A stretch of 64,000 nucleotides of DNA from Salinigranum halophilum. GTDB taxonomy: Archaea; Halobacteriota; Halobacteria; Halobacteriales; Haloferacaceae. Shown piece by piece: positions 1 through 64,000 of the stretch (position 1 is its first letter; each line of letters starts with the position of its first letter). Made by a program: the position numbers and the translations under genes. The stretch is from the NCBI RefSeq assembly GCF_007004735.1, contig NZ_SSNL01000008.1:62001-126000 (forward strand), read 5' to 3'. Under the pieces are notes generated by a model. The model was not told the origin of the DNA. It saw only the letters and a list, made by a program, of their open reading frames with translations, and searched no databases.

Positions 1-510
1 AAGGTCGAACACTCCGGACCCGTCGAGGAGGTGTACAACCGCCCGAAGACCGCGTTCGTGGCGACGTTCGTCGGTGACTCGAACCTCTTCTTCGGCGAGC
101 TCGTGAGTGTGAGCGACGACGGCGAGACGGCGGCGATGGAGACGGGACTGGGGACGTTCACCGTCAGTACGGCGAACCTCGTCTCCGAGCCACGAGACGT
201 CGTGGGTGACCGGATGCCGTTCGCCGTGCGGCCGCAGTATCTCCGCCTCGTCGACCCGGGCGAGACGGACAACGCCATCGACTGTGACGTCGAGGACGTC
301 CTCTACCAGTCGGGCACGGGGACGCAGGTCATCCTCTCCGCGACGGACGCCGACGGGAGCACCGTCGAGCTCCAGCTCAAGTCCGAGGACCGACTGACGG
401 TCGACAGCGAGGCGGTCACCGTCGGCTGGGACCCCGAACACACCATCCTGCTCGAACGGCCGAGCGTGGTGGAGGGCATCGACCTCGAGAAGGACATCCT
501 CGGGCAGTAA
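1..510 (+). CDS. ABC transporter ATP-binding protein, C-terminal part (PotA-like), truncated by the window edge
   Basis: The reading frame is open from base 1, so the nucleotide-binding domain lies upstream and is not seen. The visible start reads K-V-E-H-S-G-P-V-E-E-V-Y-N-R-P, then FVATFVGDSN, the hallmark junction of PotA/UgpC/FbpC-type ATPases between the ATPase core and the TOBE regulatory domain. The remaining 150 or so residues form that TOBE region. In the family this subunit energises import of polyamines or related solutes. It probably partners the permeases at 3617 and 8445 and the lipoprotein at 6961. The substrate cannot be read from this piece. Confidence 0.9.
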   Translation, partial: KVEHSGPVEEVYNRPKTAFVATFVGDSNLFFGELVSVSDDGETAAMETGLGTFTVSTANLVSEPRDVVGDRMPFAVRPQYLRLVDPGETDNAIDCDVEDVLYQSGTGTQVILSATDADGSTVELQLKSEDRLTVDSEAVTVGWDPEHTILLERPSVVEGIDLEKDILGQ

Positions 511-777
511 CGCGAGCACCCGACCGTCTCTTTCGGGTTCGCCGTCGGTTTGAGCGCGGGGACAGCCCCCACCGCGTGAGACGAAGCCGTCGACTAGCGT
601 GCCGCGTAGCGTGACACGAATACCGCGCGGTGCCCGGGCGCGGTGGACCGTCGCCTCTCCCAGTCGATTCGTCCCCCTTCGCACGTCTTCACCTGCATTC
701 GCAGACCGACGGCGATAGACGATACGCCAAACGGAACCACGCAAAGAGTTATTGCATCGATACGAGACGCTCTGAGT

Positions 778-2031
778 ATGAACCTGACACTCGACCGCGA
801 GCGGTTCGTTTCGACGATGAAAGCGCAGGCCGAAATCGGCGGCACCGACGGCGGCGGCCTCCACCGTCTCACCCTCTCCGATGACGACAAGGAGATTCGC
901 GACTGGTTCGCCGAGCAGATGGATGCGGAGGGCCTCGACACCCGCGTCGACACCTTCGGCAACATGTTCGGGCGGCGGGCGGGGACCGACCCCGACGCGA
1001 AGCCGGTGATGATCGGCTCGCACCTCGACTCCCAACCCTACGGCGGCATCTACGACGGTGCCCTCGGCGTCATCGCGGCGCTGGAGTTCGTCCGAACGCT
1101 GAACGACGAGGGAATCGAGACCACCCACCCCATCGAAGTCGTCAACTGGACCAACGAGGAAGGCTCGCGGTTCCAGCCGGCGATGCAGGGCAGCGGCGTC
1201 TGGGCGGGCGTCCTCGACATCGAAGCGGAGTACGCCAAGACCGACGCCGATGGCGCGGTGTTCGAAGACGAGTTGGAGCGAATCGGGTACAAGGGCGACG
1301 AGCCCTGCGAACCTCCCGAGGCGTACGAGGCGTACTTCGAACTCCACGTCGAGCAGGGGCCGTACCTCGAAGAGAACGAGAAGGAGGTCGGTGTCGTCAC
1401 GGGTGTCGTCGGCTTCACGTGGGGTGCCATCACCTTCTACGGCGACGCCGACCACTCGGGCCCGACGCCGATGCACTACCGGAAGGACGCCCTCGTCGCG
1501 GCCGCGGACGTCATCACCCAGATTCGCCGGATTCCCTCGACGCTCGGCGAGCGCACCGTCGGTACCACTGGATACGTGGACGTCAAGCCCAACTCCATCA
1601 ACATCATCCCGGACGAGGTGACGTTCACGTGGGGCTTCCGCGACCCCGAGGAGGAGATCATCGAAGAGGCCCGGAGTCGGGTCCTGCAGGAGGCCGAGTG
1701 GGCCGCCGAGCGCGAGGGTATCGAGTGGGAGTTCGAAGACCGGATGCGCGTCTCGCCGGTGCACTTCGCCGACCGAACCGTCGACGCCGTCCAGACCGCT
1801 GCGGACGACCTCGGCTACGACAGCATGCGCATCTTCAGCGGCGCGGGCCACGACGCGTCGTACATGGACCGCATCTGCGACACCGCGATGGTGTTCGCCG
1901 TCAGCGAGAACGGTAAGAGCCACAACGAGGACGAGTACACCTCGTGGGACGACTGCTACACGGCGGCGCAGACCATCGCCAACGCCGCCCTGACAATCGC
2001 ACAGGGTGACGGCCGCGAGGACGGCGAGTAG
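778..2031 (+). CDS. M20-family Zn-dependent amidohydrolase (N-carbamoyl-amino-acid hydrolase / allantoate amidohydrolase type)
   Basis: A 417-residue protein, the usual length for hydantoinase/carbamoylase M20 enzymes. Metal-binding motifs are visible: GSHLDS (His82), IYDGALGV (Asp93), NEEGSRF (Glu127/128), ELHVEQGP and a C-terminal SHNEDEY. The family cleaves N-carbamoyl amino acids, ureidoglycolate-like ureides or allantoate, releasing ammonia and CO2 or an amine. I chose the ATG at 778 because a TATA-like box (GTTATT, centre near 750) lies 28 nt upstream; a longer frame from 643 would run through that promoter. It sits just downstream of the importer ATPase and faces the cysteine hydrolase at 2044. 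Exact substrate is inferred only from the family. Confidence 0.9.
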   Translation: MNLTLDRERFVSTMKAQAEIGGTDGGGLHRLTLSDDDKEIRDWFAEQMDAEGLDTRVDTFGNMFGRRAGTDPDAKPVMIGSHLDSQPYGGIYDGALGVIAALEFVRTLNDEGIETTHPIEVVNWTNEEGSRFQPAMQGSGVWAGVLDIEAEYAKTDADGAVFEDELERIGYKGDEPCEPPEAYEAYFELHVEQGPYLEENEKEVGVVTGVVGFTWGAITFYGDADHSGPTPMHYRKDALVAAADVITQIRRIPSTLGERTVGTTGYVDVKPNSINIIPDEVTFTWGFRDPEEEIIEEARSRVLQEAEWAAEREGIEWEFEDRMRVSPVHFADRTVDAVQTAADDLGYDSMRIFSGAGHDASYMDRICDTAMVFAVSENGKSHNEDEYTSWDDCYTAAQTIANAALTIAQGDGREDGE

Positions 2032-2043
2032 CGCGTCCCGTTT

Positions 2044-2718
2044 TTACTGTTCGAGGCCGTCCACGTCCGCGCCACGCAGATAGTCGGCGACCTCTCCCAC
2101 GGGACGGACGTCGGCGTACTTCGCGTCCATGTCGAAGACGTTCGACTCGTGTGGTTCGGGCGCGCGGTCGCCGACGGCTTCGCCGGGTACGATAGTCCGG
2201 TAACCGTGTGCGCAGGCGTCGACGACCGTCGCACGGATACACCCGCTCGTGGTACAGCCGGTGACGACGACGGTGTCGACGCCCCACGCGACCAGCATCG
2301 ACGCGAGTTCGGTCTCGTGGAAGGCGCTCGCCTGGCGCTTGTCGAGGACGTGGTCCTCGTCCGCTCGGTGAAGTCGCTCGTCGATATCGACCCACCTCGA
2401 CCCCGCCTTCAGCGTGTCGAGACGGGGAATCTTCGCCTGCCAGATGCCGAAGTCGGCGTGGTCGGGGTGAGTAGAGACGATGCGGGTGAACACCACCGGC
2501 ACGTCGGTGTCGTGGGCGGCGTCGAGGAGGTCGTTCGTCCGGTCGACCACGCCCGTGAGGTCGCCGCCGAGGGGGCTTTCCGAATCGGTGAACCCGACCT
2601 GGAGGTCGACGACGACGAGCGCCGGCGTCGTCCCGTAGCCTACCCGGGTGTCCATACTCGCGCGCTCGTAGACGGCCTGTGTGGCCTCGGACGTGTGGGT
2701 CTCATTTGAACCGGCCAT
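2044..2718 (-). CDS. Isochorismatase-fold cysteine hydrolase (N-carbamoylsarcosine amidase-like)
   Basis: A 224-residue protein with the isochorismatase-family catalytic triad in order: Asp38 in VVVDLQ, Lys127 in LDKRQAS and Cys160 in TTSGCIRAT. The cysteine marks it as an amidase of the nicotinamidase / N-carbamoylsarcosine amidase branch rather than a true isochorismatase. The family hydrolyses an amide or N-carbamoyl bond through a thioester. A TATA-like box on the minus strand near 2744 supports the start. It converges on the M20 amidohydrolase with a 12-nt gap. Together with HyuA/HyuB farther on it would fit an N-methylhydantoin to N-carbamoylsarcosine to sarcosine route, which is inference. 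Confidence 0.88.
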   Translation of the reverse strand: MAGSNETHTSEATQAVYERASMDTRVGYGTTPALVVVDLQVGFTDSESPLGGDLTGVVDRTNDLLDAAHDTDVPVVFTRIVSTHPDHADFGIWQAKIPRLDTLKAGSRWVDIDERLHRADEDHVLDKRQASAFHETELASMLVAWGVDTVVVTGCTTSGCIRATVVDACAHGYRTIVPGEAVGDRAPEPHESNVFDMDAKYADVRPVGEVADYLRGADVDGLEQ

Positions 2719-2807
2719 GCCCGTGAGTCCACATCGAGCGTCATAACTCTTTCAGCGACGGTCGCGCTCGGGGCTACACTTTTCGTGGTCGCCTGCGAGC
2801 GGGTGGC

Positions 2808-3563
2808 ATGGTATCCCTCGAGGGAAAGACGGCACTAGTGACGGGTGCGAGCAGCGGCATCGGCCGGGGAATCGCGCTCGGCCTCGCCGAGGCGGGCGCG
2901 ACTGTCGGCGTGAACTACCCGCCCTTCGACGGCGAGGCCGAGAGGGCCGCGGCAGTCGTCGATGAGGTCGAAGCGGGAGGAGAAACGGGAGTCGCGCTCG
3001 AAGGGGACGTGCGCAGCGCCGAGAGCATCGAATCGATGGTGAGGGCGTTCGAGGACCGCTTCGGGGCTCCCGACGTCCTCTGTAACAACGCGGGCATCGT
3101 CACCCAGTCGCACCTGGCTGAGATGCCCGTCGAGACCTGGGACGAGATGATACAGGTGAACCTCCGCGGGGTGTTCCTCACGACGCGGTTCGTCCTCCCG
3201 GGGATGCTCGAGGCGGGGCGGGGCAGCGTCGTCAACACGGCCTCGCAGCTAGGAATCAAGGGTGCGCCAGAGCTCGTCCACTACTCGGCGGCGAAGGGAG
3301 GCATCATCGCGTTCACTCGCGCGCTGGCTCGCGAGGTGTCGCCGACGGTTCGGGTGAACGCCGTCGCGCCCGGACCCATCGAGACGGACCTCCTCGCGGA
3401 CATCTCCGAGGAGTGGCGCGCCGCGAAGGAGGCCGAGTTGCCGATGGGTCGGCTGGGGCAGGTCGACGACGTCGTCCCGACGGTGGTGTTCCTCGCGAGC
3501 GAGGAGAGCAGCTACTACACCGGACAGACGCTGAGTCCCGACGGCGGCGACGCGATGCACTGA
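2808..3563 (+). CDS. Short-chain dehydrogenase/reductase (SDR)
   Basis: A 251-residue classical SDR: TGASSGIG cofactor-binding motif near residues 13-20, NNAG near 95, catalytic Ser in the NTASQLG segment and YSAAK (Tyr and Lys) near 159, then the PG motif (APGPIETD). The family oxidises alcohols or reduces ketones with NAD(P)H; glucose 1-dehydrogenase and 3-oxoacyl-ACP reductase are common but unreliable labels. A TATA-like box near 2780 is 28 nt upstream of the ATG. It lies between the amidohydrolases and the first permease, so an oxidative step in the same pathway is likely. A second SDR is at 5002. Confidence 0.88.
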   Translation: MVSLEGKTALVTGASSGIGRGIALGLAEAGATVGVNYPPFDGEAERAAAVVDEVEAGGETGVALEGDVRSAESIESMVRAFEDRFGAPDVLCNNAGIVTQSHLAEMPVETWDEMIQVNLRGVFLTTRFVLPGMLEAGRGSVVNTASQLGIKGAPELVHYSAAKGGIIAFTRALAREVSPTVRVNAVAPGPIETDLLADISEEWRAAKEAELPMGRLGQVDDVVPTVVFLASEESSYYTGQTLSPDGGDAMH

Positions 3564-3616
3564 GTTTTACCGCCGAACTGAGGATTTATATCCTTCCCCG
3601 GGCATCTCCGTGGTAG

Positions 3617-4465
3617 ATGGCAACGAAAACCGTGAGTGAGAGTGGCGCGGCAGAGACGTCCGCGCGCGGCTCCCTCGTCGAACGAATCAGCGTCAAACAC
3701 GTACTCGTCGTCTACACCGCGCTCATCGCGCTGTACATCTACGCACCCATCCTCTCGGTCATCGGCTTCTCGTTCAACTCGGGCGGGCTGACCTTCCCCT
3801 TCGTCTCGTTCACGACCGAGTGGTACGTCGAACTCATCAACACCGAGGCGATGGTCGAGGCGGTGAGCCGGTCGCTCCAGCTCGCTATCGTGGTGATGGT
3901 CATCACCACCCTGCTGGCGACGGCGACGGCGCTCGCGTACCGCCGCGAGTTCGTCGGCGGCCGAGCGCTCCTGTTCTTGCTCATCCTCGGCATCATCACC
4001 CCCGGCATCACCTACGGCGTGGGCGCGACACTCTTCTTGAACGAACTCCTCGACCTCAACAAGGGGCTGTGGCTCGCCGTGCCGGTCCACGTCGTCTGGG
4101 CGCTCCCGTTCGCCGTCATCGTGCTCCTGGCAGGGTTCCCGCCGAACCTCGCAGAGAACGAGGAGGCCGCCCGCGTGATGGGTGCGGACAGGGTGACCGT
4201 CTTCCGGCAGATCATCCTCCCGCAGATCGCACCCACCGTCCTCGGTGCCGCCGTGTTCGCCTTCACGCTCTCGTACAACGAGGCCACGCGCAGTCTGCTC
4301 CTCCTGGGCGACCAGAACACGATGCCGCTCGAGGTGTTCTCTATCGCGAGCGCGACGCGGGCGACACCGGTCCTCTTCGCCCTCGGCAGTATCACGACCA
4401 TCGCCTCGACGGTCCTGCTCGGTTTCGCGGGCTTCCTGGTCTTTTACGGCGCGAAGAACCGCTGA
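3617..4465 (+). CDS. ABC transporter permease (PotC-like)
   Basis: A 282-residue integral membrane protein with about six hydrophobic helices. The EAA-loop sequence ENEEAARVMGADRVTVFRQIILPQIAP, which contacts the ATPase, is clear near residues 185-210. The architecture matches PotC-type permeases of polyamine/iron-type importers. A strong TATA box (GGATTTATATCC, centre near 3588) is 29 nt upstream of the ATG. It is separated from its likely partner permease (8445) by the oppositely oriented DUF3830-SDR-asparaginase block, so the importer genes are shuffled rather than in one operon. Confidence 0.9.
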   Translation: MATKTVSESGAAETSARGSLVERISVKHVLVVYTALIALYIYAPILSVIGFSFNSGGLTFPFVSFTTEWYVELINTEAMVEAVSRSLQLAIVVMVITTLLATATALAYRREFVGGRALLFLLILGIITPGITYGVGATLFLNELLDLNKGLWLAVPVHVVWALPFAVIVLLAGFPPNLAENEEAARVMGADRVTVFRQIILPQIAPTVLGAAVFAFTLSYNEATRSLLLLGDQNTMPLEVFSIASATRATPVLFALGSITTIASTVLLGFAGFLVFYGAKNR

Positions 4466-4576
4466 GTCGTCGTTCTTCTTCCGGGGCACCGGTCGTGTCT
4501 CGCTTCTCGCAGTGTCGAACCGTGCGTGCCGACAGCCGAGACGCGGCCTCGACTCACGCCGGGCTCCGACGTCCCT

Positions 4577-5005
4577 TCAGTCGTCGACCAGCCGAATCGT
4601 CACCGGCTGGACCCCCTCCGCCAGGGTCCGCTCTTCGAGCGCCGCCAGTTCCTCGCGCGAGGCGTCGAGCGTCGCGACGTGGTTGCCCGCCAACTCCCCG
4701 GCGGGGCTCTTGAAGCAGGTCGGGCCGCAGGCGACGAGTATCTCCTGTTCGTTTCGATAGCCGGGGTAGAGGAGGACGTCCCCGCGGGAGGGGTACACCG
4801 TGTGATTCTCCCGCGGCACCTCGCCCAGTTCCACCTCGTCGATGTTCACCCAGACGGCGTAGCCGCTCCAGCGGACGTGCATCAGGTCCGACTCGTGCGG
4901 GAGGAACGACCGCAGGGTCGCGACGGATTCGGGCGCGTCGTCGACGAGGAGGTCGCCGGAGAACGTCTCCCCGGTGCCGACGTCGAGTTCGAGTCGCGGA
5001 GTCAT
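4577..5005 (-). CDS. DUF3830 family protein (cyclophilin-like fold)
   Basis: A 142-residue protein starting MTPRLELDVGTGETFSGDLL. It contains SDLMHVRWSGYAVWVNID, then YPSRGDVLLYPGYRNEQEILVACGPT, which I recognise as DUF3830, a small beta-rich family related to cyclophilin-like folds. Its function is not established. The ATG overlaps the stop of the upstream SDR by 4 nt (ATGA at 5002-5005), so the two are translationally coupled. In my recollection DUF3830 genes often sit beside hydantoin/amide catabolic genes, which matches this setting. A longer frame to 5779 overlaps the SDR and was rejected as start. Confidence 0.75.
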   Translation of the reverse strand: MTPRLELDVGTGETFSGDLLVDDAPESVATLRSFLPHESDLMHVRWSGYAVWVNIDEVELGEVPRENHTVYPSRGDVLLYPGYRNEQEILVACGPTCFKSPAGELAGNHVATLDASREELAALEERTLAEGVQPVTIRLVDD

Positions 5006-5766
5006 TGTGCGGTCCACCCGCCGTCGACGCTCAGCACGGTCCCGGTGACGAAGTCCGACTCCGCACTCGCGAGGAACAGCGCCGCGTCGGCGACGTCCTG
5101 TGGCGTGCCGAACCGGGGCCACGGCGTCCGGCGCTGCCAGTCTTCGAGGAGCACGGGGTCCGTCTCGCGCCACTCGGCGTTCTGCGCCGTCTCGATGATG
5201 CCTGGCGCGAGGGCGTTGACGTTCACCTCGTCCGCGGCGTAATCGAGCGCCATCTGTCGGGTCAGGTTGGCGACCGCGCCCTTCGAGGCGCAGTAGGCCG
5301 CGCTCTGTCCGCCACCTACGAGGCCGTAGATGGACGCGAGGTTGACGATTTTTCCCTTGCGCTCGCGAAGGTGCGGCAACGCGTGTTTCGCACAGAGGAA
5401 CACCCCGCGGACGTTGACGTCCATGACGGCGTCGTAGTCGGCCATCGGGGCCTCGTCGGCGGGCGCTTGGTAGTAGATACCCGCGTTGTTCACGAGGACG
5501 TCGAGGCCGCCGAACGTCGAGACTGCGGTGTCGACCGCGGCCTGCACGTCGGCCTCGTCGGTGACGTCCGTCTCGACGAACGTGTACTCGGCGTCGACGG
5601 CGTCGAGCCGGTCGAACACCGATTCTTCGTCCTCGAGTTTGGGGTCGCGCCTGACGTCGGCGACGACGACGTTCGCGCCCTCTCTCCCGAAGGTCGTGGC
5701 GATGGCGTTTCCGATTCCCGAACTGGCGCCCGTGACGAGCGCGACACTCTCGGCGAGGCGTGTCAT
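5002..5766 (-). CDS. Short-chain dehydrogenase/reductase (SDR)
   Basis: A 254-residue classical SDR: TGASSGIG near residues 13-20, NNAG near 92, Ser in LASIYG, YCASK for the catalytic Tyr and Lys, then APGIIET. It begins a two-gene unit with the DUF3830 gene through a 4-nt overlap. The TATA-like GTTATC near 5798 on the opposite strand lies about 32 nt from the ATG. It is probably a dehydrogenase for an alcohol or hydroxy intermediate of the local pathway. It is not a close duplicate of the SDR at 2808, as the substrate-loop regions differ. Confidence 0.88.
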   Translation of the reverse strand: MTRLAESVALVTGASSGIGNAIATTFGREGANVVVADVRRDPKLEDEESVFDRLDAVDAEYTFVETDVTDEADVQAAVDTAVSTFGGLDVLVNNAGIYYQAPADEAPMADYDAVMDVNVRGVFLCAKHALPHLRERKGKIVNLASIYGLVGGGQSAAYCASKGAVANLTRQMALDYAADEVNVNALAPGIIETAQNAEWRETDPVLLEDWQRRTPWPRFGTPQDVADAALFLASAESDFVTGTVLSVDGGWTAQ

Positions 5767-5821
5767 GAGAGTCGGTCACACGAGCGGGAGAAGTAGTTAT
5801 CGCCGCCGGAGCGCCGACGTG

Positions 5822-6793
5822 TCAGAGAGCGAAGTACGGTTCGACGTCCTCGACGGTGTCGGCCGCCGTGAGCGCCAGCGCGAGCGTGAGTCGGGCCTTC
5901 TGGGGCGGGAGGTCGCCCCCGGAGAGCGCGCCTTGGTCGGCCAGGGTCGCCCCACCGCCGGGTGTCCCGTAGACGGGGGCGACGGCCCCCGCGCCACACC
6001 GGGAGGTGACGACGACGGGGACGCCCGTCTCGACGGCGCGGCCGACGGCGTCGCCGAGCGCGCTCGTGGTGTTTCCGAGGCCGGTCCCCTCGAGTACGAG
6101 GCCGTCCACGCCGGCGGCGAGTGCCCGGTCGATGGCCGCCGCGTCGACGCCGACACCCGTCGTCACCACCTCGACGCGTGCGGTGGGTTCGCGGACGGGG
6201 ACGCGGACACAGCGTCGGCCGGGTTCGCGGTAGAACCGCACGTCACCCGGGTGGAAACTGGCGACTGGCCCGGTGTTCGGCGAGGCGAACGTCTCGAGCG
6301 CGCTCGTGTGGGTCTTGGTGACGTCGCGCGCGGCGTGGAGTTCCTCGTTGAACGCGATGTAGACGCCACCAGCTCCCGACAGTCGGTCGTGGACGGCCGC
6401 ACGAACCGCCGTGAGCAGGTTCGACGGGCCGTCGGGACTCACCTGGTCGGGGCGGCGCTGTGCGCCGGTGAAGACGACGGGAGCGTCGACGTCGAGCGTC
6501 GAGTCCAGCAGGTACGCCGACTCCTCCATCGTGTCGGTTCCGTGGGTGACGACGACGCCGTCGGCCCCGCCGTCGACGGCGCGCTCGGCCGCCTCACCCA
6601 CGCGGGCGACGGTCGAGAAGTCCATGTCGAAGCTCGGGACCTGTGCGACCTGTTCCACCGAGAGGGTCGCGTAGCGCTCGAGGTCCGGGACGGCCTCGAC
6701 GAGGTCCGCCCCCGAGAGTTCGGGCGTCGCCCCCGTGTCCTTCGACGTGCTCGCGATGGTCCCACCGGTGCCGAGTACCGTGACGTGTGCCAT
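5822..6793 (-). CDS. L-asparaginase family amidohydrolase
   Basis: A 323-residue protein with both catalytic threonine motifs of the asparaginase I/II family: GTGGTIAST near residues 6-14 and THGTDTMEES with the second Thr in the middle third. Length fits the family (320-350). The reaction is hydrolysis of asparagine or a similar side-chain amide to acid plus ammonia. The ATG at 6793 has a TATA-like box near 6820. It is divergent from the importer lipoprotein, sharing the 167-bp regulatory region that carries a 16-bp palindrome. Within this island it could deamidate a pathway intermediate instead of free asparagine; that is inference. Confidence 0.9.
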   Translation of the reverse strand: MAHVTVLGTGGTIASTSKDTGATPELSGADLVEAVPDLERYATLSVEQVAQVPSFDMDFSTVARVGEAAERAVDGGADGVVVTHGTDTMEESAYLLDSTLDVDAPVVFTGAQRRPDQVSPDGPSNLLTAVRAAVHDRLSGAGGVYIAFNEELHAARDVTKTHTSALETFASPNTGPVASFHPGDVRFYREPGRRCVRVPVREPTARVEVVTTGVGVDAAAIDRALAAGVDGLVLEGTGLGNTTSALGDAVGRAVETGVPVVVTSRCGAGAVAPVYGTPGGGATLADQGALSGGDLPPQKARLTLALALTAADTVEDVEPYFAL

Positions 6794-6902
6794 ACGGGGG
6801 GAGACTCGGAAGTGGAGATTAGTTCTTTCGCCACGGCCACCGAACGAACGTTGGGAGAACACCGCCGCCGTCAAAATTATATCTAGTATTAAGACGTGTA
6901 CG

Positions 6903-6939
6903 TTGTGTATATACACAAACCGATATGAAGTTATATATA
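6903..6939 (+). promoter_or_regulatory. 16-bp perfect palindrome next to the importer-lipoprotein TATA box
   Basis: TTGTGTATATACACAA at 6903-6918 is a perfect 16-bp palindrome. It is followed by the TATA box TTATATATA at 6931-6939, centred 26 nt before the ATG at 6961. The palindrome therefore sits just upstream of the BRE/TATA element, where a haloarchaeal activator or repressor would bind. It is also within reach of the divergent asparaginase promoter. The IclR protein at 18325 is the obvious candidate binder, by proximity only. Confidence 0.6.
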
Positions 6940-6960
6940 CCCCACCACGAATGTGGTACC

Positions 6961-8397
6961 ATGTCCCGTGGCATTAGCAGACGCAACTTCATGTTGCACG
7001 CAGGAGTGACCGCCGGCGCAGTCGGACTGGCCGGCTGTACCGGGGGCGGAAACGACGGTGGAAACGGTGGAGACGGCGGGAACGGTGGCGGCGGCGGAAA
7101 CGGTGGCGGTGGTGGTGACGGCGGCGGGAGCGGTGGTGACGGCGGCGGTGCGAGCGGGTCGCGCCCCCTGAAGTGGATGGGCCCGGCGTGGGCTGTTCGC
7201 GGCGGTCAGGGCGACAAGTTCACCGAGATGACGGGGAACGAGATCGAAATCACGACCGCCGACATCCCGACCACCCAGCAGAAGCTCCTCAGCGGCGACC
7301 GCGAGACGTTCGACGCCTTCTCGCTCGACACGTCCGGGTCGGGCGCGATCACGAAGGACAACGACGCGAGCATCCCCGTCCCGACGAGCGCGCTCGACAA
7401 GTGGGACGAGAGCACCGTCACCGAACTCTTCACCAACCCCGGCGAGCGGGTCGACTACCTCGGTGCGCAGACGGACACTATCCTGGGAGAGCTGTGGGCC
7501 GACGAGGGGCGGACCGAACTCCTGTTCCCGCCACACGTGTACAACTTCGACGCCATCGGGCTGAACCCGAAGCTCGTCGACGTCGACGCCGTCACGAAGT
7601 GGTCGGCGCTGTTCGACGACCAGTACTCGGGGCAGGTCGCCATGGGCGCGACGTCCGCGATCTCCATCCCCGAGGCGCTCATGCACCTCCTCGACAACGG
7701 GATGATCGACGCCAACGTGGGCGACCTGAACAACCCGACAGAAGACCAGCTCGACGCGGCCGTCGACTTCCTCATCAAGGAGAAGGAGGCCGGCCAGTTC
7801 CGCTCGACGTGGGTCGCCTACGGCAACTCCGTGAACCTCATGTCCTCCGAAGAAGCCATCCTCGGCGACATCTGGCAGCCCGCCTGCCTCGACGTCCGCC
7901 GCGCGGGGACGCCGTGTACCTACGCCACGATGAGCGACGGGGTCCAGGGGTACCGTTACTGGTACGGCGGCATCGCGCCGGTGAGTCCCGGTGCCTCGTC
8001 GCGGAACAACGTCGACGCGGTCCACTCGCTCATCAACGACGTCCACTACGGCGCGTGGTTCCCCGGCTTCATCCAGGGCTGGGGCTACTCGGTCCCGCAC
8101 TACCCGAACACGGACCTCGTCCGCGACGGCTCCGACGAATCGGGACAGGGCATGGGCCCCGAGTACTACGACTGGGCGTACGAAGGGACGGCGACCTACC
8201 AGTCGGTCGCCGAACCGGGCCTGTTCGACCCCCAGACCTACGAGTGGTCGATGGAGGAGGGCTCGCCGGCTTCTGATGGCAAGGCTCGTGACTCCGGTCC
8301 CATCGAAGAGCGCATCGACCGTCTGGGCTTCTTCCAGATCTGGCCGAGCAACGCGGACTACATGCTCAGCCGCTGGCAGGAGTTCACTAGCGCCTGA
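6961..8397 (+). CDS. ABC transporter substrate-binding lipoprotein (PotD/extracellular solute-binding protein type), Tat-exported
   Basis: A 478-residue protein. The N-terminus has a twin-arginine signal (SRRNFM, Arg7-Arg8), a short hydrophobic stretch and a lipobox LAGC with Cys26, so it is a Tat-exported, lipid-anchored protein as usual in haloarchaea. Residues about 27-70 are a Gly/Asp/Asn-rich linker. The remainder is a periplasmic-binding-protein fold of the spermidine/putrescine type. A perfect leaderless arrangement (TATA near 6935, ATG at 6961) fixes the start; an in-frame ATG at 6925 would lie inside the promoter. Permease B follows 47 nt downstream. The protein captures the island's unknown substrate outside the cell. 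Confidence 0.92.
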   Translation: MSRGISRRNFMLHAGVTAGAVGLAGCTGGGNDGGNGGDGGNGGGGGNGGGGGDGGGSGGDGGGASGSRPLKWMGPAWAVRGGQGDKFTEMTGNEIEITTADIPTTQQKLLSGDRETFDAFSLDTSGSGAITKDNDASIPVPTSALDKWDESTVTELFTNPGERVDYLGAQTDTILGELWADEGRTELLFPPHVYNFDAIGLNPKLVDVDAVTKWSALFDDQYSGQVAMGATSAISIPEALMHLLDNGMIDANVGDLNNPTEDQLDAAVDFLIKEKEAGQFRSTWVAYGNSVNLMSSEEAILGDIWQPACLDVRRAGTPCTYATMSDGVQGYRYWYGGIAPVSPGASSRNNVDAVHSLINDVHYGAWFPGFIQGWGYSVPHYPNTDLVRDGSDESGQGMGPEYYDWAYEGTATYQSVAEPGLFDPQTYEWSMEEGSPASDGKARDSGPIEERIDRLGFFQIWPSNADYMLSRWQEFTSA

Positions 8398-8444
8398 ACC
8401 GACCGACGAATAACTATTTGAGACTCCCTCACATGCCGGATACT

Positions 8445-9356
8445 ATGGCAACCGAATCGGCGAGTAGCGAGCAGAACGAACCGACCGCGACCGGTCTGGG
8501 TCGTCGACTCAGCGGAATGGGCGAGGTCGCCGGCCTCATCACCCCCACGGTCGCGTGGTTCGTCGTGTTCCTCCTCGCACCGCTCGTGGTCATCCTCTAC
8601 TACAGCTTCCTGACGTACTCCAGCTTCAACGTCATCAACGAGTTCACGCTCACGGCGTGGCAGTCGGTCTTCGAGCCGACCATCTACGACGTGTTCGTGC
8701 GCTCGCTGCTCATCGGCGTCGCGGTCACGGCCGTGACGCTCGTCTTCGGCTACCCGTTGGCGTACTACCTCCGCTTTTACACCACACAGAACGGCGGCAT
8801 CCTGCTGTTGCTCTTCCTCGTGATTCCCTTCTGGACCTCCGCGGTCGTCCGGACGATCGGGTGGTACCCCATCCTCGGCCGGACGGGGGTCATCAACCAG
8901 CTGTTCATCCAGCTGGGCCTCATCGATGCGCCGCTGGACTTCCTGCTGTTCTCGCCGTTCTCACAGATCGTCGGCTACCTCGCCGCCTACGTGGTGTTCA
9001 TGGCCGCCCCCATCTACATCTCGCTGTCACAGATCGACGAGGACCTCCTCGACGCCTCCGAGACGCTCCGCGGCGGTCCCCTCGAGACGTTCAGACACGT
9101 CACGCTCCCGCTGTCGATGCCCGGCGTCGCCATCGGCGTCATCTTCGTGTTCGTCCTCTCCATCGGCGACTTCACCGTCCCGCAGTTCCTCTCGGGCGGG
9201 AAAGGGACCATCACGACGCTCATCTACCTCGCGGTGAACAACGGGCTGAACTACCCGAACGCCGCGGCGCTGTCCATCTCGCTCTTGGTCATCATCTTCG
9301 CCATCGTCTACGTCCTGACGCGGTTCGTCGACATCAGCAAGATCGCACAGAGCTGA
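8445..9356 (+). CDS. ABC transporter permease (PotB-like)
   Basis: About 303 residues with six predicted membrane helices and a clear EAA loop (DASETLRGGPLETFRHVTLPLSMPG) near residue 210. It is the second permease of the importer, PotB-like. Two in-frame ATGs exist, at 8433 and 8445. A TATA-like element (ATAACTATTTG, centre near 8416) is 29 nt before 8445, which I prefer, although read-through from the lipoprotein gene is also likely. The N-terminal 30 residues are polar and low in complexity. Confidence 0.9.
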   Translation: MATESASSEQNEPTATGLGRRLSGMGEVAGLITPTVAWFVVFLLAPLVVILYYSFLTYSSFNVINEFTLTAWQSVFEPTIYDVFVRSLLIGVAVTAVTLVFGYPLAYYLRFYTTQNGGILLLLFLVIPFWTSAVVRTIGWYPILGRTGVINQLFIQLGLIDAPLDFLLFSPFSQIVGYLAAYVVFMAAPIYISLSQIDEDLLDASETLRGGPLETFRHVTLPLSMPGVAIGVIFVFVLSIGDFTVPQFLSGGKGTITTLIYLAVNNGLNYPNAAALSISLLVIIFAIVYVLTRFVDISKIAQS

Positions 9357-9443
9357 GCGGCGAGCCGCACGGAACCGTTATCTGTTACCGCTCGACTAAT
9401 TCGATTCTCGAAACCGCGTAAAAACCACCCCGGGAGCCGATTC

Positions 9444-11510
9444 TCACTCCTCGGCGGTCAGGTCGTAGACGCCCGCGTCGTCGAGACGCGCGCGCCAGCC
9501 GGGGTTGACGACCATCGTCGTCGTGGTCTCCTCGACGATGGCCGGGCCGACGAGTTCAGCGCCCGCGGGGATGCGTGCGCCGTCGTACACCGGCGTCTCG
9601 GTGAAGCCACCGGCGGCCTCGAAGTACGCCTCGCGGCTCCCCGTCCGCGCGTCGTCGACCGTCCCCTCGGTGGGGAGTCCACCGCTGATGTCGGGCGGGG
9701 TCACCGCGCCGTAGGCGACGCTCTCGATGTTGATGACGTCCACCGGCGTCTCGGGTTCGGCGTAGGTGTACAGCTCCTCGTGGCGGCGGTCGAACGCCGC
9801 TCTCAGTTCGTCGAGCCACTCGTCCGTGATTTCGACGGCCGGCATCGTCACCTCGCACTCTTTGATCTGGTTCCGGTAGCGCATCTCGAACACTCGCTGA
9901 AGTTCGATGTCCTCCGCGGCGATACCCTCGGTCGCGAGCCGGTCTCGCGCCCCTGCTTCGAGGTCGGCGAAGCGCGCCTCTAAATCGTCGGCGTCGACGT
10001 CTTCGATGCGGGAGGGGTACGAGGCGAGCCGGTTGTGCTTGTAGTTCGAGACGACCTCGCCGTACGCACAGAGGACGCTCGCGGTCTTCGGGACGAGGAC
10101 GCGCCCGACGCCGAGTTCGTCGGCCAGCGCGGTCGCGTGGGCGGGGCCAGCGCCGCCGCCACAGACCATGGTGAAGTCACGCGGGTCGTGACCCTTCTCG
10201 ATGCTCACCTGGCGGATGCCGTCGACCATGTTCTTGGTGACAATCTCCAGGATGCCCGCCGCGGCGGTCTCGACGTCTAGCTGTGAGTCGGCGGCGACGT
10301 GTTCCTCGATCGCGTTCGCGGAGGCCTCGCTATCGATGGGCATCCGCCCCCCGAGGAGTTCCGCCTGATTGAGGTAGCCGAGCACCATCAGCGCGTCCGT
10401 CACCGTCGGTCGTGTGCCGCCGCGGTCGTAGCAGGCGGGGCCGGGTTCGGCCCCGGCGCTCTCGGGCCCGACCTGCAGGACTCCGCGGTCCAGAGAGGCG
10501 ATGGAGCCGCCGCCGGCACCGATGGTCTCGACGTGTAACATGGGAAGACCCATCCGGTAGCGCATGAGGTCGAAGTCCTTCCGGACCTCCGTCGAGCCGT
10601 CGCGCGTGAGGCTCACGTCGAAGCTCGTCCCGCCCATGTCGACGGTGATGACGTCCTCGGAGCCGAACTGTCGCCCGAGGTGGAGGCCGGCAGCGGGGCC
10701 GCCGGCCGGCCCGGAGTTGATCGCGTACGCCGGCCGCCGGCGGAGGGTCTCGCTGCTCGCGATACCACCGTTGGCCTGGATGTAGCGGATTTCGCCGGTG
10801 AACCCGTTGGCGTCGAGGTACTCGTCGACCCGTGCGACGTACCGGTCGAGTGTCGGCTTCACGTACGCGTTGACCACGGTCGTGCTCGTCCGCGTGTACT
10901 CGCGCACCTGTGGGAGGACGTCCACCGAGAGCGAGGTGAAGACGTCGGGGAGTTCCTCGGCGAGTATCTCGCGGATGCGCTCTTCGTGTGCGGGGTTCTC
11001 GAACGACCAGACGAGCGAGACGGCCACGGCCTCGACCCCGGCCGATTTGAAGCGTTCGATGGCCGCGTACACGTCGTCTTCGTTCAGGGGCTCGTACTCG
11101 GAGCCGTCGGCGAGGATGCGCCCGCGAACCGGCACCCGCAGATGGCGGGGGACGAGCATCTCGGCCATCGGGTAGTTCATATCGTAGCGGTGGCCGTCCT
11201 CCTTGTGGCCGAGGCGAATCTCGAGTGAGTCCTCGTGGCCCGCGGTACAGATGAGCCCCGTCTTCGCGCCCGTGTGCTCGATGAGCGCGTTCGTCGCCAC
11301 CGTCGTCCCGTGGATGATGATATCTATCTCCGCGAGGAGCCCCGCTACGTCGGTCCCGTGTTCGCGGGCGACGAGTTCGAGGCCGTCACGGACCGCCTGC
11401 GAGGGGTCAGACGGCGTCGACGGTGTCTTGTGGACCTCGACAGCGCCATCGCCGGCGAGGACGAAGTCGGTGAACGTGCCGCCCGAGTCGATGCCCAGTC
11501 GGTAGGTCAT
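9444..11510 (-). CDS. hyuA: Hydantoinase/oxoprolinase subunit A (HyuA-like)
   Basis: A 688-residue protein beginning MTYRLGIDSGGTFTDFVL, the nucleotide-binding start of HyuA/5-oxoprolinase/acetophenone-carboxylase alpha proteins, with VDMGGTSFDVSL in the middle. With HyuB it forms an ATP-dependent enzyme that opens a cyclic amide (N-methylhydantoin, 5-oxoproline, some lactams) or carboxylates ketones. Its start overlaps the HyuB stop by 4 nt (11507-11510), indicating translational coupling. Full length, no frameshift. Sequence alone cannot separate hydantoinase from oxoprolinase or lactamase activity; the neighbouring carbamoylase-like and racemase-like genes favour hydantoin-type chemistry. 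Confidence 0.93.
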   Translation of the reverse strand: MTYRLGIDSGGTFTDFVLAGDGAVEVHKTPSTPSDPSQAVRDGLELVAREHGTDVAGLLAEIDIIIHGTTVATNALIEHTGAKTGLICTAGHEDSLEIRLGHKEDGHRYDMNYPMAEMLVPRHLRVPVRGRILADGSEYEPLNEDDVYAAIERFKSAGVEAVAVSLVWSFENPAHEERIREILAEELPDVFTSLSVDVLPQVREYTRTSTTVVNAYVKPTLDRYVARVDEYLDANGFTGEIRYIQANGGIASSETLRRRPAYAINSGPAGGPAAGLHLGRQFGSEDVITVDMGGTSFDVSLTRDGSTEVRKDFDLMRYRMGLPMLHVETIGAGGGSIASLDRGVLQVGPESAGAEPGPACYDRGGTRPTVTDALMVLGYLNQAELLGGRMPIDSEASANAIEEHVAADSQLDVETAAAGILEIVTKNMVDGIRQVSIEKGHDPRDFTMVCGGGAGPAHATALADELGVGRVLVPKTASVLCAYGEVVSNYKHNRLASYPSRIEDVDADDLEARFADLEAGARDRLATEGIAAEDIELQRVFEMRYRNQIKECEVTMPAVEITDEWLDELRAAFDRRHEELYTYAEPETPVDVINIESVAYGAVTPPDISGGLPTEGTVDDARTGSREAYFEAAGGFTETPVYDGARIPAGAELVGPAIVEETTTTMVVNPGWRARLDDAGVYDLTAEE

Positions 11511-13327
11511 CGGTCCACCCCCTCGGCCCCGTCGGTCGCGCCCGGGGTCTCGGCGCGTGCGCCGCCGTCCGTCCGTGCCGCACGCGCCTCCTCGGTGGCG
11601 GCCTCGTCGAGTTCGCCGTCGACGACGACCACGCCGTACTCCCGTTCGGCACCCGCCTCGGTGACGACGCCGTGTGTCACGTCCTCGACGACCGCGTCGA
11701 CGGGACGTGTCATCGGGTCGCCGACGCCCCCGCCGCCGGGGTTGTAGTTGCGGGCGCGGTCACCCGGGCTCACCGTGACGATGGTGTTCTCGCGGTACTC
11801 CTCGACGCTCTCATCCGCGCGGTCGACCTCCACGGAGCCGAGCTTCGGGTCGCTGAGGGAGTTGTACGAGCCGAGCGCGTTCGGCGTCTCGTTCTTCCGT
11901 CCCTCACCCCACATGATGACCTGCATGTCGTGGTCGCGGGGTTCGACCTCCCAGACGGTGCCGCAGCCGCCGCGCTGGCGGCCCGCGCCGCCGCTGTCGG
12001 GTCGGAGCGAGTAGCGGTGGAGGACGATGGGGTACATGTGCTCCATCACCTCGACGTCGCCCGACGAGAGCGCACCGAAACAACAGAGCGGCCCCCGCGA
12101 GTGCCAGCCGTCCATGTCGTGTGAGGCACCGGCACCGCTGATGATGGAGGCCAGCACCATCGTCGTGTACGTGCTTCCCCCGTCCGGGCGGGTGCCGGCG
12201 ATGTTGACGCCGCTCGTGTGCCCCCACGACGCGACCGCCCGCTCGGGTTCGGCGTTCTCGAGGGCCGTGCGAACGGCGTCGGTGATGGTCTCCGACGGCG
12301 TCGTCGTGCAGTTGACGTGCGGGGCTGGTTCTTGCGCGTTCGTCATCGTCCCCGGTTCGCCGACGTCGACGGTGATGGGACGGTACAGCCCCTCGTTGTA
12401 CGGTGGGTCGAGCTGCATGAACATCATGAAGCCGAGGTACACCCCCGACACCGAGTTCGCGGCGTAGGAGTTGATGTAGTAGGGGAGCTGTTCGGGGGAG
12501 TCGAGTTCGACGTGGGCCTCGTCAGCGGTGATGGTGACGCGCGCGGTGATGTCGACCTCGCCGAGTCCGTGACCGGAGTCTTCGAGCGGGACGGTCCCCT
12601 CGTACGTGCCGTCGGGGATGCCCGTTATCTCCTCACGCATGGCCTCCTCGGCGCGGTCGAGCAGGCGGTCGAAGCAGGCGTTCACGGTGTCGAGGCCGTA
12701 CCGGTCGACGAGGCGGTGGAGGTGACGCTCGCCGATCTGGACCGCGCCGTGCTGGGCGTTCAGGTCACCCTTCCAGTCGTCGGCGGAGCGGACGTTGGCC
12801 AAGAGGAGGTCTCGGACGTCCTCGCGGAGGTCGCCGCCCTCCCAGAGCTTGATGGGCGGGATGCGGAGCCCCTCGGCGTATATCTCCGTCGCATCGGGGT
12901 TGTAGCCGCTGGGGACCGGGCCGCCGATGTCGGTCATGTGACCTTTCGAGACCGTCCAGTACTCGACGGAGCCGTCGACGAAGACGGGCTTGTACATACA
13001 GCAGTCGAGGATGTGACTGCCGCTCCAGGCGGGGTCGTTGTGGTACATGACGTCGCCGGGGGAGACGTCGTCTTCGAAGCGGTCGATGACGGCTTTCGTC
13101 GCGGGCATGAGACTCCCGAGGTGGATCGGGATGTCCTGTCCCTGGACGAGCATCTGCCCCTCTTTGTCGAAGAGGGCGTTCGAGTAGTCACGGGCGATGT
13201 TGAGGACGGACGAGCGCGCCGTGTGCATCATCGTCGTCGTCATCTCCCGCTGGGCCGTCTCGAGCCCACCCTGGACGACCGACAGGGTGATTGGGTCGAT
13301 ATCTCTCGTATTCGTCTCGGGCATCAT
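11507..13327 (-). CDS. hyuB: Hydantoinase/oxoprolinase subunit B (HyuB-like)
   Basis: A 606-residue HyuB/HydB-type protein: starts MMPETNTRDIDPITLSVVQGGLETAQREM, typical of the family, with GDVMYHNDP, GHMTDIGG and a C-terminal NPGGGGVGDP segment. It supplies the hydrolase half of the HyuAB complex. A TATA-like box near 13353 on the minus strand lies 26 nt before the first ATG, so it is probably leaderless and heads the hyuBA unit. The racemase gene (13380) lies 52 nt upstream in the same direction and may be co-transcribed. Confidence 0.93.
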   Translation of the reverse strand: MMPETNTRDIDPITLSVVQGGLETAQREMTTTMMHTARSSVLNIARDYSNALFDKEGQMLVQGQDIPIHLGSLMPATKAVIDRFEDDVSPGDVMYHNDPAWSGSHILDCCMYKPVFVDGSVEYWTVSKGHMTDIGGPVPSGYNPDATEIYAEGLRIPPIKLWEGGDLREDVRDLLLANVRSADDWKGDLNAQHGAVQIGERHLHRLVDRYGLDTVNACFDRLLDRAEEAMREEITGIPDGTYEGTVPLEDSGHGLGEVDITARVTITADEAHVELDSPEQLPYYINSYAANSVSGVYLGFMMFMQLDPPYNEGLYRPITVDVGEPGTMTNAQEPAPHVNCTTTPSETITDAVRTALENAEPERAVASWGHTSGVNIAGTRPDGGSTYTTMVLASIISGAGASHDMDGWHSRGPLCCFGALSSGDVEVMEHMYPIVLHRYSLRPDSGGAGRQRGGCGTVWEVEPRDHDMQVIMWGEGRKNETPNALGSYNSLSDPKLGSVEVDRADESVEEYRENTIVTVSPGDRARNYNPGGGGVGDPMTRPVDAVVEDVTHGVVTEAGAEREYGVVVVDGELDEAATEEARAARTDGGARAETPGATDGAEGVDR

Positions 13328-13379
13328 AGAGAATCACACACAGAGGGCTATTAGCTGTAGCGCTCAGGGGAGCGAAAAG

Positions 13380-14159
13380 TCAGTCGTCGGCCGCGGGCGT
13401 GTCGTCGCGGAACTGGTAGATGTCCGCGTACCCTCTCTGCGCTTTCGGCTCGGGGGGTTTGTACGTCATCACCTTGCTCGTGGTCTTGCCGAGTTGGACG
13501 AGCGACTCGGCGAGAACGGCCGCGGCACCGACGCTGTCGACGACCGGAACGGGCAGTTCTTCCTCTAACCGTTCGGCGAGGCCGCCCATCCCGGCACACC
13601 CGAGGCAGATGGCCTCGGCTCCGTCCTCGTCGATGGCGAGGCGACTCACCTCCAGCAATCCCTCGAACGTGGCGTCACGGGCCTCCTCGGTCTCGACGAC
13701 GGTCAAATCGGTGCACCGGACCGACGCACAGCGGTCGGAAAGGCCGGTCTTGACGACGGCGGCCTCGATGAAGTGCTTCGCGCGGGGGAGGATGGTGGCG
13801 ACGGACCACGTCGCCGCGAGCATGTTGGCGACGTACATCGAGCCTTCGGCGATACCGACCACCGGCTTCTCGGTCACCTCGCGGCAGGCTTCGAGGCCGG
13901 GGTCGCCCCAGCAGGCGACGACGAACGCGTCGTACTCGTCGGCGGCGTTCAGGACCTCTTCGAGGAGGCCGGGGACGGCGAGATAGTCGTCGTAGTACGA
14001 CTCGATGCTGACCGGGCCGCGTTCGGGCGAGACGGCGGTGACCTGCGTCGAGTCGGCGGTGTAGCGGTTGGCCTGCCGCTCGATGTTCTCGGTCATCGCC
14101 TGCGTCGTGTTGGGGTTGATGGCTTTGATGCGAATCGCCGGGGATTGCTCGTCGGACAT
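13380..14159 (-). CDS. Asp/Glu/hydantoin racemase family protein
   Basis: A 259-residue protein with the two-cysteine signature of the family: a first Cys in VACWGDPGLEA near residue 80 and a second in CLGCAGMGG near 185. The fold is the Asp/Glu racemase type; hydantoin racemase (HyuE) and arylmalonate decarboxylase share it. Racemisation would let stereospecific hydrolases consume both enantiomers, which fits the adjacent hyuBA genes. A TATA-like GGATAAAG near 14196 gives a short leader of about 10 nt. Maleate isomerase is an alternative within the same superfamily. Confidence 0.85.
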   Translation of the reverse strand: MSDEQSPAIRIKAINPNTTQAMTENIERQANRYTADSTQVTAVSPERGPVSIESYYDDYLAVPGLLEEVLNAADEYDAFVVACWGDPGLEACREVTEKPVVGIAEGSMYVANMLAATWSVATILPRAKHFIEAAVVKTGLSDRCASVRCTDLTVVETEEARDATFEGLLEVSRLAIDEDGAEAICLGCAGMGGLAERLEEELPVPVVDSVGAAAVLAESLVQLGKTTSKVMTYKPPEPKAQRGYADIYQFRDDTPAADD

Positions 14160-14465
14160 ATCGTGTTCCTCGGTCGCAGGTCACGCGGAGAGGATAAAGC
14201 AGTTCGCGCTGGAATCAGAAGCGTACAGGGAGACAAGACAGAGTGCATCGATGCGCACGCGCCCTGACGGCAGGACGAACGCGTGGATTCGGCAGTCGGC
14301 CCGCGGCAGCCGGGCGCGATGAAGCCACACCCTCCCCAGCCGATTCACTCGTTCACTCACTCCGTTCGTTCACTCGCTCATCCCTCGCACGCGGGTCGCG
14401 GACCGGAGTCCGCGACGCCACGCGCCACCGCACCCCCGAGTGAGTGACACCCCCGTTTCTGCACC
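14160..14465. other. Intergenic region without a gene
   Basis: The 306-bp spacer between the MaoC stop and the racemase start (both minus strand) contains no credible ORF. It holds the racemase promoter (14190s), a run of TTCACTCG/TTCACTCAC/CCGTTCGTTCACTCGCTC low-complexity repeats at about 14343-14381, and a 9-bp stem hairpin at 14395-14416. Confidence 0.7.
14395..14416 (-). terminator. GC-rich hairpin downstream of the MaoC gene
   Basis: GTCGCGGAC (14395-14403) and GTCCGCGAC (14408-14416) form a perfect 9-bp stem with a 4-nt loop. It lies about 50 nt after the MaoC stop codon in the direction of transcription. Archaeal terminators usually depend on T-tracts, not hairpins, and none is seen here, so a terminator role is tentative; it could equally be a processing or chance structure. 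Confidence 0.3.
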
Positions 14466-15032
14466 TCACTCGCCGTCCAGGTCTTCGGGCTGGGTGCCGA
14501 TTCCCTCCGGCCATCCCGTCGGCTTCGCCGCCGAGGGCTGGGCGTACTCGCGTTTGAGCACCATCGGGGTGCGCTTCAGCGAGATGACCTTCACGTCGTC
14601 CTGATTGTACGCTCGTAACTCGGTCGTGACGATACCGACGTGGTCCCGAGAGGACGATTCACGTTTCTCCAGCACCTCACTCTCGGCGAACAGCGTGTCG
14701 CCGTGGTAGACGGGCGCGTGGTGACGGACCTCGTCGTACCCCAGATTCGCCGTCGCGTTCGCGGAGACGTCGATGACGCTCATGCCCACCACGAGCGCGA
14801 TGACGAACGTGCCGTCGACGAGGCGCTCGCCGAATTCAGTGGTGGAGGCGTACGCCTCGTTGAAGTGCATCGGGTTGAGGTTCATCGTCACGTTCGTGAA
14901 CCAGACGTTGTCCGTCTCGGTCACGGTCCGCCCGTAGGGGTGTTTGTAGACGTCACCGACGCTGAAGTCCTCGTAGTACCGTCCCTCCCAGCCGCTCACC
15001 AGTCGCCGTTCGTGGTCGCTGTCGTCAGCCAT
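14466..15032 (-). CDS. MaoC-family enoyl-CoA/mesaconyl-CoA hydratase-like protein
   Basis: A 188-residue single hot-dog-fold MaoC protein. The N-terminus GRYYEDFSVGDVYKHPYGRTVTE and the segment NLNPMHFNEAYA contain the hydratase-type Asp/Asn-His region. The family adds water to a 2-enoyl-CoA; the closest type by eye is the short MaoC protein related to mesaconyl-CoA hydratase. It sits between the racemase and the CoA-transferase gene, all on the minus strand, so it probably acts in the same route after acyl-CoA dehydrogenation. Substrate specificity is not readable. Confidence 0.82.
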   Translation of the reverse strand: MADDSDHERRLVSGWEGRYYEDFSVGDVYKHPYGRTVTETDNVWFTNVTMNLNPMHFNEAYASTTEFGERLVDGTFVIALVVGMSVIDVSANATANLGYDEVRHHAPVYHGDTLFAESEVLEKRESSSRDHVGIVTTELRAYNQDDVKVISLKRTPMVLKREYAQPSAAKPTGWPEGIGTQPEDLDGE

Positions 15033-15092
15033 GTTCGACTGGGCTGACGTCGGGAGGTGATACGAACGTTTGGGTCGGGGACGCGGACGCGG

Positions 15093-16553
15093 TCAGTCCC
15101 GCTGCCAGTCGAAGGCGCTGTCGAGGTCGTGGGGGATGTTTCCCCCGCCCCGTTCGGCGCGGTCGAGGTACGCATCGAGGTCGGCACGGAAGTCGGGGTG
15201 AGCGCACTGGACCAGTCGGACGGCGCGCTCGCGTGGCGAACAGCCGCGGAGGTCCGCGACGCCCTGTTCGGTCACGACCACGCTCACGTCGTGTTCGGTG
15301 TGGTCGACGTGTCGGACCATCGGGACGATACGCGGAATCGTCCCGTCTTTGGCCGTCGACGCGAGTGCGATGACAGAGAGCGTGCTCGTCCGGGTGAAGT
15401 CGCCGCTCCCCCCGATCCCGTTGACGACGTGCGTCCCTCCGACGTGCGTCGAGTTGACGTGGCCGTAGAGGTCGACCTCCAGCGCGCTGTTCACCCCCAC
15501 GACGCCGAAGCGGTCGATGAGCGTCGGGTTGTTCGAGACGTCGGCGTTGCGGACGACGACCCGCTCGGCGTAGCGTTCGATGTCGGCGAACAGCCGCTGT
15601 TGGCCCTCGGCCGAGAGCGCGAGCGAGGCGGCGCTGGCGGCGGCGAGACGGTCCGCGTCGAGCATATCGAGGAGGCCGTCCTGGATGACCTCGCCGTAGT
15701 ACGAGACGACTCGGTCGCCGAAGTCGGCGTCGGCGAACGCCCCCATCAGCGCGTTCCCGAGGCTTCCGACGCCGAACTGGAGGTTCAGAGCGTCGTCGAA
15801 CGTCGGGTTCGTCTCCACCTCGCGGGCGAGGAACGTGGCGAGGTTGTCGGCGATTCGTTCGTCCGTCCGCGTCGGCGCTCGGAAGGTGTACGGTGTGTCG
15901 GGGCGGTCGGTCTCGACCACGGCGAGGAGTTTGTCGGGGTCGAAGGGGATGCGCGGCGAGCCGATGCGTTCACCTGGATACGAGAGCGGGAGCGGCGGTC
16001 GGGTGGGCGGCGTCCCGCGGTCGAACACGTCGTGGAGGTGCTGGAGCGCGAGCGGTTGTGCGTGGTTCACCTCGACGATGAGGTGGTCGGCTGACGCGAC
16101 GTACGTCGGCGTGTGCCCGATAGACGTCGTCGGGACGAGCCAGTCGTCACCCACGGCGACGGCCTCGACGAGTGCGACGTCGGGCGTCCCGTAGTGGCCA
16201 AACGCGACCTCGTCGCCGAGCCGGGAGATGTGCCGGTCGTGGAACGCGATCTGCCCCGCGTTGACGGCGGTCCGGGCGGCCGACGTGGCCTGATACGGGA
16301 AGCGCCGCGCGACGGCACCGGCCTCGACGAGCGCGGTGTCGACCTCGTCGCCGACGCTCCCGCCGCTGATGACGGTGAGAGAGAGGTCGCGCCCGCTCTC
16401 GGCGAGTGCGAGCGCCACGGCCTTCGGGTAGCCCGCGCGCCCGAACCCGCTCAGGACGAGTGTGGCGTCGTCGGGGATTTCGGCCGCGGCCCGCTCCGGC
16501 GCGACCGACCGGACGTCCCCGGCGAGGCGCGAGGAAATCGGGCGGTCACCCAT
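15093..16553 (-). CDS. Acetyl-CoA hydrolase / acyl-CoA:carboxylate CoA-transferase family protein
   Basis: A 486-residue protein of the acetyl-CoA hydrolase/transferase family (succinate or 4-hydroxybutyrate CoA-transferase relatives). Visible landmarks are LVLSGFGRAGYPKAV at the N-terminus, GVGSLGNALMGAF followed by YYGEVIQDG (the family Glu) and the C-terminal GVADLRGCSPRERA plus AHPDFRADL. It would activate a carboxylic acid as its CoA thioester by exchange with another acyl-CoA. It is divergent from the acyl-CoA dehydrogenase gene, with which it shares a 177-bp promoter region. This CoA step follows naturally from amide hydrolysis. Confidence 0.88.
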   Translation of the reverse strand: MGDRPISSRLAGDVRSVAPERAAAEIPDDATLVLSGFGRAGYPKAVALALAESGRDLSLTVISGGSVGDEVDTALVEAGAVARRFPYQATSAARTAVNAGQIAFHDRHISRLGDEVAFGHYGTPDVALVEAVAVGDDWLVPTTSIGHTPTYVASADHLIVEVNHAQPLALQHLHDVFDRGTPPTRPPLPLSYPGERIGSPRIPFDPDKLLAVVETDRPDTPYTFRAPTRTDERIADNLATFLAREVETNPTFDDALNLQFGVGSLGNALMGAFADADFGDRVVSYYGEVIQDGLLDMLDADRLAAASAASLALSAEGQQRLFADIERYAERVVVRNADVSNNPTLIDRFGVVGVNSALEVDLYGHVNSTHVGGTHVVNGIGGSGDFTRTSTLSVIALASTAKDGTIPRIVPMVRHVDHTEHDVSVVVTEQGVADLRGCSPRERAVRLVQCAHPDFRADLDAYLDRAERGGGNIPHDLDSAFDWQRD

Positions 16554-16730
16554 CGGCGGGGTGTGCCGGTTGTCCCCGCCATGGTACGGTCCACTGTTGC
16601 TGTGTGCGGTACCCTGTCACGACGTGATGTAACACGCAACGAGATGTTAAGCGTTGTGACGACTGCACTGTTCCGTGTCAGGTTCGGCGAGGGTATACGC
16701 TTATCTCACCGACTCGCTTAGTCGGGACGA

Positions 16731-17933
16731 ATGACCCGAGCGACGAACATCGTCGAGCTCTCAGCCCAGCAGCGGCTGGTCCGAGACAGCGTCCGAGAGA
16801 TCTGTGAAGGGTACGACGACGAGTACTGGCGAGAACGCGACCGCGAGGAATCGTATCCGACGAGGTTCGTCGAAGAACTCGGCGAACACGGCTGGTTCGG
16901 TATCCTCCTCCCCGAGGAGTACGGCGGGGCCGGAATGGGGACGCCCGAAACCGTCGTCATGATGGAGGAGATCTCGCGGGCGGGCGGCGGGTTCACCGCC
17001 TCGCAAGCCATCCACGGTGGCATCTACAACTCCGTCCCCATCGTCAGATACGGGAGCGAGGAGCTGAAGCGGGAGGTGCTCCCCGCGGTCGCACGGGGTG
17101 AGACCGCCATCCAGGCGTTCGGGCTCACCGAACCGAACGCGGGGTCGAACTCGACGGCAATCGAGACGTTCGCCGAACGCGACGGCGACGAGTACGTCAT
17201 CGACGGACAGAAGATCTGGACCTCCCGCGTCGACGCGAGCGACTACATCTTGCTCGTCGCGCGGACGACTCCCCTCGACGACGTGGAGAAACGAACTCGC
17301 GGTATCTCGATGTTCCTCGTCGACATCGACGAGGCCGTCGACGCCGGGAGCCTGGAGATGAAGCCCATCTCGAAGTCGGCGAGCAACGCGGTCCACGCGT
17401 TCGAACTCTGGTTCGAGAACCTCCGGGTCCCCGCCGATAGACTCGTCGGCGAGGAGGGGGACGGCTTCTACCAGGTGCTCGACGGGCTGAACGAGGAACG
17501 GCTCGTCATCGCCGCCGAGTGTCTCGGCCTCGGCGAACTCGCAATCGACAGGGCCGTCGACTACGCCAACGAGCGCGAGGTGTTCGGTCGTCCCATCGGG
17601 CAGAACCAGGCCATCCAGCACCCGCTGGCGAAGGCATACGCCGAGGTGCAGGCCGCGAAACAGCTCACCTACAGCGCCGCCAAAGTCGTCGACGACGGGA
17701 CCGGGACGGACGTCGGCGCACGTGCGAACATGGCGAAGTACCTCGCGAGCGAGGCGGCGTTCGCTGCGGCCGACGCGGCGGTCCAGACCCACGGCGGATT
17801 CGGCGTCGCGACGGAGTACGACGTCGAGCGCTACTTCCGCGAGGCGCGCCTGACACGGCTCGTCCCAATCACCCAGGAACTCGTGCTCAACTATCTGGGA
17901 GAGAAGGTACTCGGACTCCCGCGCTCGTACTGA
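16731..17933 (+). CDS. Acyl-CoA dehydrogenase
   Basis: A 400-residue FAD flavoprotein of the acyl-CoA dehydrogenase family. The signatures FGLTEPNAGSNS, DGQKIWTSR and the C-terminal QTHGGFGVATEYDVERYFRE are present. It inserts a 2,3-double bond into an acyl-CoA and passes electrons to ETF. A TATA-like CTTATCTC near 16703 is 28 nt upstream of the ATG. It probably works with the divergent CoA-transferase and the MaoC hydratase as a partial beta-oxidation module. No thiolase or hydroxyacyl-CoA dehydrogenase of the usual type is present nearby, though an SDR could fill the latter role. Confidence 0.92.
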   Translation: MTRATNIVELSAQQRLVRDSVREICEGYDDEYWRERDREESYPTRFVEELGEHGWFGILLPEEYGGAGMGTPETVVMMEEISRAGGGFTASQAIHGGIYNSVPIVRYGSEELKREVLPAVARGETAIQAFGLTEPNAGSNSTAIETFAERDGDEYVIDGQKIWTSRVDASDYILLVARTTPLDDVEKRTRGISMFLVDIDEAVDAGSLEMKPISKSASNAVHAFELWFENLRVPADRLVGEEGDGFYQVLDGLNEERLVIAAECLGLGELAIDRAVDYANEREVFGRPIGQNQAIQHPLAKAYAEVQAAKQLTYSAAKVVDDGTGTDVGARANMAKYLASEAAFAAADAAVQTHGGFGVATEYDVERYFREARLTRLVPITQELVLNYLGEKVLGLPRSY

Positions 17934-18032
17934 AACCGTCGGTCGGTCGACGGCCGGTCGACGGTCGGTCACGACCCGGCGACTGCCGAGCGTGACGGCT
18001 CGGTGAGTGTCCAGGACGGTCGGAGGGGCCGT

Positions 18033-18224
18033 TCGACTGTTCGGCAGTGGGGAACGAAGAATGGGAGAGTCGACCAGACACGCTCCACGTGAACAACACA
18101 CGTAGAGTCCGCGAAAACGGACAACGCCACGTGAGTTCACCACACCGAGCGGGCGTGCTCGGCCCGGTCGGCAGTCGGCGCACCGCGCTCCGGCCGGGAG
18201 TCGACTGTTCGGCAGAGATGAACG
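18033..18224. repeat. Pair of 24-bp imperfect direct repeats (15-bp perfect core)
   Basis: Copies at 18033-18056 and 18201-18224 share TCGACTGTTCGGCAG exactly, then four differing bases, then GAACG. They are 168 bp apart and lie upstream of the regulator gene. They could be regulator sites or a duplication scar. Confidence 0.55.
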
Positions 18225-18309
18225 CATCTGAACTAAGGCCCAGGTCGACCCGCGTTCGTGTGTTTCTGGGCTGACGACAGGGGGTAGAGTTAAGAATCAC
18301 TGCCGATTA

Positions 18310-18321
18310 CTGGATATCCAG
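18310..18321 (+). promoter_or_regulatory. 12-bp palindrome at the iclR start (possible autoregulatory operator)
   Basis: CTGGATATCCAG is a perfect 12-bp palindrome ending 4 nt before the IclR ATG. With a TATA-like box near 18292 the transcription start should fall at about 18319, inside the palindrome. That is a classic site for repression by the gene's own product. No binding has been shown. Confidence 0.45.
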
Positions 18322-18324
18322 CAC

Positions 18325-19098
18325 ATGGACCACATCGCCCACTCCGACGACAACATCCGGTCGGTGGAGCTCTCGTTCGGGATCATCGAACGAATTCGGG
18401 AGCACCGAACGGCGAGCCTCGCGGAACTGACTGCCGAAACCGGCTTGGCGAAGAGCACGGTCCACGCGCACCTGACGACGCTCACCAACCTCGGGTTCAT
18501 CGTGCGCGAAGGCGACGAGTATCGACTCGGGTTGCGCTTCCTAGAACTCGGCGAGGAGGTCCGGAACCACCGGTCGGAGTTCCGCCTCATCCAGGGACAC
18601 GTGAAGACGCTCGCGGAGCGCTTCGACGAACGAGCGCAGTTCATCGTCGAGGAGAACGGCGAAGGAGTCTACATCTACCGCGAGACGGGGAGTCACGCGG
18701 TCCAGACGGACTCGGGCGTCGGACGACGCATCCACCTCCACTCGACGGCCGCCGGGAAGGCGATTCTGGCCAACCTCTCCGAGGAGCGCATCCGCGAGAT
18801 ACTCGAACAGCACGGCCTCGCAGCGGTCACCGACCAGACGGTCACCGACGAGGCGGAGTTGCGCTCCGAACTCGCCGCAGTCCGTGAGCGCGGGTTCTCG
18901 TTCAACCGCGAGGAGAACCTCCGCGGACTCAACGCCGTCGGGGTTCCGGTTCGCGACGCGAACGGGGAGGTTCTCGGTGCGCTGAGCGTCTCGGGGCCCT
19001 CTCACCGGATGAAAGGGGAGAAACTCGAAGTCGAGGTGCCCGACCTGATGCTCGGGATGGCGAACGAGATCGAACTCAACCTGGCGTACCCGCAGTGA
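18325..19098 (+). CDS. IclR-family transcriptional regulator
   Basis: A 257-residue protein with the IclR layout: a winged helix-turn-helix in roughly residues 15-70 (SLAELTAETGLAKSTVHAHLTTLTNLGF) and an effector-binding GAF-like domain in about 80-255 (GRRIHLHSTAAGKAIL, FNREENLRGLNAVGVPV). IclR proteins control catabolic operons in response to a pathway metabolite. As the last gene of the island it is the natural candidate regulator of the importer and the amidohydrolase/CoA genes. The palindrome just before its start suggests autoregulation. Confidence 0.92.
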   Translation: MDHIAHSDDNIRSVELSFGIIERIREHRTASLAELTAETGLAKSTVHAHLTTLTNLGFIVREGDEYRLGLRFLELGEEVRNHRSEFRLIQGHVKTLAERFDERAQFIVEENGEGVYIYRETGSHAVQTDSGVGRRIHLHSTAAGKAILANLSEERIREILEQHGLAAVTDQTVTDEAELRSELAAVRERGFSFNREENLRGLNAVGVPVRDANGEVLGALSVSGPSHRMKGEKLEVEVPDLMLGMANEIELNLAYPQ

Positions 19099-19534
19099 GC
19101 ACTGTCCCACTACTCGACGTATCGCCCGGTGCGACCGGGAGGCCTTCGACACGGCGAACTGGCCGTCGGTGCGCCGATGTGAATTACAGATGTATATGTG
19201 TAATGTAAGGGCCGGCCAACAGGGTCGCCAATCCGGCCTCGTCGCCGGCTTTATAGATATAATTAATTGTACTACACAGCCACCTGCTTTTTGCACTGAC
19301 TATATTTTGTGATTTGAAGCACGATATTTATTGTAATCGGCGACTATTTTCATATATTATTCTTTTTCTATCCTATATTTATTTTATATGTCTGTCTGTT
19401 CTCTGGTGCCATCTCTACTCAATTTAATTAATATTGTTATTAAGACGTGCTGACGGTGTTGGACGGACCGTCTCCGTCGCGGTGGGACGCGGTCAGTCAT
19501 CACGTTTAACCACACCGCTCCCTTCCCTCACGAC
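19099..19534. other. Gene-free spacer with an AT-rich core (about 19248-19446)
   Basis: This 436-bp gap has no credible ORF. From about 19248 to 19446 the composition switches to strongly AT-rich, with runs such as TATAATTAATTG, CATATATTATTC and CCTATATTTATTTTATATG, unlike anything else in the window. T-rich stretches on the plus strand could terminate the iclR transcript. The promoter of the next gene (GTTTAAC near 19507) lies outside the AT-rich core. The spacer marks the border between catabolic and core genes. Confidence 0.7.
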
Positions 19535-21241
19535 GTGTCAGGGCATACGGAGGCGGGCGTCGACCCACCGTCGGGGGTTCGGATGACGCTGCGCTCGTAC
19601 CGACGGTTCGTGGTCGTGGTGTGGTCGTTCCTGCCCCTCGTCGTCACACACGCACGCGACAGACGTCGGTTCCTCATCTTCGGTCGCTCACGGGACATCA
19701 CCGAGGCTGACCGGCGTCGACGGGCCGAGTACCTCCTCGAACAACTGCTGTTTCTCGGGCCGACGTTCATCAAGATCGGACAGATCCTCTCGACTCGACC
19801 CGACGTCCTCCCACCCGTCTACATCACGGTGCTCTCACAGCTCCAAGACCGCGTCCCACCGGACCCCTGGGCAGAAGTACGACCCCTCGTCGAGGCCGAC
19901 CTCGGCCCCATCGACGAGACGTTCGACGAGTTCGACACCGAACCCATCAGCGGGGCGTCGCTCGGGCAGGTGTACACCGCTGTCGTCGATGGCCAACAGG
20001 TCGCGGTGAAAGTGCGCCGGCCGGGAATCGTCGGTCGAGTCGAGGCGGACCTGCGCGTGGTGCAGACGCTGCTCCCACTCATCCTCCGCGTGGCACCGCC
20101 GGGGCAGGCGTTCACCATGGAGAACCTCGCCGACGAGTTCGAGACGACTATCCGCGAGGAACTCGACTACGCCCACGAGGCCGAGATGCTGACGGCCGTC
20201 GGCGAGAACTTCGCCGACGACCCGAACGTGAAAATCCCCCGTGCGCTCTCAGCGTACTCCACCGGGCGAGTCCTGACGATGGAGTACGTCGACGGGGTGA
20301 AGATCGACGACGTCGACGCCATCGACGGGATGGGCCTCGACCGGGAGGCGCTCGTCCGCCGCCTCGAAGAGACCTACATCGACATGATAATCGACCACGG
20401 ACTCTTCCAGGCGGACCCGCACCCGGGTAACATCGCCATCCAGCCCGACGGGACCATCGTCTTCTACGACTTCGGCGTGACCGGTCGTCTCGACGCCCGC
20501 ACCCGCGAGAAGCTCTTCGACTTCTACGTCGCCGTCGCGAGCGACGACGTCGAGACGGTCATCGACATGTTCGTCGAACTCGGTGCGCTGGACCCCGGCG
20601 TCGACCGCGAGTGGATGCGGGAGGTGTTCGAGCTCGTCTTCGAGAGTCTCCGCGGCGGCGGCGTCGAGGTGTACGAGGTGCGCCAGATCGTCTCGGAGTT
20701 CCAGGGGACGCTGTACGAGTTCCCGCTTCGACTCCCGCAGAACCTCGCGCTCATCGTCAGGGTGTCGACCGTCCTCGAGGGCGTCTGCCGCACGCTCGAC
20801 GACGACTTCGACTTCATCGCCGTCGTCAACGACTACGTCCGCGAGCAGGGTCAGAACGAGGAGAACGTCCGGGCGCTCGCCGACAGGTTCGGGCAGAACG
20901 TGGGAGAGGTCGTGAGCGGTATCGTCGGCACACCGGTCGGAATCGACGACGTCCTCACCGACCTCGACCGCGAGAGCGTGACGGTCGAGGTCGACCTCGT
21001 CGAGCGAAACGAGTCACTCGACCGCTTCGCGAGTCGCGTCGTCTGGGGACTGCTCTTCGCGGCCGGTGCGCTCTCGACGACCGTCCTGCTGGCGTTCTCA
21101 GACGTCCTCGCGGCCGAAGTGACGGCCGTCGGAACTGCCGTCGTCGGCCTCTTCTTCGCCCGGGCGATGCGGCGTCGGTCGCGGGGACTCAGCGTCAAAC
21201 CGCAGTTCACACGTCAGAGCATGCGTCAACGCGACGAGTAA
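19535..21241 (+). CDS. ABC1/AarF/UbiB-family atypical kinase
   Basis: A 568-residue protein with the ABC1 signature: the KxGQ-type motif FIKIGQILSTRPD near residue 80, the Ala-rich loop region (ISGASLGQVYTAVVDGQQVAVKV, with the ATP-binding Lys) and catalytic-loop sequence QADPHPGNIAIQ plus YDFGVTGR. Two hydrophobic helices close the C-terminus (about 490-540). Such proteins act in quinone/isoprenoid lipid metabolism as membrane-associated ATPases. I chose the GTG at 19535 because the TATA-like GTTTAAC (centre near 19507) is 28 nt upstream; an ATG at 19583 is the alternative. Confidence 0.9.
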   Translation: MSGHTEAGVDPPSGVRMTLRSYRRFVVVVWSFLPLVVTHARDRRRFLIFGRSRDITEADRRRRAEYLLEQLLFLGPTFIKIGQILSTRPDVLPPVYITVLSQLQDRVPPDPWAEVRPLVEADLGPIDETFDEFDTEPISGASLGQVYTAVVDGQQVAVKVRRPGIVGRVEADLRVVQTLLPLILRVAPPGQAFTMENLADEFETTIREELDYAHEAEMLTAVGENFADDPNVKIPRALSAYSTGRVLTMEYVDGVKIDDVDAIDGMGLDREALVRRLEETYIDMIIDHGLFQADPHPGNIAIQPDGTIVFYDFGVTGRLDARTREKLFDFYVAVASDDVETVIDMFVELGALDPGVDREWMREVFELVFESLRGGGVEVYEVRQIVSEFQGTLYEFPLRLPQNLALIVRVSTVLEGVCRTLDDDFDFIAVVNDYVREQGQNEENVRALADRFGQNVGEVVSGIVGTPVGIDDVLTDLDRESVTVEVDLVERNESLDRFASRVVWGLLFAAGALSTTVLLAFSDVLAAEVTAVGTAVVGLFFARAMRRRSRGLSVKPQFTRQSMRQRDE

Positions 21242-21242
21242 G

Positions 21243-22250
21243 TCACACCTTCACGACCTGTTTGCCGATGTTCTCTCCCTCGAACAGGCCCAAGAACGCC
21301 TCGGGTGCCCGTTCGAGCCCGTCGGTCACGGTCTCTCGATACTGGAGGTCACCGGCCTGGACCCACCGCCGGAGGTCGGCGGTCGCCGTCTCGAACCGCG
21401 CCGAGAAGTCGCTGACGAGAAACCCCTCGACGCGAGCGCGCGTCTCGATGAGCGTCCCGAGCTTTCGCGGACCGACCGGCCGCTCCTCGGCGTTGTAGAG
21501 GGCGATCTGTCCACAGACGGCGACCCGGGCGTCGGTTGCGAGGTGGTCGAAGACCGCGTCGGTGAGGGGCCCGCCGACGTTGTCGAAGTAGACGTCGACG
21601 CCGTCGGGAGCCACGTCGGCGAGCGCGTCCCCGTAGTCGTCGACGTCGCGATAGTTGATGGCCGCGTCGAAGCCCAGTTCGTGGAGCCACTCGACCTTCC
21701 GCTCTGAGCCGGCGGTGCCGACGACCCGCGCGCCGGCCATCTTCGCGAGCTGTCCGACGACGGAGCCGACGGCCCCCGCGGCCGCGCTCACGACCATCGT
21801 GTCGCCGGGCTGTGGTTCGGCCACCGCTCTGGTGCCGAAGTACGCGGTCCGTCCGGGCATCCCGAGCACGCCCAGCGCCGTCGAGGCCGGGACGTCTCCG
21901 ACCGCGACGCGGGTCAGTTCGTGTGCGGGGGCGGTCGCGTAGTCGGCCCACGCCAGGTTGCCGACGACGAGGTCGCCCGTCTCGAATCCGGTCCCGTTGG
22001 GGTCGGCGACCTCGCCGACGACACCGCCGCGCAGTGGTGCACCGACGTCCCACGGTTCGGCGTAAGATTCCCCCGCCCGCATCCGACCGCGCATGTACGG
22101 GTCGACGGAGAGATAGCGCGCGCGGACGAGTGCCTCGCCCGGGTTCGGTGTCGGTCTCTCACGCGTCTCGAGGTCGAAACACTCGGTGGAGGGGGTTCCG
22201 GTCGGTCGCTGTGCGAGCGTCCACACGCGGCTCTCGGCTTCGTCGGACAT
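21243..22250 (-). CDS. NADP-dependent oxidoreductase, MDR superfamily (CurA / leukotriene-B4 dehydrogenase-like)
   Basis: A 335-residue medium-chain dehydrogenase/reductase without zinc ligands. The N-terminus (VRARYLSVDPYMRGRM) and the nucleotide-binding segment VVSAAAGAVGSVVGQLAKMAGARVVG are typical of YncB/CurA/PTGR-type enzymes, which reduce alpha,beta-unsaturated ketones or aldehydes with NADPH. The ATG at 22250 is preferred to an upstream extension to 22568 that lacks family similarity. It ends 1 nt from the convergent ABC1 kinase stop. Confidence 0.9.
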   Translation of the reverse strand: MSDEAESRVWTLAQRPTGTPSTECFDLETRERPTPNPGEALVRARYLSVDPYMRGRMRAGESYAEPWDVGAPLRGGVVGEVADPNGTGFETGDLVVGNLAWADYATAPAHELTRVAVGDVPASTALGVLGMPGRTAYFGTRAVAEPQPGDTMVVSAAAGAVGSVVGQLAKMAGARVVGTAGSERKVEWLHELGFDAAINYRDVDDYGDALADVAPDGVDVYFDNVGGPLTDAVFDHLATDARVAVCGQIALYNAEERPVGPRKLGTLIETRARVEGFLVSDFSARFETATADLRRWVQAGDLQYRETVTDGLERAPEAFLGLFEGENIGKQVVKV

Positions 22251-22290
22251 ACCACCACACAGGGGTGGGGGTAAGAGGGTCTTTCGACGT

Positions 22291-23187
22291 TCAGACGACC
22301 AGTTGCGTCTCGTCGGTCGGCACCGAGAGGAGGTCTTTGGCCGCGTCGGCGTGTCGGTCGACTTCGGTCCGGTTCTCCAGCAGCACCGTCTCGCTCGGGA
22401 AGAGGTGGTCGCCGAGGACGAGGCCGTGCTCGCGCGCCGTCGAGCCGGTGACGGTGAGATAGACACCGAGCCCCGCGTCGGCGATTGCGGCTTCTTCTTC
22501 TGCGGGTTCGTCGGGGTAGACGAAGTCGACGTGCTCGATGGCGTCCGTCCCGAGGACGGCCTCGACAAGGCGCTCGTACCGCGGCGAGATGCAGAGCGGC
22601 CCCTGGTAGTCGCGGACGAAGTCGCGGTCGAGGTCGGCCTTGGGAGGCAGGGTCTCGGGTGTCGCCATCAGCGTGTGATAGACGGTGTCACCGAGCCCGG
22701 AGACGACGCGGACGTCGGACTCCATCGGGTCGATACGCGCGTTCACGTCCGCGAGGTTGGCGATGCCGTCGGTGTCCAGCGAGACGACCTCCTCGAGGAC
22801 GAGGTCGGCGCTGTCGAATCCGAGCGCGAACTCGTGTGTCCGGAGCGCGCGGAACGGCTCCTCGCGCCCGACGAGGTGGAGTCGAACGTCGCCGGCGTCG
22901 ATCTCGACTGAGTCGAAGACGATGCGGCGGGGCATCCCGTCGCGGTCGTCGCGCAGGAGACTGAACTCCGGGCGGAGCGGGTCCGTGAGGTCGCTGTAGT
23001 CGGCCAGCCGCTCGTACACGTCGCGGTCGGGCTCGGAGCGCCCCTTGGTGACGCTCTTCTCGTATCGGAGCGTCGAGGCGATCTCGTCGGCCAGGTCGTC
23101 GACACCGACGTTCGTCGCGAGGCGTTCCAGCACCGCCTCGAGCGGCCGTCCCTTGCGCGGGACGGCGACGCGCACCGTCGCAGTCAT
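22291..23187 (-). CDS. HisG-like protein (ATP phosphoribosyltransferase paralogue) of unknown function
   Basis: A 298-residue protein whose two ends resemble HisG. The N-terminus MTATVRVAVPRKGRPLEAVLERLA matches the HisG opening with its K-G-R. Near residue 235 the sequence AAIADAGLGVYLTVTGSTAREHGL resembles the PRPP-binding loop (D-A-x-x-D-x-V-x-T-G-x-T-L-R-x-N-G-L), followed by SETVLLEN like the family SAxLIAN. The middle (residues 60-190) does not look like standard HisG, with SRFSLLRDDRDG- and LRTHEFALGF-type segments. No other histidine gene is nearby. A TATA-like box near 23214, 27 nt upstream, supports the start. Phosphoribosyltransferase activity is possible but unproven. Confidence 0.6.
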   Translation of the reverse strand: MTATVRVAVPRKGRPLEAVLERLATNVGVDDLADEIASTLRYEKSVTKGRSEPDRDVYERLADYSDLTDPLRPEFSLLRDDRDGMPRRIVFDSVEIDAGDVRLHLVGREEPFRALRTHEFALGFDSADLVLEEVVSLDTDGIANLADVNARIDPMESDVRVVSGLGDTVYHTLMATPETLPPKADLDRDFVRDYQGPLCISPRYERLVEAVLGTDAIEHVDFVYPDEPAEEEAAIADAGLGVYLTVTGSTAREHGLVLGDHLFPSETVLLENRTEVDRHADAAKDLLSVPTDETQLVV

Positions 23188-23270
23188 TGGTTGAGTGTGG
23201 ACAACCGCTCATAAACCGGTTGCGCTTCGCCGCCGGCTAGCGGTCGTGTGCCACGGGCACAGCCGCCGAA

Positions 23271-25172
23271 CTACGAGCCGGCTTCGTCCGCGTCCTCACC
23301 CTCCTCGGGCTCGTCGTCGTTCTCCCCGGCACTCTCGACCTCGTCGCCGTTCTCTCCGCTGCTCTCAGCCGACGCCGTCGTCTCCTCCCCGGCGTCACCG
23401 CCGGGTCCGCCCCCGACCATCGGCCCGAGCGCGTTGCTCAGCCGGTCGCGGAACGCGCGGAACTCCGCGACGGTCTCGTCGAGGTCCGCGAGTTCCTCGC
23501 GGAGGTCGGCGACGTCCTCGCGCACGGGCGCGGTCTCCTCCTCAATTGCCTCGTGTGCCGCGGTGATGTCGCCGTCGAGCGCCGCGAGCTCGTCGCGCAC
23601 TTCACCCATCTCCTCGTCGAGACGCTCGGCGGTCTCGTCGGCGTGCGCAGCCTGGTCGGCCAGGTCGTCGAACCGCTCGTCGATGGCACCGAGTCGGTCG
23701 TCGACGCGGTCCAGCCGCTCTGTCATCTCCTCGAAGCGGTCCTCGACGGAGTCCAGCCGCCCGGTCGTCTCGTCGTGTCGGTCGTCGACGCGGTCCAGCC
23801 GTTCGGTCACTTCCTCGAAGCGGTCCTCGACGGAGTCCAGCCGCTCGGTCGTCTCGTCGTGCCGGTCGTCGACGCGGTCCAGTCGGTCTGTCGTCTCGTC
23901 GAACCGCCCCTCGAGGCTGTCTATCCTGTCGTCGACGCCCGATAATCCCGACTGGAGGCTGTTCACGTCGCCGTGGAGCGTGTCACGGTCGGCTTCGGCC
24001 GCGTCGACCGCCGCGGAGAGTTCGTCGACCGTGTCGGTCATCTCGTGGACGTCCGCGCGGAACCCCTCGATGAGCTCCTCCGCCGTGCCCTCCTCGTCGA
24101 GGAACGCTTCGAGCCCCGCCGAGTACGCCGCGAGGTCTTCGACCTGGCTCTGGAGGCGTTCGATGCGGAGGTCGACGCTCCGGGGGACCGACCCGTCGGT
24201 CGAACCGGTCTCGGTGCCGAGAGCCTCCCGAAGCGTCACCACGTCGTCCGAGTCGGCGTCCTCGCGTTCGAGTTCCGTCGCGAGCGCCGCGACGACGCTC
24301 CCCGCCGTCACCCGCGGTCCCCCGGCGTGTTCGGCGTCCTCGATCGCGACGTCCGTGTCGGCCGCCGTCTCCGATTCGGTCTCTGCGGGCGAATCGCCGT
24401 CGTCGTCGAGGTCGAGGTTCAAGTCCAGATCCTCCTGCGGCTCCGTCCCCGTCTCTCCCTCCGCCCCGGCGACATCGGGCTCGTCGACCGCCGCGACGAC
24501 GGCGCGCGCCGCGGCTTCGGTCGCGGACGCGCCCGAGCCGTCGAACGCGTCCGGGCGTGGGGCATCGCTCGCGTCTGCCGTGTCGTCGCCTCCGGCGTCA
24601 CGCTCGTTCAGCTCCAGCGTGATGTCCTCCGGGTTCGGCTCCCCGCCGGCGGCGTCCATCGTGAGGTCGGGCGCGTCGACCCCGTTCTCCTCGCCCAGCC
24701 CCGGGAGTCCGTCGCGCTCACCCGAGAGAACGTCGCGGACGAGCTGGTTCGAGTCCTCGCCGAGAACGTCGTCGATTGCCTCGTCGGCCGTCCCCACCTC
24801 GTCCGCGTCCAGGCGGGCGAGCGTCGGCTCGGTGAGGAACGCGTCGGGTCCGACGTCCGTGTCGTCGAGTCGGACGCCGTAGACGGTGACCGTCGATTCG
24901 CCGGGGTCGAGCGTTCTGTCGTACTCGACCCGGTGGCTCTTGTACGCGGTCCAGTTATCCTTCTCGAAATCGGGGTGGAACCCGACGTTCTCCATCGGGA
25001 ACGGCTCGGGGATGGAATCGGCCAGTCTGATACTCACGGGCTCCGAGGCGTCGGACTCGATCACGAACTTCACGGCGGGGACGGGGAACTCCTCGGCCTC
25101 GAACGACTTCGTCACCGTCACCGGGCCCTCCGTGACCGAACGCGTCTCTTGGGCACTGGGGTCGGAACTCAT
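23271..25172 (-). CDS. Long acidic coiled-coil protein with 14-residue tandem repeats
   Basis: A 633-residue very acidic protein that I do not recognise. Residues about 1-115 look like a beta-rich folded domain (TVTKSFEAEEFPVPAVKFVIE, DPGESTVTVYGVRLDD). Residues about 120-290 are low-complexity acidic linker. Residues about 325-600 are predicted coiled coil, including a run of tandem 14-mers such as RFEEVTERLDRVDD and RHDETTERLDSVED (two heptads each). The C-terminal tail is Gly/Glu/Asp-rich. No signal peptide or membrane helix is obvious. A TATA-like element near 25201 supports the start. It may be a cytoplasmic scaffold or structural filament-like protein; that is a guess. Confidence 0.7.
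   Translation of the reverse strand: MSSDPSAQETRSVTEGPVTVTKSFEAEEFPVPAVKFVIESDASEPVSIRLADSIPEPFPMENVGFHPDFEKDNWTAYKSHRVEYDRTLDPGESTVTVYGVRLDDTDVGPDAFLTEPTLARLDADEVGTADEAIDDVLGEDSNQLVRDVLSGERDGLPGLGEENGVDAPDLTMDAAGGEPNPEDITLELNERDAGGDDTADASDAPRPDAFDGSGASATEAAARAVVAAVDEPDVAGAEGETGTEPQEDLDLNLDLDDDGDSPAETESETAADTDVAIEDAEHAGGPRVTAGSVVAALATELEREDADSDDVVTLREALGTETGSTDGSVPRSVDLRIERLQSQVEDLAAYSAGLEAFLDEEGTAEELIEGFRADVHEMTDTVDELSAAVDAAEADRDTLHGDVNSLQSGLSGVDDRIDSLEGRFDETTDRLDRVDDRHDETTERLDSVEDRFEEVTERLDRVDDRHDETTGRLDSVEDRFEEMTERLDRVDDRLGAIDERFDDLADQAAHADETAERLDEEMGEVRDELAALDGDITAAHEAIEEETAPVREDVADLREELADLDETVAEFRAFRDRLSNALGPMVGGGPGGDAGEETTASAESSGENGDEVESAGENDDEPEEGEDADEAGS
23703..23912 (-). repeat. 84-bp near-identical tandem repeats inside the coiled-coil gene
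   Basis: TCCTCGAAGCGGTCCTCGAC recurs at 23728 and 23812, exactly 84 bp apart, and most of the 84-bp unit between and after is nearly identical. Each unit encodes two 14-residue coiled-coil repeats. The low divergence suggests recent duplication and a potential for copy-number change. Confidence 0.8.
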
Positions 25173-25265
25173 GCGAGGTGGTACCGTGAGCGCTCACATA
25201 AAATGTGCGGGGGTATCTATCAATACAGAGAATTTCGGGGAGGAGGGAACGTCTCCGGCTCGTCT

Positions 25266-26099
25266 TCAGAGGTCGACGCGGTCGCCGATTTCGACGACCT
25301 CCAGTCGTTCGGGGTACGCGAACGACGCCGCGTGGTGGTGGAGGACCGTCGGGTCGGCGGTCATGCCCTTCCACATGTCCCAGTGAGAGGGGAGACAGCG
25401 GGTGAGCCGGAGGTCCTTCGCCGCGCGGACGAGTTCGTTCTCGTTCGCGTACCACTTCGTGTGGACGGGTTCGCCGGTCTCCTTGTCGGGGATGTTGCCC
25501 TCCGCCCCGAACGCGAGCACGCCGAGGTCGATGTCGTAGCGCTCGCCGATGTCGACGAACTCCTCGGCGGGCTTGGTGTCGCCGCCGTGGAAGAACGTCC
25601 CGCTGGCGTGTTCGATGACGTACGACACCGGGTGGGTCGAGTCGGGGTCGAACGAGGCCTCGACGTTGACCGTGAACTCGCCGACTTCGAAGGTATCGTC
25701 CTCCGTGACCTCCTCGAACTGCTCGTCGGTGACGTCCCAGTTGTCGGTCCAGGCCTCGTCCTCGCGGGCGACGGCGAGCGCGTCGTCCGGCCCGTACAGG
25801 GTCGCGCCCGTGTTGGCGAGGATGGGTGCCTGGCTCGGCCCGTGGACGTGGTCGGTGTGTTCGTGCGTGGCCAACAGCCCGTCGAGGTCGGCGACGTCCT
25901 CGGGGGCGAACGGAACCGGGACCATTCGAACGGTCCGCGGCGGGTCCCCGAGACCGACGTACGGGTCGATGGCGAGCGTCGTTCCCTCGCGCCCTTTCAG
26001 GAAGAAGCCGTTACAACCGAGATACCAGACGGCGACGGTGTCGGGGTCTGCGTCCGCGACGGCACGGGGCAGCCAGTCGCCCCAGTCGGATGTCGACAT
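25266..26099 (-). CDS. MBL-fold metallo-hydrolase (UlaG/RomA-like)
   Basis: A 277-residue metallo-beta-lactamase-fold protein. The metal motif reads LLATHEHTDHVHG (HxHxDH), with further ligands in FFHGGDTKPAEEF. The opening VAVWYLGCNGFFLKGREGTTLAIDPYV matches the UlaG/RomA branch (L-ascorbate-6-phosphate lactonase, NAPE-PLD relatives). The ATG at 26099 fits a TATA-like CTTAGA near 26128; the longer frame to 26207 lacks family similarity. It probably hydrolyses a phosphodiester or lactone substrate, not identified here. It ends next to the coiled-coil gene, both on the minus strand. Confidence 0.88.
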   Translation of the reverse strand: MSTSDWGDWLPRAVADADPDTVAVWYLGCNGFFLKGREGTTLAIDPYVGLGDPPRTVRMVPVPFAPEDVADLDGLLATHEHTDHVHGPSQAPILANTGATLYGPDDALAVAREDEAWTDNWDVTDEQFEEVTEDDTFEVGEFTVNVEASFDPDSTHPVSYVIEHASGTFFHGGDTKPAEEFVDIGERYDIDLGVLAFGAEGNIPDKETGEPVHTKWYANENELVRAAKDLRLTRCLPSHWDMWKGMTADPTVLHHHAASFAYPERLEVVEIGDRVDL

Positions 26100-26148
26100 G
26101 GAGAGGCGTTCGACGGGGGCCCGTCTAAGCGTTGTGGATACACCCGAG

Positions 26149-26853
26149 TCACGACTGCGGAATCGCTCGCGTCGCCGTCGCCTTGAACGAGACGACCACG
26201 TCGGCACCGACCCCGAGCGCCATACGGTCGAGGCTGTCGGTCGTGAGAATCGCCCACAGGGGTGTCTCGGTCCCGACGTCGACCGCGACGCGGCCGACCG
26301 CCTCCCCCGTGACGACCTCCGACACGCGACCCTCGAAGCGGTTCCGGGCGCTCGTCGCGTCGGGAGCGGGGGCCTCCTCGGGCAGTTCGACCGTCACCGC
26401 GTCGGCTCTGACCGACACCTCCACCTCCCGGTCGACGCCCACATCTGTAGGGACGAGCGTCAGCACCGCCCCCGGAACCGTCTCGACCGTCGCGAGTTCG
26501 CCGTGCAGTTCGACGACCGTGCCGGGGAACACGGAGAGAGTGGCGTCGGCGACGCCGGTGAACTCGGCACCGAGCCGGTCGAACCGCGCGAGGAGCTCTC
26601 GCGCACGGTCGGTGAGTTCGCTGCCGCCGCCGCCCGCGCCCCCGCGGCGGCGTTCGACGAGCGACCCGAACGCCTCCTCTAACTCCACGACCCGTCGCTG
26701 TGCGTGGGCGAACGACCGCTCCAGTGCCCCCGCGGCGGCGTTCAACGAGCCGTGTTCGTCGACGGCGCGGAGGAGCGCGACGTCGCGGGCGTCGAAGACG
26801 ACACCGTCGGACTCGATGCGCACTGCGGCGTCTGGGATTCCGTCCGAGTCCAC
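26149..26853 (-). CDS. ModE-like transcriptional regulator with LysR-type HTH and TOBE domains (likely controls tupABC)
   Basis: A 234-residue protein. An N-terminal LysR/ModE-type winged helix is visible ([37 protein letters not shown]), followed by TOBE/Mop-like oxyanion-binding segments ([24 protein letters not shown] and [14 protein letters not shown] at the end). Such proteins sense molybdate or tungstate. It is divergent from tupA. I chose the GTG at 26853 because the TATA-like sequence TCTATAAC on the minus strand (centre near 26879) is 26 nt upstream; a second GTG at 26823 is the alternative. Only one full TOBE domain is obvious, less than in E. coli ModE. Confidence 0.85.
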
Positions 26854-26981
26854 GCGCTGTCGTACGGTCCCGCCCGTTATAGACCTCCCGAAGGGGTGGG
26901 CGGCGGACTGGCCGACGACGCCAGCACGTCCCCGTCGAATCGCCTGCTCCGGGGCCACCGTGTCCTGCGGGCCGGGTGACA

Positions 26982-27000
26982 ACGTAACGTACTTTACCCG
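26982..27000 (+). promoter_or_regulatory. tupA promoter with adjoining near-palindrome
   Basis: ACGTAACGT (26982-26990) is an odd-centred near-perfect palindrome directly abutting a TATA-like ACTTTACCC element (centre near 26995), 25 nt before the tupA ATG. Its position is suitable for control by the divergent ModE-like regulator. Direct binding is inferred only. Confidence 0.4.
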
Positions 27001-27019
27001 GGGGGCAATCGATGTATCT

Positions 27020-27961
27020 ATGACGATACAACGGCGGAGCTTCATCAAGGCGATGGGTGTCGGGGCAGTTGCGAGCCTGGCTGGCTGCACACAGAGCGGT
27101 GGCACGGGACAGCAACAGGAGCAACAACAACAGGCGGGAGTGGCCGGCGAGACGCTGACGCTCACGACGACGACGAGTACGTACGATACGGGGCTGCTCG
27201 ACGAGATTCACCCGGACTTCGAGGAGATGTACGGTGTAACCGTCGACGCGGTCGCACAGGGGACGGGTGCGGCCCTGGAGTCGGCTCGCAACGGCGACTC
27301 CGACGTGGTGATGGTCCACGCCCGCGGGCTCGAAGACGAGTTCATGCGTAACGGCTACGGCGTCAACCGTCGCGACCTCATGTTCAACGACTTCGTCATC
27401 GTCGGACCGGAGAGCGACCCGGCGGGGGTCCAGGGGATGGGCTCGGCGACAGAGGCGCTCACCGCCATCGCCGAGGCGGAGGCGACGTTCGTCTCCCGCG
27501 GGGACAACTCCGGAACCCACACGAAGGAACTCAACCTCTGGGAGGCCGCGGGGACCGAACCCGGCGGCGACTGGTACCAGGAGACCGGGACCGGGATGGG
27601 CGAGGCGCTGAACGTCGCCAACCAGCAGGACGCTTACACCCTCTCGGACCGCGGGACGTTCATCTCTCAGCGGTCCGAGGTCGACCTCGTTATCCTCGTG
27701 CAGGGCCCCATCGAGGGTGGCCCGGAAATCCTCGCGAACCCCTACGGCATCATGGCAGTCAACCCTGGCGTCCACGACAACGCGAACTACGACCTCGCGA
27801 TGGCGTACATCGGCTGGATCACGAGCCCCGGGGCGCAGGACGCCATCTCGAGCTACCAGGTCAACGAGGAACAGCTGTTCTTCCCCGAGGCGGTCTCGGA
27901 GAACCCCGACTTCCAGCAGTACGTACCGGAAGGGTGGAGTAGCGACTCCTCCGACGAGTGA
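27020..27961 (+). CDS. tupA: Tungstate ABC transporter substrate-binding lipoprotein (TupA)
   Basis: A 313-residue protein with Tat signal (QRRSFIK, Arg5-Arg6) and lipobox LAGC (Cys23), then a Gln-rich linker. The mature start [24 protein letters not shown] and the segments [16 protein letters not shown] and [15 protein letters not shown] are strongly TupA-like, distinguishing it from ModA and WtpA. It binds tungstate outside the cell. Haloarchaea need tungsten or molybdenum for pterin enzymes such as aldehyde ferredoxin oxidoreductases. The stop overlaps the GTG of the permease gene. Confidence 0.92.
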
Positions 27962-28680
27962 ACGTGCCGCTCGAATCGGTCGCACAGCTGCCGGCCGTGG
28001 TCGACCTCCCGTTCCGGGAGGGCTACGTCTCGAGTATCATCTACGTCTCGCTGTACGTGAGCGTCATCGCCGTCGCGCTGAGTACACTGTTCAGTATCCC
28101 GGTCGCCATCGTGATGGGTTTCACCGACTTCCCTGGCAAGCAGTTCGTGAAGTCGGTCATCAACACGGGGATGGGATTTCCGAGCGTCGTCGTCGGCCTG
28201 CTCGTGCTGTTCACCGTCTCGAATCGGGGGCCGCTCGGGCCGCTGGAGCTCATCTTCACCAAGGAGGCGATGATCATGTCACAGTTCGTGCTCGCGACGC
28301 CGCCCATCACGGCAATCAGCCTCGCCGCTATCACCGGCGTGAGCGAGAACGTCCGCGACGCCGCTCGCGTCCTCGGCGGCACGCGCCTCGACGTGGCGCT
28401 CGTCGTCCTCAAGGAGGCACGGTACGGCATCGCGACGGCGATTCTGGCCGGGTTCGGCCGGGCAATCAGCGAGGTCGGGTCGGTCCTCATCGTCGGCGGC
28501 AACATCACGAGCGCCGACGGCATCTCGAAGACGCGAACGCTGACGACCGCCATCCAGCTCGAAGCCCGTCAGGGGCAGTACGAGACCGCGATGGTGCTCG
28601 GGGCGGTGCTGGTGGCGCTCGTGTTGACCATCAACACCATCGTCGTCCGGGTCGGCGATACGGGGACGATGAACCGATGA
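27958..28680 (+). CDS. tupB: Tungstate ABC transporter permease (TupB)
   Basis: A 240-residue membrane protein with five to six hydrophobic helices and an EAA-like loop ([26 protein letters not shown]). It begins at a GTG whose last three nucleotides with the next A form the tupA stop (GTGA, 4-nt overlap), so translation is coupled. It is the channel subunit of the tungstate importer, and the protein is shorter than PotB/C-type permeases, as usual for TupB. Confidence 0.92.
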
Positions 28681-29441
28681 TCCGGCTCTCGAACGTCTCT
28701 CACACGTTCGGCGACGAGCCCGTGCTCGGCGACGTCTCGATGTCGGTCAAGCCCGGCGAAGTGGTCGGAATCATCGGTCCCTCGGGCGTCGGGAAGACGA
28801 CCCTGTTGCGAATCCTCGCGGTGTCTCTCCGACCGACGGCGGGAACGGTCGAGCTGGACGGACAGGCAGTGTGGGACGTCGAAGAGAGCGAACGACTGGC
28901 GCTTCGCCGCCGGATCGGGATGGTGTTCCAGGAGGCGAGTCTGTTCGACGCGACGGTCGCGCGGAACGTCGAGTACGGACTGCGCGTGCGTCAGTCCTGG
29001 AGCGAACGACTCACCGACCAGCTGTGGTCGGTTCGCGGGTCGAACGGGACGCCGGAGGCGGTCGCGGAGGCGCTCGACGTCGTCGGGTTGAGCGACAAGG
29101 TCGGCCAGGAGGCGCAGTCGCTCTCGGGTGGTGAAGCCCAGCGGGTCTCCTTCGCCCGAGCCCTCGCGTACGAACCGACGTACCTCCTGCTCGACGAGCC
29201 GACGTCCGACCTCGACCCGCGGAACACGGGGCTGATCGAAGAAGCGGTCGCCGAAGCGCGCGACCGCGGAATCGGCGTCGTCGTCGCGACCCACGACATG
29301 CACCAGGCCGAACGGATCGCCGACCGCGTCGGCGTGCTCCTGAGTGACGGGTTCAGCGAAATCGGTCCCACGGGGACGGTCTTCGAGAACCCGACGGACG
29401 AGCGGACGCGCAAGTTCATCTCCGGAGAACTGGTCTACTGA
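28677..29441 (+). CDS. tupC: Tungstate ABC transporter ATP-binding protein (TupC)
   Basis: A 254-residue ATPase with Walker [13 protein letters not shown]-loop VFQEAS, signature LSGGEAQR, Walker [13 protein letters not shown] and switch His in ATHDMHQAE. Its ATG overlaps the tupB stop by 4 nt (ATGA at 28677-28680). It lacks a C-terminal TOBE domain, which suits TupC; sensing is presumably left to the divergent ModE-like protein. The insertion around residues 100-130 ([14 protein letters not shown]) is longer than usual. Confidence 0.93.
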
Positions 29442-29786
29442 GACGGCTGGCTGTGCGTCGCCTGCGACCGAACGGAGAGGAGGCGCACACGACCACGCGT
29501 TCCCCACGACGTCGACAGGGTCCCCCGTGCGCTCGGCGTCCTCGCGGGCCGTTTAATGTTGCTCACGTTGAGAGTCGGGGAGAAAGACATTTACCCCCGG
29601 CCGTCACACGTGATAAACCATGCCATCCGAAACGCGTCGGACGGCCCACTTCGGTCAGATGTCGGAGGCGCTCCGCACGCTCGGTGTCGGGACGTCCGAC
29701 GACGTGACGCCGCGACCCGCCTGAACTATACGGGCGTGGCTCATCCAGGGAGAGATGAGACCGAAGACAGGGGGAGACAGCAACCG
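29442..29786 (+). other. 345-bp region between tupC and the LOG-like gene
   Basis: No large gene. It contains a possible 34-codon ORF (29620-29724) behind a TATA-like element and a second TATA-like ACTATACG near 29728 that could serve the LOG-like gene with a leader of about 30 nt. The first 100 bp show nothing recognisable. Confidence 0.5.
29620..29724 (+). CDS. Possible 34-residue small protein
   Basis: ATG at 29620 begins MPSETRRTAHFGQMSEALRT and stops at 29724. A TATA-like CATTTACC (centre near 29590) lies 30 nt upstream, the spacing seen for leaderless genes throughout the window, and codon third positions are GC-rich. I recognise no family. Short length means chance is a real possibility. 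Confidence 0.3.
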   Translation: MPSETRRTAHFGQMSEALRTLGVGTSDDVTPRPA

Positions 29787-30239
29787 ATGCGCGTGAGCGT
29801 CGTCGGCGGGAGCGACGTCGATACCGCGACGAGAGACGTCGCCAGGAGGCTCGGCCGCCGTCTCGCCGAACGCGGACACACGGTCGTCTGTGGCGGGCTC
29901 GGGGGCGTCATGACGGCCGTCTGTGACGGTGCCGTCGAGGCCGGCGGGCACACCATCGGGATACTCCCCGGCAAACGGGTCGACGAGGCGAACGAGTTCG
30001 TCCAGACGGCGATTGCGACGGGGCTCGGCCACGCGCGCAACCCGCTCGTCGTGATGAACGGCGACGCCGTCGTCGCCGTCGCCGGGAGCGGCGGCACCCT
30101 CTCGGAGATCGGGTTCGCGTTCGTCTTCGACCGACCCGTCGCCGGGCTTCGAACGCACGCGGTCGAGGGCGTCCACGCCTGTGAGACACCCCGTGAGGCG
30201 GTCGACTACGTGGAGCGACAGGTGACCCGGCGCGAGTGA
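29787..30239 (+). CDS. LOG-like Rossmann protein (TIGR00725 type, molybdenum-cofactor-carrier-like)
   Basis: A 150-residue single-domain protein. MRVSVVGGSDVDTATRDVARRLG opens a Rossmann-like fold, followed by GHTVVCGGLGGVMTAVCDGAVEAGG and PLVVMNGDAVVAVAGSGGTLSEIGFAF, the PGGxGTxxE-like motif of LOG proteins with a Ser/Gly variant. Relatives include lysine decarboxylase-like cytokinin enzymes and Moco carrier protein. Sitting downstream of tungstate import genes, a role near molybdopterin or tungstopterin handling is attractive but only suggested. Confidence 0.8.
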   Translation: MRVSVVGGSDVDTATRDVARRLGRRLAERGHTVVCGGLGGVMTAVCDGAVEAGGHTIGILPGKRVDEANEFVQTAIATGLGHARNPLVVMNGDAVVAVAGSGGTLSEIGFAFVFDRPVAGLRTHAVEGVHACETPREAVDYVERQVTRRE

Positions 30240-30261
30240 GTACGGGACGGGGTCGTCGCTG

Positions 30262-30648
30262 TCACTCGTGTCGGTCGGCGAGCGAGGCTTTCAGGTCGAT
30301 GACCGGCGAGCCGTCGGCCATGTCGACGCCGCGGAGCCGGAGCGTCCGCGACTCGACGTCGACGTCGGTCACGCGACACTCGGTGAGACAGACCGGGTTC
30401 GGACGCGCGGGCGACCGGGAGGTGAACACGCCGCGAGCGGGGTCGCGGTCGAGCGTCAGCACCGAGCGGTCCGCGCGGTCGGCCCACCAGACGACCACGA
30501 CGGTGTCGGCGTCGAACCCCGACAGGCCCGCGGCGTACGCCTCGTCGACGCGGACGACGCCCTCCGCGTCGCCGTGACACCCCTGCGAGGGGGCGTCGCT
30601 GGTCGTCTCGAACGGCGTCGACACCGTGCCGATGGGGTCACACTGCAT
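30262..30648 (-). CDS. tRNA m6t6A37 methyltransferase TrmO-like (TsaA/VirR family)
   Basis: A 128-residue protein with TsaA-family beta-barrel signatures: the opening MQCDPIGTVSTPF, GVFTSRSPARPNPVCLTE (the R-S-P-x-R-P-N-P core motif that binds S-adenosylmethionine) and LRLRGVDMADGSPVIDLK. TrmO methylates N6 of t6A37 in tRNA-Thr in bacteria; archaeal homologues are less studied. A TATA-like element near 30674, 26 nt upstream, supports this start over the very long overlapping frame. It follows dph2 by 47 nt in the same direction, so two tRNA/translation-factor modification genes adjoin. Confidence 0.85.
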   Translation of the reverse strand: MQCDPIGTVSTPFETTSDAPSQGCHGDAEGVVRVDEAYAAGLSGFDADTVVVVWWADRADRSVLTLDRDPARGVFTSRSPARPNPVCLTECRVTDVDVESRTLRLRGVDMADGSPVIDLKASLADRHE

Positions 30649-30695
30649 AGCCCCGCTGTGTCGCGGGGCGACAAAAGCGTCCGGGCCGCGGTGGC

Positions 30696-31727
30696 TTACC
30701 AGGTGCCGTGGAAGGTGTCGAAGGAGAGTTCTTCGAGCGGTTTGTTGCCGACGGCGATCTCGTACTCGCCGGGGGTGAGCATCGGCTTGTGAAAGCGGGG
30801 GCCGTCGTCGGTCGTGATGCGTGGACAGCCGGTGTTGACGAACGCGTCGAAGTCGAAGTTGCGGAGGCGGTCGGGCGTCACCTCGTCCATCGTCACGAGG
30901 TAAGCGTCGTCGTTCTCCGAGAGGATCTGCTCCGCCTGCTCCCACCGGCCCTGGCCGATCTTCGTACAGAAGATGACGCCCCACGTCTGGGCGTCCATCG
31001 CGCGGTGCACCGCGCCGAAGCGCTGTTTCAAGAACTTCTCCGTGTCGGCGATGGTGACGACGTTGTTGACGGGGTCGGCGATGACGACGTTCTTGTCGGG
31101 GTGTTCCATCGCCAGCCCGAGGGGGTGGAACTTCCCGCCTCCCACGTACAGGACCTGGTCCGCGGGGATGTCTGCGGAGGCGTAGTTGCAGCCGAGGACC
31201 TGCCCTTCGTGGGTGAGCCGCTCGTCTCCCCTCCGCGTCTGGACCTCGTAGCCGCGGTCTTCGAGCCACTCGACCATCTCGCCGAAGCGGTTCATGTGCT
31301 GGGCCGTCGTGACGAGGCCGACCTCCCCCTCGTCGAGTTCGTCGACGGCGTCTTCGAGGATGGGGAAGGGGTCGACGTTCGAGAACAGGGGGACGTAGAT
31401 GATCTTGTCCGACTCCTTCATCGGCGAGTGGCCGAAGTGGACGAAGACGTCCGAGCGGCGCATCAAGAAGGTGTCGAGGTCGCAGGCACCGTAACACGGC
31501 TGGCCCGAGATCATGAACGTCACGCCGTCGGTGAGCGCGCGGAGGTCGTCGGCGACGGCCGGAGCCCGGCGCTTGAGGCCTTCGGGGAACTGGAGCCCGA
31601 CCGTCGTCGCGTCGCGCTCTTCGATGGCGTCGACGATGCGGTCGAGTTCGTAATCCCACTCCCGGTCGTGCTTCAGGGCCATCCCCGTCTTCCGGAGGTC
31701 GCCCTCGGAGTAGGCGTCGTTGCTCAT
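30696..31727 (-). CDS. dph2: 2-(3-amino-3-carboxypropyl)histidine synthase (diphthamide biosynthesis, Dph2)
   Basis: A 343-residue archaeal Dph2. Three conserved cysteines for the [4Fe-4S] cluster are seen: SGQPCYGACDLD, LGCNYASAD and NTGCPRI. The enzyme transfers the aminocarboxypropyl group of SAM to a histidine of elongation factor 2. A TATA-like TTTAA centred near 31754 is 27 nt upstream of the ATG at 31727; an in-frame ATG two codons earlier (31733) is an equal alternative. It lies directly upstream of the TrmO-like gene. Confidence 0.93.
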   Translation of the reverse strand: MSNDAYSEGDLRKTGMALKHDREWDYELDRIVDAIEERDATTVGLQFPEGLKRRAPAVADDLRALTDGVTFMISGQPCYGACDLDTFLMRRSDVFVHFGHSPMKESDKIIYVPLFSNVDPFPILEDAVDELDEGEVGLVTTAQHMNRFGEMVEWLEDRGYEVQTRRGDERLTHEGQVLGCNYASADIPADQVLYVGGGKFHPLGLAMEHPDKNVVIADPVNNVVTIADTEKFLKQRFGAVHRAMDAQTWGVIFCTKIGQGRWEQAEQILSENDDAYLVTMDEVTPDRLRNFDFDAFVNTGCPRITTDDGPRFHKPMLTPGEYEIAVGNKPLEELSFDTFHGTW

Positions 31728-31862
31728 TGCCATCCATTGCGTGTCGACTCGTTTAACGTCGGCGTTTCGTCCCGGACAGTGGGTGAGACGACGCCGTCGC
31801 GCTCGTGCGTCGCGCGCACACGACGCTGGTGTCATTAATATATCACGCGACGACAGACCGGT

Positions 31863-32054
31863 ATGGCAACAGCGTCGATCCAGTGCCCCGAGTGCGGAGA
31901 GACCATCGAATCGACGGACCAGATGGACGTCGAGGAGGTGAGAGAGGTCACGTCGAAACCGCAGGGCGGTATCGGCTACGGCGAGGCCACGCAGAACCTC
32001 TACCTCTGTGCGAACTGTCGAAAACCCCTCGGCATCGGCCGTCGCGACGAGTGA
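31863..32054 (+). CDS. Small zinc-ribbon protein
   Basis: A 63-residue acidic protein with two CxxC knuckles: CPECGE near residues 8-13 and CANCRK near 49-54. This is a rubredoxin-like zinc ribbon. A strong TATA box (TTAATATAT, centre near 31836) is 27 nt upstream, so it is a real leaderless gene. Haloarchaea carry many such mini-proteins, mostly uncharacterised; a role in protein or nucleic-acid contacts is usual for the fold. Confidence 0.8.
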   Translation: MATASIQCPECGETIESTDQMDVEEVREVTSKPQGGIGYGEATQNLYLCANCRKPLGIGRRDE

Positions 32055-32132
32055 GCCGTCCCGCCGGCGAGACGACGTGGTGACACGGGTGTCACTTGGG
32101 GGTTCTTGCGGGTCGCTCCCCTACGGAGGGTG

Positions 32133-32786
32133 ATGTCAGGACAGACGCTCGACGTCGAACTCCCCCTCGAGTACGTCTATCGGCCGCCAGCCGAGGCTGT
32201 CGGCGACGACACGCTCGTCGTCGTCCTCCACGGCAGGGGTGCCGACGAGACCGACCTCCTCCCTGTCGCCGACCACCTCCCGCCGGCGCACGTGCTGAGT
32301 CTCCGCGCGCCCGCCCGACTCATGGGTGGGTACACGTGGTACGAACTCGATATGCCCGACGGCGACCTCCACCGGAGCCAACCCCACGCCGGGGACTTCC
32401 GCCGGAGTCTCGACCACGCCGCGGAGACGGCCGCGACGGCGAGCGAGGCGCTCGACGTCGACACCGTCGGTCTTCTCGGGTTCTCACAGGGCTCGATTAC
32501 GAGCACAGGGCTCCTCGTCGAATCACCCGCCAGCTACGACTGGGTCGTCGGCCTCCACGGCTATCTGGCCGCATCTCACGCCGAATCCGAGGCGGACCTC
32601 GATGACACCCCGGTGTTCCTCGGGGCGGGGCGTGCCGACCAGGTCATCCCCGAATCGCGCGTCGCCGCGGCCGCGGACCGACTGCGGGAGATGGGCGCGG
32701 CCGTCACCTACGAGGCGTACGATACCGGCCACGGAATCGCGCAGGAAGAACTCGCGGACGTGGTCGCGTTCGTCGAGACGCAGTGA
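32133..32786 (+). CDS. Phospholipase/carboxylesterase-like alpha/beta hydrolase
   Basis: A 217-residue alpha/beta hydrolase. The oxyanion region is VVLHGRGAD, the nucleophile elbow GFSQGS (Ser near residue 115), an acidic residue follows in GRADQVIPESR and the catalytic His in DTGHGIAQEEL. This is the carboxylesterase/lysophospholipase (YpfH/EstB) branch that cleaves acyl esters. GGAGGG sits 3 nt before the ATG, too close for a normal Shine-Dalgarno. Its stop is adjacent to the convergent membrane-protein stop, with no spacer. Confidence 0.88.
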   Translation: MSGQTLDVELPLEYVYRPPAEAVGDDTLVVVLHGRGADETDLLPVADHLPPAHVLSLRAPARLMGGYTWYELDMPDGDLHRSQPHAGDFRRSLDHAAETAATASEALDVDTVGLLGFSQGSITSTGLLVESPASYDWVVGLHGYLAASHAESEADLDDTPVFLGAGRADQVIPESRVAAAADRLREMGAAVTYEAYDTGHGIAQEELADVVAFVETQ

Positions 32787-34157
32787 TCACTCGCGGGTGG
32801 CGTTCGTCCCTGTTGCGGCCCGGGCTTCGTCGTACCACCCTGGCGGTCGGACCTCGGTGTCGTCGACGGCCGCGTACTCGAATCGGAAGCGAACCGACTC
32901 GTCGTCGGCGTCCCGCGCGTCGGTGCGCGTGAACTCGACGGTCAGTTCCGAGACGAAACCGGTCTCGTCGACGAACGCCGTCGCCGTGTAGTTCGAGACG
33001 CCGCCGTCGATGGACACCGGTCGGCCCGTCGCGACGATGCGGTGCTCGTCGGGACGCCACGAGACGCGGTCGACTTCGACGTCAGTGGTCGCGAGATACC
33101 GCGAGACGTAGCGACGAGTCCGGTCGGCGTGTACCCCGACCCCCTCGTCCACGCGCGCCGGTGTCCGCTCGTACACCGTCCCGTTCCGGGCGTCGGTGCG
33201 GCGGTAGACGAACTCGCCGTCGGTGTACCGCGTGTACTGGACGAGCGACGACTCGTTCTCCAGCGACTCGTAGCCGAGGACGGTGTAGAGCCACGTGCCG
33301 TCACTCGCGACGACGGCGTGCTGCCAGACGCCGTCCCAGCGCCGGTCCCCGTCCAGCGCGTCGGTGTCGGACTGCCGGATGATGAGCCGGTACGAGCGGT
33401 TCGAGACGGCCGTCGCGTGTGCGCGGGCGAGCCGCTGCGCGTCGACGGAGTCCGCCCCGACCCCCGGCGGGTACCGTTCGACGGACGCGTTCGACCCGGT
33501 CGGCGTCCCCGACGAGTTGTCGGTCGCGTTCCGTGGCTCGGTGCCCGCCCCGGTCAGAAGCGGCGGGGCGGCGTCGTCTGGCGTCGCCGTCGGCGACGGG
33601 GCCCACACGCCAGCGAGCCCTGCCGCGAGCACGAGGCAGGCGACACCCACGACGGCCGCGACGGCGGTCGGCGTCGGGGCTCGGGACGTCCCTGTGTCGG
33701 TCGTGGTGGCGTCCGTCGACAGGAGGGCCGTCGTCGACACCCCGAGGTGCTCGGTGGCGAGTGCGTCGGCCTCCGCACGGGAGACGCCGTACAGCAGGAG
33801 GTCCACGAGCCCCGTCGGACCGACGAGGCGGGCGTCGTCGCGGTCTGCGAGGCGGGACGCCCCGGAGTCGTCGACCGGGGTGACGACGACGTCGACGGCG
33901 GACTCCCCGTCGGCGACCCCGCGGGCCCACCGCAGGACGGCATCGGCGCGTCGTTCGAACGGTCCGCGCGCGGGTCGCGGGAGGACGACCAGGCGTTCGT
34001 CCGCGCGTCGGGCGACGAACCGGTCTCCCTCGCGCCGTGTCTCGTACCCGCGCGCGCGCCAGAGCGCCGCACAGAAGGAGACGAACGCGTCCGGGTCGAG
34101 CTGACGCAGTCGCTTCGTGACGCCCGCCGTCCGCGCCGTCGGCCGAGTCGTTCCCAC
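32787..34157 (-). CDS. Membrane protein with N-terminal restriction-endonuclease-like domain and extracellular domain
   Basis: About 456 residues in three parts. Residues 15-125 resemble an Mrr/restriction-endonuclease-like fold: DPDAFVSFCAALWRARGYETRREG, then VDVVVTPVDDSGASRLADRDDARLVGP; the usual catalytic D-(E/Q)xK signature is not clear. A single hydrophobic helix follows (TAVAAVVGVACLVLAAGLAGVW). The Asn/Thr/Ser-rich remainder (about 200 residues, QRLARAHATAVSNRSYRLIIR and so on) should be outside the cell. Start is uncertain: GTG 34157 chosen, TTG 34229 possible. Function unknown. A topology with a cytoplasmic nuclease-like domain and an outside domain suggests a sensor. Confidence 0.65.
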   Translation of the reverse strand: MGTTRPTARTAGVTKRLRQLDPDAFVSFCAALWRARGYETRREGDRFVARRADERLVVLPRPARGPFERRADAVLRWARGVADGESAVDVVVTPVDDSGASRLADRDDARLVGPTGLVDLLLYGVSRAEADALATEHLGVSTTALLSTDATTTDTGTSRAPTPTAVAAVVGVACLVLAAGLAGVWAPSPTATPDDAAPPLLTGAGTEPRNATDNSSGTPTGSNASVERYPPGVGADSVDAQRLARAHATAVSNRSYRLIIRQSDTDALDGDRRWDGVWQHAVVASDGTWLYTVLGYESLENESSLVQYTRYTDGEFVYRRTDARNGTVYERTPARVDEGVGVHADRTRRYVSRYLATTDVEVDRVSWRPDEHRIVATGRPVSIDGGVSNYTATAFVDETGFVSELTVEFTRTDARDADDESVRFRFEYAAVDDTEVRPPGWYDEARAATGTNATRE

Positions 34158-34253
34158 GACCGTGGGAAGGGTACTCACGAACACGAAGCTTTCGCCGAGG
34201 CGACGGACCGACGCAGTCGGCAAATTCAACTACGTGCTCGCCCAAGCGGGAAC

Positions 34254-34628
34254 ATGAGTGTCGAGACGACGAGCCTCGAGCAGATGGGTCGTGACCTCGG
34301 TGCGGCTATCGCCGAGACCGACGAGTACCAGCGCTTCGAGGAGGCGAAGCAGGCCGTCGAGGCCGACGACGAGGCCCAGGCGCACATCCGCGAGTTCAAT
34401 CAACTCCGCGAGGAGTTCATGTTCGCCCGACAGACCGGGAACGCGACGGAAGACGGGATGCAGAAGCTCCAGTCCAAGCAGCAGGAACTTCACAGTCTCC
34501 CGGTGATGAGCGAGTACCTCGAGGCGCAGTCGGAGCTCCAGTCACGGCTCGAAACCGTGAACGAAGCCATCTCCGACCCGCTCGCGGTCGACTTCGGTGG
34601 CGAGGCCGGCGGCTGCTGTCAGGACTGA
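34254..34628 (+). CDS. YlbF/YmcA-like helical protein
   Basis: A 124-residue alpha-helical acidic protein. The central stretch YQRFEEAKQAVEADDEAQAHIREFNQLREEFMFARQ matches the YlbF/YmcA (DUF964) family, whose bacterial members form regulatory complexes for RNA processing and development. The C-terminal GGEAGGCCQD has a CC pair that could bind a metal or an Fe-S cluster, as YlbF-family proteins do in Bacillus. The TATA-like AAATTCAAC (centre near 34226) is 28 nt upstream. It is followed by the MinD-like ATPase. Confidence 0.82.
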   Translation: MSVETTSLEQMGRDLGAAIAETDEYQRFEEAKQAVEADDEAQAHIREFNQLREEFMFARQTGNATEDGMQKLQSKQQELHSLPVMSEYLEAQSELQSRLETVNEAISDPLAVDFGGEAGGCCQD

Positions 34629-34684
34629 CGCGCCCGCTCTCCCGAGGTTCAACTTCAAATACCGGAAGGCGGCCAGGACGAGCT

Positions 34685-35320
34685 ATGCTCGCAGTCGCAG
34701 GTGGGAAGGGTGGATGTGGGAAGACGACCACGGCCCTCGGGGTCGGCCGTGCGCTCGACGGGGAGACTGTCGTCGTCGACACCGACCGGGACATGCCGAA
34801 CCTCCACGCGATGGCAGGCGTCGACCGGGAGCCGATGGCCGGCGACGACGCGGCCCCCCAGCGTGTCGCCGACGGTCTCTCGGTACTCCCAGCGCCGTCA
34901 CCGACGGGGAGCGACGCGACGGTGACGACGATACTCGACAGGGTCGCGAACCGAACGGACGCACGTGTCGTCGTGGACTGCCCGGGCGGTGCCGGACCGG
35001 ACGCGGCCGCGCCCCTCGCCGCAGCGACCACCGTGGTCCTCGTCTCGACGGCGTGCGCACCCGCGCTGCGGGACGCGACGAAGACCGCAGCGATGGCTCG
35101 TGCGCTCGGCTGTCGAGTCGCGGGGGTCGTGTTGACCCGGACGCGCGTGGCACCTCCCGGAGTGGAGAGGCTCTTCGACGGTCCGGTGCTCGGCACGGTG
35201 CCGAACGCGACGGGGGCGCCGTTGGCGGACGAGCGCGTGCGGGCCGCGTACGCGGCGGTCGCCGCCGCACTCTCGGCACCGGACCGGCCCACGGACGGGA
35301 CGGCGACCTCGGGCCTTTGA
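34685..35320 (+). CDS. MinD/ParA-family P-loop ATPase
   Basis: A 211-residue deviant-Walker-A ATPase: MLAVAGGKGGCGKTTTALG (K-G-G-x-G-K-T-T), switch I region VVVDTDRDMPNLHAM and Walker B ARVVVDCPGG. It is shorter than MinD (about 260) and lacks an obvious amphipathic C-terminal membrane helix, so the product may be soluble. The TATA-like CAAATAC near 34658 gives a leaderless start. No partner such as MinE or ParB is beside it. It could be an orphan positioning or chromosome/plasmid-type ATPase. Confidence 0.88.
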   Translation: MLAVAGGKGGCGKTTTALGVGRALDGETVVVDTDRDMPNLHAMAGVDREPMAGDDAAPQRVADGLSVLPAPSPTGSDATVTTILDRVANRTDARVVVDCPGGAGPDAAAPLAAATTVVLVSTACAPALRDATKTAAMARALGCRVAGVVLTRTRVAPPGVERLFDGPVLGTVPNATGAPLADERVRAAYAAVAAALSAPDRPTDGTATSGL

Positions 35321-35379
35321 GTATCAAGAAAGATATTTAGCCGGTAACTGATATGTGTGCGGAGAGGTAACAGCATCGC

Positions 35380-36006
35380 ATGCCGAACCGGCTTCCGACC
35401 GGAATCACCGTCCTCGACAGGCAACTCGACGGGGGGTTACCGGCAGGAAGCATCGTCTTTCTCGGAGCGCGACCCGCGAGCCAGTCGGAGCTCATCCTCT
35501 ACGAGCTAACGGCCGCTCGGGGGACGCTCTACCTGACGACCGCCCGCTCGGTAGAGGCAGTCAGGGACGCGCTCGAGAACTCGTCGGTACAGACCGGGAA
35601 CCCCACCGTGCGTGACGTCGACGGCGACGGTCCGGTGGACCAGGCCCACCGTCTCATTCGTGGGCTCCCGGACGAGGCGAACCTCATCATCGATATCGTC
35701 GACGTCCTCGAGGGGGTCGAACCCTCGCGCTACCGGATGTTCCTCAACGAGGTCCAGACACACATGATAAACACCGGCGGCATCACCGTCCTCCACGGCA
35801 TGAAGACGGAGCACCTGCCGGCGAACCGGGGACTCACGAAGCACATGGCCGACATCGTCTTCGACCTCGAGACGACGGTCAAAGGCTCCGAGATAGAGAA
35901 CCGACTGGCGATTCCGAAGTTCCGCGGGGGGCGCGCGCTCGACGAGACCATCAAACTGCGACTCACCGAGGAGGTCGACGTCGACACGAGCCGAGACATC
36001 GCGTGA
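35380..36006 (+). CDS. KaiC/RAD55-like protein with a degenerate P-loop
   Basis: A 208-residue protein of the haloarchaeal RecA-superfamily type. The N-terminus LPTGITVLDRQLDGGLPAGSIVFLGA is classic KaiC/RadA, but the Walker A position reads GARPASQSE (residues 29-37) and lacks the GKS/T. Walker B is LIIDIVDVLEGVE. ATP binding is therefore doubtful. A TATA-like TTTAGCC near 35336 implies a leader of about 17 nt with a GGAGAGG element (35361-35367) that could act as a ribosome binding site. A second P-loop-less relative is at 45671. Function unknown. Confidence 0.72.
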   Translation: MPNRLPTGITVLDRQLDGGLPAGSIVFLGARPASQSELILYELTAARGTLYLTTARSVEAVRDALENSSVQTGNPTVRDVDGDGPVDQAHRLIRGLPDEANLIIDIVDVLEGVEPSRYRMFLNEVQTHMINTGGITVLHGMKTEHLPANRGLTKHMADIVFDLETTVKGSEIENRLAIPKFRGGRALDETIKLRLTEEVDVDTSRDIA

Positions 36007-36010
36007 GGGC

Positions 36011-36295
36011 TCAGACGACGAAGGAGGCGAACGTCACCAGCGTCACGAGGACGGTCACACCGACCCACGTGGCTGTCGAGAGCATCGACAGGAGGCCGTT
36101 CCGCTTCGAGAACAGGTAGCCGAAGTACGGAACCATCGGTGAGAGCCGCGGCAGAAGCGGCGGGCGCAGACCGACACCGTACCGAAGGGCGAGGGTGAGT
36201 ACGACGGTGCAGCCGGCCGCGACGAGGGCGACGAGAAGGTCGTCACGGACGCTCTCGGGAAGGTCCATACGAGCGAAGCTGTGGGCCACCTGCAT
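36011..36295 (-). CDS. Small membrane protein, 94 residues
   Basis: Two or three hydrophobic segments are visible: LLVALVAAGCTVVLTLALRYGVG, LPRLSPMVPYFGYLF and STATWVGVTVLVTLVTFASFVV. No family was recognised. The ATG at 36295 is the longest start; one at 36268 is an alternative. It is convergent with the KaiC-like gene, with 4 nt between stop codons. It likely lies in the cytoplasmic membrane. Function unknown. Confidence 0.65.
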   Translation of the reverse strand: MQVAHSFARMDLPESVRDDLLVALVAAGCTVVLTLALRYGVGLRPPLLPRLSPMVPYFGYLFSKRNGLLSMLSTATWVGVTVLVTLVTFASFVV

Positions 36296-36381
36296 AACGG
36301 ATACGATACGCTGTGAGTCGGGAGCACGGCACAGCGGACCGGGTCGACCGGCCGGTCGACCGGCTGTCGAACGACCGAACG

Positions 36382-37455
36382 TTACTCGTCGTCGAGGTCG
36401 GCGTCGAGTTCGTCAGCGATTTCGTCGGCGTCGACGTCGACGTCGTCGAGGTCCACGTCGTCCATGGCCTCTTCGATGTCCTCGGGCGCGGCACCGCCCA
36501 TGCCGCCCATCATGCCACCCATGCCGCCCATCATCCCGCCCATCCCGTCGATGGTCTCCTGGACGATGACGCGGTCGAGGTCGAGGCGGTTCATGACGTC
36601 CTGTGCGATCTGCTGCTTCGAGAAGAGCCACTGCTGGTTCATCGTCATCTGCGGCGTGGCCTCGATGTACAGCGTCTCCTTCTCGACCGTCTCGGTCTCG
36701 TACTCGGGTTCTGCGTCCTCGTCGTCGTCACCGGCTTCGCCGGTTGCTTGAGACTCCTCCGGAGTCTCTCCGTCGTCGGACGCGACTTCGACCTCCTCTT
36801 CGACCTCGTCGGTCTGGATCCAGAGGTCGGGCGTCTGCTGGAGGTAGAGCCCGAACAGGCCCTTGGCCTTCTCGGTGCGGTCGTCGATGACTTCGAGGAT
36901 CTCGTAATCGTACTCGAGGTCCTCACCGGCGAGTGGGTGGTTGAAGTTGACGCGCGCGCGGCCACCGATGATGGTCTCGATGCGGCCCTGCTCGCCGTCG
37001 ATCTGGACCTGCGCACCGGGGTAGCGGTCGTCTTCGTCGATCTTCGAGGCACTGACAGTGCGAATCTCGTCCTCGTCGACCTCGCCGAACGCCTCGGCCG
37101 CGGGGATGGTCACGGTGCCCGCGTCGCCGACTTCGCTCCCGACGAGCGCCTCGTCGACGGCCTCGAACACGTGACCCTCGCCGAGGATGATGATTCTCGG
37201 CTCGAACTCGTACTCGTCGGTGTCGATGTCGGCCTCTTCGGCCACCTCGGCGTCTGTCGTGTCGACGACCATCCCCTCCTCGTCGTCGTCATCGTCGGGG
37301 ATCGTCCGCATGGTGTATGCGAGCCGGACGAAATCGCCCTGCTGGAGGCCGCTTTCTTCCTCCGCACCCTCGGCGTCCGCGTCGACGTCTTCCGCTGCCT
37401 CGGCTTCGGCGGCGTCCAGTTCGTCTGCCGACTCCGCCTGCTGGTCATCGGTCAT
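36382..37455 (-). CDS. FKBP-type peptidyl-prolyl cis-trans isomerase (SlyD-like) with Met/Gly-rich tail
   Basis: A 357-residue acidic protein. Residues about 40-200 form the FKBP/SlyD unit: GDFVRLAYTMR, the flap-type insertion, then NFNHPLAGEDLEYDYEI. Residues about 290-330 carry repeated GMGGMMGG motifs, and the C-terminus is an acidic DE-rich tail. The enzyme catalyses proline isomerisation and acts as a folding chaperone. A TATA-like TTAAG near 37482 is 27 nt upstream of the ATG at 37455, so leaderless. The Met/Gly-rich tail resembles those of chaperonins and may bind unfolded clients. Confidence 0.9.
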   Translation of the reverse strand: MTDDQQAESADELDAAEAEAAEDVDADAEGAEEESGLQQGDFVRLAYTMRTIPDDDDDEEGMVVDTTDAEVAEEADIDTDEYEFEPRIIILGEGHVFEAVDEALVGSEVGDAGTVTIPAAEAFGEVDEDEIRTVSASKIDEDDRYPGAQVQIDGEQGRIETIIGGRARVNFNHPLAGEDLEYDYEILEVIDDRTEKAKGLFGLYLQQTPDLWIQTDEVEEEVEVASDDGETPEESQATGEAGDDDEDAEPEYETETVEKETLYIEATPQMTMNQQWLFSKQQIAQDVMNRLDLDRVIVQETIDGMGGMMGGMGGMMGGMGGAAPEDIEEAMDDVDLDDVDVDADEIADELDADLDDE

Positions 37456-37659
37456 ACTCCAACGGTGAGCCGTCCGACTCTTAAGAATCACGTTTCAGGC
37501 CGCAGACCCGAACCGAGTGGGACCGCGAGCAGCGGGGCCTCCCGACGAGCGAGTCAACGCGACCCGCCGGCCGGACCGAACGTCCCACAGATGGTGTGGA
37601 TTGGTGCGCACACGGCCGAGACGACCACGCTTTTGCCCGGCCTCGCCGTCGTCCGCAGT

Positions 37660-38244
37660 ATGTACGAAGTAGAGGTGAAGCTGCCCGCCGACCACGCGGC
37701 GGTCCGCGCGCGACTCGCCGACCTCGACGCGGAGTCGCTGGGAACCGTCGTCCAGCGCGACACCTACTACGACGCACCACACCGACAGTTCGTCGAGACG
37801 GACGAGGCGCTCCGAATCCGCCGGGTCGAGTGCGAAGCCGGCGACGAGGAGGCCCGCGTCACCTACAAGGGCCCGCTGGTCGACAGCGCGTCCAAGACGC
37901 GCCGGGAGCACGAGACGGGCGTGGCGGACGACGAGACGATGGACGCCATCCTCCAGGCGCTCGGCTTCGAGCCCGTGGCCGTCGTCGAGAAGGAGCGCGC
38001 ACGCTTTCGCGTCGGCGAGTACACCATCACACTCGACGCCGTGACCGACGTCGGCGAGTACGTCGAGGTCGAGACCGAATCGGCGGACGTCGAAACGGCG
38101 CGCGAGGGTGCTTTCGAACTCGTCGAAAGGCTCGGGCTCGACCCCGACGACCAGGTCAGGACCTCGTATCTCGGCTTGCTACTCGGTGCGGGCGACGCGG
38201 GTGACGGAGTCCCTGCCGACCGCGACGGGCCCGATGATTCCTGA
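37660..38244 (+). CDS. CYTH-domain protein (CyaB class IV adenylate cyclase-like)
   Basis: A 194-residue CYTH protein. The signature ExExK appears as YEVEVKL at residues 2-8, followed by YYDAPHRQF, ALRIRR and VTYKGP, all typical of the triphosphate-tunnel fold. Members are class IV adenylate cyclases, thiamine triphosphatases or inorganic triphosphatases; sequence alone cannot choose. A TATA-like CTTTTGCC near 37632 lies 28 nt upstream. The gene points away from the PPIase gene. Confidence 0.88.
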   Translation: MYEVEVKLPADHAAVRARLADLDAESLGTVVQRDTYYDAPHRQFVETDEALRIRRVECEAGDEEARVTYKGPLVDSASKTRREHETGVADDETMDAILQALGFEPVAVVEKERARFRVGEYTITLDAVTDVGEYVEVETESADVETAREGAFELVERLGLDPDDQVRTSYLGLLLGAGDAGDGVPADRDGPDDS

Positions 38245-38311
38245 TGGTAATACACACACAACAGAAACTTTCCGCAAGTTATAGGCGAGGCCCGGCTATA
38301 CCCCTCACACA

Positions 38312-39529
38312 ATGACCGAGCGGAACATCCAGATCGAGTCGGTCGGCCGACTCGCCGTGGAGGACCAGGGGGTAGAGATCGTCGAGCGGAAGGGGTTGGG
38401 TCATCCCGACTCCATCTGTGACGGCATCGCCGAGAGCGTCTCCCGGGCCCTCTCGAACCTCTATCTCGACCGCGTGGGTCACGTCCTCCACTACAACACC
38501 GACGAGACCCAGCTGGTGGCCGGCTCCGCGGCACCCGCGTTCGGTGGCGGCGAGATGCTCGAACCCGTCTACGTGCTCATCGTCGGGCGGGCGACGAAAC
38601 ACTACGTCACCGAGAACGGCACCGAACACAACCTGCCGGTCGACTCCGTGGCCCTCGAAGCCGCCCGTGACTACCTCCACGAGACCATCCCCGAACTCGA
38701 AATCGGGACGGACATCGTCGTCGACGTCCGCCTCGGCGAGGGGTCGGGCGACCTCAAGGACGTCTTCGGCGAGGACGGCCAGGTCCCGATGGCGAACGAC
38801 ACGAGCTTCGGTGTCGGACACGCGCCGCTGACCGAGACCGAGCGTATCGTACTCGAGGCCGAACAGGCGCTCAACGGCCGGTACGCCGACAAGAACCCCG
38901 AAATCGGACCCGACATCAAGATCATGGGCAAGCGCGAGGGCGACCGCATCGACCTCACCGTCGCCGTCGCGATGGTCGACGCCTACCTCGAGGACATGGC
39001 CGCCTACGAGCGGGCGGTCGACGACGTCCAGGCGTTCGTCACGGAACTCGCCACCGAGTACACCGACCGCGACGTCCACGTCGAGGTGAACACCGCCGAC
39101 GACTACGACGAGGGCGCGATCTATCTCACGACGACGGGCACCTCGGCCGAGATGGGCGACGACGGGTCGGTGGGCCGGGGGAACCGCTCGAACGGGCTCA
39201 TCACCCCGAACCGCCCGATGTCGATGGAGGCCACCTCGGGGAAGAACCCGGTGAACCACATCGGGAAGATCTACAACCTCCTCTCGACGGAGATCGCCCA
39301 CACGGTCGTCGCGGAGGTCGACGGCATCCGCGACCTTCGGGTCCGGCTCCTGAGTCAGATCGGCCGCCCCATCGACCAGCCACACGTCGCCGACGTCGAA
39401 CTCGTCACCGAAGCGGGCGTCGAGGTCGGCGACATCGAGTCGGACGTGGCGGCCATCGTCGACCGGGAACTCGCTGCGGTCACCGGGATCACGGAGCGGG
39501 TCATCGACGGCGAACTCCGGACGTTCTGA
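38312..39529 (+). CDS. mat: Methionine adenosyltransferase, archaeal type
   Basis: A 405-residue archaeal-type S-adenosylmethionine synthetase, the usual length for the class. The opening [22 protein letters not shown] and the middle [18 protein letters not shown] are diagnostic of this family, which is distinct from bacterial MetK. It makes SAM from methionine and ATP in the cytoplasm. SAM users in this window include Dph2, TrmO and FlpA. A TATA box (GTTATAGG, centre near 38281) lies 31 nt upstream. Confidence 0.95.
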
Positions 39530-39651
39530 GCCACGCTCGACTCGCCCCGAGTCCGCGAATCACGTGTTTTGTGGCGATATCGATACAATATCTACACCTT
39601 ATATGCGCTTGTAGACAACGTTTAACACACATTCCCGTGTCATACGTGACA

Positions 39652-39813
39652 ATGTCAGCAGACGACGCCGCACCCACCGACTCGCTCACGCCCGACACCG
39701 ACAGCCACCCGAGCCGCACTCCCGACGGCGGCACGAGAGCGTGTTCGAGCGGTCGCGTCCGGCAGACGGCCGCGTACTGGTCGATGCAGCGGACGATGAG
39801 CGACCTCTCCTGA
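39652..39813 (+). CDS. Small protein of 53 residues, unknown
   Basis: ATG at 39652 begins MSADDAAPTDSLTPDTDSHPS and ends ...SMQRTMSDLS. A TATA-like TTTAACAC (centre near 39623) is 29 nt upstream, the leaderless spacing used here. Ser/Thr/Asp-rich with no helix-forming core and no family recognised. It is convergent with ppk1. The promoter spacing argues that it is transcribed. Confidence 0.45.
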   Translation: MSADDAAPTDSLTPDTDSHPSRTPDGGTRACSSGRVRQTAAYWSMQRTMSDLS

Positions 39814-39836
39814 GCCGGTTCTCACGGCGACTCTCT

Positions 39837-42416
39837 TCAGCGCTCGTCCGTACCGCTGTCTACCCAGTACCGCTCGACGAGAGCTGCTGCCGCGTCCGCC
39901 GTCTCCCGGTAGGCGCGGTCCCCCGTCGGCGTCCGTACCGCGAACGCGTAGCGCTGGCTGTCGGGGACGTACCACCGATTCGGGTGCGCTTCGAGAATCG
40001 CCGGGAGTGTGTCGTCCGGGTCGGTCTCCGATGGGTCAGTCTCCGACTCGGAAGCGACAGCCGAATCTGACCCGGCATCGATTTCCGTGGGGGGTTCTGC
40101 GGGTGTGCGGTCGTCCGACGGGGCCGGCGCCGACCCCTCGAGGAGCAGTGTCGTCTCGATCGCGGGGTGTTCGGGGACGATTCCGCGGTCGTCCCCGGTC
40201 TCGTGGGCCGCGCGGGTACACGCCATCAGGACGTCTTGCGTGCAGACAGTCGGTTCGTCCTCGCCCGGGGTGCGCTGGTCGTACGTCCCGTCCGGGTTCA
40301 TCGTCCACGCCGAGCGGTTGTCACGGAGGCAGAGTTCGAGGACGAATCGGAGCTGTTCGCGAACGTCCGGGTCGGTGACGGGAGTGACAGCCTCGACCCG
40401 CTTGTCGAGGTTGCGCGTCATCCAGTCGGCAGAGCCGATGTAGTACTCGGGGGCTCCCCCGTTCTCGAAGTAGAAGATACGCGAGTGCTCCAGGAAGCGG
40501 TCGACGATGCTGTAGACGTCGACGGTCTCGCTGAGCCCCTCGATGCCGGGTCTGAGTCGGCAGATGTCGCGGACGACCAGGTCGATATCGACGCCGGCCA
40601 TCGACGCGCGGTACAGTTCTTCGACCAGGTCGGGGTCCTCCAGCGCGTTGGCCTTGACGACGATGCGCGCCCGACGGCCCGCGCGGGCGTGGTCGGCCTC
40701 ACGACGGACCATCCTTGTCAGGCGCGCTCGCATGGTGACGGGCGAGATGAGTAGTTTCCGAAACTCCTCGTCGAGCGACGGCCCGGTGAAGAAGTTGAAC
40801 ACCTTGACCAGGTCCTGCCCGATATCGCGGTCCGCGGTGAGGAGACCGAGGTCGACGTAGCCTTTCGCCGTGCCCGAGTGGTAGTTGCCGGTGGCGACGT
40901 GCGAGTACAACTGGACGCCGTCGTTCTCCTCTCGCACCACGAGCGCGGTCTTCGTGTGAGTCTTCAGCCCCACGGTGCCGTAGGCGACGTGGATGCCCTC
41001 CTCCTCCAGCGTGCGAACCCACTCGAGGTTGTTCTGCTCGTCGAACCGCGCCTTGAGTTCGACCATCACCGCCACCTGTTTGCCGTTGTCGGCGGCGTCG
41101 ATGAGCGATTGTATCACCTTCGAGTCCGACGCCGTCCGGTAGATTGCCGCCTTGATGGCGAGAACGTCCGGGTCGTGGGCGGCCTCGTCGAGGAAGCGCT
41201 GGACCGTGTCGGTGAAGGAGTGATACGGGTGGTGCAGCAGGATGTCGTCGCGGCGAATCTCGTCGAACACCGTCACCTCGTGACCGTCTGTCGACTCCGT
41301 GAGACCGCCGTCTGCCGGCAGGCGCGGGTGGGGAAGCGGCGACCAGTCGTCGAGTTTCAACTCGGGCCGGTCGTGGTCGGTGAGGTCCATGAACTCGCGG
41401 TAGTCGATGGGACCCTCCAGGTCGTACACCTCCCGCTCGGCGAGGTCGAGTTGCTCCATGAGCAGGTCGCGAATCGCGTCGGGTGCGCCCGCCTCGAGTT
41501 CCATCCTGACCGCGGACGCGAACCGCCGCTGTTCGAGCACCTCCTGAATCGCTTCGATGAGGTCCTCGGCGACCTCCTCGTTCCGCCGGACCTCGGCGTT
41601 TCGCGTGAGCCGAAAGAGCGCAGTGTCGACGATGTCGACGTTCGGGAGGAGCAGGTCGAGGTTGGCGCGGACGACCTCTTCGAGGAGGACGAACCGTCGG
41701 CCCTCGTCGTCGGTGTCGACCTCGACCAGCCGCGGTCGGTTCTGTGGAATCTTCACCCGCGTGAACGTCGGGTCGGTCTCGCCGCGCTTCCGGGTGAGTA
41801 CCGCGAGCGAGAGCGAGCGATTGGAGATGAACGGGAACGGGTGCGCCGGGTCGAACGACAGCGGGGTCAGCGTCGGCAACACGCTCTCTTCGAAGTACGA
41901 ACGCATCTTCGCCTCCTGGGCGTCCGTGAGGTCGTCGTAGTCAGCGACCTCGAGACCCGCCTCGGCCAGCGCCGGTCTGAGGACCTCCCGGTAACACGCC
42001 GACTGGCGCGCGAACATGGGCGCGGCCGCCTCGTGGACGGCCGCCCACTGTTCGTGGGGGGTTCGACCGTCGGTCGTCCGTTCGGTCACCCCGGCGTCGA
42101 TCTGTTGTTTCAGCCCCCCGACGCGCTTCATGAAGAACTCGTCGAGGTTCTTCGTGACGATGGCGAGAAAGCGGACCCGCTCGAGGAGCGGGTTCCGGTC
42201 GTCGAGCACCTGATTCAGAACCCGGCGCTGGAAGGCGAGTTCGGAGAGCTCGCGGTTCAGATACAGGTCGGGGTCGTCGAGCGCGACCTCGCCGTCGGCG
42301 TCGGTGTCGAGGTCGAGGTCGACTGGTGGGGCGGCCGTGCGGACGTGTGAACCGTCGGGAAGGTCAGACATGGCAGGAGCGAAGAGAACGTCGGCGGAGT
42401 CGGACGATATCTCCAA
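39837..42416 (-). CDS. ppk1: Polyphosphate kinase 1
   Basis: About 859 residues, with a PPK1 N-terminal domain (LYLNRELSELAFQRRVLNQV, FLAIVTKNLDEFFMKRVGG), the catalytic half (HHPYHSFTDTVQRFLDEAA, KAAIYRTASDSKVIQSLIDA, LKARFDEQNNLEW) and HSRIFYFENGG, which holds the phosphorylated His region. The reaction is reversible polyP synthesis from ATP. A strong TATA box (ATTAATATAAATGG on the minus strand, centre near 42445) is 29 nt before the ATG at 42416, favouring that start; an ATG at 42371 is also possible. A roughly 130-residue C-terminal extension is Ser/Pro/Asp-rich and less typical. Confidence 0.92.
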   Translation of the reverse strand: MEISSDSADVLFAPAMSDLPDGSHVRTAAPPVDLDLDTDADGEVALDDPDLYLNRELSELAFQRRVLNQVLDDRNPLLERVRFLAIVTKNLDEFFMKRVGGLKQQIDAGVTERTTDGRTPHEQWAAVHEAAAPMFARQSACYREVLRPALAEAGLEVADYDDLTDAQEAKMRSYFEESVLPTLTPLSFDPAHPFPFISNRSLSLAVLTRKRGETDPTFTRVKIPQNRPRLVEVDTDDEGRRFVLLEEVVRANLDLLLPNVDIVDTALFRLTRNAEVRRNEEVAEDLIEAIQEVLEQRRFASAVRMELEAGAPDAIRDLLMEQLDLAEREVYDLEGPIDYREFMDLTDHDRPELKLDDWSPLPHPRLPADGGLTESTDGHEVTVFDEIRRDDILLHHPYHSFTDTVQRFLDEAAHDPDVLAIKAAIYRTASDSKVIQSLIDAADNGKQVAVMVELKARFDEQNNLEWVRTLEEEGIHVAYGTVGLKTHTKTALVVREENDGVQLYSHVATGNYHSGTAKGYVDLGLLTADRDIGQDLVKVFNFFTGPSLDEEFRKLLISPVTMRARLTRMVRREADHARAGRRARIVVKANALEDPDLVEELYRASMAGVDIDLVVRDICRLRPGIEGLSETVDVYSIVDRFLEHSRIFYFENGGAPEYYIGSADWMTRNLDKRVEAVTPVTDPDVREQLRFVLELCLRDNRSAWTMNPDGTYDQRTPGEDEPTVCTQDVLMACTRAAHETGDDRGIVPEHPAIETTLLLEGSAPAPSDDRTPAEPPTEIDAGSDSAVASESETDPSETDPDDTLPAILEAHPNRWYVPDSQRYAFAVRTPTGDRAYRETADAAAALVERYWVDSGTDER

Positions 42417-42544
42417 GTTGGCCGAGGCGTACTAATCCATTTATATTAATCCTCCCGAGTACTCAATAGCTTCGACGGGAGACCACCCAACTTCCGCGGA
42501 GCGATGGCCGGAAACGCAAAGCCCGGTGCGCCGCTACCGGGATT

Positions 42545-43720
42545 GTGGCCCACACTCAGGCGGACGACGTCGTCGTGGTCGGTTACGGCGAACTCGGAGC
42601 GAAGAGCAGTGTCGTCCGGCGGCGGATGCGCCGTCGCCTCGCGACGAACCTCGACGCCGTCTTAGCCGACCGCGGTCTCGATGCGACGGTCGACCAGTCG
42701 TGGGCGCGACTCTACGTCGAGGGTGGCGACACCGACGCCTGTGCGCGGGCGGCCGCCGAGACACCCGGCGTCGTCTGGACGCGGCCGGCGCGGCGCTGTG
42801 AGCCGACGGTCGAGGCGGCTGTCGAGACGCTGTGTGACCTCGCGGCGACCCACCCGCCGGACGCGACGTTCGCCGTCCGCGCCTCGGTCGTCGACGACGG
42901 GGAGGAACGGGAACTCACCGGGCACGACGTCGAGCGGGTCGGTGGTCGAGCGATACTCGAACGGGTCGGCGGCCGGGTCGACCTCGACGACCCCGACAGG
43001 GTGTATCGCGTGGAGTGCCGGTCGAGCGGGACGTTCGCGAGTGTCGTCCAGTACGACGGGCCGGGGGGCCTGCCGGTGGGCACCCAGGGGACCGTCGTGG
43101 CCCTCGTGAGCGGTGGCATCGACTCGCCCGTCGCCGCGTGGCAGCTCCTCCGCAGAGGCTGTCACGTCGTCCCGCTCTACGTCGACCTGGGCGCGTACGG
43201 GGGCGCTGACCACCGTGCGCGTGCGGTCGAGACCACGGCGTTCCTCGGGGAGCGCGCGCCGAACGCCGATACGAGACTCCGAGTCGTTCCCGGCGGACCG
43301 GTGGTCGAGCGCGTCGTGGACGAGACCGACGACACACGGATGCTCTCACTCCGGCGCGCGATGCTCCGGATGGCGGCCGTCGTCGCCGACCGCGAGGGCG
43401 CGAGCGCGCTCGCGACGGGCGAGGTCGTCGGACAGAAGTCGAGTCAGACCGGCCCGAACCTCGCGGTCACCGACGCCGTCGTCGACTACCCGGTACACCG
43501 ACCGCTTTTGGCCTGGGACAAGGCCGACGTCGTCGCCCGTGCTCGCGAACTGGGGACGTTCGACGACGCGACCCTCCCCGTCGGTTGTGAACGGGTCGCC
43601 CCGCCGCACCCCGAGACGGCCGGGACGCGGGCGGCCGTCGAAGCCGCCGAACCGGACGACCTGCTCGACCACGCTGCCAGCGTCGCCCGCGACGTCGAGG
43701 TGGTCGACGAGACCGAGTGA
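42545..43720 (+). CDS. thiI: tRNA 4-thiouridine synthase ThiI-like
   Basis: A 391-residue protein starting at GTG. An N-terminal ferredoxin-like/THUMP region (VVVVGYGELGAKSSVVRRRM) is followed by a PP-loop adenylation motif LVSGGIDSPVAAW near residue 200 and the C-terminal EVVGQKSSQTGPNLAV segment. It adenylates U8 of tRNA before sulfur transfer, and there is no fused rhodanese domain, as is common in archaea. A GTG start is supported by overall length; the TATA-like element upstream is weak. A sulfur donor such as cysteine from the cysK gene nearby is only circumstantial. Confidence 0.93.
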   Translation: MAHTQADDVVVVGYGELGAKSSVVRRRMRRRLATNLDAVLADRGLDATVDQSWARLYVEGGDTDACARAAAETPGVVWTRPARRCEPTVEAAVETLCDLAATHPPDATFAVRASVVDDGEERELTGHDVERVGGRAILERVGGRVDLDDPDRVYRVECRSSGTFASVVQYDGPGGLPVGTQGTVVALVSGGIDSPVAAWQLLRRGCHVVPLYVDLGAYGGADHRARAVETTAFLGERAPNADTRLRVVPGGPVVERVVDETDDTRMLSLRRAMLRMAAVVADREGASALATGEVVGQKSSQTGPNLAVTDAVVDYPVHRPLLAWDKADVVARARELGTFDDATLPVGCERVAPPHPETAGTRAAVEAAEPDDLLDHAASVARDVEVVDETE

Positions 43721-43892
43721 CCGGGGGTCGACGGGTGAGCGGTCGCGAGCCGAAATCGATACGCGGTCACTTACGCGCTCACTCGACACAGTTCGTCCAC
43801 TGCCACTGGATAGTTGCGCGAAGTATTCTCCGAAACAGCGTGAACAATAACACAAAAATGGATTTACGTCGGTGGAGCACCTACGCTCACCC

Positions 43893-44144
43893 ATGTCCCA
43901 CACGAAACGCCATGCCTCCCGCCACCACCCTGGCTCTGACTGGGTCGTCCAGGACGTCAGGTCGTACGCCTACTGGCGCGCGGGAGTCGACGACTGCGCA
44001 GCCTGCGGGGTCGACGTCGCCCTCGACGACGACCACTACGGGATGGAACTCTTCCGCGAGCGTGCCACCGAGGGAAAGCTCGGTGTGGAACGCGAGCGGC
44101 TCGTCTTCTGCTCGCGCGGGTGCGTCGACGCCTGGTTGCACTGA
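43893..44144 (+). CDS. Small zinc-finger-like protein, 83 residues
   Basis: Contains CAACGVD near residue 35 and CSRGCVDAWLH at the C-terminus, giving a CxxC...CxxxC pattern suited to one zinc ion in a treble-clef-like fold. The rest is acidic with several His residues at the N-terminus (SHTKRHASRHH). A TATA-like TTTACG (centre near 43864) is 29 nt before the ATG at 43893. Such proteins are common in haloarchaea; function unknown. Confidence 0.7.
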   Translation: MSHTKRHASRHHPGSDWVVQDVRSYAYWRAGVDDCAACGVDVALDDDHYGMELFRERATEGKLGVERERLVFCSRGCVDAWLH

Positions 44145-44195
44145 CCGACGCCGCCGACCACAACCACTTTACTGGCGCACGGCGACCCCGCAGAC

Positions 44196-44651
44196 GTGAC
44201 GCGGGTCTGTATCGTCGGCTCCGATGACGTGAACCTCCGCTACGAACTCCTCTCGCGGGAGACGTCGCGAGCGGCGCTGTCGACGTACGACCTCGACGAG
44301 CCCTTCTTCAACGCGGTCGCCGTCGACACGGTGAGCCTCGGCGCGGCGGTCGCGCTCCTCAACGACCTGAACTGGTATCTCGTGCGCTTCGCCGACCGGT
44401 CGCTCGTGTGCGACCCCTCCATCGACGAGCAGGAGTGGCTCTCGCGCGACCTCGCGACGAAAGTCAGAGACGGGCGACTCGACCCCGACGAGACCGACGA
44501 GTACGTGGCCATCTTCGGTGTCGTCGACGGCCGACTGGCCGAACCCATGTTCGCCGCACGTGTCGAGGGCGGCCTGCCCGAGTACGACCTCCGCGACGTG
44601 GACGAGACGGTCGTCGTTCGCCTGACGGCCGCGGAGTACGACGCGGGATAA
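44196..44651 (+). CDS. Haloarchaeal conserved protein, 151 residues (DUF5804-like)
   Basis: Starts at GTG 44196 with MTRVCIVGSDDVNLRYELLSRE; a TATA-like CTTTAC near 44169 is 27 nt upstream. It contains SLGAAVALLNDLNWYLVRFADRS. I recall this pattern as DUF5804, a haloarchaeal family without known function; the match is from memory. No membrane helix, cofactor site or catalytic motif is evident. It lies divergent from nothing and convergent with cysK, ending 15 nt from the cysK stop. Confidence 0.6.
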   Translation: MTRVCIVGSDDVNLRYELLSRETSRAALSTYDLDEPFFNAVAVDTVSLGAAVALLNDLNWYLVRFADRSLVCDPSIDEQEWLSRDLATKVRDGRLDPDETDEYVAIFGVVDGRLAEPMFAARVEGGLPEYDLRDVDETVVVRLTAAEYDAG

Positions 44652-44665
44652 CCGCGAACGGGCGA

Positions 44666-45571
44666 TTACGCGTCGAACATCCCGGTCGACATGTAGCGCT
44701 CGCCGCTGTCCCAGTACACGGTGACGACGAGCGGGTCGTCGACACCCGCGTCCGCCAGCCGGCCGGCCACCTGGCGGGCGACGAGGTTCGACGCGCCGCT
44801 CGACTGCCCCACGAGAATGCCCTCCTCGCGCGCCAGCCGCCGGCACTCGGCTTCCGCGTCGTCGATGGTGACGGTCTCGACGTTGTCGAGGAGGTCGACG
44901 TCGAGGTTCGGCGAGACGAACCCCGGCCCCATCCCCTGGAAGTCGTCCACGCCGGGTTCGCCGCCGGAGAGGACGGCGTTGTCGGCGGGCTCGACGGCGA
45001 CGACCTCCATGTCGGGGAACGCCTCGCGGAGGCGTCGACCCGTCCCCGAGATGGTCCCCCCGGTCCCGACGCCGGCGACGAACGCGTCGATCTCGCGGTC
45101 GCCGACCTGTTCGATGATCTCCGGGCCGGTCGTCCGGTAGTGAGCGTCGGGGTTGGCGGGGTTCTCGAACTGTCGAAGCTGGTACATCCCCTCGGCCTCG
45201 AGTTCGTCCGCACGGTCTTTCGCGGCGGAGATGTCGCCGTCGACCAGTTCGATGGTCGCTCCGTACGCCTTCATGATGCCGCGGCGCTCCGGCGACTTCG
45301 ACGAGGGCATCACGACGGTGAGGTCGTACCCCTTCGCCGCGGAGACGACGGCGAGCCCGATTCCCGTGTTACCACTCGTCGGTTCGACGAGGGCGTCGCC
45401 GGGTTCGATGTCGCCGGCCTCCTCGGCCGCTTCGACCATCGCCAGGGCGGGGCGGTCCTTCGCCGACCCGCCCGGGTTCTTCGACTCGACCTTCGCCGCC
45501 ACTGTCGTCCCCTCGGGCGACGAGACCTGTACGAGCGGGGAGCCGACGGTGTCGAGGATGCTCCGGTCCAT
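44666..45571 (-). CDS. cysK: Cysteine synthase (O-acetylserine sulfhydrylase family)
   Basis: A 301-residue PLP enzyme. The PLP lysine is in SKNPGGSAKDRPAL, the substrate loop is TSGNTGIGLAV and the phosphate-binding loop GVGTGGTISGTGR. It forms cysteine from O-acetylserine (or O-phosphoserine in some archaea) and sulfide. The ATG at 45571 fits a TATA-like GATAAACC near 45594 on the minus strand. It shares a divergent promoter with the gene at 45671. Cystathionine beta-synthase-like use cannot be excluded without the substrate. Confidence 0.93.
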   Translation of the reverse strand: MDRSILDTVGSPLVQVSSPEGTTVAAKVESKNPGGSAKDRPALAMVEAAEEAGDIEPGDALVEPTSGNTGIGLAVVSAAKGYDLTVVMPSSKSPERRGIMKAYGATIELVDGDISAAKDRADELEAEGMYQLRQFENPANPDAHYRTTGPEIIEQVGDREIDAFVAGVGTGGTISGTGRRLREAFPDMEVVAVEPADNAVLSGGEPGVDDFQGMGPGFVSPNLDVDLLDNVETVTIDDAEAECRRLAREEGILVGQSSGASNLVARQVAGRLADAGVDDPLVVTVYWDSGERYMSTGMFDA

Positions 45572-45670
45572 ACGCTCGATTGCACAGCCGGTGATAAACC
45601 GGTGACGGACCGGCCGGCGGAGTCGGTGTGGCGTGTCTTTATATACTCGGACACGATTCAATAAGACAAC

Positions 45671-46210
45671 ATGAGTAGTGCAACGGACGAGCGGGTCGCC
45701 CTCCACGAAGACGAATCGTCGGTTCTCGTCCACGGGGCCGCGCTCGCGCCCCGGCCGTCGTTCGACGTAACCGCTCGCCTCGGCAGTGGCCGCCTCACCA
45801 CGGTCGACGTCCGGTTCGGACGTCTCCCACCGGGGTTCGAGCTCGACGCCGAGACGCGGCTGGTCGCGCCGAGCGCCCCCGATGGACTCGATGACGAACG
45901 CGTCTACTCGGTCGGGGGGCCCGACAGTCTGACCGAATACGGCGTCGCGCTCACCCGGGTGTTCGAGGACGTCGACGGTCCGATTCTCGTCGAACTGGAC
46001 TCACTGACCGCGCTGTTACAGCACGCCACGCTCAACGCCGTGTTCCGCTTCGTCCACGTCCTCAGCGGGCGGGTCGACAGGGAACAGGCGGTGCTCGTCG
46101 CCAGCATCGACCCCGGTGCTCACGACGAACAGACGCTCGCGACGATGACCCAGCCGTTCGACGTCGCCGTCACGGGCGAAGACGGCGCGCATCAAATCAG
46201 GCGGCGGTGA
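45671..46210 (+). CDS. KaiC-like protein lacking the P-loop
   Basis: A 179-residue protein with a middle segment DGPILVELDSLTALLQHATLNAVFRFVHVLSGRVDREQA, the Walker-B-to-Q-loop region of RecA/KaiC proteins, and no G-x4-GKS/T anywhere. It resembles the gene product at 35380 in this respect. A strong TATA box (CTTTATATACTC, centre near 45641) lies 30 nt upstream. It is divergent from cysK. Function unknown; such proteins may regulate true ATPase partners. Confidence 0.65.
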   Translation: MSSATDERVALHEDESSVLVHGAALAPRPSFDVTARLGSGRLTTVDVRFGRLPPGFELDAETRLVAPSAPDGLDDERVYSVGGPDSLTEYGVALTRVFEDVDGPILVELDSLTALLQHATLNAVFRFVHVLSGRVDREQAVLVASIDPGAHDEQTLATMTQPFDVAVTGEDGAHQIRRR

Positions 46211-46270
46211 CCGCGACGCCGGAGCGCGTCGCCGAACAGCGTTATATCCTTCCGTTCCCAATCGCGACCG

Positions 46271-46672
46271 ATGAGCGAGACCCAGCGACTCGAGACGATG
46301 CAGCCGAACCCCGCGTGGGACGCCGACTCCTACCCGGACGTGGTCGACGCCCTCTCGCGGGACGGCCTCGTGTTCAAGGTGTGGGGCGGCGACTGGTGCA
46401 AGGACTGCCGGTCGCAGTTGCCCGACTTCGGTGCCGCGCTGGCGGCCGCGGGGGTCCCCGAGGAGAACGTCGGCCACTACCCCGTCGAGAAGGCAGACGA
46501 CGGGTCGAAGGTCGGGCCGGGCGTCGACGAGTACGACATCGAACGCATTCCGACGGTCGTCGTCGAACGCGACGGCGCGGAACTCGTGCGGTTCGTCGAG
46601 GACGCCGACGCCCCCATCGCGGTGTACCTCGCAGAGCGGCTCGCGGCCGACGACATCGAAGCCGACGACTGA
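46271..46672 (+). CDS. Thioredoxin-family protein
   Basis: A 133-residue thioredoxin-fold protein. The active-site WCKDC (two Cys, near residue 43-46) is followed by PDFGAALAAAG, and the cis-Pro region is IERIPTVVVERDGAELVRF. The redox motif CKDC differs from classic CGPC. No signal peptide, so cytoplasmic. A TATA box (CGTTATATCC, centre near 46242) is 29 nt upstream. Convergent with the DUF255 protein that also has a thioredoxin domain, leaving 7 nt between stops. Confidence 0.88.
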   Translation: MSETQRLETMQPNPAWDADSYPDVVDALSRDGLVFKVWGGDWCKDCRSQLPDFGAALAAAGVPEENVGHYPVEKADDGSKVGPGVDEYDIERIPTVVVERDGAELVRFVEDADAPIAVYLAERLAADDIEADD

Positions 46673-46679
46673 GACTCCC

Positions 46680-48782
46680 TTACTCTTCGACCCCGCTTTC
46701 GACCCACGCCAGCGCCTCGTCGACCGACGACTTCGGCGGCGAGCAGGTGAATCCTTCGCAGGCGTACACCGTCGGGCCGTCGCGCGCCTCCCGGCCCGCC
46801 CAGACCGGCGGCGTCTCGTCGAGGCCCAGCACCGAGCGCCACTCGCCGACTCCCGCGTCGGTTGCGGGTCGCTGTGTGACGACGGCCGCGGGCAGGTAGC
46901 GCGCCGCGAGCGTTTCGCGCCACGCCGCGGGTCGCTCGTCGGCCGCGAGCGTGAGTTCGAGCACCCCCTGATGGTACTTCTCGGCGGCGAGCGCGAGCGA
47001 GACGTGCTCCATCGGGTTGCCCTGGATGCGGTTCGCGTGCGTCTCGAGCACCTGCCGTGCGACGTCGGCGAAGTCGGCGTCGGGCACGAAGCTGTCGAGG
47101 TCGAAGAGGAGGTCCACCGCCACCCCGAGCGACGACGGCGTCGACTGGTCCGACAGCTCCTGTGGTCGCGTCACCAGCCCCTCGCCGCTCGCGGGTGTGA
47201 AGTACAGCGTCCGTCGCTCCGCGTCCCAGAACTCCGCTTCGACGACCCGCGCGAGGTCGAGTGCGAACGCGAGGTGTTCGACGTCGCCCGACACCTGATA
47301 CAGGTCGAACGCGCCGCGCGCGAGGAAGGCGTAGTCCTCGAGGAACCCGGGGCCCTTCACGTCGCCGTCCTTGTATCGGTGAGCGAGCCGTCTCTCGTCC
47401 GCGTCCCACAGCTCCTCGCGGACGAACGCGAGCGCCTCGGCGGCCCGCTCGGTGTACGTCTCGTCGAGGACGCGGCCGCCCATCGCCAGCGCCGAGACCG
47501 CCATCCCGTTCCACGAGGCGAGCACCTTCTCGTCTCGCGCCGGCCGAACGCGCTCCTCACGGGCCGCGAAGAGGCGGTCGCGGGCCTCGCCGAGGCGCTC
47601 GCGGACCTCTTCGACGGGAGCGTCGTACTCCTCGGCGAGGTCCGCGAGGCTCGCTGCGAGCGTCAGGACCGTCGACCCGCCCTCGAAGTTCCCGCCGGGT
47701 GTAATACCGTAGTGGTCACAGACGAGACTCACCAACTCCTCGTCGTCGAGGACGTCGGCGACCTGTTCGGGGGTCCACACGTAGAACGTCCCCTCCTCCC
47801 CCCCGCTCCGGGCGTCGAGCGTGCTGTAGAAGCCGCCCCCGGGATGGGAGAGTTCGCGGTCGAGGAAGGCGAACGTCTCCCGAGCGACCTGTGCGTACCG
47901 CTCGGTCCCCGTGAGCTGGTACGCCCCGAGGTAGACCCGCGGGAGGAGGGCGTTGTCGTACAGCATCTTCTCGAAGTGCGGGACGACCCACTGGCGGTCG
48001 GTGGCGTACCGATGGAAGCCCCCGCCGAGGTGGTCGTACAGTCCGCCGTCGGCCATCGCGTCGAGCGTCCGCGTGACCACCTGCAGGGGCTCGTCGCGGC
48101 CGGTCCGGACGTACGACCGCATGAGGAGGTCGAGCCGCGATGGTTGAGGGAACTTCGGCCCCGACGACCCGAACCCGCCGTGCTCGCGGTCGGCGCTGCG
48201 GAGCGCGGCGCTCGTGGCGTTCGAGAGCGCCTCCGAGGAGACCTCTCCGCCGGAGTCGGGCGTCTCCTCCAGTTCGTTTCGGAGTAACGAACTCCACTGG
48301 TCGGCGCGGTTCTCTATCTCGTCTCGGTCCTGTTCCCACGACTCGGCGAGGCGTTCGAGCACGTCCACGAACCCGGGCATCCCCTGCCGGGCCGTCGGTG
48401 GGAAGTAGGTCCCGACGAAGAAGGGCCGGCCGTCGGGCGTCAGCCACACCGACAGCGGCCACCCGCCGCGCCCCGTGGTCCGCTGGCAGATGGTCATGTA
48501 CACCGAGTCGATGTCGGGGCGCTCCTCGCGGTCGACCTTGATGGGGACGAAGTTGTCGTTGAGGAACGCCGCAACCTCCTCGTCGGCGAACGACTCTTCT
48601 TCCATGACGTGACACCAGTGACAGGCGGAGTAGCCGATGGAGAGGAAGACCGGGACGTCGCGCTCGCGCGCTTCCGCCAGTGCCTGCTCGTCCCACGGCT
48701 GCCAGTGGACGGGGTTGTCGGCGTGCTGGCGGAGATAGGGGCTCTCCTCCTCGTCGAGTCGGTTGCGTCCGGCGTGGTCCAT
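46680..48782 (-). CDS. Thioredoxin-domain protein of the DUF255/SSP411 (YyaL/SPATA20) family
   Basis: A 700-residue protein. The N-terminal thioredoxin-like domain has [17 protein letters not shown] and [12 protein letters not shown] (near residue 50). A long alpha/alpha-toroid, glycoside-hydrolase-like part follows ([27 protein letters not shown]). The family is widely conserved with unclear function, perhaps a redox-linked sugar epimerase-like enzyme. The ATG at 48782 is the family start; 48821 is an extension. Full length with no frameshift. Confidence 0.92.
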
Positions 48783-48878
48783 GGGTGTGAATCGGTTCCG
48801 TGACGTAAAGACGCCACGCACCGAGGGGTCGAATCTACGTAAATTGTTAACTCTCGACAGTACGAATGCGAAGGGGTG

Positions 48879-49730
48879 ATGAACGCGTTTTCCAGACGTT
48901 CGCGGGTCGTCGTGGCGGCCGTCGCGCTCGGACTCGTGGGGGTTCGGCTCCTGAGCGTCGAGTACGGCGCGCGCGTCGACTCGACCACACTCTTCCTCCT
49001 CGGTACGGCGGCGGCCGTCTTGCTCGTCCCGTGGGAACGGCTCGAGTCGTTCAGAGGCGGGAACGTCGAGATTACCGTGACACGGCCCGAGGTCAAAGCC
49101 GCAGTCGAGACACTCCAGTTAGACAGCCGGCTCGAAACCGAGCAGTTGCTGGCGACCATCGAAACCCTCGGTTCGGACGTCGACACTGCCCGCGGTGGGC
49201 GCGTCCTCTGGGTCGACGACAACCCGCACAAACTCCTGGGCGAGCGACGAATCCTTCGGGCGCTCGGGGTGACGGTCACGACGGCGGCGAGTTCGGAGCG
49301 GGCCGTCGCGATACTCGACGAGGACAACGACTTCGACCTGCTCGTCTCGGACGTCCAACGGGTGGGAGAGAGCTATCGGTACAACGACGGCAACAGGATA
49401 CACGAAGGGGTGAACTTCGTCTGTCGGCTTCGCGACCACGCCGACCCGAACATCGCCAGCATGCGAGTCGTCTTCTACGCCAGCTACCCCTGGGAGAAAC
49501 TGGTCGAATACACCCGACCCGCCAGAGAACGGCTCCCGGAGGCCGACCTCGTGAACACGTCCGGTGACCTCATCGAGGGAGTGATTCGGAACCTCGCAGC
49601 GGTCCGGACGGACCCCATCGAGTACCCCGGAACGACGGCACAGAAGAAACCGACTGCGTACACGACACCGACGTCAGGGATGCCGTCGGTCGACATGGAC
49701 TCGAGAGAGGGTGCCACCGCGCTCGACTGA
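48879..49730 (+). CDS. Response-regulator receiver-like protein with two N-terminal membrane helices
   Basis: A 283-residue protein. Two hydrophobic helices open it ([18 protein letters not shown] and [17 protein letters not shown], roughly residues 10-50), then a linker helix. A receiver-like domain follows: [10 protein letters not shown] with the acidic pair, then [15 protein letters not shown] with the phosphoacceptor-like Asp, then [12 protein letters not shown]. An HTH domain is absent. A TATA-like GTTAAC near 48849 supports the ATG at 48879 over the GTG at 48876. The protein is presumably anchored in the membrane with the receiver inside. Partner kinase unknown; the PAS kinase at 52809 is a candidate. 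Confidence 0.75.
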
Positions 49731-49839
49731 CGGCGGTCGTTCCGGCGTCGGTACCCGGCCACACGGATACGCACAGCCGTGTACACATCGCTTCGCGCGA
49801 AAGGCAACCTTTACACTCTCGTGCTGAAGTCCTCCGATA

Positions 49840-51126
49840 ATGACGGAGACCGTACTCTTGGTGGGAGGAGGCGGCCGCGAACACGCCATCGCCCGTGCAG
49901 TCGCCGACGACTGTGCCCTGTACGCCTGCGCGTCGAACCGCAACCCGGGCATCGCCCGCCTCGCCGAGCGAGTCGAGACCATCGGCGAGACCGACGTCGA
50001 CGACATCGTCGCCTACGCCGACGAGGTCGGCGCGACGCTGGCCGTAATCGGCCCCGAGTCGGCGCTCGAAGCCGGCGTCGCGGACGCGCTCGACGAGAGC
50101 GGGGTGTACACCTTCGGCCCCCGGAAAGAAGACGCACGCATCGAGACCGACAAGGCGTACCAGCGCCGGTTCATGCAGGAGAACGACGTCCCGGGCTGTC
50201 CGGCGTTCGAGGTGTTCGACGACGTCGAGGCCGCCTGCGACTACATCGACGCGTTCGACGGCGACCTCGCGGTCAAGCCCGCCGGCCTGACAGGTGGGAA
50301 GGGCGTCAAGGTCATCGGCGACCAGGTCGACGAGGCGGGTGCGAAGGCGTACCTCCGCGAGGAACAGTACGACAGAGTCGTCCTCGAGGAACGGCTGGTC
50401 GGCGAGGAGTTCACCGTCCAGGCGTTCGTCGCCAACGGCGACGTCCGCGTGACGCCGGCGGTCCAGGACCACAAGCGCGCCTACGAGGGTGACGAGGGAC
50501 CCAACACGGGCGGGATGGGGTCGTACTCGGACGCCTCGCTCGACCTGCCGTTCATGACCGAGGGTGACTACGCCGCGGCCGTCGAGGTCATCGAGGCCGT
50601 CGTCGACGCCCTGCCCGACTACAAAGGCGTCCTGTACGGGCAGTTCATGCTCACCACCGAGGGGCCGAAGGTCGTCGAGTTCAACGCCCGCTTCGGCGAC
50701 CCCGAGGCGATGAACACGCTTCCGGTGCTCCGGACGCCGTTCCTCGACGTCCTGACCGCCGCCCGAGAGGGCGAACCGCTCCCCGAACTCCACTTCGACG
50801 AGCAGGCGACGGTGTGCAAGTACGCCGTCCCCGACGGCTACCCCACCGACCCCGTCGCGGGGGCGAAGATAACGGTCGACGAGGAGAGCGTCGGCAACGC
50901 CCTGCTGTTCTACGCCTCGGTCGACGCCCGCGAGGACGGCATCTACACCACCACGTCGCGGTCGTTCGCCGTCGTCGGCCTCGGCGACACCATCGAGAAG
51001 GCCGAAGCCGTCGCCGACGGCGCGCTCGCCGCCGCCGGGGAGGGCCTCCGGGTCCGCCACGACATCGGCAAGCACGACCTGGTCAGACGGCGCATCGACC
51101 ACATGAACGAACTCCGCGGCGAGTAA
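49840..51126 (+). CDS. purD: Phosphoribosylamine--glycine ligase (PurD)
   Basis: A 428-residue ATP-grasp enzyme. TVLLVGGGGREHAIARAV opens it, and GGKGVKVIGDQVDEA, EFTVQAFVANGDVRV and VVEFNARFGDPEAMN are typical PurD. It makes glycinamide ribonucleotide in purine synthesis. A TATA-like CTTTACAC (centre near 49811) is 29 nt upstream. Single gene, no other purine genes adjacent. Confidence 0.95.
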   Translation: MTETVLLVGGGGREHAIARAVADDCALYACASNRNPGIARLAERVETIGETDVDDIVAYADEVGATLAVIGPESALEAGVADALDESGVYTFGPRKEDARIETDKAYQRRFMQENDVPGCPAFEVFDDVEAACDYIDAFDGDLAVKPAGLTGGKGVKVIGDQVDEAGAKAYLREEQYDRVVLEERLVGEEFTVQAFVANGDVRVTPAVQDHKRAYEGDEGPNTGGMGSYSDASLDLPFMTEGDYAAAVEVIEAVVDALPDYKGVLYGQFMLTTEGPKVVEFNARFGDPEAMNTLPVLRTPFLDVLTAAREGEPLPELHFDEQATVCKYAVPDGYPTDPVAGAKITVDEESVGNALLFYASVDAREDGIYTTTSRSFAVVGLGDTIEKAEAVADGALAAAGEGLRVRHDIGKHDLVRRRIDHMNELRGE

Positions 51127-51170
51127 CCCCGCCGCACAATCTTCTTCGCCCCTCGTGACGAACGAGGAGC

Positions 51171-52193
51171 ATGGACCGTCCAGCAGACGCCGGAGACCCG
51201 TGGGCCGTGTCCGCGGACGAGTTCCCCGACGACGCGTCACCCGAGACGCAGTTCGCGTTCCTCGTCCGCTACGCGGTTCTCGCCCCTTCCAGCCACAACA
51301 CCCAGCCGTGGCGCTTCTCGGTCGACGACGGCGGGGTCGACGTCTACGCCGACACCGAGCGGTGGCTGCCGGTCGCGGACGCCGACCGCAGAGAACTGTT
51401 CGTGAGCGTCGGCTGTGCGCTCGAGAACCTCCTCGTCGCCGCCGAGCGGTTCGACTTCGACCACGAGGTGACTTACTTCCCGGACGGGACGAGCGACCAC
51501 CCGGACGACGACCGCTTCGTCCACGTCGCGCGGGTCGTGCTCGCACCCGACGGGTCGCGGTCGGCGCTCCGTGGCGGCCTGTTCGAGGCGCTCACCGAGC
51601 GGTCGACGAACCACGGCCCCTTCTACGGCGAGGTGTCGCCGACGACGCGCGGTGCGCTCGCCGAGGCTGTGACCGACGCCGACATCTGGGCCCGGTTCGT
51701 CGAGAGCGCGGAGACGAAGGCGGCGCTCGGCGACCTGGTAACCCGCGCCGACCGCAGACAGTTCGAGAACCCGTCGTACCGGCGCGAACTGGGCGAGTGG
51801 ATCGGCAACGGGGCGCTCGAACCGTCGTGGGTGAAGGCCAAACTGGGGCAGTTGGTGGTGACGCATCTCGACCTCGGCGACCGGCAGGCGGCGACGGATT
51901 CGGTGCTCGTCGAGAGCGCGCCGGTGGTGGTCGCCCTCGGTTCGGACGCGGACACGCTGAGCGCGCGCGTCCGGGTGGGGCAGACGTTCGAGCGACTGGC
52001 ACTGTTCGCGACCACCGAGGGGCTCTCGGTCCATCCGATGAGCCAGGTGCTCGAACTCGCCGACCTCCGCGAGGAACTGGTCGAGACGCTCGGCGTCGAG
52101 ACGGGGGTCGTCCAGCACCTCTTCCGCCTCGGCTACGCGGACCCCGAACCGGGCCGGTCGTCGCGACGGCCGCTCGCGGCCGTCGTGGACTGA
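51171..52193 (+). CDS. Acg-family FMN-binding nitroreductase-like protein
   Basis: A 340-residue protein. APSSHNTQPWRFSV near residue 40 is the FMN-binding signature of the nitroreductase/Acg group, followed by SVGCALENLLVAAERF. The family (Acg of mycobacteria) is linked to flavin binding and dormancy or stress; catalytic activity is often unknown. The ATG at 51171 follows PurD by 44 nt on the same strand, so co-transcription is possible. C-terminal GRSSRRPLAAVVD is typical of Acg proteins. Confidence 0.85.
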   Translation: MDRPADAGDPWAVSADEFPDDASPETQFAFLVRYAVLAPSSHNTQPWRFSVDDGGVDVYADTERWLPVADADRRELFVSVGCALENLLVAAERFDFDHEVTYFPDGTSDHPDDDRFVHVARVVLAPDGSRSALRGGLFEALTERSTNHGPFYGEVSPTTRGALAEAVTDADIWARFVESAETKAALGDLVTRADRRQFENPSYRRELGEWIGNGALEPSWVKAKLGQLVVTHLDLGDRQAATDSVLVESAPVVVALGSDADTLSARVRVGQTFERLALFATTEGLSVHPMSQVLELADLREELVETLGVETGVVQHLFRLGYADPEPGRSSRRPLAAVVD

Positions 52194-52251
52194 GCGACGG
52201 GGGCGACGAACGCAGAGAGGCTTTTTACTCGCCGCTGTCGAAGCCGGAGTC

Positions 52252-52800
52252 GTGACAGACGCCCACGACGGCGCCGACGAGGACGCGAAGACGGGACGCC
52301 GCCACGACCGCCTGACACGGCATCCGACGCGGGGAGACGGCAACTCCCTGATGCGGTGGACCGAAGCGAAGTCGCCGCTCGCGGTGTCGCGGAACTACGC
52401 GGTCGTCCTCCTCGCCCGCGCCTCCCCGAGCCTCCGGCTGAAGAACCACCTCTTCCGGGCGCTCGGGATGCGCGTGGGAGCGGGCGTCGCGTGGGGCTTG
52501 GAGTCGACGCCGGACGTCTTCTGGCCCGAACTCATCACCGTCGAGGACGACGCCATCATCGGGTACGACGCGACGCTCCTCTGTCACGAGTTCCTCCAGG
52601 AGGAGTATCGGACCGGGGAGGTACACGTGGGTGAACGGGCGATGATCGGGGCCGGAGCGGTCGTCCTCCCGGGGGTCCGAATCGGCGCGGACGCACAGGT
52701 GGCCGCGAACTCGCTCGTCGACCGGGACGTCCCGCCGGGGGCGACAGTCGCCGGCGTCCCCGCGCGTGTCGTCTCCCGAGAGGACGCGGCGAACGACTAG
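52252..52800 (+). CDS. Hexapeptide-repeat (left-handed beta-helix) acyltransferase
   Basis: A 182-residue protein starting at GTG. An N-terminal region of about 80 residues (SPLAVSRNYAVVLLARASPSLRLKNHLFRALGM) precedes hexapeptide repeats such as VHVGERAMIGAGAVVLPGVRIGADAQVAANSLV and the typical end PPGATVAGVPARVV. It should be a maltose/galactoside acetyltransferase-like trimer. The TATA-like GGCTTTTTACTC (centre near 52224) lies 28 nt upstream, strongly supporting the GTG. Acceptor unknown. Confidence 0.85.
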   Translation: MTDAHDGADEDAKTGRRHDRLTRHPTRGDGNSLMRWTEAKSPLAVSRNYAVVLLARASPSLRLKNHLFRALGMRVGAGVAWGLESTPDVFWPELITVEDDAIIGYDATLLCHEFLQEEYRTGEVHVGERAMIGAGAVVLPGVRIGADAQVAANSLVDRDVPPGATVAGVPARVVSREDAAND

Positions 52801-52808
52801 GGGAGGAA

Positions 52809-53870
52809 TCAGTCTTCGACGCTCGGCTCCACGGCGTCCTGTTCGACGACTGCGTCGGAGGCGTGCTGGAGGCGGACGGCGAACACCGCGCCCTCAGGGT
52901 CGTTGTCCTCGACCCAGACCGCCCCGTCGTAGTTGTCGACGATGTTGTCGACCAAGAACAGTCCGAGGCCGGTTCCGTGGTGAACGACGTCCTCGTCTTC
53001 GCGGCCGAAGATGAGGTCGCGCTGTGCGGGGGGGACGCCCGGGCCGTTGTCACAGATCCTGATGAGCACGTCGGTCTGCCTGTCGACGGCGTCGACCGTC
53101 ACGCGCGGGACCTCCTTGTCGTTGTGGACCACCGCGTTCTCGAGGAGGGCGTCGAGCGCCGCGGGGAGGAGGTCGTCGGCGTACACGCGCACCCCCGGAA
53201 CGTGGTCGAGCGAGAACTCGGCGTCGGGAAACCGCCGCTGGGCGGCGGTGACACGCTCTTCGAGTGCCTCCGCGAGACGGACGGGGCTGCTCTCGGCGTC
53301 GTACGACTGCTCGAGGAGTTCACGGAGTTTGCGGACGCGGTCGGAGCGGCCGACGACCTGCATCACCTGCTCGCGCGCCCGCTCGAGGGCGTCGAGCGCG
53401 TCGGGGTCGTCCGTCTGCGCCGCGGCCTGGTCGACGTAGCCGTACAGGAGGTTCAGTTCGTTGCGCAGGTCGTGGCGGAGCAGTCGGCTCAGCACGCGCG
53501 AGGTGCTGGCGTACCGGCGCTGCTTCGTCGTGTCGACGAAGACCGCGACGTACCCTTTCGTCTTCCCGCCGACGATGATCGGAGCCGTCGAACCCCGGCC
53601 GTACACCCGGGTGCCGAACTTCGTCTGCAGACCGAACTCACCCTGCCAGGGTTCGCCGCGGATGAGCGTCTCGACGATCTCGTCGACGACGTCGTCGTCA
53701 CCGGCGAGGACCGAGACGGGTTCACCGACCAGTTCATCGCGGGTGTAGCCCGTGAACGACTGCCCCGCGCGGTTGACGTCGCGGACGAGGAAGTTCAGAT
53801 CGAAGATGAGCATCGGGGTATCTGCGCTGTGGAGAGCTTCGACGTAGACAGGCGGGGACAGCGAAGACAT
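52809..53870 (-). CDS. PAS-domain sensor histidine kinase
   Basis: A 353-residue kinase without membrane helices. A PAS domain (residues about 8-120; MLIFDLNFLVRDVNRAGQSFTGYTRDELVGEP) is followed by the H-box SRLLRHDLRNELNLL (phosphorylated His), N-box LENAVVHNDKEV, G1 DNGPGVP and G2 GTGLGLFLV. It is a cytoplasmic sensor kinase of the HATPase type. The ATG at 53870 is chosen; a GTG at 53882 is an alternative. No response regulator is adjacent in the same operon; the membrane receiver protein at 48879 is the only one in view. Confidence 0.9.
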   Translation of the reverse strand: MSSLSPPVYVEALHSADTPMLIFDLNFLVRDVNRAGQSFTGYTRDELVGEPVSVLAGDDDVVDEIVETLIRGEPWQGEFGLQTKFGTRVYGRGSTAPIIVGGKTKGYVAVFVDTTKQRRYASTSRVLSRLLRHDLRNELNLLYGYVDQAAAQTDDPDALDALERAREQVMQVVGRSDRVRKLRELLEQSYDAESSPVRLAEALEERVTAAQRRFPDAEFSLDHVPGVRVYADDLLPAALDALLENAVVHNDKEVPRVTVDAVDRQTDVLIRICDNGPGVPPAQRDLIFGREDEDVVHHGTGLGLFLVDNIVDNYDGAVWVEDNDPEGAVFAVRLQHASDAVVEQDAVEPSVED

Positions 53871-54133
53871 CGTAGGTGTCACCAGTACTGTTCCAGGCGG
53901 CTTAATGCGTCCGATACTACAACGGTTTGAAGAATTTCTGTGAATCTGAACAGAACGCCCGGTGTCGGCCGACGAGCAGGAGGGCGTGAGAGAAACGAGG
54001 GGTCGTCGTCCCGTGCGTGCCAGGCAGGACGACTGAGGGCCGTTTTGGGTCTCGTGCGTGAGGGGTCTCGTGTCTTGTCCGGGTATCGGGACCGCGATTC
54101 AGTCGAGGGGTGTGTGCGCCGTCGTACGTGTAC

Positions 54134-54886
54134 TCACTCGTCGTCGCGGAGGGTGAACAGTTCGTCGTAGTAGGTGGTGACGAGGCCGACGACGCCGTCG
54201 ACGGCTTCGACCTCGTCGTCGGCCCACTGGTCGTGGCCGGCGACACCGGCGACGAAGTAGTCGGCGAGGCGAGCGACGTCGCCGGGGTCGGCCGCGGCCC
54301 CGTCGAGCATCGACTCGACCTTGATCCGGTGGGCGGTCGCCGCAGCGTCCATCCAGTTCATCTGCTGCCCGTGGAGCTTCCAGAAGCGAGTCTGTGCCTC
54401 GGCGTAGTCGCCGTCGATACCTGCGTACTCACAGACCTCGTCGAGGTACGACTCGACCAGGTCCCAGCGGGCGTCGTCGAGGAGCGGCCCGTCGCGAGGG
54501 GTCGCGTCCGTCAGGAGGAGCGTCGCGTCGAGTCCGCCCTCGACGGCCGCCGCGAAGTCGTCGCGGTTCTCGATTTCGTCCTGGACGAAGAGCGCCTCGA
54601 CGAAGCGGACGCCGGCGAGGTGCGCCTCCGATTCGGGGACGTGGGGGAACTCCGCGGCGAACGCCTCGCCCATCAGGTCGCGGGCGGTGTTCGCCGCGTG
54701 GGTGGCGCCGGCCGCATCGCCGGCCCGGATGCAGGCCTCGCGCTCGTCCTGTGCGTAGAAGGCCCGGAGGAGCGTCTCGGCCACCGTGGATGCGTCGTAG
54801 CCGGTGCGTGGGGTCGTCGTGTCGGTACTGCGGACCGTCGTCGTCCGCGTGGGTTCGCGTGCCAGAGAGTTCGAAGATTCGGACAT
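54134..54886 (-). CDS. Hypothetical protein, 250 residues, acidic and helical
   Basis: Not recognised. The N-terminal 35 residues are Ser/Thr-rich. The remainder is alpha-helical, with WKLHGQQMNWMDAAATAHRI and LADYFVAGVAGHDQW segments and no membrane helix. Codon use is like its neighbours. A TATA box (GGTATATAAC, centre near 54955) implies a leader of about 40 nt. GGTTCGCGTGCCAG occurs twice around the start (54852-54865 and 54894-54907), a likely local duplication. The gene stands alone. Confidence 0.6.
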   Translation of the reverse strand: MSESSNSLAREPTRTTTVRSTDTTTPRTGYDASTVAETLLRAFYAQDEREACIRAGDAAGATHAANTARDLMGEAFAAEFPHVPESEAHLAGVRFVEALFVQDEIENRDDFAAAVEGGLDATLLLTDATPRDGPLLDDARWDLVESYLDEVCEYAGIDGDYAEAQTRFWKLHGQQMNWMDAAATAHRIKVESMLDGAAADPGDVARLADYFVAGVAGHDQWADDEVEAVDGVVGLVTTYYDELFTLRDDE

Positions 54887-55049
54887 GGTTGATGGTTCGC
54901 GTGCCAGGCGACCCCTGCCGCGGGGTCGTCAGTTTCACCGTTCGAGAGGAGGTATATAACATCAACTCACCAACTATCACGGGTGAAAATGTGGAAAATT
55001 CAATATTAATCTGAAAGTCAGTATTTAATGAATATATGGTAACAGCGAC

Positions 55050-55111
55050 GTCCTCGATTATGAGTGCGTGAAACGAACCCGTCCTCGATTAATGGCGCGT
55101 GAAACGGGGGA
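55050..55111. repeat. Tandem 31-bp imperfect repeat in the mscS 3-prime flank
   Basis: GTCCTCGATTATGAGTGCGTG begins at 55050 and GTCCTCGATTAATGGCGCGTG at 55081, each followed by AAACG. The copies are 31 bp apart and about 80 percent identical. They sit in an otherwise gene-free AT-rich stretch. Confidence 0.6.
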
Positions 55112-55158
55112 CGGAAGCCCAACGAAGTGGGTTCCGACCGGCCCGGTGACCGGGGTGT

Positions 55159-55932
55159 TCAGCGGATTCGAGCGATACCACGTTCGAACACCTGGTCGTT
55201 CGGGAGGATGAGTTCCTCCCCGTCGGACTCGATGTGGGTGACGAACAGGTCCATCTCGGAGACGATACCGCGGGTGTCGCCGACGCGTATCTCGTCGCCG
55301 ATTCCGTACGGTTGATTCAGCAGGAGGTAGATGCCCGCCGCGCCCGAGGCGAGCATCTGTTTGAACGCGACGACCGTGAGCACGATGAGCGCGAAGAAGT
55401 ACGCCGCGAAGAGCACCATCAGCGCTCCGGTCGCGACACCGACCTGCGAGAGAGCGATGAGCGTGGCGAGAAAGAGGACGCTGTACTTCGCTCCCAGCGG
55501 GATGACGTCGACGCGCTCCAGTTTGACCCCTCGCAGGAGTTCGGCGACGAACAGTTCGACTTTGTCCGCGACCACTAGTCCGACGATGAGAATGAGCGTC
55601 GCCGCGAACAGTTGCGGGAAGAACGCCGCGATGGCGCTGCCGAGTTGGTCGACGTAGTTGAGGCCGACGAGCGAGAGCGCGACGAGGACCGCAAAGCCGA
55701 TGACGAAGTACCGCGCGAGCCGAGAGATGATGACGACCGTTGACGTGCCGAAGTCGCGGGCGGTACGCTCGAACGACGTTCCCTCGATGGTGTCCGGGAC
55801 GCCGAGGCGCTGGAGGACACGCACGAGGACGGCGCTCGTCAGATACCCCAAGAGGACGCCGAGGACGACCACGGCCAGCGCAATCCACACACGTGTCGGG
55901 ACCGCATCGAGCGCCTCCACAGCCGTCTGCAT
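55159..55932 (-). CDS. Small-conductance mechanosensitive channel family protein (MscS-like)
   Basis: A 257-residue membrane protein with about five hydrophobic helices (IALAVVVLGVLLGYLTSAVLV, YFVIGFAVLVALSLVGL, LILIVGLVVADKVELF, YSVLFLATLIALSQVG, FFALIVLTVVAFKQML). The C-terminal YGIGDEIRVGDTRGIVSEMDLFVTHIESDGEELILPNDQVFERGI is the MscS beta-domain signature, shortened. It releases solutes on osmotic downshock. The start is 2 nt after the DacZ stop (55935), so both are in one transcript. Some DacZ-adjacent channels may respond to c-di-AMP; inference. Confidence 0.88.
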   Translation of the reverse strand: MQTAVEALDAVPTRVWIALAVVVLGVLLGYLTSAVLVRVLQRLGVPDTIEGTSFERTARDFGTSTVVIISRLARYFVIGFAVLVALSLVGLNYVDQLGSAIAAFFPQLFAATLILIVGLVVADKVELFVAELLRGVKLERVDVIPLGAKYSVLFLATLIALSQVGVATGALMVLFAAYFFALIVLTVVAFKQMLASGAAGIYLLLNQPYGIGDEIRVGDTRGIVSEMDLFVTHIESDGEELILPNDQVFERGIARIR

Positions 55933-55934
55933 CG

Positions 55935-56750
55935 TCAGTAGTCCTCCGGGTCGATCTCCAAGATGAGTTGGCCACCTTTGAACGCCCGCACCAGGCCGTC
56001 CGATTCCGACAGCACGATGGCCGTCGCGTTCGTGTCGCGCGTGATCGCACCACCGGCCATGTGCCGTGCGCCGAGCCCTTTGGGGATGTCGACCCCCTCG
56101 GCCGACGGTTCCAGGTAGCGATACGCGGAGACGATCTTGCCCGAGTCGGAGATGATGAACGCGCCGTCGAGCCGCGAGAACTCTTTCAGCATCACGTTCA
56201 CGATGGGGTCGCCCACGTGGACGTGGGACTTCTCGAACGGGTTGTACGACAGCGGTCGGGACTTGTTCATCACCTTGCCGGCGTCGCCGACGACGAACAG
56301 TGCGCCCACGGGCTTGCCCTTCTGTCCCTTCTTGCCCAGTTCGATGGCCACCTCGAAGACGTCGCGGATGACGCCCGGTTCCGCCCGGGAGTGCGTGAAG
56401 AGGTCGTACAGCCCAGAGCGCATCGACTCGTCGACGCGCACGCGGACGACGGAGTCGGGGTCGCCGTCGAAGACCGCAACCGAGCACGCGAGGTCGTCAC
56501 CCTCCGCGACGAGGCCGCGGTCCATGGCGCCCTCGATGCCGAACCGGATGCGGTCGCGGACGTTCTCGAACTCCAGCGGGAGTTCGACGAACGACTCGGC
56601 ATCGACTGCGTTCTGTGGGGCGACGACCACGACCTCGGTCTCGGCGTCGTTGTTCACGACCTGTTCGTAGAACGAACTGTTCGGTGAGAAGAGGAACACA
56701 CCGTCGACGTCCGTGATGAGGTAGTCAAGGAGCTCCGAGAGGGTCGCCAT
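55935..56750 (-). CDS. dacZ: Diadenylate cyclase DacZ (c-di-AMP synthase)
   Basis: A 271-residue protein with an N-terminal region of about 140 residues and a C-terminal DisA_N (DAC) domain. The catalytic DGA (SRLDGAFIISD) and the RHR-like loop (GARHMAGGAITRDT) are present. It condenses two ATP to c-di-AMP, essential in Haloferax volcanii and tied to osmoregulation. A TATA-like TTATCC (centre near 56777) lies 27 nt upstream of the ATG. It is the first gene of a two-gene operon with the MscS-like channel. Confidence 0.92.
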   Translation of the reverse strand: MATLSELLDYLITDVDGVFLFSPNSSFYEQVVNNDAETEVVVVAPQNAVDAESFVELPLEFENVRDRIRFGIEGAMDRGLVAEGDDLACSVAVFDGDPDSVVRVRVDESMRSGLYDLFTHSRAEPGVIRDVFEVAIELGKKGQKGKPVGALFVVGDAGKVMNKSRPLSYNPFEKSHVHVGDPIVNVMLKEFSRLDGAFIISDSGKIVSAYRYLEPSAEGVDIPKGLGARHMAGGAITRDTNATAIVLSESDGLVRAFKGGQLILEIDPEDY

Positions 56751-56906
56751 TGGTCAGTACCTCGAACGCCGGTGGGATAAGGGTTTACGTCGTCGGGGTC
56801 GGGCTGTCCGGTGATTCGGCTGCCGGCCGTCGACGACGCGAACGTTCGAGCCGGGATATGTGAGACCGGATTCGAACCGAGCCGAGACGTCACTCCGTTC
56901 GCTCAG

Positions 56907-56990
56907 TGCGTGGGACCGGATTTGAACCGGCGGACTCCTACGAGACAGCGTCCTAAGCGCTGCGCCGTTTCCTGGCTTGGCTACCCACGC
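56907..56990 (-). tRNA. tRNA-Leu (anticodon UAG)
   Basis: Read on the minus strand from 56990: GCGTGGG acceptor, D arm with AGCCAAGCCAGG, anticodon stem GCGC with loop CTTAGGA (anticodon TAG, codon CUA/CUN) and closing GCGC-type stem, long variable arm, T arm GGTTCAAATCC and CCCACGC acceptor with A discriminator. The long variable arm fits leucine (84 nt). The CCA is not encoded. No intron. Confidence 0.93.
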
Positions 56991-57085
56991 GCGTCCTCCG
57001 CTTTTCCCTCCGCCGGATTCAACCCATCGCTTCGAACCCGGCGACCCGACGGACGGTTTTTACCGTTCGCGGTCGAACACGACGT

Positions 57086-57394
57086 ATGTACCGGGCGCGC
57101 GACCGGGTGGAGAACGAGGAGTGGTTGGCCCGCATCGACCGCGCCGCCGACAGCCTCGACGTCGGCTCGGAGACCCGCTCCGTCGCGGTCGACCTCTTCC
57201 TCTCACACGTCCCCGATGCCGAGCGGTCCAAAGCGGCCGTCGCAGCGGCGAGCCTCTACGCCGGGAGCCTCATCGTCGGCGAAGAGCGCTCGCAGTCGCG
57301 CGTCGCCGAGACGATGGAGGTCTCGCGACTGTCGATTCAGACCCGCTGGAAGGACCTCCTCCGCGACGCGGGGTTTCAGCCGCCGGAGTGGTGA
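57086..57394 (+). CDS. Transcription factor B-like protein with a single cyclin-fold domain
   Basis: A 102-residue protein with one cyclin-like repeat: ARIDRAADSLDVGSETRSVAVDLF followed by AAVAAASLYAGSLIVGEERSQSRVAETMEVSRLSIQTRWKDLL, as in TFB/TFIIB. A full TFB has an N-terminal zinc ribbon and two repeats (about 300 residues), so this is a stand-alone half. A TATA-like TTTTACCG (centre near 57060) gives a leaderless start. It overlaps the convergent gene at 57376 by 19 bp at the 3-prime ends. Could modulate transcription initiation. Confidence 0.82.
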   Translation: MYRARDRVENEEWLARIDRAADSLDVGSETRSVAVDLFLSHVPDAERSKAAVAAASLYAGSLIVGEERSQSRVAETMEVSRLSIQTRWKDLLRDAGFQPPEW

Positions 57395-57624
57395 TCGCGG
57401 GCCGTTCGGACGCCGAAGTGCCGCCACAGCACGTAATAGGTGACGAGTCCGCTGACGATGGCGGCCGTGACGCCCGCGGGCGCGCCGATGAGCGGCGACG
57501 CTTCCGACGTGGCTCCGATGGCGGCCCGTCGCGCGATGAGGTGGGTGACGCCGAAGCCGACGAAGGCGAACGTGGCGAGGCCGACGACGACGCTCCCGGC
57601 GACGGCGAGAGTCTTCGGGCGCAT
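57376..57624 (-). CDS. Small membrane protein, 82 residues
   Basis: Two hydrophobic segments, TLAVAGSVVVGLATFAFVGFGVTHLI and PAGVTAAIVSGLVTYYVLW, followed by a charged His-rich tail. No family recognised. It overlaps the 3-prime end of the TFB-like gene by 19 bp on the opposite strand. Function unknown. The start may be the ATG at 57624; no TATA box stands out. Confidence 0.65.
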   Translation of the reverse strand: MRPKTLAVAGSVVVGLATFAFVGFGVTHLIARRAAIGATSEASPLIGAPAGVTAAIVSGLVTYYVLWRHFGVRTARDHHSGG

Positions 57625-57707
57625 GGTCGTGATACATCCACGGGGTGTGAGAAGGTTTCGCTCGGTCAGGGGGCAGCGGTCGGCAATCGACGGCCAGCAG
57701 TCAGCGG

Positions 57708-58211
57708 TCAGCGGTTCGGCGAGTCACGTGCGGGTGGTCGTCCCTCACGACCGGGTGTGAGGCACCCGTGTTCGTCGATTTCGCCGCGGACGATACGCGT
57801 CGAGGAGATGCGGTCACCGTCGGCGGCGGGAACGTGGTCGACGACGCTGATTTCGAGCGGGTCGAGCCCGCGTTCGCGCCTGATTCGGTTGACCGCCTCG
57901 GCCCCCGACTTCGTCTCGGGGGAGACCACGAGCGCGTCGAAGCCGGGTTCGGTCGCGATGCCGGTCGGTTCGTCGAGGCGACGGATGGTGAACTCGCGGT
58001 CGTGCTGTGTCGAGTACCGGGCGAGTTCGGTTTCGAGGTCGCGCTTGCGTTCTTCGAACGGGCGGACGTACCGGTCGACGTTCCGCGTCTTCGGTGCCAG
58101 GTCGTCGCTCGTGAGGCCGACGGTGACGTCCCCGATCTCGAACGCCCGCTCGAACAGGGCACGGTGCCCGTCGTGGACCGGGTCGAACGTCCCGCCCAGC
58201 GCGACGTGCAT
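57708..58211 (-). CDS. coaD: Phosphopantetheine adenylyltransferase, archaeal type (CoaD-like)
   Basis: A 167-residue nucleotidyltransferase. MHVALGGTFDPVHDGHRALFERAF carries the T/HxGH motif (HDGH) and the C-terminal DGDRISSTRI is the ISSTxI signature. It makes dephospho-CoA from phosphopantetheine and ATP in CoA synthesis, relevant to the CoA module of the island. The TATA-like TTTTAAG (centre near 58238) is 27 nt upstream, a leaderless start. The C-terminal 20 residues are an unusual Arg/Pro-rich tail. Confidence 0.92.
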   Translation of the reverse strand: MHVALGGTFDPVHDGHRALFERAFEIGDVTVGLTSDDLAPKTRNVDRYVRPFEERKRDLETELARYSTQHDREFTIRRLDEPTGIATEPGFDALVVSPETKSGAEAVNRIRRERGLDPLEISVVDHVPAADGDRISSTRIVRGEIDEHGCLTPGREGRPPARDSPNR

Positions 58212-58268
58212 ACACCGGGCGTGGGGACGCCACGTCTTAAAATCGACTGCTTTCGGGCCCGCGTTCGG

Positions 58269-58874
58269 TCACTCCGTTCGGTCCTCCTCTTCGACCGTGA
58301 TGGTCACGGGCGACTCGTCGTCTGCCGCGTCAGCCCCGCCGAGGCGACGGTCGAGGTTGAACACCGTGTTGAGCTGTCGTTGGACCTGGTCGACGACGCC
58401 GTTGACGAGGTCCGACGGCGCGATGGCCTCGTACTCGTACGGGTTGTTGCCCGCGCCGGCGCTCTCGCGCTTGCCACGCGTCACCGTCTCCTCCTCGTGG
58501 AGTTCAGCGAGCGCCTCGCGGACCGTACTCGGGTACAGACCGGTGCCGTCGGCGACCTCCTCGCTCGTCGACCTCGGGTGCTGCCGGAGGTAGACGTAGA
58601 TGCGAGCGCGCGTCTCGGTGTCGAGCAGCCACGCCAGCAGGTCGACGACGTTCTCGTCGAACCCCTCGACCGCGCGGTCGGCCTCGGCTTCGAGCCGTTC
58701 CCGCGCGGCCTTCGCTTTCGCCGCAGTCGAACTGTCGCTCGACGCCGCCTCCGTGAGGTCGTCGAACTCGTCGGACGCGTCTTCCACGGGGCCCGCGGGC
58801 CCATCGTCGGTCACGGACCCGTCGTCGGGCGTGTCGTGCGTCTCGTCGGTCGGGTCGGTGTCCTCTGGAGCCAT
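58269..58874 (-). CDS. Winged-helix transcriptional regulator-like protein
   Basis: A 201-residue protein. A highly acidic 70-residue N-terminus (DTPDDGSVTDDGPAGPVEDAS) precedes a wHTH: LLDTETRARIYVYLRQHPRSTSEEVADGTGLYPSTVREALAELHEEETVTRGKRE. The C-terminal NGVVDQVQRQLNTVFNLDRRL is helical. ArsR/TrmB-like regulator; ligand unknown. It lies between coaD and gshA on the same strand. Confidence 0.85.
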   Translation of the reverse strand: MAPEDTDPTDETHDTPDDGSVTDDGPAGPVEDASDEFDDLTEAASSDSSTAAKAKAARERLEAEADRAVEGFDENVVDLLAWLLDTETRARIYVYLRQHPRSTSEEVADGTGLYPSTVREALAELHEEETVTRGKRESAGAGNNPYEYEAIAPSDLVNGVVDQVQRQLNTVFNLDRRLGGADAADDESPVTITVEEEDRTE

Positions 58875-58978
58875 CGTGTTCTCGGGAGAAGGTCAAAACG
58901 CTGGATGGAAATAGTTTGTGCCGGCGTGTGTCGAGCGGGAGGGAACGGCGCGGCCGACCGGCCCGACACCACAGCCGT

Positions 58979-60052
58979 TCAGAGGAGGAGTGACTGACAG
59001 AGCGCGTCCATCCCTTCCTCGTCGTGCAGGCGGCGCTGGCGGGTCGAACAGCACTCGCCGTCGAGGATATCGCGCAGTCCGGAGACGCCGAGCCGGTCAC
59101 ACTCGGCGTCGACGTGGGTCACGAGGTCGACGACCGACTCGCCGTCGGGCGCGACGAACGACGCCTCCCGACCGTGGCGCATCGCACGCCACTTGTTCTC
59201 GTCGAGCAGTTCCCGCCGGATTTCGGTCCCCGACTCCCCGTCCTCGTACCGTTCGGCGAGGTCGATGACGAGCGCGTGGACGTACTCGGTGAACGCGGTT
59301 ACGCGGGCGGGGTCGGTCTGCCCGTCCGGTGTCCGCACCTCGACGGTCCCGTGACCGGTGTGGGGTCGGACGTCGTACCACAGCTCTCCACGGTCGTTGA
59401 TCGAGTCGGTCTCGACCATCTGGCGCTCGAACGCGAGATACGAGTCGAAGGAGTCGAACGCGGTCGGCATCCCCGTGTTGGGGAGCCCCTCGAAGACCTT
59501 CGCACGGGCGGAGGCGAGTCCCGTATCGAAGCCGTTCCAGTACGGCGAGTTCGCCGAGAGCGCGAGCAGTGGCGGGAGGTACCAGCGGAGTTCGTTCGCG
59601 ACCCAGGTCGCCTTGTCGGCGTCGTCGACACCGACGTGGACGTGCAGGCCCGCCGTCGTGTTACGGTGCTGAGGGTACTGAATCCGGTCGAGTTGTGCGC
59701 GATAGCGCGGCTTCTCGGCGTGGTCGAGTTCGCGCCACTTCGCGGCCGGATGGAGCCCGGCGGCGGCGATGCGGTAGCCGTGGCGTTCGGCGTGGTCGAC
59801 CAGCGCCGCTCTGACCGACCGCACCGTCTCGTCCACCCGGTCGACGGACTCGATAAGCGGTGTCTGCGTCTCGATGGTGAACTTGAACAGTTCGTGGTCG
59901 AGTCGGTCCTCGAGCAGGTCCGGCGGGGCGGCACCGTACACCAGGTCGCCGATTCCCGACGTCGGTCGACCGCGCTCGTCGACGATGTAGAACTCCTCCT
60001 CGACGCCGAGCGTCCCGAGCTGTGAGAACGCCTCCGACGAACCGATATCCAT
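58979..60052 (-). CDS. gshA: Glutamate-cysteine ligase, archaeal type
   Basis: A 357-residue GCS2/YbdK-type ligase. [13 protein letters not shown] is the metal-binding E-E-x-F-Y opening, followed by [19 protein letters not shown] and [15 protein letters not shown]. It makes gamma-glutamylcysteine, the main thiol of haloarchaea. Length matches the known haloarchaeal GshA. A TATA-like TTTATTTAA (centre near 60082) lies 30 nt upstream. Divergent from nothing; flpA precedes it on the same strand with its own spacer of 53 nt. Confidence 0.93.
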
Positions 60053-60105
60053 CGACGCGGGCTTCGCTCCCGGCTGTTAAATAAACCGTGGACCCCGGCC
60101 GGCTC

Positions 60106-60735
60106 TCACCGCGGGCGGGCCACGACGGCGAGGTGGTCGGCGTGGTACCTGTCGAGTCGGCGCGTCTCCAGCAGTTCGTACCCGTCCGACAGCCGCTCAC
60201 GGACGCGCTCGAAGACGTCCTCGGGTGCGGCCGTGACGTCCTCGCTTCGAGCTTTCACCGCGAGGAGCAGCCGACCGTCGTCGGCGAGGAACTGTCGGTT
60301 CCGCAGGGCGACGTCGGCCTGCCCGCGCGTCGCGACGTCCTGGACGAGCAGGTCCAGGTCCGCTTCGACGACGTGGGCGTAGGTCTCCGGCCGCCGGGCG
60401 TCTTTCAGGAGGGGAAAGAGGCGCTCCCGACTGGCGGCCACCGAGAGGAGGTCACGTGTCGGGCGCGGAGCGAACTCGACCGCGTAGGTGGGGCCACAGA
60501 CGTCGGCGACGTGGCTGACTGTCGTTCCCGACGCAGCCCCGAGATACAGGACCGACTGTGCGGGTCCGAGACCGGTCTCCATGTCGAGTGCGAGCATCGC
60601 ACCGAGTTTCGACCGGCCGGCGTCCCAGACACGCCACTCACCCACAGTGGGCTCGCCGTACACCGGCTCACCCCGCGTGACGAGCCGCGACCGTCCGTCG
60701 ACGGTTCGACGCTCGACGCCGTCGGGGAGGCTCAC
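60106..60735 (-). CDS. flpA: Fibrillarin-like rRNA/tRNA 2-prime-O-methyltransferase
   Basis: A 209-residue fibrillarin. SKLGAMLALDMETGLGPAQSVLYLGAASGTTVSHVAD contains the SAM-binding G-A-A-S-G-T-T-V, and TYAVEFAPR and VEADLDLLVQDV follow. It is the catalytic subunit of C/D-box RNPs, guided to rRNA and tRNA ribose sites. Its ATG overlaps the nop5 stop by 4 nt (60732-60735), so the two subunits are translationally coupled, which is the usual archaeal order. Confidence 0.95.
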   Translation of the reverse strand: MSLPDGVERRTVDGRSRLVTRGEPVYGEPTVGEWRVWDAGRSKLGAMLALDMETGLGPAQSVLYLGAASGTTVSHVADVCGPTYAVEFAPRPTRDLLSVAASRERLFPLLKDARRPETYAHVVEADLDLLVQDVATRGQADVALRNRQFLADDGRLLLAVKARSEDVTAAPEDVFERVRERLSDGYELLETRRLDRYHADHLAVVARPR

Positions 60736-61595
60736 GCGCCGTCACCTCTCTCGTCTGTCTCCTCCGCCCGAGCACGGATACGCGCCATCCGCTCGGCCAG
60801 GTCGGCGTGGAGTCGGTCGCGGCGTTCGCCGGCGTAGTGGTCCGCGCGGGCGGCCAGTGCGAGCTTCGCGGCGAAGGCACGCGCGGCCGACCCCCGGTCG
60901 TCCCGACGCGTCCCGCGGACGAACTCGTGGGTGAAGATGACGCCGTGTTTGGGGGACGGGGCACGCCCGCGCAGGTGCGCGAAGAGCGCGTCCTCGGCGC
61001 CGAGGACCTGGACGGTCCCGGCGGGCATCTTCGCCAGTGGTTCGAGGCCGCCGGCGAGCGCGACGAGACGCGACGCGAGCACCGGTCCGGCCATCTCGGC
61101 GAGGTTCGGGACGACGGTGGGCGCGTGGGTTTCGAGGTACTGTCGCAGGCTGTCGCGCTCGTCCGCCAGCGCCGCCACCTGCGAGGCGAGCGCGACGACC
61201 CGTTCCTCGGTGGGGTCCTGTGGGTCGCGAGCGGCGACGTCGACTCCTGTCCCGACGTCGTCGAAGAGCGCTCCGGCCCACTCCTCGACGCGTTCGGCGA
61301 GTTCGTTCGCCGTCCGAGCGGCGTCGTCCATGGCCCGGACGGCGTGTTTCAGCTGCTGGTCGTCGGCGCGTTCGCGTTCGCGGACGACGCGGGCTGTGGC
61401 GTGCACCGTCACCTGGTGGAGCCACTCGTAGTACGCGTCCGTCGACTCTGTTCGTCCGGAGGCGACGGCGAGCGCCGGCCAGTCGTCCGGCTCGTCGGCC
61501 TCACCGTCGGTGATTGCGGCGGCGGCCCCGTCGAGGTCCGCTCGGTCGACACCCTCGAACCAGCCCCCGTTCGGTGGAGCGGTTCCGTCGTTCAT
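60732..61595 (-). CDS. nop5: NOP5/NOP56-family C/D RNP core protein
   Basis: A 287-residue protein. The NOP domain is clear: LAEMAGPVLASRLVALAGGLEPLAKMPAGTVQVLGAEDALF and LRGRAPSPKHGVIFTHEFVRG, which binds the C/D RNA-L7Ae interface. The N-terminus is shorter than in other archaea. It bridges the guide RNA and fibrillarin. A TATA-like CTATACC (centre near 61620) is about 25 nt upstream. It leads the nop5-flpA operon. Confidence 0.94.
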   Translation of the reverse strand: MNDGTAPPNGGWFEGVDRADLDGAAAAITDGEADEPDDWPALAVASGRTESTDAYYEWLHQVTVHATARVVRERERADDQQLKHAVRAMDDAARTANELAERVEEWAGALFDDVGTGVDVAARDPQDPTEERVVALASQVAALADERDSLRQYLETHAPTVVPNLAEMAGPVLASRLVALAGGLEPLAKMPAGTVQVLGAEDALFAHLRGRAPSPKHGVIFTHEFVRGTRRDDRGSAARAFAAKLALAARADHYAGERRDRLHADLAERMARIRARAEETDERGDGA

Positions 61596-61701
61596 ACGTT
61601 CACGCGGACGCCCGCCGGTATAGCCGTCCCGGTCAGCGTCGACACGTCGGTGGCCACAGCGCGACCGCTCAGGAGGAGTGAAAACGGCGTCTGCCGGGAA
61701 A

Positions 61702-61784
61702 TGCAGTCCCAGTCGAAGTCATCACACAGCCGACCGCACGTTGTCGTACGGTCGGCTGTGTAGACAGTTGCAACAGGGACTGCA
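61702..61784. ncRNA. Nested inverted repeat between nop5 and cspA: candidate structured RNA or palindromic element
   Basis: An outer 9-bp arm TGCAGTCCC (61702-61710) pairs with GGGACTGCA (61776-61784). Inside, ACACAGCCGACCG (61724-61736) pairs perfectly with CGGTCGGCTGTGT (61749-61761) around a 12-nt loop. The two halves are separated by unpaired stretches of 13 and 14 nt. On the minus strand the segment 61719-61725 reads GTGATGA, the C-box consensus, but no clear D box sits at the right spacing. Could be an RNA, an operator or a small mobile palindrome. Strand undetermined. Confidence 0.4.
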
Positions 61785-61873
61785 CCGGTCAAACGGGCGT
61801 CCGCTCGTCAGCAGGGCACCGCACGCCCATCACGAGTTGTCGAGAGTCGAGTCGTCTTCGGTCGAAATCGACC

Positions 61874-62068
61874 TTACAGGCGCGTCAGGTTCGCTGCGCG
61901 GGGACCCTTGGGCGAGCTCTCGATGGAGAACTCGACTTCCTGTCCCTCTTCGAGGTCCGGGCCGCCAACGTCTTCCATGTGGAAGAACACGTCGTCGTCC
62001 GCATCGTCCGTCGAGATGAAACCGTAGCCGCCAGTGTCGTTGAAGAAATCAACGTTTCCTTTCGCCAT
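61874..62068 (-). CDS. cspA: Cold-shock-domain protein
   Basis: A 64-residue OB-fold protein. KGNVDFFNDTGGYGFISTDD and DVFFHMEDV carry the RNP1/RNP2 motifs (with GYGFI and VFFH). It binds single-stranded RNA or DNA. The ATG at 62068 has a TATA-like GATAAGG (centre near 62097) 29 nt upstream. It is divergent from trpB, with the 83-bp inverted repeat downstream of its stop. Confidence 0.93.
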   Translation of the reverse strand: MAKGNVDFFNDTGGYGFISTDDADDDVFFHMEDVGGPDLEEGQEVEFSIESSPKGPRAANLTRL

Positions 62069-62394
62069 TGCATCTGTACTGCGGCCCGACACACGGATAA
62101 GGCTTGTGAATTCATCCACAAATAGCGTTCTCAGCAAAACATTGTTTTACAAATCTCTGATTAGATGGACGAATATTCTGATGTGTGGGGAGAGAGGTGT
62201 CGTGGGTTCCGTTTCCGTGTCGTTCGGCCCGGTTCCTCCGAGAACGTCCAGTTCTCGGTTCGTTCGGGTGTCATGTGCACAGTGAACACGGGAGATATAT
62301 AAGACAGGGACGCACGAAATCGGTGGGTTCGACGGCTCTACCGACGGTTCGGTACGGCGGCAGATATTTGTACGAGAGTGAGACACGATGTGTC
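62069..62394. other. 326-bp divergent promoter region between cspA and trpB
   Basis: No gene seen. It holds the cspA TATA box (near 62097), an AT-rich segment (62110-62180), a perfect 8-bp stem hairpin CCGAGAAC/GTTCTCGG (62239-62246 and 62252-62259, 5-nt loop), a strong TATA box GAGATATATAAG (about 62293-62304) and a second TATA-like GATATTTG (near 62366), the latter at leaderless distance from trpB. Confidence 0.6.
62239..62259. promoter_or_regulatory. Inverted repeat upstream of trpB promoter
   Basis: CCGAGAAC, 5-nt spacer, GTTCTCGG: a perfect dyad 34 bp upstream of the strong TATA box at about 62293. Its position fits an operator for trpB control. No known haloarchaeal Trp repressor site was recognised. 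Confidence 0.35.
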
Positions 62395-63570
62395 ATGTCT
62401 CACGACCGACTCCCCCGCGGCGAGGGCGGACAGTTCGGCGACTTCGGCGGCCGGCACGTGCCCGAGGTGATGGACGAGCCGCTCGACCAGTTGACCCACG
62501 CGTTCGAGACCATCGTTCGGACGCCGGAGTTCCACGCGGAGTTCCGCGACGTCCTCGAACCGTACGCGGGGCGGCCGACGCCGCTTTACTACGCCGGGAA
62601 CCTCTCCGAGGAGTACGGCGCGGACATCTATCTCAAGCGCGAGGACCTCTTACACGGGGGGGCGCACAAGATCAACAACGCCGTCGGGCAGGCGCTCCTG
62701 GCGAAGAAGGCGGGGAAGACACGGCTCATCGCCGAGACCGGTGCCGGCCAGCACGGGACGGCGACGGCGATGGTCGGCGCGCTGTTCGGGATGGACACGG
62801 AGATTTACATGGGGAAGAAGGACGTCGAGCGCCAGCGGATGAACGTCTTCCGCATGCGCCTGATGGGCGCGGAGGTGAACGAGGTTACCCGCGGTGGGTC
62901 GGGGCTCGCCGACGCCGTCGACGCCGCGCTGGAGGACTTCGCACACAACGTGGAGGACACGCACTATCTGGTGGGGTCGGCGGTGGGGCCGGACCCCTTC
63001 CCGCGGATGGTCAGAGAGTTCCAGTCGGTCATCGGCGAGGAAGCCCGCGAGCAGGTCATCGAACAGACGGGCGGCCTCCCGGACGCCTGCGTCGCCTGCG
63101 TGGGCGGCGGGTCGAACGCCATCGGGCTGTTCCACGCCTTCCGTGACGACGACGTCGCGTTCTACGGCGCGGAAGGTGGCGGCGAGGGTGCCGACTCGAA
63201 GAAGCACGCCGCACCGCTCGCGAAGGGCACGTCCGACGTCATCCACGGGATGCAGACGCGGGTCATCGACGACGACGTCGAGGTCCACTCCGTCTCGGCG
63301 GGGCTGGACTACCCCGGAGTCGGCCCCGAGCACGCGATGTTCCGGGCGGTGGGACGCTGTGAGTATCACGGTGTCACGGACGACCGGGCACTCGAGGCGT
63401 TCCGTACCCTCTCGGAGACCGAGGGCATCATCCCGGCACTGGAGACGAGCCACGCCGTCGCGCTCACGAGAGACCTCGCCGACGAGCACGACACCATCGT
63501 CGTCAACCTCTCGGGACGCGGCGACAAGGATATGGAGCAGGCGGCGACGCTGTTCGACCTCGGCAGCTGA
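62395..63570 (+). CDS. trpB: Tryptophan synthase beta chain (TrpB1 type)
   Basis: A 391-residue PLP enzyme. GGQFGDFGGRHVPEVM is the TrpB1 opening; REDLLHGGAHKINNAVGQALLA holds the PLP Lys in HK; ETGAGQHGTATA and CVGGGSNAIG are the substrate and phosphate-binding loops. It joins indole and serine to tryptophan. TATA-like GATATTTG is 29 nt upstream of the ATG. No trpA or trpC adjoins on either side; downstream is a small zinc-ribbon gene. It may be a solitary copy, or the rest lies elsewhere. Confidence 0.94.
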   Translation: MSHDRLPRGEGGQFGDFGGRHVPEVMDEPLDQLTHAFETIVRTPEFHAEFRDVLEPYAGRPTPLYYAGNLSEEYGADIYLKREDLLHGGAHKINNAVGQALLAKKAGKTRLIAETGAGQHGTATAMVGALFGMDTEIYMGKKDVERQRMNVFRMRLMGAEVNEVTRGGSGLADAVDAALEDFAHNVEDTHYLVGSAVGPDPFPRMVREFQSVIGEEAREQVIEQTGGLPDACVACVGGGSNAIGLFHAFRDDDVAFYGAEGGGEGADSKKHAAPLAKGTSDVIHGMQTRVIDDDVEVHSVSAGLDYPGVGPEHAMFRAVGRCEYHGVTDDRALEAFRTLSETEGIIPALETSHAVALTRDLADEHDTIVVNLSGRGDKDMEQAATLFDLGS

Positions 63571-63645
63571 CGCGGCCGTGCCAGGTCCTCGACGGGACAC
63601 GAATCATGATAACATTTAACAAGAAATCGTCCGTACGGGAGAGTG

Positions 63646-63801
63646 ATGTCAGAACGGCCGTCCTACGTGTGCCGAGACTGTGAGGCTCCCGTGACGTCGG
63701 GTTCGTACCGAGCCTTCTGCCCGGAGTGTGGTGGCAAACTCCGCCCGAAAGCGTACGGCGACCCCGCGACGACAGCCACCGCCCGCGACGAGGGCGTCTG
63801 A
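63646..63801 (+). CDS. Small zinc-ribbon protein, 51 residues
   Basis: Translation begins MSERPSYVCRDCEAPVTSGS and contains CRDC (residues 9-12) and CPEC (27-30), two CxxC knuckles of a zinc ribbon, followed by a basic segment and an Ala/Thr-rich tail. A TATA-like ATTTAACA (centre near 63617) is 29 nt upstream of the ATG. Rubredoxin-like mini-proteins are frequent in haloarchaea; function unknown. Confidence 0.72.
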   Translation: MSERPSYVCRDCEAPVTSGSYRAFCPECGGKLRPKAYGDPATTATARDEGV

Positions 63802-63872
63802 GACCGAGACAGCCGACCGGCCGAGGACGTGACCGACAGCTTCCTTGACGCGGAGTGCGTGAGTACAGAGCG

Positions 63873-64000
63873 ATGACGACGGGCTTCGATAAGCGACGCG
63901 AACGGGGGAGTGACGACCCGACGACCATCCGCAGCCTCGCGGTCACGGCCGACGACGTGGTGACGGCGCTCGAGGCCCACCAGCGTGCCGACAGGCCGGC
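63873..64000 (+). CDS. Start of a hypothetical gene, cut by the window end
   Basis: ATG at 63873 opens a frame without stop to the window end (MTTGFDKRRERGSDDPTTIR...). GC-rich third positions and an acidic/helical start suggest a real protein. Nothing further can be said; the family was not recognised from 42 residues. Confidence 0.5.
   Translation, partial: MTTGFDKRRERGSDDPTTIRSLAVTADDVVTALEAHQRADRP

Follow-up and report, generated by a model that had tools for sequence, protein, structure and literature searches.

What is the nested palindrome that lies beside the nop5-flpA genes in Salinigranum halophilum, and how did it come to be there? The window, i.e., the whole stretch of 64,000 nucleotides that was analysed, holds it in the gap between a cold-shock gene and the nop5-flpA pair, and this setting, first given by a sequence-only reading of the window, was confirmed. 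The upstream neighbour encodes a cold-shock domain protein of 64 aa (61874–62068, minus strand; PF00313). This coding sequence has several paralogues in every genome of the genus. The downstream neighbour encodes a Nop5/aNop56 protein (60732–61595, minus strand; PF01798) and is accompanied by the gene for the fibrillarin-like methyltransferase, flpA (60106–60735, minus strand; PF01269, NF003278); the pair spans 60106–61595 on the minus strand.

The architecture that had been described, a 13-bp stem within a 9-bp stem with internal loops of 13 and 14 nt, was found intact at 61702–61784. Read on the plus strand, the outer arms are TGCAGTCCC (61702–61710) and GGGACTGCA (61776–61784), paired at 9 of 9 positions, and the inner arms are ACACAGCCGACCG (61724–61736) and CGGTCGGCTGTGT (61749–61761), paired at 13 of 13. 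The inner stem, one mismatch included, reaches 17 bp and closes on a 4-nt loop, forming a central hairpin (61724–61761, minus strand). The minus-strand RNA folded together with short flanks gave −66.3 kcal/mol (z = −8.6), a value equalled by 0 of 200 shuffles. The palindrome is also the sole perfect hairpin with 13-bp arms (loop 3–20) in the 64-kb window, where 0.3 would be expected per 64 kb, an expectation that leaves the nested outer stem uncounted. These results agree with the earlier judgement that a chance origin is unlikely. The GTGATGA resembling a C box is likewise present on the minus strand. The palindrome matched no Rfam family at the gathering score, and its sub-threshold matches to microRNAs merely reflect the long hairpin.

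The locus was compared in three other genomes of the genus, of which G002 and G003 retain the cspA-nop5 gap. Both flanks align in these two genomes, and the element is absent, with 4 bp in its place in the register of the family described below: the empty sites read CCG-GCAT-TTCCCGG in G002 and CCG-GTCG-TTCCCGG in G003, versus CCG[element]TTCCCGG in the window. The flanks conserved in both empty sites are located at 61690–61700 (TTCCCGGCAGA on the minus strand) and 61786–61800 (CCCGTTTGnCCG on the minus strand). A search of the two cspA-nop5 loci with the family model gave no match. Because the element is absent in both congeners and the family is dispersed, an insertion in the lineage of the window is more likely than two deletions. 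The site is GCAT or GTCG in the relatives, without TA, and no clear TA duplication is readable. No second copy of the window version was found elsewhere in its own genome.

The further copies that the sequence-only reading had proposed to look for were found in related genomes. BLAST with the window copy detected diverged relatives in 24 of the 170 genomes of the taxonomic family, several copies being present in some, and the aligned relatives form an 86-bp palindrome with the consensus CTATAGTAGCGTTTGCAACTGTTTACACA...TGTGTGATGACTTGCAAACGCTACTATAG. Covariance-model matches were obtained in 169 of 392 Halobacteriales genomes, belonging to 49 of 96 genera, and the 19 positives from a phylum-wide draw of 295 genomes were all within Halobacteriales. 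The copy counts from the model are lower bounds, few candidates having been scored per genome. Related palindromes reach tens of copies per genome, and an arm pattern occurred 121 times in genome G374 and 51 times in G378, against 0 for a reversed control pattern. Copies were also found on plasmids, including Haloferax mediterranei pHME505, Haloarcula hispanica pHH400 and plasmids of Halobellus limi and Natrialba magadii. The family elements are 83–86 bp in length and have no transposase gene. They adjoin unrelated genes, with no clear preference in the orientation of the neighbours, and 45 of 49 copies were outside genes predicted by a simple composition rule, compared with 45% for positions drawn at random from these loci. 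Such an excess would arise if insertions that disrupt genes were eliminated.

The first covariance model included the window copy, and a second model, R2, was built without it. R2 matched the window copy from end to end (1–86 of 86; 75.4 bits, E = 2e-17). In the 86-column register of the family, the whole element occupies 61701–61785 (85 nt here), and its A-to-B orientation follows the minus strand, on which all of the following parts are read. The A-side outer arm (61776–61784) is TGCAGTCCC in place of the usual TATAGTAGC, and the B-side outer arm (61702–61710), GGGACTGCA, is fully complementary to it. The A-side internal loop (61762–61775, 14 nt) is TGTTGCAACTGTCT and holds the conserved AACTGTCTA-type sequence, and the B-side internal loop (61711–61723, 13 nt) is GATGACTTCGACT and holds the conserved TGATGACTT-type sequence, which includes most of GTGATGA. 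Identity to the consensus was 19/36 in the outer arms and tips, 13/14 in the loops and 29/36 in the centre. The outer arms are wholly different from those of the family and the CTATAGTA tips are missing, while the subterminal motifs are kept. What remains in the window is one old, diverged relic of the family.

The ends of IS630 elements were found by comparing two copies each in genome G346 and in S. rubrum, in which the transposase belongs to the IS630 family (PF13358, NF033545). They are CTATAGTAnnnGTTAGAACTTTCTGCTCA on one side (G346 and S. rubrum) and CTATAGTAnnnGTTAGAAGTAATTGCTCAC on the other side (G346). The palindrome arms are CTATAGTAGCGTTTGCAACTGTTTACTCA and CTATAGTAGCGTTTGCAAGTCATCACTCAC, which correspond to the IS630 ends at the tips and, in an end-specific manner, at positions 17–29; the A-side loop is homologous to one IS630 subterminal end and the B-side loop to the other. 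Inspection of ten further IS630s carried by haloarchaeal plasmids (ISNpe3, ISNamo16 and related elements) showed that most share these tips and measure close to 1,061 bp. The IS630 tips are CTATAGTA or differ from it by one or two changes. Between positions 9 and 29, the IS630s mostly matched the MITE arms at 11–14 of 21 positions, and shuffled ends reached 12 or more in 0.4%. Because the haloarchaeal IS630s of the ISNpe3/ISNamo16 group share both the tips and the end-specific subterminal sequences, the window palindrome is very probably a copy of a haloarchaeal family of IS630-type MITEs. The miniature inverted-repeat element, one of the options named in the sequence-only reading, is thus supported by its relatives in other places, by exact empty sites and by ends like those of a transposon. 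Since the tips and subterminal sequences match those of the IS630s, the conserved internal loops, GTGATGA included, can be read as transposon end sequences, which are presumably the binding sites of a transposase.

Mobility is indicated by G378, where eight identical copies are located at unrelated sites. For ten G378 copies, the two flanks were joined and used to search the genus for empty sites, and the congeners showed 4 bp in a constant register: CTAG at one site, CTGG (once CTAG) at another, CTGG, CTGA or CTGC at a third, and ATAG at a fourth. The fifth pair of sites was more diverged and gave no clean reading. At filled sites, CTATAG was present at the two ends in 44 and 46 of 60 copies, respectively, 20 of these copies having been chosen by the arm pattern. 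Because typical copies have CTATAGTA tips and empty sites such as CTAG, the simplest reading is that C-TA-G would be opened at TA and the TA duplicated, a hallmark of IS630/Tc1-mariner elements, with the middle pair varying in some relatives. Tenzen and Ohtsubo reportedly observed in 1991 that TA within 5'-CTAG-3' is preferred. IS630-family elements are known to insert at TA with duplication of the TA (PMC2170065). From these similarities, we infer that a transposase acting in trans would bind the subterminal sequences (AACTGTTTAC at the A end and AAGTCATCAC at the B end), cut the element at its tips and insert it at TA, preferably in CTAG, and that the TA would be duplicated.

The source of such a transposase was sought in ten genomes, and PF13358 was not detected in five of them (G079, G041, G045, G097 and G374), all of which have the palindromes. 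G378, the carrier of the identical copies, has a PF13358 fragment only. No element of about 1 kb bearing the exact 9-bp tip of the palindrome was detected in G079, G041 and G097. In the copy-rich genomes without PF13358, the mobiliser may have been lost, may be too diverged or may be a different one. No convincing second end was found for a Halorubrum IS630 copy. A pair of tips 1,382 bp apart in G097, considered as a transposon, turned out to be two separate copies flanking an ordinary gene, and a 12-bp inverted repeat resembling the tip at another locus (L243) was a coincidence, the true IS ends being elsewhere. The genome of the window has one partial PF13358 match (G000:C5:466944-467180), and a search for ends of the CTATAGTA type around it gave none.

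The family resembles the haloarchaeal IS630s (ISNpe3, ISNamo16 group) in its CTATAGTA tips, a distinct subterminal sequence at each end and a TA/CTAG-type target, and differs from them in its length of 83–86 bp, the lack of a transposase gene and arms that are complementary to each other over about 17 bp. Like MITEs of the Tc1/mariner-IS630 type, it is short and transposase-free, ends in inverted repeats that a transposon also carries and may duplicate TA; unlike them, it is nearly all one hairpin, with co-varying arms and a spread across an archaeal order. Bacterial REP elements are also dispersed extragenic palindromes, but they measure 20–40 bp (PMC3733652) and are linked to tyrosine transposases (PMC2817692). 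The family is of an ordinary kind, the IS630-type MITE. No description of this family was found in the open-access papers searched, the subscription literature and ISfinder being outside this search, and a literature search by sequence returned unrelated papers alone, presumably through primers. The family accounts for a recurrent, unannotated hairpin of haloarchaeal intergenic regions and provides it with a likely mobiliser, and there is no reason to mistake such hairpins for guide RNAs, operators or terminators. No function is indicated for the window copy at the cspA-nop5 site. Transcripts reading out of the cold-shock gene would contain a very stable hairpin.

The arms of the family co-vary. 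Among 36 diverse members, both sides were changed in 23 of 34 pairs, which 0 of 500 shuffles reached, and the compensatory base changes that the earlier reading had asked about were found in both stems. This co-variation exceeds what the tips alone require. It would suit another explanation, in which the hairpin form itself is selected, either as DNA whose folded state is recognised, as with integron attC sites, or in the form of RNA, serving as a terminator or stabiliser in a host transcript. The outer arms of the window copy, wholly different and still paired 9/9, and the position of 45 of 49 copies outside predicted genes are in line with it. However, relatedness combined with repair between the arms could yield co-variation without selection, repair or template switching can match arms in the same way, and any insertion is expected to avoid genes. 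Furthermore, the insertion targets are unstructured and the neighbouring genes show no clear preference in orientation. We therefore consider selection on the hairpin form unlikely. There is a similarly small chance that, across the order, the folded hairpin and not the ends alone has been kept by selection, as a derivative of a DDE transposon recognised or tolerated as a cruciform, as single-stranded DNA or as an RNA hairpin. If true, the arms would co-evolve so that they remain complementary, and the lineage of the window copy would have swapped its outer arms completely, yet kept the subterminal sequences of the transposon. The co-varying arms offer a testable case for the question of whether a mariner-type MITE gains from the form of a near-perfect hairpin.

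A rival reading makes the palindrome a small mobile repeat like SMR-A and SMR-B of Haloquadratum walsbyi, moved in a way that has nothing to do with transposons. SMRs have a similar size (80–110 bp) and terminal inverted repeats, are transposase-free and are dispersed in haloarchaea (PMC3119063). Their ends are described as unrelated to any transposon and without target duplication, and SMR-A inserts into IS605-type palindromes (PMC3119063). The ends of the present palindrome, in contrast, match IS630 ends and a TA duplication is indicated. Insertion into palindromic targets was also examined and rejected, as the joined flanks of 60 copies showed no excess of structure over controls (mean +1.4 kcal/mol). 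An SMR-like origin is accordingly very improbable.

A non-coding RNA had been suggested from the neighbouring genes and the minus-strand GTGATGA. The very stable fold and the compensating changes that family members show in the two stems would likewise suit a guide RNA of the C/D (or H/ACA) type, made from this strand for the Nop5 and fibrillarin proteins encoded next to it. However, RTGATGA was present in 11 of the 36 members and CTGA in 6, and the two boxes occurred together in none. The relatives stand beside unrelated genes, and the cspA-nop5 gap of two congeners is free of the element. The 7x7 loop is unlike a kink-turn by inspection, and there is no fixed ACA, because any sequence may follow the outer stem on its 3' side. 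Together with the lack of an Rfam match at the gathering score, these results leave a guide RNA hardly credible. An operator for the cold-shock gene, another of the earlier suggestions, or an attenuator for it is equally implausible, since the element, although placed 89 bp past the cold-shock stop where it could add a hairpin to the transcript, is downstream of the gene, is missing from both congeners of the same arrangement and has relatives beside unrelated genes.

Returning to the IS630-type MITE family, several scans beyond haloarchaeal genomes were performed. The exact arm pattern in 84,980 genomes gave 41 stretches with no haloarchaeal record among their titles, which were taken as chance matches. 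Viral pattern scans gave four matches, two related weakly and two unrelated by BLAST. A looser tip pattern gave many loci in the viral scan, none matching the model among the 80 tested, and no family member was found in a phage collection.

Some copies were found in unusual arrangements. In G212 (L446–L448), identical copies are paired head to tail, abutting a single N between them, and these tandems are probably artefacts of scaffold joining at repeat ends. On Natrialba magadii pNMAG02, ISNamo16 appears to follow a MITE arm (CTATAGTAACAACTGCAA) immediately, which would suit its insertion into one of the palindromes. In G079 (C1:1583846-1584012, L321), another palindrome, built alike but with different arms (TTATTGTAAGTCATTACC...GGCAACCAGTTACAATAA), interrupts the arm of a family member. 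A separate, sister element of about 113 bp has the same CTATAGTAG tips as the family and a similar asymmetry of the A and B ends. It has relatives in the three congeners and about four copies in the genome of the window, at G000:C5:564011-564123 (L148), C5:311335-311447 (L152), C2:526982-527094 (L153) and C5:354527-354639.
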